Virus record (IMG/VR): IMGVR_UViG_3300037961_000016
Location: 1-24,164 of that record
Strand: one strand, 5' to 3'
Source: a virus
Length of the DNA stretch: 24,164 nt
The notes beneath the pieces were generated by a model, which saw only the letters and a program-made list of their open reading frames with translations, had not been told where the DNA came from and made no database searches. Of this stretch, positions 1 to 24,164 are shown piece after piece. Position 1 is the stretch's first letter. Each line of letters starts with the position of its first letter. A program made the position numbers and the translations under genes.

Positions 1-228
1 TACGACAACTACCACTCAAAACCCAAGCAAAAGAAAAACCGAGCCAAACGTAACGCGGCCAGAGCCGCAATGAGCGACGCGGGCAGGGTTAGCAAGGGTG
101 ATGGCAAGGACGTAGCTCACAAAAAGCCCTTGGCAAAGGGTGGGTCAAACAAGAAAAGTAACCTCAAGGTTGCATCACCGTCGAAAAACAGATCATTCGC
201 CAGAACCAAGAAAGCACGGATGGCATGA
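1..228 (+). CDS. HNH-endonuclease-like protein (C-terminal 75 aa; 5' end outside window)
   Basis: Frame 1 is open from the first base to the TGA at 226-228; the true start lies upstream. The visible part is very basic and carries an HNH-like core: 'DVAHKKPL' (H40), 'GGSNKKSNLKV' (N54) and 'KNRSFAR' (N63). Small HNH proteins often sit directly upstream of phage terminase genes, where they can act in cos or headful cutting together with TerL; that is established for some phages, and its role here is inferred. The residue before the catalytic-type His is Ala39, where the classical motif usually has Asp, Glu or His, so the metal site may be altered. The stop is immediately followed by the terL ATG. 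Classification is fairly confident; activity is uncertain. Confidence 0.7.
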   Translation, partial: YDNYHSKPKQKKNRAKRNAARAAMSDAGRVSKGDGKDVAHKKPLAKGGSNKKSNLKVASPSKNRSFARTKKARMA

Positions 229-1737
229 ATGTCAGAACTGATTACGCCGGAGGTCGCCAAGCGACTTAAAGGCGCAAGCCCCGAGATGAAGCTCAGGGCC
301 GCAGAGATACTTAGCCAAATCGAACAGGCCAAGCGGGTTGAGTCCGCTCAAAGCACCTTCATGGGCTTTGTGAAGCACATGTGGCCAGCCTTCATTGAGG
401 GACGGCACCATAAGATTATGGCTGAGGCGTTTGAGAAAATCGCCAGAGGTGAGCTGAAGCGGCTGATTATTAATATGCCGCCTCGACACACCAAGTCTGA
501 GTTTGCTTCTTACTTGTTACCTGCATGGTTTCTTGGCCAGTATCCCGGCAAGAAAATCATTCAGACGGCACACACTGCTGAGTTATCAGTAGGATTTGGC
601 CGGAAGGTGAGAAACCTTGTGGACGCGGAAGACTTCAAAGCAGTCTTTCCGGATCTACAGCTACGGGCAGACTCAAAAGCGGCGGGACGCTGGAGCACCA
701 ACAAGAACGGCGAATACTTCGCTATTGGTGTCGGCGGTGCCGTGACGGGTAAAGGTGCTGACCTGCTCATCATCGACGACCCACATTCAGAACAGGAAGG
801 GCAGTCCGGAGATCCTGCGGTATTCGACAGGACGTATGAATGGTACACCTCCGGCCCTCGTCAGCGTCTTCAGCCGGGAGGCGCTATCGTAGTGGTGATG
901 ACCCGCTGGCACATGCGGGATCTGACCGGCAAGATTATTAAATCCTCTGCTCAGCGCGTTGGTAGCGATGAGTGGGAGGTTATTGAGTTTCCGGCAATCA
1001 TGCCATCGGGCAATCCCCTGTGGCCTGAGTTCTGGAGCAAAACAGAGCTAGAAGCTCTGCGTAGTGAACTACCCGCTTCCAAGTGGAGCGCACAATACCA
1101 GCAAAACCCAACGTCCGAAGAGGGCGCACTTATCAAGCGTGAGTGGTGGCGAGAGTGGGACATGGATCGTCCTCCCCCTTGTGAATTTATCATTCAGTCG
1201 TGGGACACGGCGTTTTTGAAAACGCAACGCTCTGACTATTCAGCTTGCACAACGTGGGGCGTGTTTTACACACCCGACGACGAAGGGGTTACTAAACCCA
1301 ATATCATCCTACTGGATGCCTATAAAGAACGTCTTGAGTTTCCAGAACTCAAGCGCAAAGCCTATGAGCTGTGGGCTGAAATGCAACCAGATGCATTCAT
1401 CGTGGAAGCTAAAGCGGCAGGGATGCCATTAATTTTTGAGCTACGGGCTATGGGGATTCCGGTTGCGGAATACACGCCATCCCGTGGTAATGACAAGATA
1501 GCGAGAGTGAATGCTGTTGCTGACTTGTTTGCGTCGGGCGTCGTTTGGGCGCCGCAGACCAGATTCGCGGAAGAGGTTATCCAAGAATTTGCATCGTTCC
1601 CATCAGGCGAACATGACGATTTAGTGGACTCTTCCACGCAGGCACTACTCAGATTCCGTCAGGGAGGGTTTCTCTCTCTACACACTGACGAAGAAGATGA
1701 GCCAGTGGACTACGGTAGAAGGGGAGATTATTACTAA
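229..1737 (+). CDS. terL: Terminase large subunit
   Basis: This is the ATPase and nuclease that pumps and cuts phage DNA at the portal. The N-terminal ATPase domain shows a Walker A-like loop 'MPPRHTKS' (residues 83-90), Walker B 'LLIIDDPHSE' (179-188) and a coupling motif 'VVVMTRWH' (221-228). The C-terminal RNase H-like nuclease shows 'WDTAF' (Asp326), 'VEAKAAG' (Glu393) and 'HDDLVD' (462-467), the expected acidic cluster. At 502 aa it is full length. The ATG directly follows the stop of the HNH-like gene and the next gene begins right after its TAA, so the packaging genes appear cotranscribed. No small terminase subunit is visible; it is probably upstream of the window. Confidence 0.97.
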   Translation: MSELITPEVAKRLKGASPEMKLRAAEILSQIEQAKRVESAQSTFMGFVKHMWPAFIEGRHHKIMAEAFEKIARGELKRLIINMPPRHTKSEFASYLLPAWFLGQYPGKKIIQTAHTAELSVGFGRKVRNLVDAEDFKAVFPDLQLRADSKAAGRWSTNKNGEYFAIGVGGAVTGKGADLLIIDDPHSEQEGQSGDPAVFDRTYEWYTSGPRQRLQPGGAIVVVMTRWHMRDLTGKIIKSSAQRVGSDEWEVIEFPAIMPSGNPLWPEFWSKTELEALRSELPASKWSAQYQQNPTSEEGALIKREWWREWDMDRPPPCEFIIQSWDTAFLKTQRSDYSACTTWGVFYTPDDEGVTKPNIILLDAYKERLEFPELKRKAYELWAEMQPDAFIVEAKAAGMPLIFELRAMGIPVAEYTPSRGNDKIARVNAVADLFASGVVWAPQTRFAEEVIQEFASFPSGEHDDLVDSSTQALLRFRQGGFLSLHTDEEDEPVDYGRRGDYY

Positions 1738-2433
1738 ATGGCTTTCTTGCAGAGCAACATCCCGCACTTCAAGTGTTGGGTGCGGCGTGAATACACGCAC
1801 AACCACCAAAAATATCATGGCGAGTTTCTTCATGCGATGGCGATTGCCGTCACCACAATGCCATGCCGATGCCTGAGTTTTCAGGTCATCTTCACTGGCG
1901 CCGAGACCTACGACAACGACGACCCGAATGTTCACGGTGGCGCGATGTGGGCAAGAATGCCGATTACTGCGCTGGTAGCCGACACCCCATTTGAGGAGTG
2001 GCCGGAGCCAATGCCGGTATACGCGGCCCAGCCTTGGGACTGCTCTTCTCGCGAACACGCAGTGTATGTCCTTGAGAGGGCAACCCCGTGTCCGTGGATG
2101 GCAAAAATTGACGGCGAGTTTTATCCCGCCAAGTACATGTTCACGGTGGATTACACCGATAGCGAGATTGCGGACGATCCGGCACAGCACAAGCAAAGCC
2201 ATGTAATGGAATTGCTGGATGCGGGTCCGTGGACTGGAAACATAGTGGCACTGCCAAACAACCGAGTCAGGGTGACACACCCAGCTTGGTTTGAGGCAGG
2301 TGAAGGGGCGCCCGACTTTAGGCCGTCACAGCATATCCACTATTCAAAATCGGACCTTGATTACACGCTAGATGTGAATCGAGTCTTTAACAACATTTAC
2401 GCAGGTGACGAGCATGATGAAGAAAACATCTAA
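1738..2433 (+). CDS. Conserved phage protein of unknown function, His/Cys-bearing (231 aa)
   Basis: I cannot name this protein; I have the impression of relatives beside terminase in uncultured marine phages. It is soluble-looking, with no signal peptide or membrane segment, and rich in Trp, Pro and His. The N-terminus has Cys13 followed by a His cluster ('THNHQKYHGEF', 20-30), then a 'CRC' pair (43-45), Cys102 and Cys118, an arrangement that could bind metal although no named zinc-finger pattern fits. The C-terminus is acidic. It starts directly after the terL stop and its last bases overlap the next gene. The position between TerL and portal suggests a packaging or head role, by inference only. 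Confidence 0.75.
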   Translation: MAFLQSNIPHFKCWVRREYTHNHQKYHGEFLHAMAIAVTTMPCRCLSFQVIFTGAETYDNDDPNVHGGAMWARMPITALVADTPFEEWPEPMPVYAAQPWDCSSREHAVYVLERATPCPWMAKIDGEFYPAKYMFTVDYTDSEIADDPAQHKQSHVMELLDAGPWTGNIVALPNNRVRVTHPAWFEAGEGAPDFRPSQHIHYSKSDLDYTLDVNRVFNNIYAGDEHDEENI

Positions 2434-2662
2434 GATGTATGCCGGTGGTGGACGCATGAAGTCCAAGGGCTATGCGAATGGCGGCAAGCTGAAGATGGTC
2501 AAGAACAAGGATGGCGAGGAAGTGCCATTCTTTGCGGCTGACGGCAAAGGCAAAATGAAGGCCGGCGGCATGGTTCCCAAGACCAAAGGTTATTTTAAGG
2601 GCGGCAAGACTATGGCCTCTAAGATGGCCACCAAGGGTGGAAAGCGAGGCGGCAAGGGCTAG
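2414..2662 (+). CDS. Lys/Gly-rich mini-protein (82 aa)
   Basis: A small, strongly basic, low-complexity protein built from repeated aromatic-Gly-Gly-Lys blocks ('YAGGGRMK', 'GYANGGKLK', 'GYFKGGK', 'KGGKRGGKG'). The ATG at 2414 is preferred over a GTG at 2405 because AGGTGA (2403-2408) lies five bases upstream of it; this start overlaps the end of the preceding gene. No enzyme motif is present. It resembles in composition the mini-proteins at 9829-10576. It may bind DNA or be packaged in the head, but that is inference. It ends two bases before the portal start. Confidence 0.75.
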   Translation: MMKKTSKMYAGGGRMKSKGYANGGKLKMVKNKDGEEVPFFAADGKGKMKAGGMVPKTKGYFKGGKTMASKMATKGGKRGGKG

Positions 2663-2664
2663 AT

Positions 2665-5106
2665 ATGGCCATTGATCGGGCGCTGGGCGCCGACATGCCG
2701 AGTCCAGATGAGTCTAGTCTGGAAATAGTGATCGAAAACCCGGAATCAGTCGGGATTTTCGATGAAGACGGCGGGATGATGATTGACTTCGATCCGGACG
2801 CCGCTGAGCTTCTGGGCGCACGTCACGACTCCAACCTTGTTGATTACTTGTCAGATGGAGAGCTTGATGCGCTATCAGCCGAACTAGTCTCCGCGTTTGA
2901 TGCTGACCGCAACAGCCGAGCAGACTGGGAAGATTCTTACATCCGTGGTCTGGATCTGCTGGGTCTAAAGTTTGAGGATCGGTCTACGCCGTGGGAAGGC
3001 GCGTGTGGTGTGTTCCACCCTATGCTTTCTGAGGCAGTTATCCGCTTCCAAGCGCAGACAATCCAAGAGGTATACCCCGCTAGCGGCCCTGTTAAGACCA
3101 CTATCGTGGGCAAGCTCGACGATGAAAAGAGCAAGCAAGCGCACCGCGTACAGAACTACCTGAACTACCTCATCACCCAGAGGATGACGGAGTACAGGAC
3201 GGAGACCGAGAAGCTGTTGTTCTCCCTGCCCATTGCAGGCTCGGCATTCCGTAAGGTGTACTACGACCCCAGCATGGGGCGCCCATGCGCGATGTTTGTT
3301 CCAGCGGAAGATTTTGTTGTGAGCTATGGCGCATCAGACCTCTCAACGTGCGAGCGTGCCACTCATGTGATGAAGCGCACCGCCAACGAGATTCGCAAAT
3401 TGCAGGTCGCTGGGTTTTATATCGACGTAGACCTGCCCCCGCCAGCACCTGACTTGTCAGAAATACAAGCCAAGTACAACAGGCTGACTGGCGACTCTGA
3501 GAATTATGAGTATGACAGCAGGCACACCCTGCTGGAGATGCAGGTAGATATTGACCTGCCCGGTTTTGAGGATACAGATAAGGGAGAGCCTACTGGGATC
3601 GCTCTGCCCTACATTGTTACGATTGACAAGTCATCTAGAACGATCCTGTCAATCCGACGCAACTGGCACGAAGGCGACGACAAGAAGATGCGGCGTGAGC
3701 ACTATGTTCACTACCAGTATCTGCCGGGGCTTGGGTTCTACGGCTTTGGTCTAGTCCACATGATTGGTGGACTGTCCAAGTCAGCAACCGCAATCCTGCG
3801 ACAGCTTGTTGATTCCGGAACCCTGTCGAATCTTCCCGGCGGTCTCAAGTCTCGCGGCTTGCGAATCAAGGGCGACGACACGCCGATCATGCCGGGAGAG
3901 TTTAGGGATGTTGATGTGCCGAGTGGCGCAATCAGGGACAACATCTCCTTCCTGCCATACAAGGAGCCAAGCGGCGTCCTGTATCAGTTGCTGGGCGACA
4001 TCGTGCAAGAAGGTCGCAGGTTCGCATCAGCCGCAGATGTCAAAGCATCCGATATTAACGGCGAAGCCCCTGTAGGCACCACGCTTGCTGTGCTTGAGCG
4101 CGAAATGAAGGTGCTGAGCGCGGTACAAAGCCGTGTTCATCACGCCGTGTCTAGAGAGCTAAGCATCCTGTCGGGGCTGGTAAAAGACTACGGACCAGAG
4201 GTTTATCCCTACGACCTAGAGGCTGGCCCTCTGGTGGCGGCAGACTTCGATGACCGCGTAGACATTATCCCTGTCAGCGACCCCAATGCGGGGACAATGG
4301 CACAGCGCATCATGCAGTATCAGGCGGCGTTGCAACTGGCGTCTCAGGCGCCTCAGATTTATGACGTGCCACTGCTACATCGACAGATGCTAGAGGTGCT
4401 GGGCATTCAAGACGCAGACAAGGTTGTGCCGCTTGAAGATGACATCAAGCCGACCGATCCAGTCAGCGAGAACATGAACATCATCAACGGTGAGCCGGTT
4501 AAGGCGTTTATTTATCAGGACCATGAAGCGCATATCCAAGTGCACATGTCCCTGATAGAGAACCCCGAACTCATGGGATTGATGGAGAAGAGCCCAACGG
4601 CAGGTGCAATTCAAGCGGCTCTGGCCGCGCATATCGCAGAGCACGTTGCCTTTGAGTATCGCGCCAAGATTGAGCGCGAACTGGGCGTTGAGCTTCCGCC
4701 TCCGGGCGAGCCTCTGCCAGAAGACATTGAGTTCCGCCTTGCCAAGCTGGTTGCTCCGGCGGCGGCTCAGGTCACAGGCAAGGCTCAAATGATGGCGCAA
4801 GCCGAGCAGAATGCTGAGATGCAGGAAGATCCTGTTATCCAGATGCAACAGAAAGAGTTGCAAATCAAAGAGCTATCGGCGCAAGCCAAGGCTCAGGCAG
4901 AAATGGCCAAGATACAGGCTGATCTGCAAAAGGCCCAAGGAAAGGCCGTACTTGACATGGAAAAACTCCAGACTTCAGAGCGCATTGAAGCGGCAAAGAT
5001 TGCGGCGAAGATGAAGGCGTCTGAAGACAGCAACCGCTCTCGCGAAGAGATCGAAGGGTTTAAGTCAGGATTCAATCTGGTGAGAGACCTGATCGACGAT
5101 GAGTGA
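2665..5106 (+). CDS. Portal protein (P22-like, 813 aa)
   Basis: This is the dodecameric ring at the packaging vertex through which TerL loads DNA. Portal character is shown by 'DWEDSYIRGLDLLG' and 'STPWEGACGVFHPM' near residues 90-120, by its position after terL, and by its large size. From about residue 693 to the end the chain becomes Gln/Ala/Lys/Glu-rich and coiled-coil-like ('QMQQKELQIKEL', 'AKIAAKMKASE'), comparable to the long C-terminal barrel of P22-type portals. The first 60 residues are acidic. The gene overlaps the following small gene by eight bases. No frameshift is seen. The assignment is confident from context and recalled family sequence. Confidence 0.92.
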   Translation: MAIDRALGADMPSPDESSLEIVIENPESVGIFDEDGGMMIDFDPDAAELLGARHDSNLVDYLSDGELDALSAELVSAFDADRNSRADWEDSYIRGLDLLGLKFEDRSTPWEGACGVFHPMLSEAVIRFQAQTIQEVYPASGPVKTTIVGKLDDEKSKQAHRVQNYLNYLITQRMTEYRTETEKLLFSLPIAGSAFRKVYYDPSMGRPCAMFVPAEDFVVSYGASDLSTCERATHVMKRTANEIRKLQVAGFYIDVDLPPPAPDLSEIQAKYNRLTGDSENYEYDSRHTLLEMQVDIDLPGFEDTDKGEPTGIALPYIVTIDKSSRTILSIRRNWHEGDDKKMRREHYVHYQYLPGLGFYGFGLVHMIGGLSKSATAILRQLVDSGTLSNLPGGLKSRGLRIKGDDTPIMPGEFRDVDVPSGAIRDNISFLPYKEPSGVLYQLLGDIVQEGRRFASAADVKASDINGEAPVGTTLAVLEREMKVLSAVQSRVHHAVSRELSILSGLVKDYGPEVYPYDLEAGPLVAADFDDRVDIIPVSDPNAGTMAQRIMQYQAALQLASQAPQIYDVPLLHRQMLEVLGIQDADKVVPLEDDIKPTDPVSENMNIINGEPVKAFIYQDHEAHIQVHMSLIENPELMGLMEKSPTAGAIQAALAAHIAEHVAFEYRAKIERELGVELPPPGEPLPEDIEFRLAKLVAPAAAQVTGKAQMMAQAEQNAEMQEDPVIQMQQKELQIKELSAQAKAQAEMAKIQADLQKAQGKAVLDMEKLQTSERIEAAKIAAKMKASEDSNRSREEIEGFKSGFNLVRDLIDDE

Positions 5107-5299
5107 GCGTGCTACCAATAACTTGTTAGCGGCACTACAGCAACAACTCCGAGACCACATGAATGAGGTAACGGACCATGTAGCTGGCGGCGGCTGTAAA
5201 GACATGAATGATTATTCTCGTTGTACCGGCATTATCGAAGGCTTGGCCTATGCCGAACGCGAGCTTCTCGACCTCAACAAGAGGATGGATCGAGACTAG
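5099..5299 (+). CDS. Small hypothetical phage protein (66 aa)
   Basis: Starts inside the portal gene (ATGAGTGA overlap), which supports translational coupling. It looks all-helical: an N-terminal helix with Gln-Gln-Gln ('LLAALQQQLRDHMNEV'), a short loop 'AGGGCKDMNDYSRCTG' with two Cys, and a second helix ending in 'LLDLNKRMDRD'. It has no membrane segment. Small helical proteins with a Cys/Tyr loop occur between portal and scaffold genes in many phages; their function is unknown. It could be a head-assembly accessory. A structured 64-base gap follows it. Confidence 0.75.
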   Translation: MSERATNNLLAALQQQLRDHMNEVTDHVAGGGCKDMNDYSRCTGIIEGLAYAERELLDLNKRMDRD

Positions 5300-5302
5300 T
5301 TT

Positions 5303-5338
5303 CGTTGCAGGAAGCAACGCAAGGCGACTCCGAACGCC
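5303..5338 (+). other. Two consecutive small hairpins upstream of the GroES-like gene
   Basis: In the 64-base gap between two genes, CGTTGC (5303-5308) pairs with GCAACG (5314-5319) around the loop AGGAA, and GGCG (5323-5326) can pair with CGCC (5335-5338). No U-run follows, so these do not look like a terminator. They may be an mRNA processing or translation-control element, or chance. Confidence 0.4.
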
Positions 5339-5363
5339 AATCTTCGGTGCAAGGATGTGAAAC

Positions 5364-5717
5364 ATGACGGAAGAGCCAAAGAAGGCGAGTCAACTTCCAG
5401 AACCCCAAGGTTACAAACTACTTATCGCACTGCCAGAGCCTGACGAAAAAACGGAAGGCGGCATCCTCAAGGCGGCTGAAACACTCAAGGTGGAAGAGAT
5501 TGGCTCCATCTGTGGATTCGTTTTGAAGATGGGCGCAGACGCTTACAAGGACGAGAAGCGGTTTCCCAATGGCGCTTACTGCCAAGAGGGAGACTGGGTT
5601 CTTATGCGTTCTTATAGCGGCACCAGATTCAAGGTGCACGGTAAGGAGTTTCGATTAATCAATGATGACAGCGTAGAGGCAGTCGTCGAAGACCCGAGGG
5701 GGATTGAGAAGGTATGA
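5364..5717 (+). CDS. GroES-like co-chaperonin (Cpn10), 117 aa
   Basis: GroES subunits cap the GroEL cage with a mobile loop that docks on GroEL. This protein has the expected beta-barrel opening ('GYKLLIALP', 16-24), a mobile-loop segment with the docking tripeptide 'GGIL' (32-35, compare GGIV in bacterial GroES), the strand 'GSICGFVLKMG' (48-58), 'EGDWVLMR' (75-82) and a closing strand 'FRLINDDSVEAVV'. It is slightly longer than the usual ~97 aa because of N- and C-terminal extensions. A weak SD (AAGGATG) precedes it, and its stop overlaps the scaffold start (ATGA). T4 gp31 is the known phage precedent; placement beside scaffold and capsid genes suggests help with capsid folding by host GroEL. 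Confidence 0.88.
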   Translation: MTEEPKKASQLPEPQGYKLLIALPEPDEKTEGGILKAAETLKVEEIGSICGFVLKMGADAYKDEKRFPNGAYCQEGDWVLMRSYSGTRFKVHGKEFRLINDDSVEAVVEDPRGIEKV

Positions 5718-6772
5718 GCGAAGAGCAAACAGAAATGGAACAGTCATCCATGTCTGCTGAGGATAAGTTCCTCGGTGTGCGGACGACAATCGGCAAAAAA
5801 GCTGATGAAGAAAGTTCCGATCCAAACATGGACATCGAAGTTGTTGACGACCGGGAGCCAGAGGATCGCAGACCGATTGCGAAGGCCAAAGACTCCAAGG
5901 ACGATGACGGCGATGACGAGCTTCAAGGCTATGGCGACAAAGTCAAGAAGCGCATCAACAAGCTCCGTTATGAACAGCATCAAGAGCGGCGCCTGCGTGA
6001 AGACGCAGAGCGTATGCGCGAGGAAGCAGTCAAGGTAGCCCAGCAATATGCTGAGCAAAACCGAGAGCTTCAGCGTGTGCTTCATCAGGGCGAGGGCGCA
6101 CTGCTAACCCAGTCAGAGCAACGTGCAGAAATGGCGATGGCTCAGGCAGAGATGGCATACCGCCAAGCGGTGGAGGAAGGCAATACTGACAAGCAGGTTG
6201 AGGCTCAAAAGGCCATGACTAATGCCCAGTATGATCTTGGACAAGTTACTCAGCAGAGCAATGAGTACAAGAAGCGCCGGCCAATGCCAAATGAGGCTGA
6301 ACTCGCGAAGCAACAGGAAGCATTCAAACGCCAGCAAGCGGAACAACAGCAGGCGCAAACACCGCAGGTCAGACAGCCTAGCGAAAAAGCCCTAGCATGG
6401 GCTGAGAGTAACAAGTGGTTTCAGTCAGAAGACCACATGGAAATGACCGCGTATGCCTACGGCGTACATGAGAAAATGATCCGTCAAGAAGGGATTGACC
6501 CTGAGTCTGACGATTATTACGAAGAGCTTGACCGGCGCGTGCAGGGCAAGTTCCCAGAATACTTTGGTGAAGAGAGTAGTGGCTCGACCGATGACTCCGA
6601 GAGTCCGGTCTCCTCGACTTCCCGAAGCCCCTCCGTGGTGGTGGCACCTTCCGCAAGGAACAACGGTGCCAAACCACGCAAAGTGAGGTTGAGCCGCACC
6701 CAAGTCGCACTCGCTAAGCGTCTTGGTCTTACACCTGAACAATATGCCAACCAGTTACTCAAGGAGAGTTAA
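5714..6772 (+). CDS. Putative capsid scaffolding protein (352 aa)
   Basis: Scaffold proteins template procapsid assembly and then leave the shell. The sequence fits: an acidic disordered N-terminus (1-70, 'DSKDDDGDDE'), a long charged coiled coil (about 75-215, rich in Glu/Gln/Arg/Ala), a Trp/Tyr segment ('WAESNKWFQSEDH' and 'DDYYEELDRRV', about 228-278), a Ser-rich linker, and a basic C-terminal helical hairpin ('RKVRLSRTQVALAKRLG' then 'TPEQYANQLL'), comparable in type to the capsid-binding end of P22 scaffold. It overlaps the GroES-like gene by four bases. No protease gene is seen next to it. Function is inferred from composition and position rather than a named domain. Confidence 0.8.
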   Translation: MSEEQTEMEQSSMSAEDKFLGVRTTIGKKADEESSDPNMDIEVVDDREPEDRRPIAKAKDSKDDDGDDELQGYGDKVKKRINKLRYEQHQERRLREDAERMREEAVKVAQQYAEQNRELQRVLHQGEGALLTQSEQRAEMAMAQAEMAYRQAVEEGNTDKQVEAQKAMTNAQYDLGQVTQQSNEYKKRRPMPNEAELAKQQEAFKRQQAEQQQAQTPQVRQPSEKALAWAESNKWFQSEDHMEMTAYAYGVHEKMIRQEGIDPESDDYYEELDRRVQGKFPEYFGEESSGSTDDSESPVSSTSRSPSVVVAPSARNNGAKPRKVRLSRTQVALAKRLGLTPEQYANQLLKES

Positions 6773-6774
6773 TC

Positions 6775-7227
6775 ATGGCTGAAGAGCGCACAGCGCGGGC
6801 GGCAGAAGCCCGAGAGGTAGAAGAACGTCCATCTGATTCATGGTTGCCTGCATCCGTACTACCAAATCCAGATCCGCAAGACGGATGGGTTTTCCGGTGG
6901 ATACGAACAAGCACCTTGGGTCATGCAGACAACACCAATGTCTCTCAGAAGTTCAGAGAAGGATGGGTTCCGGTGAAGGCCGAAGACCATCCGGAATTGA
7001 ACGTAATGTCTGACATTGACTCCCGTTTTGAGGGCAACATCGAGATTGGCGGCTTGCTTCTATGCAAGGCTCCGGCAGACAAGATGCAGGCCCGAGAGGA
7101 GCACTTCCAGCACATGGCGGCAAGCCAGATGGAGTCTGTGGACAACAACTTCCTCAAGCAAAACGATCCCCGAATGCCCGTTCTTAATCCAGAGCGGTCC
7201 ACTCGGACAACCTTTGGTCGAGACTGA
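6775..7227 (+). CDS. Conserved head-region protein (150 aa)
   Basis: Unrecognised by name. It begins two bases after the scaffold stop with a good SD (AAGGAGAG at the end of the scaffold gene). The N-terminus is charged and probably disordered (1-20). The centre has 'GWVFRWIRTS' and 'FREGWVPVKAEDHPEL', then 'FEGNIEIGGLLLCKAP' and a helix with Met/His/Gln ('AREEHFQHMAASQME'). The C-terminus 'RSTRTTFGRD' is basic. Short proteins of this type between scaffold and capsid genes are commonly minor head components; the role here is inferred. The stop codon sits inside a strong stem-loop (7219-7247). Confidence 0.7.
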   Translation: MAEERTARAAEAREVEERPSDSWLPASVLPNPDPQDGWVFRWIRTSTLGHADNTNVSQKFREGWVPVKAEDHPELNVMSDIDSRFEGNIEIGGLLLCKAPADKMQAREEHFQHMAASQMESVDNNFLKQNDPRMPVLNPERSTRTTFGRD

Positions 7228-7247
7228 TCCCGCAAGGGGTAGTCTCG
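7219..7247 (+). other. Strong GNRA-capped stem-loop spanning the stop codon
   Basis: CGAGACT (7219-7225) pairs with AGTCTCG (7241-7247); after one bulged G (7226), ATCCC (7227-7231) pairs with GGGGT (7236-7240), one G-U included. The loop is GCAA, a stable GNRA tetraloop. No clear U-tract follows, so it may be an mRNA-stabilising or processing structure or a weak terminator just upstream of the decoration and capsid genes. Confidence 0.6.
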
Positions 7248-7273
7248 GTTGTTAACTTTCAAGGAGAAAGGAA

Positions 7274-7861
7274 ATGGCTTCTTCAGCTACTCCAATGGGT
7301 GCAGAACCCGTAGGTACGCTCAGTGCCTCCGGTTCCTTCACCGGGAAGGTTCGCCATATTAAGATCGCCAACGCCTATGGCACGGATATCTTTTATGGTG
7401 ACTTCGTAAAACTGGTCGCCGCAGGCACCGTCGAGAAAGCCGCAGTAACAACTGCGGTTGTTGCAGGCACCGTCGGCATTTTTGTCGGCTGTTCCTACAC
7501 TGATCCCGGCACTAGTCAGCCGACCTTCAACCAGTACTTCCCTGCCTCAACTGCGGCGGATGACATCGTGGCTTATGTCGTTGATGATCCCAAGCTGTTG
7601 TTCCAGATGCAGGGTGATGGGTCTATCGCCCAAACAGGTCTGGGTAATAACGTATCGGCAGTCAGTACTGCTGGCTCAACTTCGATTGGCCGCAGTAAGA
7701 ATGCGCTTGACGCTTCTACGATTGCTACCACTAACTCGCTCCCACTTCGTATTGTAGACTTCGTGGACGGTCCCGATAGCGCGGCAGGTGATTCTTTCAC
7801 CGACTGTGTTGTGACCTACCTGCCACTTAGCCATGCTTACGAAACGAAGCTCGGCGTTTAA
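7274..7861 (+). CDS. Putative head decoration / capsid-associated protein (195 aa)
   Basis: A beta-rich, Ala/Thr/Ser/Val/Gly-rich, low-Lys protein that lies directly before the major capsid gene and has a strong SD (AAGGAGAAAGGAA). Visible segments are 'RHIKIANAYGTDIFYGDFV' (28-46), alternating hydrophobic strands 'VAGTVGIFVGCSY', and 'DDIVAYVVDDPKLLFQMQ'. It has no signal peptide, membrane segment or enzymatic motif. Proteins of this size and composition before the capsid gene are typically decoration or stabilising proteins; that is inference from position. The stop overlaps the perfect SD of the capsid gene, so the two are probably translated at matched, high levels. Confidence 0.72.
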   Translation: MASSATPMGAEPVGTLSASGSFTGKVRHIKIANAYGTDIFYGDFVKLVAAGTVEKAAVTTAVVAGTVGIFVGCSYTDPGTSQPTFNQYFPASTAADDIVAYVVDDPKLLFQMQGDGSIAQTGLGNNVSAVSTAGSTSIGRSKNALDASTIATTNSLPLRIVDFVDGPDSAAGDSFTDCVVTYLPLSHAYETKLGV

Positions 7862-7867
7862 GGAGGT
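7861..7867 (+). promoter_or_regulatory. Perfect Shine-Dalgarno of the major capsid gene
   Basis: AAGGAGGT (from 7860) sits seven bases before the ATG at 7875 and matches the full anti-SD sequence, the strongest ribosome site I noticed in the window. This fits the very high expression expected of a capsid gene. Confidence 0.85.
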
Positions 7868-7874
7868 CTAGGTA

Positions 7875-8783
7875 ATGGCTATTTCACGCGCACAAATGCT
7901 GAAAGAACTGCTCCCCGGTTTGAACGCCCTGTTCGGTCTGGAGTATGAGCGGTACGATGACGAGCACACGATGATTTACGAAACTGAATCATCTGAGCGT
8001 TCGTTTGAAGAAGAGGTGAAGTTGTCTGGATTCGGTGCGGCACCAGTCAAAGCTGAAGGCGCGGCCATCAGCTATGACTCAGCACAAGAGTCTTTCACTG
8101 CTCGCTATAACCACGAAACCATCGCTCTTGGCTTCTCTATCACTGAGGAAGCTATGGAAGATAACCTGTATGACTCTTTGTCTGCTCGTTACACCAAGGC
8201 GCTGGCTCGGGCTATGGCTCACACCAAGCAGGTTAAAGCGGCCAACCCGCTTAACGACGGCTTTACGTCTTACAACTCTGGTGACGGCGTAACGCTGTTC
8301 AGCACGGCTCACCCGCTGGTAAACGGTGGCACCAATGCCAACCGTCCATCCACTGCGGCTGATCTGAACGAGACCTCTCTGGAAGATGCAGTGATTAACA
8401 TCGCCGCATTTACCGATGAGCGTGGTCTGCTGATCGCGGCACGTCCTCGTCGTCTGATCGTTCCACCCGCGCTTCAGTTTGTAGCAACTCGTTTGCTTGA
8501 GACTGAAGGTCGAGTTGGCACGGCTGACAACGACATCAACGCCCTTCGCAACAACGGCTCGATTCCGGAAGGCTACTCAGTCAATCACTTCTTGACTGAC
8601 ACCAACGCCTTCTTCGTTATCACCGACGTACCGAACGGCATGAAGCACTTCCAGCGTACTGCGCTGGAGACTTCAATGGACGGCGACTTTGATACCGGCA
8701 ATGTCCGATACAAGGCTCGCGAGCGATACAGCTTCGGCGTATCCGATCCTCTGGGCATTTACGGTTCGCCCGGAACGTCCTAA
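7875..8783 (+). CDS. Major capsid protein (Mu gpT-like, HK97 fold)
   Basis: This is the shell subunit, 302 aa. It resembles the Mu-type major head subunit family: an N-terminal helix ('MLKELLPGLNALFGLEYERY', 8-27), 'YETESSERSFEEEVKLSGFG', a helical spine with 'AMEDNLYDSLSARYTKALARA', the loop 'LFSTAHPLVNGGT', 'RPRRLIVPPAL', and the C-terminal 'RYKARERYSFGVSDP' ending 'GIYGSP'. Established relatives use the HK97 fold. The perfect SD, the preceding scaffold and decoration genes, and the terminator directly after the stop all fit a highly expressed capsid gene. No delta domain or protease site is obvious, so assembly probably relies on the separate scaffold. Confidence 0.93.
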   Translation: MAISRAQMLKELLPGLNALFGLEYERYDDEHTMIYETESSERSFEEEVKLSGFGAAPVKAEGAAISYDSAQESFTARYNHETIALGFSITEEAMEDNLYDSLSARYTKALARAMAHTKQVKAANPLNDGFTSYNSGDGVTLFSTAHPLVNGGTNANRPSTAADLNETSLEDAVINIAAFTDERGLLIAARPRRLIVPPALQFVATRLLETEGRVGTADNDINALRNNGSIPEGYSVNHFLTDTNAFFVITDVPNGMKHFQRTALETSMDGDFDTGNVRYKARERYSFGVSDPLGIYGSPGTS

Positions 8784-8789
8784 TAGTAC

Positions 8790-8816
8790 GGGGGCTTCGG
8801 CCCCCTTTTCTTTTTC
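8790..8816 (+). terminator. Rho-independent terminator after the capsid gene
   Basis: GGGGGC (8790-8795) pairs with GCCCCC (8800-8805) around a UUCG tetraloop, followed by TTTTCTTTTTC (8806-8816). It starts six bases after the capsid stop. Nearly the same hairpin recurs at 9386-9408. Confidence 0.9.
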
Positions 8817-8825
8817 CTGACTAAT

Positions 8826-8841
8826 TGTTCCATGTGGAACA
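8826..8841 (+). other. 16-bp palindrome one base from a ParB parS site
   Basis: TGTTCCATGTGGAACA differs from the bacterial parS variant TGTTCCACGTGGAACA only at base 8 (T for C). It lies between the capsid terminator and the SD of the next gene. The right half-site GTGGAACA is exact. As RNA, a 6-bp stem TGTTCC/GGAACA with a four-base loop is also possible. Function is unproven. Confidence 0.45.
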
Positions 8842-8871
8842 TTTAGACTCTGGCCACGACAGGAGACTCAC

Positions 8872-9378
8872 ATGGCTAACACTACTTTTTTGGGGCCAGT
8901 ACGCTCTGAAACCACATTCAAGACCATCAGCAAAGATTCTACTACCGGCACAATCACCGAGGTTGCGACCATTGGTGACGGCCCCGTAAGCCTTGCAGAT
9001 GCTGATGTCACCCTCACCAACGCCACTCACAGCGGCAGAATCCTCCTCGTTCCCGATGGCGGACAAGACAACACCTACACATTGCCGGCACCCGTTGCAG
9101 GCTCTGTATTTCGGTTTGTTTACGCTGGCGGTGCGGCAGATGCCACTGATGCAATCATCGTCACCCCCGGTAACACCAACTACTACATAGGCGGCGTCAC
9201 GTTCTTAGACACCGACAACGAAGTAAGCGCGGTGTTCTCCGACGGAAACTCCAACAGCAGTATCCAACTTAACGTACCTGCTGGATTTGACGTAACGATT
9301 GTTGGCTTGAACTCCACCAATTATCAGATTTTCGGCACTGTAACTGGCGCAACTGCCCCAGCGTTTGCCGATCAATAA
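8872..9378 (+). CDS. Putative beta-rich virion protein (168 aa)
   Basis: Not recognised by name. It starts with an AGGAGA SD after an 88-base intergenic region that holds a terminator and a palindrome. It is Thr/Gly/Asp/Asn-rich with alternating hydrophobic strands ('ATHSGRILLVPDGGQ', 'NTYTLPAPVAGSVFRFVYAGG', 'DAIIVTPGNTNYYIGG', 'FDVTIVGLNSTNYQIFG'). This is typical of jelly-roll or decoration-type virion proteins. It has no signal peptide or membrane segment. It is bracketed by two near-identical UUCG hairpins, so it forms its own transcription cassette. It could be a head fibre or decoration protein; only a structural role is reasonably inferred. Confidence 0.68.
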   Translation: MANTTFLGPVRSETTFKTISKDSTTGTITEVATIGDGPVSLADADVTLTNATHSGRILLVPDGGQDNTYTLPAPVAGSVFRFVYAGGAADATDAIIVTPGNTNYYIGGVTFLDTDNEVSAVFSDGNSNSSIQLNVPAGFDVTIVGLNSTNYQIFGTVTGATAPAFADQ

Positions 9379-9385
9379 TCTAGTC

Positions 9386-9408
9386 GGGGGCTTCGGCCCC
9401 CTTTCTTT
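9386..9408 (+). terminator. Second UUCG terminator, a near-copy of the one at 8790
   Basis: GGGGGC (9386-9391), UUCG, GCCCCC (9396-9401), then TTTCTTT (9402-9408). The U-tract is shorter than in the first copy, and the SD of the next gene (AGGAGA) begins at once, so read-through is likely to matter. Confidence 0.82.
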
Positions 9409-9419
9409 AGGAGACAAAG

Positions 9420-9827
9420 ATGGCTGACACAGTTACCAGTCAGACAATCGAAGACGGCCCCCGCACTGCAATTTTTGCATTTACGAACGTCAGCGACGGT
9501 ACAGGCGAGTCCGCCGTGACGAAGATTGATGTTTCTGCTCTTTCGGCTAACCCAGCGGATAGTGCCGCGTGCTCAAGCGTGCAGATTGAGTGCATCTGGT
9601 TTTCTACTATCGGCATGGGCGTGGAAATTCTGTTTGACGCATCGACCGATGTTTTAGCTTGGGAGCTTCCTGCTGACTACTCAGACTCATTAGATTTTTC
9701 TGAGTTTGTTGGCATTCCAAACAACGCGGGATCGGGTAAAACCGGCGACATTAAGTTCACCACGGTAGGACACAGTTCTGGCGACTCTTACAGCATCGTG
9801 CTGAAAGTCAAAAAGAACTACGGCTAA
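9420..9827 (+). CDS. Putative virion protein (135 aa)
   Basis: A second beta-rich, acidic, low-Lys protein of the size of small head or tail structural proteins. Visible segments are 'GPRTAIFAFTNVSDG' (13-27), 'SVQIECIWFSTIGMGVEI' (53-70), 'DVLAWELPADYSDSLDF' (78-94) and the C-terminal strand 'DSYSIVLKVKKNYG'. The SD AGGAGA is located nine bases upstream. It follows a terminator hairpin and is the first gene of a run that continues one base later into the basic mini-proteins. Its function is unknown. The likely class is a decoration or spike-like protein, by composition and position only. Confidence 0.68.
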   Translation: MADTVTSQTIEDGPRTAIFAFTNVSDGTGESAVTKIDVSALSANPADSAACSSVQIECIWFSTIGMGVEILFDASTDVLAWELPADYSDSLDFSEFVGIPNNAGSGKTGDIKFTTVGHSSGDSYSIVLKVKKNYG

Positions 9828-9828
9828 G

Positions 9829-10032
9829 ATGCGCGTTTACTACAAGAGCGGCGGGAAAACCAAGTCGAAGGTGAATGAGGCTGGCAACTATACTAAGCCG
9901 ACCATGCGTAAGAATCTTTTTAACAAGATCAAGGCTGGCGGAAAAGGTGGCAAGCCCGGACAGTGGAGTGCCAGAAAAGCACAAATGCTGGCACAGCAGT
10001 ACAAGGCTAAAGGCGGAGGCTATCGAGACTGA
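9829..10032 (+). CDS. Basic mini-protein with 'MRVYYK' leader (67 aa)
   Basis: A very basic protein (about 13 Lys and 4 Arg against 2 acidic residues) starting one base after the previous stop. It opens with 'MRVYYKSGGKTK', a leader shared with the protein at 10283. The C-terminal helix-like segment 'GQWSARKAQMLAQQYKAKGGG' is followed by 'YRD'. I believe relatives are common in marine phages; none has a function I can name. It could be a DNA-binding head-interior protein. It overlaps the next gene by one base. Confidence 0.72.
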   Translation: MRVYYKSGGKTKSKVNEAGNYTKPTMRKNLFNKIKAGGKGGKPGQWSARKAQMLAQQYKAKGGGYRD

Positions 10033-10286
10033 TGGCACTCAAAAAGTCGCAAAAGTCTCTCAAGAAGTGGACTAAACAGAAGTGGCGCACAAAGTCTGGC
10101 AAGCCAAGCACTCAGGGTGCCAAGGCAACAGGCGAGCGTTATCTTCCTGAAAAAGCGATTAAGTCACTGTCAGCTAAAGAATATGCCGCGACTTCTCGCA
10201 AAAAGCGTGCTGATACGAAGAAGGGCAAGCAGTTTTCTCAGCAACCTAAGAAGGTAGCCAAAAAGACAGCGAGGCACCGAAAGTGA
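10032..10286 (+). CDS. Basic mini-protein, DUF5872-like (84 aa)
   Basis: About 23 Lys and 6 Arg against 4 acidic residues. The sequence 'LKKWTKQKWRTKSGKPS' followed by 'TGERYLPEKAIKSLSAKEYA' matches my memory of the DUF5872 family, found in phages and some large viruses, with no known function. The C-terminus 'KKTARHRK' is almost purely basic, reminiscent of DNA-condensing peptides; that is an analogy only. It is tightly coupled: its ATG overlaps the previous stop and its TGA overlaps the GTG start of the next gene. Confidence 0.75.
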   Translation: MALKKSQKSLKKWTKQKWRTKSGKPSTQGAKATGERYLPEKAIKSLSAKEYAATSRKKRADTKKGKQFSQQPKKVAKKTARHRK

Positions 10287-10576
10287 GGGTGTATTACAAG
10301 AAGGGCGGTCGCGTAGACAAAAAGTCTATGTCATGTAACAAACCGCGTCGAACGCCTAATCACCCTAAAAAATCGCATGTCGTAAAGGCGTGTGAGGGTG
10401 GCAAAGAAAAAATTATTCGTTTTGGTGAGCAAGGCGCTAAAACGGCGGGCAAGCCTAAATCCGGAGAGTCAGCGAGAATGAAGGCCAAGCGAAAATCCTT
10501 CAAGGCTCGACACCGCCGTAATATCAAAAAGGGGAAAATGTCTGCCGCGTATTGGGCCAATAAGGTTAAGTGGTAA
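10283..10576 (+). CDS. Basic mini-protein with 'MRVYYK' leader and two Cys (97 aa)
   Basis: Starts at GTG in a GTGA overlap with the preceding stop. It opens 'MRVYYKKGGRVDKK', then 'SCNKPRRTPNHPKKSHVVKAC' with Cys18 and Cys37 and His between them, then 'GEQGAKTAGKPKSGESARMK', a basic stretch 'KSFKARHRRNIKKGK' and a C-terminal 'AAYWANKVKW'. It has about 22 Lys and 10 Arg against 5 acidic residues. The Cys/His arrangement might hold a metal but fits no finger pattern. The family looks conserved in marine phages, with no known function. Packaging in the virion or nucleic-acid binding is inferred from charge alone. Confidence 0.75.
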   Translation: MRVYYKKGGRVDKKSMSCNKPRRTPNHPKKSHVVKACEGGKEKIIRFGEQGAKTAGKPKSGESARMKAKRKSFKARHRRNIKKGKMSAAYWANKVKW

Positions 10577-10968
10577 TGACGGCGGCAAAGATCAACTCTG
10601 GCACAGAGGTAACGATTCCCTTGCGTAATCTTATATCAATAGTGGTGGCGGTCATTATCGCCACATCTGCCTACTTTAGCATTGAGTCTCGGCTTGAAGG
10701 CATGGAGCGCGAGATGCTGAAAAATCAGATGACGATTGATATGAATACCGAGTTTCGGATCAAGTGGCCTCGCGGTGAGCTTGGCGCGTTGCCTGACGAT
10801 GCACGGCAAGACATGCTAATCCAGAGCCTTGAGCGCAAAATAGAAGAGCTGAAAGAGAGACCTAGCAGTGCTCAGCCAGATGTTGATCGGCTTACGGTTC
10901 GCTTGGATGCGTGGATTGAGCGTCTTGTGCGTCTAGAAGAAGGGGCGCAGAACAGTGGCAATCAGTAG
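10576..10968 (+). CDS. Single-pass membrane protein with coiled-coil tail (130 aa)
   Basis: The ATG at 10576 (TAATG overlap with the previous stop) is preferred to a GTG six bases upstream. Residues 17-36 form one transmembrane helix ('RNLISIVVAVIIATSAYF'), followed by a charged helix, the striking segment 'NTEFRIKWPRGELGALP' (57-73), and a Glu/Arg/Leu coiled coil to the end ('SLERKIEELKERP', 'RLDAWIERLVRLEEG'). The topology resembles an inner-membrane spanin-like or ejection-associated protein, but it sits in the head/connector block, not in the lysis cassette. Function unknown; it could act on the inner membrane during DNA entry or assembly. Confidence 0.75.
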   Translation: MTAAKINSGTEVTIPLRNLISIVVAVIIATSAYFSIESRLEGMEREMLKNQMTIDMNTEFRIKWPRGELGALPDDARQDMLIQSLERKIEELKERPSSAQPDVDRLTVRLDAWIERLVRLEEGAQNSGNQ

Positions 10969-11218
10969 AGCACAGACGGCAAAGCAAGTTAAAAACGCGC
11001 CATCCTCCAAGAAGGTCAAGAAAGTCATGGGGGAGTTTAAGAGGGGGACTCTTAAATCAGGCGGATCGGGCAAGAAGGTCACGAACCCTAAGCAGGCGGT
11101 TGCTATCGCGCTGTCTGAGGCCGGCGTTGAGAAGAAGTCGGGTGGCGGAAAGATACCTAAGCCAAAGTGTAGAAATGGCATTGCCATTCGCGGCAGGACT
11201 AGAGGGCGGACTGTATAA
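10955..11218 (+). CDS. Basic mini-protein, DUF6496-like (87 aa)
   Basis: Starts at GTG 10955, overlapping the previous gene by 14 bases, with AAGGGG about ten bases upstream. The core 'KKVMGEFKRGTLKSGGSGKK' followed by 'VTNPKQAVAIALSEAGVEKK' resembles the DUF6496 type recalled from phage and bacterial proteins. The C-terminus 'CRNGIAIRGRTRGR' is a short basic tail of a kind frequent in marine phage mini-proteins. It is strongly basic, without a membrane segment. It ends directly before the adaptor gene. Function unknown; nucleic-acid binding is an inference from charge. Confidence 0.72.
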   Translation: MAISRAQTAKQVKNAPSSKKVKKVMGEFKRGTLKSGGSGKKVTNPKQAVAIALSEAGVEKKSGGGKIPKPKCRNGIAIRGRTRGRTV

Positions 11219-11914
11219 ATGGCGACAAGCGGAACAACCAGCTTTACCCTTGACGTGTCAGACATCATGGAAGAGGCGTATGAGCGTGCAGGTCTGGAGC
11301 TTAGGAGCGGGTATGATTACAAAACTGCTCGCCGCAGTCTTGATCTACTTATGCTTGAATGGCAAAACCGTGGGCTTAATCTCTGGACGGTACGAAATGG
11401 CTCACAGGCTCTTACCGCAGGAACTGCGTCATACGACCTTACTGCTGACAAGTTAGATATTATCGAGGGCTTGCTTCGCACAGACGCAGGCGACACCTCA
11501 AAGCAATCAGACCTGACGATGCAGAGGATCTCGGTGAGCCAGTACGCCCACCAGACAAACAAGCTGTCTCAGGGGCGTCCGTTGCAGTATTACGTTGAGC
11601 GTAAGCCGACAGGCATCACTGTCCACTTCTGGCCAGTACCAGATGCAACAACGAGCTATACGTTTGAGTATTACTACATGGAGCGGATAGAAGATACGGG
11701 CAGTCCCGCATCAAACAACATGGATGTGCCGGCAAGATTCTTGCCCTGTTTGGTGTCGGGACTTGCCTACCAAATAGCAAGTAAGCGTCCAGAAGCAATG
11801 CAGATGGCCCCTATGTTGAAGCAGGTGTACGAAGAGCAGTGGGCTTTGGCGGCTGATGCGGCTCGCGAAAAAGCGGCGTTGTACATGGCTCCCGGCGGCT
11901 ATAACGACTTATGA
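11219..11914 (+). CDS. Head-tail adaptor (P22 gp4 / T7 gp11-like), 231 aa
   Basis: Adaptors of this type form a ring below the portal and carry the short tail. Features recalled for the family are an N-terminal helical pair ('SDIMEEAYERAGLELRSG' then 'ARRSLDLLMLEWQNRG'), the strand pair 'NGSQALTAGTASYDL', 'GRPLQYYVERKPTGITVHFWPVP', an aromatic strand 'YTFEYYYMERI', and C-terminal helices 'ARFLPCLVSGLAYQIASKRPE' and 'MLKQVYEEQWALA'. The order after portal, capsid and accessory genes fits. It overlaps the next gene by four bases. A second protein with the same strand-helix order lies at 12738. Confidence 0.8.
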   Translation: MATSGTTSFTLDVSDIMEEAYERAGLELRSGYDYKTARRSLDLLMLEWQNRGLNLWTVRNGSQALTAGTASYDLTADKLDIIEGLLRTDAGDTSKQSDLTMQRISVSQYAHQTNKLSQGRPLQYYVERKPTGITVHFWPVPDATTSYTFEYYYMERIEDTGSPASNNMDVPARFLPCLVSGLAYQIASKRPEAMQMAPMLKQVYEEQWALAADAAREKAALYMAPGGYNDL

Positions 11915-12741
11915 GTAGCTACGCAAAGGGTAAGCATGCCTACGGGTTTTGCGACAGGACTGGTTTTCGATATCCGCTAAGAGACTTAGTAAAGCAGATA
12001 GAGGATGGTCGTTGGAATGGTCTGTTAGTTGGTCGAGATGTTGTAGATCAAGATCAGCCTCAACTAAAACTGGGGGACGTAAATGCGAGTGATCCGCAAG
12101 CTCTTCGGAACCCAAGACCCGACAATAGCTTGGATGAAGGCCGAGCTTTATTTGCGTTCGACCCTGTGGGTGGCGGCGATACTGCTTTGGGTAGTCGCAC
12201 TGTTGGTCTCGACATGTCAGGGCATGTCGGGCGTGTAAGCGTTGAGATTGGCGCATCCGATAATGTAACCATATACCCCACTGGGCTTGCTGGAACTGGA
12301 TCTGTAAACGATGTCACGGTGGCCTTACAGGATGCGCTTGCGTATCCCACAGGAGTCGCTGGTCAGGCCGCTGGAGGCGCGGTTACGGCAAGCGTAAACG
12401 TAACCACCTATGCTATAACGGTAAGCGCCCCCTACGGCTCTGGCAACAAGTATTATCAAGATGGGACATTGCCGGGATCAGGCGGCGTCAATATCAGCGA
12501 AGGCCAAACCTACCGATTCGACCAGTCAGATAGCAGTAATTCTGGACATCCCCTGCGCTTTTCAACCACATCTGACGGCTCGCACGGCGGCGGTAGCGAG
12601 TACACAACCGGAGTGACAACCTCTGGCACACCGGGGAGTGCGGGAGCCTATACTCAGATCACTGTGGCTTCAGGAGCACCAACGCTCTACACATATTGCA
12701 CTAACCACAGCGGCATGGGCTATAAGGTGAACACGGTATGA
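11911..12741 (+). CDS. Connector-region virion protein with cupredoxin-like C-terminal domain (276 aa)
   Basis: The N-terminus 'YGFCDRTGFRYPLRDLV' (11-27) and the segment 'RNPRPDNSLDEGRALFAF' (66-83) look like a conserved phage tail/connector module. The middle (105-185) is beta-rich. The C-terminal domain (about 195-276) has 'NISEGQTYRFDQSD', 'GHPLRFSTT' and 'YTYCTNHSGMGY'. His213, Cys263, His266 and Met269 make the His, Cys-x2-His-x2-Met ligand set of type 1 copper proteins; the Cys-His-Met spacing matches amicyanin as I recall it. Copper binding is inference; the fold may simply be re-used for structure. The gene lies between the two adaptor genes with four-base overlaps on both sides. Confidence 0.78.
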   Translation: MSSYAKGKHAYGFCDRTGFRYPLRDLVKQIEDGRWNGLLVGRDVVDQDQPQLKLGDVNASDPQALRNPRPDNSLDEGRALFAFDPVGGGDTALGSRTVGLDMSGHVGRVSVEIGASDNVTIYPTGLAGTGSVNDVTVALQDALAYPTGVAGQAAGGAVTASVNVTTYAITVSAPYGSGNKYYQDGTLPGSGGVNISEGQTYRFDQSDSSNSGHPLRFSTTSDGSHGGGSEYTTGVTTSGTPGSAGAYTQITVASGAPTLYTYCTNHSGMGYKVNTV

Positions 12742-13379
12742 GCTTTACATTTACAACGCTAAAGCAGGCGATTCAAGACTATGTTGAGTCTAGCGAGACT
12801 AGTTTTGTAAACAATCTGCCGACGATTATTACTCAGGCGGAAGATAGGATATTAAAGCGTTGTCAACTTCCAGACTTCAGGAAAAACGTCACGGGAAGTA
12901 TGACTTCTGGTAACAAGTACCTAGCAATGCCTTCGGACTTTTTGTCGGCATACTCGTTGGCAATAGACAATTCTGGCTACGAGTATCTTTTGTTTAAAGA
13001 TGTGAACTATATGCGCGAGGCGTACCCCGACTCCACAGTGACTGGGGTGCCAAAGGTCTATGCCGCTTTTAGTGAAGATTACTTTTTGATTGGCCCCACG
13101 CCAAACAGCAGTTTTACAGTCGAGCTTCATTACTTCCACAAGCCCGAGTCCATCACCACTGCAAGCTCAGGCACAAGCTGGCTTGGCACCAATGCAGAAG
13201 CAACCCTTCTGTATGGTTGCTTGGTAGAGGCTTACACTTACCTCAAGGGTGATCCCGACTTAATGCAGTTGTATGTGCAGAGGTATGAGGACGCTATTCA
13301 GCGCCTAGAAGAACTAGGAGAAGGGTACAACACTACTGACAGCTATCGCAGTGGCGCGGTCAGGAAGATGCGAACCTAA
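12738..13379 (+). CDS. Second adaptor-like / tail tubular protein A-like (213 aa)
   Basis: An N-terminal helix pair ('FTTLKQAIQDYVESSET' and 'LPTIITQAEDRILKRCQLP'), strands 'NVTGSMTSGNKYLAMPSDF', the motif 'TGVPKVYAAFSEDYFLIGPTP', strand 'FTVELHYFHKPESI' and C-terminal helices 'ATLLYGCLVEAYTYLKGDPD' and 'YVQRYEDAIQRLEELG'. This strand-helix order is that of phage adaptor proteins of the T7 gp11 type. It is probably a ring protein of the head-tail junction. It shares layout with the protein at 11219 but not clear sequence identity by eye. It overlaps both neighbouring genes by one to four bases. Confidence 0.78.
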   Translation: MSFTFTTLKQAIQDYVESSETSFVNNLPTIITQAEDRILKRCQLPDFRKNVTGSMTSGNKYLAMPSDFLSAYSLAIDNSGYEYLLFKDVNYMREAYPDSTVTGVPKVYAAFSEDYFLIGPTPNSSFTVELHYFHKPESITTASSGTSWLGTNAEATLLYGCLVEAYTYLKGDPDLMQLYVQRYEDAIQRLEELGEGYNTTDSYRSGAVRKMRT

Positions 13380-13657
13380 TGCTTGAACTGGAGGTTGGCA
13401 CTGTTGGGGTAGAAACCACCAGCCACAGGGGGTTTACCCCAGAGGAAATAGCAGAAAGGTGTTTAGACCGTATTTTGTCCGTGTCTGACACCGCTCACCC
13501 CACATTAAAACAGCAGGCTCTTGCTTATCGCAGTCAGATTCGTTCTGTTTTATTGCACTACATGAAAGAGGCGATCAATTCTGACCGCACAACAATCTAT
13601 AACGCCTTGCTTGATGCGGGGCAAAAAGACTTAGCCGAAGCTATCAGGAGGCTTTAA
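13379..13657 (+). CDS. Small helical tail-region protein (92 aa)
   Basis: ATG overlaps the previous TAA by one base. The first 17 residues are an acidic strand-like lead, followed by 'RGFTPEEIAERCLDRILSV', 'HPTLKQQALAYRSQIRSVLL' and 'NSDRTTIYNALLDAGQKDLAEAIRRL', three predicted helices. It looks like a conserved phage family of unknown function located between connector and tail genes. It has no membrane segment or enzymatic motif. Its size and helical nature would suit an assembly chaperone or minor tail component; neither can be shown from sequence alone. The next gene starts directly after its stop. Confidence 0.75.
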   Translation: MLELEVGTVGVETTSHRGFTPEEIAERCLDRILSVSDTAHPTLKQQALAYRSQIRSVLLHYMKEAINSDRTTIYNALLDAGQKDLAEAIRRL

Positions 13658-14092
13658 ATGGCGTTTAGTGGCAATTTTATGTGCACATCCTTCAAGAAAG
13701 AGTTGCTTGAGGGCGTCCACAATTTTAAGAACTCTGGGGGCAGTACGTTTAAGCTGGCCATGTACACCAACAGCGCCAGCTTTACTGCCGCTACAACTGC
13801 GTACACTACCAGTAATGAGGTTAGCGGAACGGGATACAGTGCTGGAGGCGGAACCCTCACGCGGGTTGATCCAACAACGTCGAGCACTACAGCCTTTACT
13901 GACTTTGCGGACCTAACCTTTAGCAGTTCAAGCATTACCGCTCGCGGAGCCTTGATCTATAACGATTCGGCTAGCGGCGACCCAACTGTTGTGGTGCTGG
14001 ATTTTGGTGGAGATAAAACCTCTAGCTCTGGAGACTTCACTATTGTTTTTCCCACGGCTGACGCGAGCAACGCAATTATCAGGATAGCCTAA
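13658..14092 (+). CDS. Virion/tail protein of the 'SFKxELLxGxHNF' type (144 aa)
   Basis: Begins 'FMCTSFKKELLEGVHNFKN', a short conserved lead that I recall from many phage structural proteins, then 'FKLAMYTNSASFTAAT', 'EVSGTGYSAGGGTLTRVDPT', 'ITARGALIYNDSA', and closes with 'DPTVVVLDFGGDKTSSSGDFTIVFP'. It is beta-rich and Thr/Ser-rich, with few charges, typical of tail fibre or collar components. It starts directly after the previous stop and overlaps the next gene by one base. A tail or fibre-base role is inferred. Confidence 0.75.
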   Translation: MAFSGNFMCTSFKKELLEGVHNFKNSGGSTFKLAMYTNSASFTAATTAYTTSNEVSGTGYSAGGGTLTRVDPTTSSTTAFTDFADLTFSSSSITARGALIYNDSASGDPTVVVLDFGGDKTSSSGDFTIVFPTADASNAIIRIA

Positions 14093-14562
14093 TGGCTGAT
14101 GCCACTGTCGCCTTTACTGGGTGGGGCCGTGGCGCTTGGAACAGTGCCGCGTGGGGAGAGGGTAGCAATACCAACTCAGGCGCCACCGGATCGGTAGGAA
14201 CTGTTGTTGTTGCTCCGGGCACTGGCGTGTCCGTTACAGGTCTTTCTGCTACAGGGTCGGTAGGCTCTGTTACAGCTACAGGAACAGCGGCGATAGCGGT
14301 CACAGGGATAGCCGCTACAGGAGCCGTCGGCTCTGTTTCACTATCCACAGATAACAACATAAGCGTTACTGGCCTTTCTGCGACAGGGGCGGTTGGATCT
14401 GCTACCGCCGCCGCAGAAGCCAGCGTTTCCGTTGAGGGTGTATCGGCAACAGGGCAGGTAGGAGCGGTGCTTGTCTGGAGCGAGATTGTTCCCAGCCAAA
14501 CACCTAGCTACTCAACTATAGCACCGTCACAGACGCCAAATTACGAAGAAATTGCGGCATAA
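14092..14562 (+). CDS. Repeat-rich tail/virion protein with 22-residue repeats (156 aa)
   Basis: The N-terminus holds a Trp/Gly motif 'TGWGRGAWNSAAWGEG' (9-24). From residue 31 to 124 the tag 'ATGSVG' or a close variant recurs at 31, 53, 75, 97 and 119, exactly every 22 residues, with units such as 'VTGLSATGSVGSVTATGT'. The C-terminus repeats 'PSQTP' at 134 and 145 and ends 'NYEEIAA'. There are very few charged residues. This looks like an elongated beta-structured fibre or spike, not an enzyme. The gene is flanked by other tail proteins. The '..SQTP.. IAA' ending is one I associate with marine phage tail proteins. Confidence 0.75.
   Translation: MADATVAFTGWGRGAWNSAAWGEGSNTNSGATGSVGTVVVAPGTGVSVTGLSATGSVGSVTATGTAAIAVTGIAATGAVGSVSLSTDNNISVTGLSATGAVGSATAAAEASVSVEGVSATGQVGAVLVWSEIVPSQTPSYSTIAPSQTPNYEEIAA
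14182..14463 (+). repeat. In-frame 66-bp (22-residue) tandem repeats
   Basis: Five copies of an ATG(S/A/Q)VG tag at a strict 22-codon period within the 156-aa gene. The copies differ in DNA more than in protein, so the periodicity is kept by selection and not a recent amplification. Confidence 0.85.
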
Positions 14563-14575
14563 AGAGGATTGATTA

Positions 14576-15817
14576 ATGCCTAGCACTTACACAACAAACC
14601 TTGGTATTGAGAAGATTGCTACTGGCGAACAGTCAGGAACATGGGGCACTACGACCAACACCAACCTCGATCTGATTGATGAGGCCGTCAATGGCATTAT
14701 CTCAATCACGTTATCATCGGCTGGAAGCTCCGGATCGCCTACCGCATTGCCTATTACAGATGGCTCGTCGTCTAACGGCAGAAACAAGTTTATTGAGTTT
14801 GTGGACGGTGGCGACTTGGGTGGTACGGCGTATGTTCAGCTCACGCCTAACGACGCTGAGAAGATTGTTCACATCCGCAACAGCTTGTCCGGCAGTCGAT
14901 CAATCATCGTTTTCCAAGGCACCTACAACGCCTCAAACGATTTTGAGATTGCCAACGGCGCAGATGTCCTGCTGAAGTTTAATGGTGGCGGGTCAGGCGC
15001 AACGGTAACGGACGTTAATGTTGACTTAACCGTAACAGGTCTGACTGTAACCACAGCAAATGTTACGACGTTAAATGCTACCACCGTTGATACAACCAAC
15101 ATTGAAGTGACCAACCTCAAAGCCAAGGACGGCACGGCGGCAGGGTCTATTGCCGACTCAACAGGGGTGGTGACGATAGCGAGTGCGGTGCTAACCACCG
15201 CTGACATTAACGGTGGCACGGCTGACAACGTAACTATCGGAGGCTCTACCGCCGCAGTCGGCACGTTTACCACAGCAAATGCAACCACTGTTGATACAAC
15301 TAATATCGAAGTAACGAACATAAAGGCGAAGGACGGTACCTCAGCAGGGTCTATCGCAGACTCTACCGGCGTAGTCACAATAGCGAGTTCGGTCCTTACC
15401 ACTGCTGATATCAATGGAGGCACCGCAGATGGCGTCACCATTGGAGGCTCTTCAGCCGCCGCAGGCACGTTTACGGCGGGGGTGTTTACTACCGCAGTCG
15501 CTAGCACTGAAACGGATACCAGTAACAGCGGGTCAGTTACGCTGGATTTTAGTGCCGACCAAAACTTTGTGCTGACATTGACAGGTAATGTCACTTTAGC
15601 TAACCCAAGCACAGAGATTGTGGGTCAGTCCGGGTTCATCGTGTTTATTCAGGATGGTACGGGTAGTCGAACAGTGTCTCTTGGCACTGACTACGAAACG
15701 GCTAGTGGAGCAGGGCTCACCCTGTCTTCTGCCGCATCGACCACGGACATTGTGCCTTACGTTGTTGCCGCATCAGGCCGCATCTTGCTTGGCGCTCCAC
15801 AACTCGCGTTTAGCTGA
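14576..15817 (+). CDS. Tail fibre protein with duplicated 68-residue module (413 aa)
   Basis: Opens 'TNLGIEKIATGEQSGTWGTT' then 'TNTNLDLIDEAVNGI', a lead I recall from many phage tail-fibre proteins. A beta-rich domain follows (45-155). Then come two 68-residue units (169-236 and 237-304) containing 'TNIEVTNLKAKDGTAAGSI' and 'TADINGGTADNVTIGGS', about 90% identical as protein. The C-terminal domain includes 'SGSVTLDFSADQNFVLTLTG' and 'SRTVSLGTDYETASGAGLTL', ending in 'AASGRILLGAPQLAF'. It probably forms a trimeric fibre that contacts the host surface or carries the adhesin that follows. No chaperone-type intramolecular cleavage domain is seen. Confidence 0.85.
   Translation: MPSTYTTNLGIEKIATGEQSGTWGTTTNTNLDLIDEAVNGIISITLSSAGSSGSPTALPITDGSSSNGRNKFIEFVDGGDLGGTAYVQLTPNDAEKIVHIRNSLSGSRSIIVFQGTYNASNDFEIANGADVLLKFNGGGSGATVTDVNVDLTVTGLTVTTANVTTLNATTVDTTNIEVTNLKAKDGTAAGSIADSTGVVTIASAVLTTADINGGTADNVTIGGSTAAVGTFTTANATTVDTTNIEVTNIKAKDGTSAGSIADSTGVVTIASSVLTTADINGGTADGVTIGGSSAAAGTFTAGVFTTAVASTETDTSNSGSVTLDFSADQNFVLTLTGNVTLANPSTEIVGQSGFIVFIQDGTGSRTVSLGTDYETASGAGLTLSSAASTTDIVPYVVAASGRILLGAPQLAFS
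15080..15487 (+). repeat. Two tandem 204-bp repeats inside the tail fibre gene
   Basis: Copies at 15080-15283 and 15284-15487. Over the first 64 residues only about six amino acids differ, yet many codons differ synonymously, so this is an old duplication kept under purifying selection. Confidence 0.9.
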
Positions 15818-15826
15818 GGATAAGCT

Positions 15827-18241
15827 ATGTCAGGGCCATTTGGTTCCCCGCAATGGATGTACTCATCGGGCTTTTACACGCATAAGATAGATAACTCTAT
15901 ACGGTTTGACAATACCGGGCATTTTGATAGAACGCCCTCGTCTCAGGGCGACAAGGATGAATGGACGTTTAGTGCTTGGGTAAAGCGTTCAAATTTATCA
16001 GACTCAGGATATAACTGTATTTTTGGCGCTGGAAGCGGGGGCACAAACAGAGATATTCTTTACTTTGATCCAAACGACAAGCTGAATTGGGATGGATACA
16101 CAGGCAGTTCGTATGATTGGAATTACGTCAGTACCCAAGTTTTTAGAGATCCTTCTGCTTGGTACCACATTGTAGTTGTTCAGGACACATACCAATCAAC
16201 AGCTTCAGACAGGGCTAAAGTATATGTTAACGGCGAGCAGATAACTGCTTGGGACACCGCGACGAACCCAAATCAGTATAAGACAGGCTATGTCAGCAAC
16301 ACCAACAAGCACACTATTGGGGCTACCGTTTACGATACTGCTTACTTTGATGGTTACATTGCAGAAGTTAATTTTGTTGATGGTCAAGCACTAGACCCCT
16401 CTTACTTTGGCGAAACCAAGGCAGACACATGGGTTCCTAAAGCGTACACAGGTAGCTACGGTTCTTTAGGCTATTACTTAAAGTTTGGCAACTCTAGCGC
16501 ACTAGGCACTGACTCCAGCGGTAACGGCCATACTTGGACAGCTACGGATATTGCGGCTACGGATCAAGTGCCTGACAGCCCGACAAACAACTGGGCTACG
16601 CTAAATCCTCTTGGCCCTAGAATAAACGGCGCTAATTATGGCATGGGTACGCAAACCCAAGGCAACTTAACGGTTACTTCAACGTCTGCCTCTTATTACT
16701 CTAAAACCTCGTCTACTATTTATAACCACGCTAATACTGGAAAGTGGTATTACGAGATAAGAATGGACTCTTTAGATTTTGGGAACACTCGTGGTTACGT
16801 TCAGTTTAACATTGGCGGTGCTTACGTCTGGAGATACTACGGCAACAGTAATACTTTAATTAGCACTGGAGGCTCTTTCACTAGCCTAGCTAACGGCGAC
16901 ATCGTAATGATTGCTATTGACCAAGATAATGGCAAAGGTTATTTCGGTGTCAACGGCAGTTGGTATAACGTAAGCGGAGCGCCCGATCCAGCCGCAGGAA
17001 CAAACCCCCACACAACATTTTCTACTCTTAGTGCTCACGGCATTATAGGTCATGTAGAAATACGCTCGGGTAGTGCTGTAAACACCGTAACTGCTAACTT
17101 CGGTCAAGACTCTAGCTTTGCAGGACAGGCTACAGCACAAGGCAACACAGACGCTAACGGACGCGGCGACTTTTACTACAGTCCACCAGCAGGCTTCCTG
17201 GCCTTGTGTTCAGCTAATATGCCTGATCCAGTAGCGGCTATTAATCCTGCTGTAAACAACAGCCCACAAGATCACTTTAATACTGTGTTGTTTACTGCAA
17301 ACAACGGTGATCAAAGCATTACTGGTGTTGGTTTTGCACCTGAGTTTATATGGGCTAAGTCTAGAGGCAATGCCTATAACCACGATATTTACGATATTGT
17401 TCGCGGTACAGGCAAGCACGTTTCTCCTAATACAACACAAGGCGAAACGTCTGATCCCGACACTATCAAGTCTTTTGACTCGGATGGGTTTACATTGGGC
17501 GTAGACTCTAACGCTAACTATGGGACAGCGGCTTCTGTAGCATGGAACTGGAAACTTGGCGGTTCAGGCGTAAGCAACAGTGACGGAACAATATCATCTA
17601 CCGTGTCTGCTAATACAGATGCTGGGGTTAGTGTTGTTACATATAACGGGTCAAGTGCTGGCACTGTAGGGCATGGTTTGGGGTCAACGCCTAAGATTGT
17701 AATTCAAAAAGTCAGAAATCAGGCGGGCGACTATTGGTGGTTTGGAACAACTGCAATAGACGGGTCTCTTGACTACCTTCAACTTAACGACAACGCTGTA
17801 AAAGCAGATAGCGGCTATACAGCGCCGACAAGCTCAGTGTTTAGCAATGTAACCTTTTCAGGCGCTACAAGTAATGTGGCCTATTGTTTTGCAGAAGTAG
17901 AAGGCTTCAGCAAGTTCGGTAGCTACACAGGCAATGGAAACGCAGGCGGCCCGTTTATTCATACAGGGTTTAGGCCAGCTTGGGTAATTATTAAAAGAAC
18001 AGACTCTACAGACGATTGGCGTATATACGACAACAAAAGAAGCAACTATAACGAGAAAACGGCAACGCTGTACGCCAACCACAATCTTGCAGAATACACA
18101 TCTGCTGGCGCTAACGAAATAGATACGCTGTCTAATGGATTTAAAATTAGAAATACCAACAACGGCTACAACGCTAGCAGTGGCACTTATCTTTACATGG
18201 CATTTGCAGAGATGCCCTTGAAATACGCTAACGCGAGGTAA
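15827..18241 (+). CDS. Large multidomain adhesin: LamG-like, SPRY-like and three related C-terminal modules (804 aa)
   Basis: Residues about 22-190 form a LamG/concanavalin-like domain ('EWTFSAWVKRS', 'AWYHIVVVQD', 'KVYVNGEQI', 'FDGYIAEVNFVDGQAL'). Residues 215-262 are a linker with 'YYLKFGNSS' and 'DSSGNGHTW'. Residues about 275-435 look like a SPRY domain ('GKWYYEIRMDS', 'GDIVMIAIDQDNGKGYFGVNG'). The C-terminus holds three similar modules, each with a 'GF.P..V..K' strand (502, 617, 714) and a closing strand ('VAWNWKLGG', 'VAYCFAEVEG', 'YLYMAFAEMP'); they recall DUF7483 of marine phages. Such proteins bind carbohydrates or surface proteins, so this is the likely receptor-binding protein. The gene is more AT-rich than the head genes, suggesting exchange. 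Confidence 0.85.
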   Translation: MSGPFGSPQWMYSSGFYTHKIDNSIRFDNTGHFDRTPSSQGDKDEWTFSAWVKRSNLSDSGYNCIFGAGSGGTNRDILYFDPNDKLNWDGYTGSSYDWNYVSTQVFRDPSAWYHIVVVQDTYQSTASDRAKVYVNGEQITAWDTATNPNQYKTGYVSNTNKHTIGATVYDTAYFDGYIAEVNFVDGQALDPSYFGETKADTWVPKAYTGSYGSLGYYLKFGNSSALGTDSSGNGHTWTATDIAATDQVPDSPTNNWATLNPLGPRINGANYGMGTQTQGNLTVTSTSASYYSKTSSTIYNHANTGKWYYEIRMDSLDFGNTRGYVQFNIGGAYVWRYYGNSNTLISTGGSFTSLANGDIVMIAIDQDNGKGYFGVNGSWYNVSGAPDPAAGTNPHTTFSTLSAHGIIGHVEIRSGSAVNTVTANFGQDSSFAGQATAQGNTDANGRGDFYYSPPAGFLALCSANMPDPVAAINPAVNNSPQDHFNTVLFTANNGDQSITGVGFAPEFIWAKSRGNAYNHDIYDIVRGTGKHVSPNTTQGETSDPDTIKSFDSDGFTLGVDSNANYGTAASVAWNWKLGGSGVSNSDGTISSTVSANTDAGVSVVTYNGSSAGTVGHGLGSTPKIVIQKVRNQAGDYWWFGTTAIDGSLDYLQLNDNAVKADSGYTAPTSSVFSNVTFSGATSNVAYCFAEVEGFSKFGSYTGNGNAGGPFIHTGFRPAWVIIKRTDSTDDWRIYDNKRSNYNEKTATLYANHNLAEYTSAGANEIDTLSNGFKIRNTNNGYNASSGTYLYMAFAEMPLKYANAR

Positions 18242-18246
18242 CAACA

Positions 18247-18774
18247 ATGGCATGGATGTACAACGATAGCGTTATCCGCGCAGGCAAAAGCTGGACGGAT
18301 GATGATGGAATTAAGCATCCCTCTAACTGGGGATCATGGTCAGACGAAGAGAAGACTGCGGCTGGTCTAGTGTGGGTAGATGACCCTGCTCCATTTGACC
18401 CACGGTTTTATTGGGATGCTGATACGCCAAAGGCACTCGATGACGTACACGAAATAGACGAGACTGACGGAGAGCCTGCTTACGACCAATTTGGAGATCC
18501 AATCATTACGCTGGGCTTAAAGTCTCAGGAGTGCGCCAAGGTTAAAGCGGAAGCGAGCAGTTTGTTAGCTCCTACCGATTGGTACGTTGTACGCAATTCC
18601 GAAACTGACGCCGCAATTCCTGCTGACGTACTGACTTATAGGGCGGCTGTGCGAACTACCTCAAACTCTATGGAGGCTCAGATTAATGCTGTGACTACCC
18701 ATCAGGAGATGGTGGAGTTACTAGCTGGAACACCGGATAATCCTCCGACTTTTAACGAATGGCCTAAACCCTAA
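18247..18774 (+). CDS. Tail-fibre-associated / possible fibre assembly protein (175 aa)
   Basis: Follows the adhesin gene with a GAGGT SD. The N-terminus 'MYNDSVIRAGKSWTDDDGIK' then 'HPSNWGSWSDEEKTAAGLVW' and a Trp/Pro/Asp-rich middle are typical of short phage proteins beside tail fibres. The C-terminus 'KVKAEASSLLAPTDWYVVRN' then 'DAAIPADVLTYRAAVRTTS' is the pattern 'TDW.V.R..E....P.....YR..VR' that I know from XkdW- or DUF4376-like tail proteins and fibre-assembly proteins. It is probably a chaperone or cap of the preceding adhesin; both the position and the C-terminal motif support this, but no experimentally known homologue can be named. Confidence 0.72.
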   Translation: MAWMYNDSVIRAGKSWTDDDGIKHPSNWGSWSDEEKTAAGLVWVDDPAPFDPRFYWDADTPKALDDVHEIDETDGEPAYDQFGDPIITLGLKSQECAKVKAEASSLLAPTDWYVVRNSETDAAIPADVLTYRAAVRTTSNSMEAQINAVTTHQEMVELLAGTPDNPPTFNEWPKP

Positions 18775-18786
18775 GAGGCAAAACGT

Positions 18787-19584
18787 ATGAAAGGGCTTTT
18801 TTTAGCGGTAAGTTTCGCGTTGCTGGCTGGATGTTCTACCGCCGCAACTGACTATTATCAAGCTGTAGAAAAAGCGGCTCAGGCAAATGCCGCCGCCGCG
18901 CAAGCGAAGTTTGATGCGCTGTCTGCTATTGCGTCTGCGGGTGATGGACAGGCCGCGAGCGCCGCTGTGATGGCGCTGGCGCTAACTCAAACGCCCACCG
19001 TGCAACCAATACCACAGCAGTCAACGGCTCTCCAATGGGCATCCATACTGGCGGCACCCGTCAGTAACTTGGGGATGATGTGGATGCAGACAGACTCTAC
19101 CAAGACAATGGCTCGATACAACGCGCAGGTAGATTTAGCTCGCATCTCGGCTGACGCCACTACCCAGCAGGCGCTCTACGGCTCCTTCGTCAGCATGGGT
19201 GAGACTACCGCAACAGTGGCAAGCAACATTGACTATACCCCGTTCGTAGATGGAATGGTGACTCTTGGCACTACAGGCATGGATAATCTAACAACCCTCG
19301 GCACCAACGGCATGAATAACTTGACCGCGCTTGGCACTCATGGACAAAGCCAACTGTACGGCGTAGCTACTAACGGCTTCACAAGTCTTGTAACGATGGG
19401 CACTGAAGGTCTCAATACTGCTGAGGCTTTAGGTATTCAAGGAATGCTTGGCATCCATGAGACCAATGCAGATTGGTTAAGCTACCTCAACAAGAGCGAT
19501 CTCATTATGCAGGACATGTTAAAAGCAAACGGCTGTACGATCACGACAGACTCAAACAACAAGGTCGTAGTTACTTGCAACTAA
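18787..19584 (+). CDS. Phage-encoded lipoprotein with 11-residue repeats (265 aa)
   Basis: A classical lipoprotein signal: 'MKGLFLAVSFALLAGC' with lipobox LAGC and lipidated Cys16. Residues 20-65 are an Ala/Gln-rich helix; 80-100 hold a hydrophobic stretch ('ALQWASILAAPVSNLGMMWM'). Residues 160-225 are six consecutive 11-residue units beginning 'LGTTGMDNLTT', 'LGTNGMNNLTA', 'LGTHGQSQLYG'. The C-terminus has Cys251 and Cys264, which could pair. Phage lipoproteins are known as superinfection-exclusion factors (T5 Llp type) or outer spanins; the first gene position in the lysis cassette allows either, but it is longer than a usual o-spanin. Function unproven. Confidence 0.8.
   Translation: MKGLFLAVSFALLAGCSTAATDYYQAVEKAAQANAAAAQAKFDALSAIASAGDGQAASAAVMALALTQTPTVQPIPQQSTALQWASILAAPVSNLGMMWMQTDSTKTMARYNAQVDLARISADATTQQALYGSFVSMGETTATVASNIDYTPFVDGMVTLGTTGMDNLTTLGTNGMNNLTALGTHGQSQLYGVATNGFTSLVTMGTEGLNTAEALGIQGMLGIHETNADWLSYLNKSDLIMQDMLKANGCTITTDSNNKVVVTCN
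19264..19461 (+). repeat. Six in-frame 33-bp (11-residue) repeats in the lipoprotein
   Basis: Units at residues 160, 171, 182, 193, 204 and 215. Position 1 is hydrophobic (L/V/M), position 5 is Gly in all six, and position 9 is hydrophobic or Ala. Eleven-residue periodicity suggests a right-handed coiled coil or a membrane-associated amphipathic rod. Confidence 0.85.
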
Positions 19585-19612
19585 TCTCTGGTGCGGTAGA
19601 AGGAGTTTTATT

Positions 19613-19900
19613 ATGTGGCGCGTTACTGGCGGCTCTTCTGATTGGTTTTTTAGGTTTGGTGCTTATCTTGTTCGCTGTGGCGACGCATTATCTCAGCTAA
19701 TTAATGTTGTGTTTTTCTTGAGCCAAAACCCCAACGAGTCTCTTTCTGGGCGTAGTTATCGACAGCAAGAAGATTGGTTTTGGGGCGGCATGATGTTTGT
19801 ACTTAACTTGTTATTTAGGTTGCTTGAGACCGATCACTGCGAAAAAGCATATAAGGCCGACATTCAGCGAGCCTCTAAACTTCTGGAGAGCGGTAAGTAG
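19613..19900 (+). CDS. Small membrane-associated protein of lysis region (95 aa)
   Basis: SD AAGGAG lies eight bases before the ATG. Residues 10-36 are hydrophobic with a few charges ('DWFFRFGAYLVRCGDALSQLI' and 'NVVFFL'), then the conserved-looking 'SQNPNESLSGRSYRQ' (37-51), a second hydrophobic stretch 'DWFWGGMMFVLNLLFRLL' (54-71), and a polar C-terminus with 'TDHCEKAY'. Relatives I remember are short phage proteins, sometimes mislabelled in databases as a helicase; nothing here supports a helicase. Its position before the holin genes suggests a membrane or lysis-accessory role. Confidence 0.72.
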   Translation: MWRVTGGSSDWFFRFGAYLVRCGDALSQLINVVFFLSQNPNESLSGRSYRQQEDWFWGGMMFVLNLLFRLLETDHCEKAYKADIQRASKLLESGK

Positions 19901-19901
19901 T

Positions 19902-20117
19902 ATGGAAGTTTTAGAGACGGTTCTTAGATGGGTTGTAATGCCTATAGCTGGTTTTGTTTGGCTTATGTTTTTACGCCAACAAGACCACGCCACGCAACTT
20001 GCTGTTCTTCGCACAGAAACCGACATGGCAAGGCAGGCTCACGACCGTGAGATCAAGGATATTAAAGACAAGCTAGACAAGATCCTTGAGAAGATAGATG
20101 AGAAGGCTGATAAATAA
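19902..20117 (+). CDS. Spanin/holin-accessory-like protein: one TM helix plus coiled coil (71 aa)
   Basis: The ATG at 19902 lies one base after the previous stop and is preferred over upstream in-frame starts that would overlap that gene deeply. Residues 6-26 form a TM helix ('VLRWVVMPIAGFVWLMFL'), followed by a charged helix ending 'KDKLDKILEKIDEKADK'. This N-in, single-TM, coiled-coil layout is typical of inner-membrane spanins and of small holin accessory proteins. A matching outer-membrane partner could be the lipoprotein at 18787, but the usual nested arrangement is absent. It overlaps the holin start by one base. Confidence 0.75.
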   Translation: MEVLETVLRWVVMPIAGFVWLMFLRQQDHATQLAVLRTETDMARQAHDREIKDIKDKLDKILEKIDEKADK

Positions 20118-20494
20118 TGGCTTGGCAGGCGCTGATATCTCCGATCACTAGCCTGCTCGGAGGCTATCTTAACAACAAAAGAGAAGAGGCTCAGGCCAAG
20201 CATCAGGCAAAACTTCAGGTAATCCAGAATGATGCAGACTGGGAAAGCAAAATGGCTGATGCCTCAGCCTCAAGCTGGAAAGACGAGTGGTTTGCTCTTT
20301 TGTTATCGGCTCCTATTGTTGCTGTTATGTACGGTGTTGGTGTCAATGATGTAGCTGTCATGGATAGGGTGCATGATGCTTTTGATGCTTTGGGCAATCT
20401 TCCAGAATGGTATCAGTACCTCCTGTTTGTCGCCGTCACAAGCTCATTTGGCATCAAAGGGGCTGACAAGATTATGAAGCTAAGAAAACAATGA
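20117..20494 (+). CDS. Holin, GTA-type 3TM family (125 aa)
   Basis: Forms membrane lesions that let the endolysin out. It has an N-terminal amphipathic/hydrophobic segment 'ALISPITSLLGGYLN' (5-19), a charged helix 'KHQAKLQVIQNDADWESKMAD', the family signature 'ASASSWKDEWFALLLSAPIV' (49-68), one TM about 58-76 and a second about 98-116 ('QYLLFVAVTSSFGIKGADKI'). 'ADASASSWKDEW' is what I recall for the GTA_holin_3TM family. It is followed by another small TM gene and the endolysin in overlapping frames, as expected of a lysis cassette. Confidence 0.85.
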   Translation: MAWQALISPITSLLGGYLNNKREEAQAKHQAKLQVIQNDADWESKMADASASSWKDEWFALLLSAPIVAVMYGVGVNDVAVMDRVHDAFDALGNLPEWYQYLLFVAVTSSFGIKGADKIMKLRKQ

Positions 20495-20691
20495 CACCCG
20501 AAACATTTGACAAGTGGAGAGTTGTACCCCGGCTACTTGTTCTGATGATTGCATGGGCAACATGGGATGTAATCCATTGGTTCACAACCTTGCCAGAGCC
20601 TACCTTTGAGCAGGCTGGTCTGGTTTCTGTCTGCACAGGGGCTATGACAGCCGTTTTTGGTTTATTTTTAGGTCAAGGCAGAAAAGAATGA
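20491..20691 (+). CDS. Small two-TM membrane protein, holin/antiholin candidate (66 aa)
   Basis: ATGA overlap with the holin. Two hydrophobic helices, 'RLLVLMIAWATWDVIHWF' (14-31) and 'AGLVSVCTGAMTAVFGLFLG' (42-61), with short charged ends ('TPETFDKWR' and 'GQGRKE'). The size and topology match class II holins or antiholins. It lies between the 3TM holin and the endolysin and overlaps both by four bases, so the three are probably translated together. Whether it is the main holin or a partner cannot be decided from sequence. Confidence 0.78.
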   Translation: MTPETFDKWRVVPRLLVLMIAWATWDVIHWFTTLPEPTFEQAGLVSVCTGAMTAVFGLFLGQGRKE

Positions 20692-21038
20692 CATACAAGT
20701 ATTTTGACCCGTCTGAGTTTGACTGTTCCGAGACGGGTGAGAATGACATGAAGCCCGAGTTTTTATATGCGTTAGACCAGCTTCGGGACGCCTGCGGGTT
20801 CCCGTTTGCCATCACATCTGGATATAGGTCTGCGAAGCACAGCGCGGAAAGAAACAAGCCTAATGGTCCCGGCACTCACGCAAGAGGCGTAGCCGCAGAC
20901 ATTCGGGTTGAAAATGGCGCCGACAGGATGACTCTGGTGAAGAACGCACTGTCTATGGGATTCAGCGGAATAGGTGTAGCAAAAACATTCGTGCATGTAG
21001 ACATTAGATCAACGAAGCCGGTGCTCTGGACTTATTGA
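20688..21038 (+). CDS. Endolysin: M15 family D,D-peptidase (116 aa)
   Basis: Cuts peptide cross-links of peptidoglycan. It matches Peptidase_M15_3: 'AITSGYRSAKHS' (41-52), the zinc motif 'GTHARGVAADI' with His64 and Asp71, and 'FVHVDIR' with His103 and Asp105. The expected zinc ligands (two His, one Asp) are all present. At 116 aa it is a single catalytic domain without a cell-wall-binding domain, usual for phages of Gram-negative hosts. There is no signal peptide, so release depends on the holins directly upstream; the ATG overlaps the preceding stop by four bases. Confidence 0.93.
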   Translation: MTYKYFDPSEFDCSETGENDMKPEFLYALDQLRDACGFPFAITSGYRSAKHSAERNKPNGPGTHARGVAADIRVENGADRMTLVKNALSMGFSGIGVAKTFVHVDIRSTKPVLWTY

Positions 21039-21047
21039 GGCCAAGAA

Positions 21048-22901
21048 ATGCCATTATCGAAAATTGCATTTAATCCGGGTGTTGATAAAGAGGGCACTCA
21101 GTACACGACTGACTCTGGGTGGTTTGACTCAGACAAGATAAGGTTCAGAAAGGGCCGTGTCGAAAAGATTGGCGGCTGGCAAAAATACATCGCAGGTGTC
21201 GTGAAGGGCGTGTGCCGTTCGCTAATGGACTGGGGTACCAAGGATGGCTCCCTGTTTCTTGGTATTGGCACAAACCTCAAGTTTTATATTGAGGAGGGTG
21301 GGGCGCTAAACGACATCACACCGATCAGGGCGACCACCACAAATGCGGCGACATTTGCCGCAACCAACGGCTCGTCCACGATCACCGTTACCGACAACAG
21401 CCACGGTGCCGTAGCCGGTGACTTTGTGACATTTTCTGGTGCCGCGTCGCTAGGCGGCAACATCACTGCCGCAGTGTTGAATCAAGAGTATCAAATTGTG
21501 GTTGTGCCTACCGTGAACACTTACACGATAAGCGCAGTGGATACGAGCGGCTCAGCAGTAACTGCCAACTCCAGCGATACAGGCAATGGAGGCGGCTCGG
21601 TTACAGCGGCTTACCAGATCAACGTGGGGCTGAACAGTTATGTCCGCTCTACGGGATGGGGAGTAAACCCGTGGAGTGCTGGGGCGTGGGGTGCTAGCTC
21701 GACGATTAGTGCGACTAACCAGCTACGCCTATACAGCCAAGATGCGTTTGGGGATGATCTGATATTCAACCCGAGGGCGGGAGGGGTCTACTACTGGGAT
21801 AAATCATCCGGAGTCGGCACCAGAGCCGTTGCTATTAGCGCCTTGAGCGGGGCAAGCAATACTCCGACAGGCGCCCTTCAGGTGATGGTTTCTGACATAG
21901 ATCGGCATGTCATCTGCTTTGGCGTCAACCCCATTGGCGGCAGTGAAATTGACCCGCTTTTGGTTCGCTGGTCAGATCAGGAAAATGCGGCAGACTGGAC
22001 GCCCACGGCAACAAACTCAGCCGGCGGTCAAGTCTTGTCAGCGGGCACTGCGATTGTTGGAGCGGTCAAGACCCGTCAAGAGATACTGATTAGTACCGAC
22101 AATGGCCTAGTGTCGATGCGGTTTGTGGGTGCCCCGTTTATTTTTTCGTTCACGCCCGTGGCAGAGAACGTGGCGTTTGCCGCCCCGAAAGCCGCAGTGG
22201 TTGCCGGCGACACCATGTACTTCATGGACCCCGGCGGCTTCTATATGTATAGAGGTGCAGTGCAGAGATTGCCCTGCTCTGTTGAGCGTTATGTGTTCGA
22301 CAACATCAACAAGGATCAGATTTACAAGGTATTCGCGACCACTAACCCTGACTACTCAGAGGTAACGTGGTATTACCCAGTTGGTAGCGGCGAAACAGAC
22401 ATTACAAACTATGTTTCTTACAACTATGTAGAAAATGTCTGGGCTGTGGGGACTCTGGACAGAGGGGCGTACTTTAATGCACCGCTCCATGAGTACCCGA
22501 TTGCCGCGACGAATGACACGGACAATGTTTTAACGAACTACCTGTACACGCAAGAGATAGGCTATGACGCTGACGGTTCAGAGCTTGTGGCGTATGTGGA
22601 GTCGGGAGACATTGGCATTGGCGACGGTGACTCGCTGATGATGATAAACAGGGTAATCCCAGACTTTACCCTGCTTGGCGATCAATCTAATGCAAACCTC
22701 AGCATTGTATTCAAGGGGCGAGACTTCCCGCTGGATACACCGACGACTCTGGCGACAGCGACAGTTACAAGCTCGTCGAAGCAAGAGCATGTTCGTGCCA
22801 GATCCAGAGAGTCAATTATTCGGATTGAGTCAAGCGGCTTAGGGTATGGCTGGTCCGTAGGGTCACTGCGGCTTGGCATCAGAACGGACGGGAGACGCTA
22901 A
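21048..22901 (+). CDS. P22 gp10-like stabilisation / tail hub protein (T7 gp12-like nozzle), 617 aa
   Basis: Proteins of this group close the tail tube below the adaptor. The N-terminal 'KIAFNPGVDKEGTQYTTDSG' and 'SDKIRFRKGRVEKIGGWQKY' (29-47) are recalled signatures of the family. The body is a beta-propeller-like series of strands ('LRLYSQDAFGDDLIFNPRAG', 'VYYWDKSSG', 'RHVICFGVNPIGG', 'LLVRWSDQENAADWTP', 'MYFMDPGGFYMYRGAV', 'SYNYVENVWAVGTLDRGAY'). Residues about 95-190 look like an inserted beta domain ('GSSTITVTDNSHGAVAGDFV'), and 202-215 is a Trp/Gly motif. It has no membrane segment. It lies after the lysis cassette rather than next to the adaptors. Confidence 0.82.
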   Translation: MPLSKIAFNPGVDKEGTQYTTDSGWFDSDKIRFRKGRVEKIGGWQKYIAGVVKGVCRSLMDWGTKDGSLFLGIGTNLKFYIEEGGALNDITPIRATTTNAATFAATNGSSTITVTDNSHGAVAGDFVTFSGAASLGGNITAAVLNQEYQIVVVPTVNTYTISAVDTSGSAVTANSSDTGNGGGSVTAAYQINVGLNSYVRSTGWGVNPWSAGAWGASSTISATNQLRLYSQDAFGDDLIFNPRAGGVYYWDKSSGVGTRAVAISALSGASNTPTGALQVMVSDIDRHVICFGVNPIGGSEIDPLLVRWSDQENAADWTPTATNSAGGQVLSAGTAIVGAVKTRQEILISTDNGLVSMRFVGAPFIFSFTPVAENVAFAAPKAAVVAGDTMYFMDPGGFYMYRGAVQRLPCSVERYVFDNINKDQIYKVFATTNPDYSEVTWYYPVGSGETDITNYVSYNYVENVWAVGTLDRGAYFNAPLHEYPIAATNDTDNVLTNYLYTQEIGYDADGSELVAYVESGDIGIGDGDSLMMINRVIPDFTLLGDQSNANLSIVFKGRDFPLDTPTTLATATVTSSSKQEHVRARSRESIIRIESSGLGYGWSVGSLRLGIRTDGRR

Positions 22902-23095
22902 TGGCAACAAGACCCCTGCCTGTTGCGCCGCTAGAGTATCTAGCAAGGGATGAACAGGTAACTCGCCGGACGATAGAAAACAGCTTTGAGGATCTTGAGT
23001 CCAAGGTAGACGCCAACCGGAATAAGACCAGCAAGGAGTCGTCTCTAGCCCTGCGGCGATTCCAGTTTTTGCTGATGGGAGCCTCGAATGGCTGA
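22901..23095 (+). CDS. Small coiled-coil tail-region protein (64 aa)
   Basis: ATG overlaps the preceding stop by one base. An N-terminal Pro-rich lead 'TRPLPVAPLEYLARDEQ' is followed by a continuous charged helix with heptad-like spacing ('NSFEDLESKVDANRNKTSKE') and a hydrophobic C-terminus 'RRFQFLLMGASNG'. It could be a small tail-needle or tail-tip component, or a bridging peptide next to the hub protein; that is inference from its position and coiled-coil form. It overlaps the next gene by eight bases. Confidence 0.7.
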   Translation: MATRPLPVAPLEYLARDEQVTRRTIENSFEDLESKVDANRNKTSKESSLALRRFQFLLMGASNG

Positions 23096-23417
23096 TGCAA
23101 TCAAGGTTCTTGGTCAGGCAGATGTAAGCGCAACAACGACAACCACGTTGTACTCAGTGCCTGATCTGACGCAGACAACTTGTAGCTCACTTGTTATATG
23201 CAACAGGGGCGGCTCTGGAATTACTTTCCGCGTCAGCATCCATGTGAACAATGCCGGGGCAGATGACAAACAGTTTATTTTTTATGACGAAGACTTAGCG
23301 GCTACCACATCAAGAACGGTGGTGATTGGCCTGTGTTTAGGCCAGAAGGACGTGGTGAAGGTGTATTCAAGCGCGGCTAATGTCAGCTTCAATTTATTCG
23401 GTGTAGAGACTAGCTAA
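23088..23417 (+). CDS. Small beta-sandwich tail protein (109 aa)
   Basis: Starts 'ADAIKVLGQADVSATTTTTL', then 'YSVPDLTQTTCSSLVICNRG' (22-41), 'SGITFRVSIHVNNAG', 'DKQFIFYDEDLAATTSRTVV' and 'DVVKVYSSAANVSFNLFGVE'. This is a compact family seen in many phages beside tail genes: 'IKVLGQ' at the start, 'NRG' in the middle and 'VYxSxxxxxFNxFG' at the end. It is probably a small virion protein of the tail tip. The SD GGGAG is located seven bases upstream inside the previous gene. It overlaps the next gene by one base. Confidence 0.78.
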   Translation: MADAIKVLGQADVSATTTTTLYSVPDLTQTTCSSLVICNRGGSGITFRVSIHVNNAGADDKQFIFYDEDLAATTSRTVVIGLCLGQKDVVKVYSSAANVSFNLFGVETS

Positions 23418-24164
23418 TGAACAATCAATACCCAGCAAAGCCAATGATGGATCAGATGGCCCAGTACGGACGCTACGGGGACTCCATGCTGGTACACATG
23501 AATCCGATTGAGGTGGCAGGTATCGCATCGCTTTCCCCGACGGGAAGCCTGACGATCAACCCCGTGACCGGACAGCCCGAGGCGTTTTTGCCATTGCTGG
23601 CCCCTGCGCTGGGTTTCCTTGGCGGACAGCTCGGCTTGGGGGCGTTAGGTACTGCGGCTCTAACAGGCGTTGGCACGGCGGCAGTGACAGGCGATCTCAA
23701 GCGAGGGTTGCTTTCTGGCCTGACAGCCGGTTTTGCTAGCGGCCTTGGCGAAGGTATTGCGGGCTTGGCTGAGGGCGCCGAGATGGGGGCAAACGCCGCT
23801 ACTACTGGAGCCGAAGCTGTGACTACCGGCGCCGAGTTAACCGCTGGAGCAACGGACGCCACCACTTCTGGCCTAAACTTGTCAACTGCAACCTTGGGCG
23901 AAGGGTTTATACCTCCCGGCGGAACAGACTTTTTGGCTCAGGCAGGAACTACTGGCGAGCAGATTGCAGGGCTTGCGCCCGGAACGCAAGATTTTATCGG
24001 TCAGGCCGCGCAGTCATCTCAGGAATTAGCAAAAATAGGTGCTGACCCAGCATCTGTAGCCGCCGCACAACAAGCGGCATACACATCCGAAGCCCCCGGT
24101 ATGCTCGGAGAGTTTGACACGGCGGTGAGTGGCTCTAAAGTCGGTCAAGGCGTCCAGAATGTTG
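23417..24164 (+). CDS. Large Gly/Ala-rich internal virion / DNA-ejection protein candidate (5' part, 249 aa visible)
   Basis: The reading frame stays open from the ATG at 23417 (TAATG overlap with the previous stop) to the end of the window. The visible part starts 'MAQYGRYGDSMLVHMNPIEV' (from residue 14) and continues with 'SPTGSLTINPVTGQPEAFLP' (40-59), a lead I recall from large tail-end proteins of marine phages. Residues 58-120 are hydrophobic and Gly/Ala/Leu-rich ('LGFLGGQLGLGALGTAALTG', 'GLLSGLTAGFASGLGEGIAG'), as in proteins that enter the host membrane during DNA ejection. A Thr/Ala/Gln-rich stretch follows. The gene position after the tail hub fits an internal virion protein. The 3' end lies outside the window. 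Confidence 0.72.
   Translation, partial: MNNQYPAKPMMDQMAQYGRYGDSMLVHMNPIEVAGIASLSPTGSLTINPVTGQPEAFLPLLAPALGFLGGQLGLGALGTAALTGVGTAAVTGDLKRGLLSGLTAGFASGLGEGIAGLAEGAEMGANAATTGAEAVTTGAELTAGATDATTSGLNLSTATLGEGFIPPGGTDFLAQAGTTGEQIAGLAPGTQDFIGQAAQSSQELAKIGADPASVAAAQQAAYTSEAPGMLGEFDTAVSGSKVGQGVQNV

Follow-up and report, generated by a model that had tools for sequence, protein, structure and literature searches.

The locus examined here raises the question of whether a protein encoded among the structural genes of a phage carries a type 1 copper site and, if so, what such a site would do on a virus particle. The window, meaning the whole stretch of DNA that was analysed, is an IMG/VR record of 24,164 bases and probably fragmentary; its terminase is closest to that of phage 023Pt_psg01 (58%), followed by that of Pelagibacter phage HTVC027P (55%). 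An earlier note had pointed to His213, Cys263, His266 and Met269 of a 276-aa protein as a complete copper ligand set, and these residues are present at the positions given (Table 1). A six-frame search of the window with a loose H..C..H..M ligand pattern gave a single match, in the domain of this ORF, and the strict pattern, H-x(30-70)-C-x2-H-x2-M, appeared in 3 of 20,000 shuffles of the 276-aa protein.

Table 1. Features of the domain-carrying locus, with nucleotide positions in the window.
Feature	Position	Strand	Details
Upstream SU10-like adaptor protein	11219..11914	+	PF24175 E 3e-13; phrog_12985
Domain-carrying ORF	11911..12741	+	276 aa
N-terminal module, aa 1-113 (folded part ~aa 10-48)	11911..12249	+	phrog_28581; degenerate zinc-ribbon-like; behind adaptor gene
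Low-confidence linker, aa 49-163, repeat-like segments	12055..12399	+	pLDDT mostly <50 at aa 49-161
Predicted cupredoxin domain, aa 165-276	12403..12738	+	AF2, Foldseek PDB, hhalign to PF00127-type set 95.4%
His213, predicted equatorial copper ligand	12547..12549	+	34/34 non-redundant ligand copies; aligned to classical ligand His
Cys263, predicted equatorial copper ligand	12697..12699	+	34/34; aligned to classical ligand Cys
His266, predicted equatorial copper ligand	12706..12708	+	34/34; aligned to classical ligand His
Met269, predicted axial copper ligand	12715..12717	+	32/34; Gln in L281, L391, L402
Downstream second SU10-like adaptor protein	12738..13379	+	PF24175 E 9e-23

The domain is C-terminal, as had been claimed, but the claimed start was about 30 residues late; the true start is at about aa 164–165 (12400–12403), and in the predicted structure the first two strands lie outside the interval that had been proposed. 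The AlphaFold2 model of the domain, made with 42 homologues, has a pLDDT of 95.0 and a pTM of 0.87. In domain numbering, His49 is found in the loop ahead of strand 51–54, Cys99 closes the penultimate strand (95–99), and His102 and Met105 are in the loop ahead of the last strand (108–111), a placement that we take to be the cupredoxin arrangement. In a Foldseek search of the PDB the top places went to rusticyanins (1rcy, probability 1.00, TMq 0.60, E 3.4e-3), with plastocyanin (1ag6, probability 0.97), CueO and two-domain laccases among the lower-ranked matches, and the full-length model again returned rusticyanin. With nine short strands in the model and cupredoxins at the top of the PDB list, the criterion for a cupredoxin fold (a Greek-key beta-sandwich of about eight strands) is met, and the C-terminal domain is predicted with high confidence to have this fold. 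No PDB match was found at E <= 0.001, the aligned rmsd was about 4–8 Å, and Ig-like domains appeared lower in the list, at smaller probability. As no PDB match reached E 0.001 and Ig-like domains were listed, the assignment, though strong, leaves some room for doubt. When the PDB was searched by sequence alone, the matches were antibody chains and a single weak one to pseudoazurin (E 1.1), and these carry no weight as evidence.

Profile-profile comparison (hhalign) of the ligand-bearing copies with 36 PF00127-type genome-derived sequences gave the match listed in Table 1 (E 1.7e-8, a single comparison), and placed H213, C263 and H266 on the classical copper ligands His, Cys and His. Reversed-profile controls gave 0.7% and 0.4%. 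When the four ligand columns were masked the match dropped to 24%, so that in large part it reflects the ligand motif itself. The curated cut-off of PF00127 (Copper-bind) was not reached: the window protein was unmatched, one of 42 members gave E 0.23, and a SAR86 relative scored 13.5 bits, below the cut-off of 21.2. Neither Pfam nor NCBIfam holds a family that matches the domain above cut-off, and PHROGs likewise give no cupredoxin name. No plasmid or E. coli match was found.

Amicyanin, plastocyanin and pseudoazurin (PF00127) resemble the window domain in fold class, in having the first His in a loop, and in the Cys-x2-His of the last loop. The C-x2-H-x2-M loop is identical in spacing to that of amicyanin (His53, Cys92, His95, Met98; PMC12723479), in agreement with the earlier note. 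The residue after the first ligand His is Asn in amicyanin (H-N) and Ser in rusticyanin, whereas it is Pro in the window domain (H-P), so the second sphere differs from both. The PF00127 proteins are soluble periplasmic electron carriers, while the window domain is a module of a phage structural protein. Rusticyanin is the best PDB structural match, but is larger (150–155 residues), shares only about 13% sequence identity with the window domain, and has a Cys-x4-His-x4-Met ligand loop. Stellacyanin-type sites have an axial Gln, as do three copies in the family, while the window copy has Met.

If the four residues make up one site, then His and Cys should not vary independently among homologues, and this was the case. 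At least 594 relatives were confirmed in viral contigs, and tblastn found the family in 84 isolate phage records (E up to 1). All four ligand residues are present in 85/85 complete close copies, and in 363 of the 436 copies collected by an iterated profile over the loci. A non-redundant set of 34 ligand-bearing copies (<70% identity) has H213, C263 and H266, found in every copy, as its most conserved columns, with M269 (two exceptions) among the most conserved. Among 26 aligned copies from outside the window (two loci being included twice), 23 have H/C/H/M, two have Gln and one has lost the site. The codons for these residues vary synonymously, with CAC 158/CAT 209 for H213 (about 43:57), TGC 154/TGT 212 for C263 (about 42:58) and CAC 185/CAT 181 for H266 (about 51:49). 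Some of the scan patterns included YCTNHSGM or YYQCTIHA, and complete copies were favoured in part of the sample because some search patterns held the CxxHxxM stretch. The patterns of the scan with L083 spanned the Cys and not H/H/M, and the tblastn search of isolate phages used no motif pattern. Judged from these alignments, the four residues behave as one co-inherited site. A fifth invariant ligand, His225, was considered and rejected; it is His in nearly all close copies, but distant copies lose or replace it yet keep H/C/H/M, which places it outside the site.

Axial variants of only two kinds were seen, either Gln (phage L281 and SAR86-group L391 and L402) or loss (L266 and L270). Natural type 1 sites have an axial Met, a Gln as in stellacyanin, or a Leu as in ceruloplasmin (PMC4059628). 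Two sequence marks of a type 1 copper site, equatorial His/Cys/His conserved in order and position, and Met, Gln or a weak or absent axial ligand after the second His, are thus both met. T4-like baseplate wedge proteins carry a second copy of the domain from which all four ligand residues are missing at once, and 69 ORFs pair a complete copy with a ligand-less one; as these belong mainly to one paralogous lineage, they count as one or a few events. The three equatorial ligands have also been lost in one SAR86-group copy (L392). In the baseplate wedge protein of cyanophage S-RIM8 (L084:1841-6490), a Pfam YHYH match (PF14240) is found right after the ligand-less cupredoxin copy.

The gene lies in the structural module beside two adaptor genes, and by synteny meets the positional criterion for a virion structural protein. 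Its location at the head-tail joint is unproven and rests on synteny with the SU10-like adaptor genes; likewise, the presence of the domain in the virion is not shown, but inferred from synteny and from the annotation of other phages. The N-terminal module occurs without the cupredoxin in 72 of 80 N-terminal relatives, is a separate ORF in many, and in CRP-901 and Pag-Yong1, too, immediately follows the adaptor gene. The module has a zinc-ribbon-like CxxC..CxxC form in two other loci (L043:2605-3324 and L051:748-1440); in the window (11911-12054) it is degenerate, with just one of those Cys kept. The linker of about 110 residues is, going by the model, probably flexible. Because the N-terminal ribbon and the linker were modelled at lower confidence, nothing further is claimed about the arrangement of the domains. 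The linker has segments (within 12264-12400), PTGLAGTGSV for example, that are similar to the VTGLSATGSVGSV repeats in a downstream 156-aa protein (14092-14562). Further along the window, an 804-aa protein (15827-18241), in which Laminin_G_3 and DUF7483 domains were identified, is likely to be a fibre or receptor-binding protein.

In other phages the domain is found on different proteins. In 023Pt_psg01 (L085:3989-5083) the cupredoxin is fused in front of an adaptor homologue (phrog_12985 at aa 135-349), and the ORF after this fusion has the N-terminal module without a cupredoxin, so that two related phages have put the domain on two neighbouring proteins of one locus. It is also carried by the T4 gp9/10-like connector of S-RIM8, by cyanophage tail-fibre and baseplate proteins, and by a pelagiphage tail-fibre protein; the S-TIM5 homologue is annotated merely as virion structural. 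P-HM1 and EXVC032P are further isolates in which the domain is present. The domain is a mobile accessory module. A contig assigned to Pelagibacteraceae (L098:4702-6453) encodes a fibre-like protein with the domain inside a phage-like region, and was set aside as a candidate cellular (SAR11) copy since this region contains a terminase and large virion-like genes.

Cellular copies do exist. A chromosomal copy in SAR116 adjoins genes for EF-Tu and ribosomal proteins, and the domain was found in 66 of the 151 SAR86-group genomes searched. SAR86 lipoproteins with a lipobox carry it (L097:5728-6276, L106:5731-6276, L114:2900-4492 and L390), from which it is inferred that in bacteria the domain is probably extracytoplasmic, a location that fits copper binding. 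The L097 and L106 lipoprotein genes are directly upstream of a gene for a secreted-looking protein of 966–976 aa. The SAR86 group also has open frames of 3259–3684 aa in which the domain occurs once or twice (L391, L392, L395 and L397-L399).

The interpretation offered in the earlier note is upheld in the main, and both of its refuting conditions were escaped to the extent that a model without measured ligand distances permits. The explanation that best accounts for these data is that the C-terminal 112 residues would form a cupredoxin with a type 1 site, in which His213, Cys263 and His266 are the equatorial ligands, Met269 is axial, and the ligand loop is of the short, amicyanin type. A cupredoxin fold with a type 1 copper site is very likely, in the absence of any direct evidence of copper. 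Copper binding is inferred from the identity of the ligands and from the variation between Met, Gln and no ligand at the axial position; it remains predicted and not shown, the ligand distances being unmeasured. The domain may be an accessory module on a structural-module protein by the head-tail adaptor, with the linker holding it off its anchor. As the cytosol is poor in free copper, loading is inferred to take place outside it, probably in seawater once the particle is released or, during lysis, in the periplasm. The holo-domain would then be displayed on the particle surface and, again by inference, might serve there as a contact module that depends on copper and acts on encounter with a cell. 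The joint claim of fold, co-inherited site, copper binding and display on the virion is considered likely as a whole. That a copper-loaded surface module acts at cell contact is the favoured reading of its role, an inference that is held only tentatively. A dedicated electron-transfer partner is unlikely since the carriers are so varied.

The role of the metal could be a lesser one, in that copper merely keeps a displayed beta-sandwich domain, used for decoration or adhesion, stable in seawater, with cell binding left to the remainder of the surface. The many unrelated sites at which the domain occurs (neck, baseplate connector, tail fibre, lipoproteins and frames of more than 3000 aa) speak against one electron-transfer partner and are compatible with this explanation, which is possible if rather doubtful. 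Against it, apo-cupredoxins stay folded, and the ligand-less paralogues keep the family sequence pattern, so the metal does not seem to be needed for the fold; elsewhere, the three equatorial ligands are invariant. That the family persists without a site in the ligand-less paralogue, yet conserves it strictly elsewhere, suggests that the metal itself matters.

By analogy with the iron proposal for phage tails, a host receptor for copper acquisition might instead recognise the copper bound to the virion. The idea has already been put forward for iron in the tails of marine phages (PMC11705849), and a copper equivalent would suit the presence of the domain on proteins of the tail fibre and baseplate in cyanophages and pelagiphages, but a receptor has yet to be identified and the window copy adjoins adaptor genes rather than a fibre tip, which leaves this explanation improbable. 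Sequence and fold alone cannot identify a metal, and H/C/H/M could bind zinc or iron, or be kept for packing. This is regarded as quite improbable, given that His-Cys-His-Met in a cupredoxin topology, with the axial residue changed just to Gln or lost, is the type 1 pattern (PMC4059628). That the motif arose by chance in an unrelated beta-rich tail domain, as short motifs can and as the lack of a curated cupredoxin family above cut-off might allow, has almost nothing left in its favour and is ruled out by the conservation data, since the four residues are jointly present in all the complete close copies and in most of the wider family, with family-wide invariance, synonymous codon change and a confidently predicted fold.

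The domain can be compared with other display and metal systems of phages. Ig-like decoration domains are similarly mobile beta-sandwich modules fused to many structural proteins, but in the cupredoxin family it is the ligand set that is most conserved, and to our knowledge Ig-like decoration domains have no metal site of this kind. The iron sites of phage tails (HxH, T4 gp37; the Ferrojan Horse hypothesis) likewise involve a metal bound by marine phage virion proteins (PMC11705849), but those of the trimeric fibres differ from the window domain in fold, ligand set and metal. Nothing on cupredoxins in virions, phage tails or cyanophages was found in the openly licensed literature, which is weak evidence of novelty. 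What would be new is a known fold and a known site in a new setting, inferred to be the particles of marine phages.

Metal sites on the particles of marine phages have so far been argued mainly from HxH iron motifs. The present family offers a sharper and directly testable case, with a ligand set that points to copper and a natural ligand-less paralogue as a control. With the domain present in hundreds of contigs of marine phages and on SAR86 chromosomes, copper may be carried on the particles of many phages in the ocean. A proposal of wider reach, which is doubtful at present, is that marine phages of many lineages have particles with working blue-copper sites, which they took from, or have in common with, SAR86-type surface lipoproteins, and use the copper, by redox or coordination, on meeting a host. 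If this were true, virions would make up a lasting reserve of copper bound to protein in seawater. A domain so far listed as hypothetical or tail fibre in phages of Prochlorococcus, Synechococcus and Pelagibacter gains an identity, as do the SAR86 lipoproteins, and if it does bind copper, then phages would count among the agents that bind copper in the surface ocean, and copper could be a factor in adsorption.
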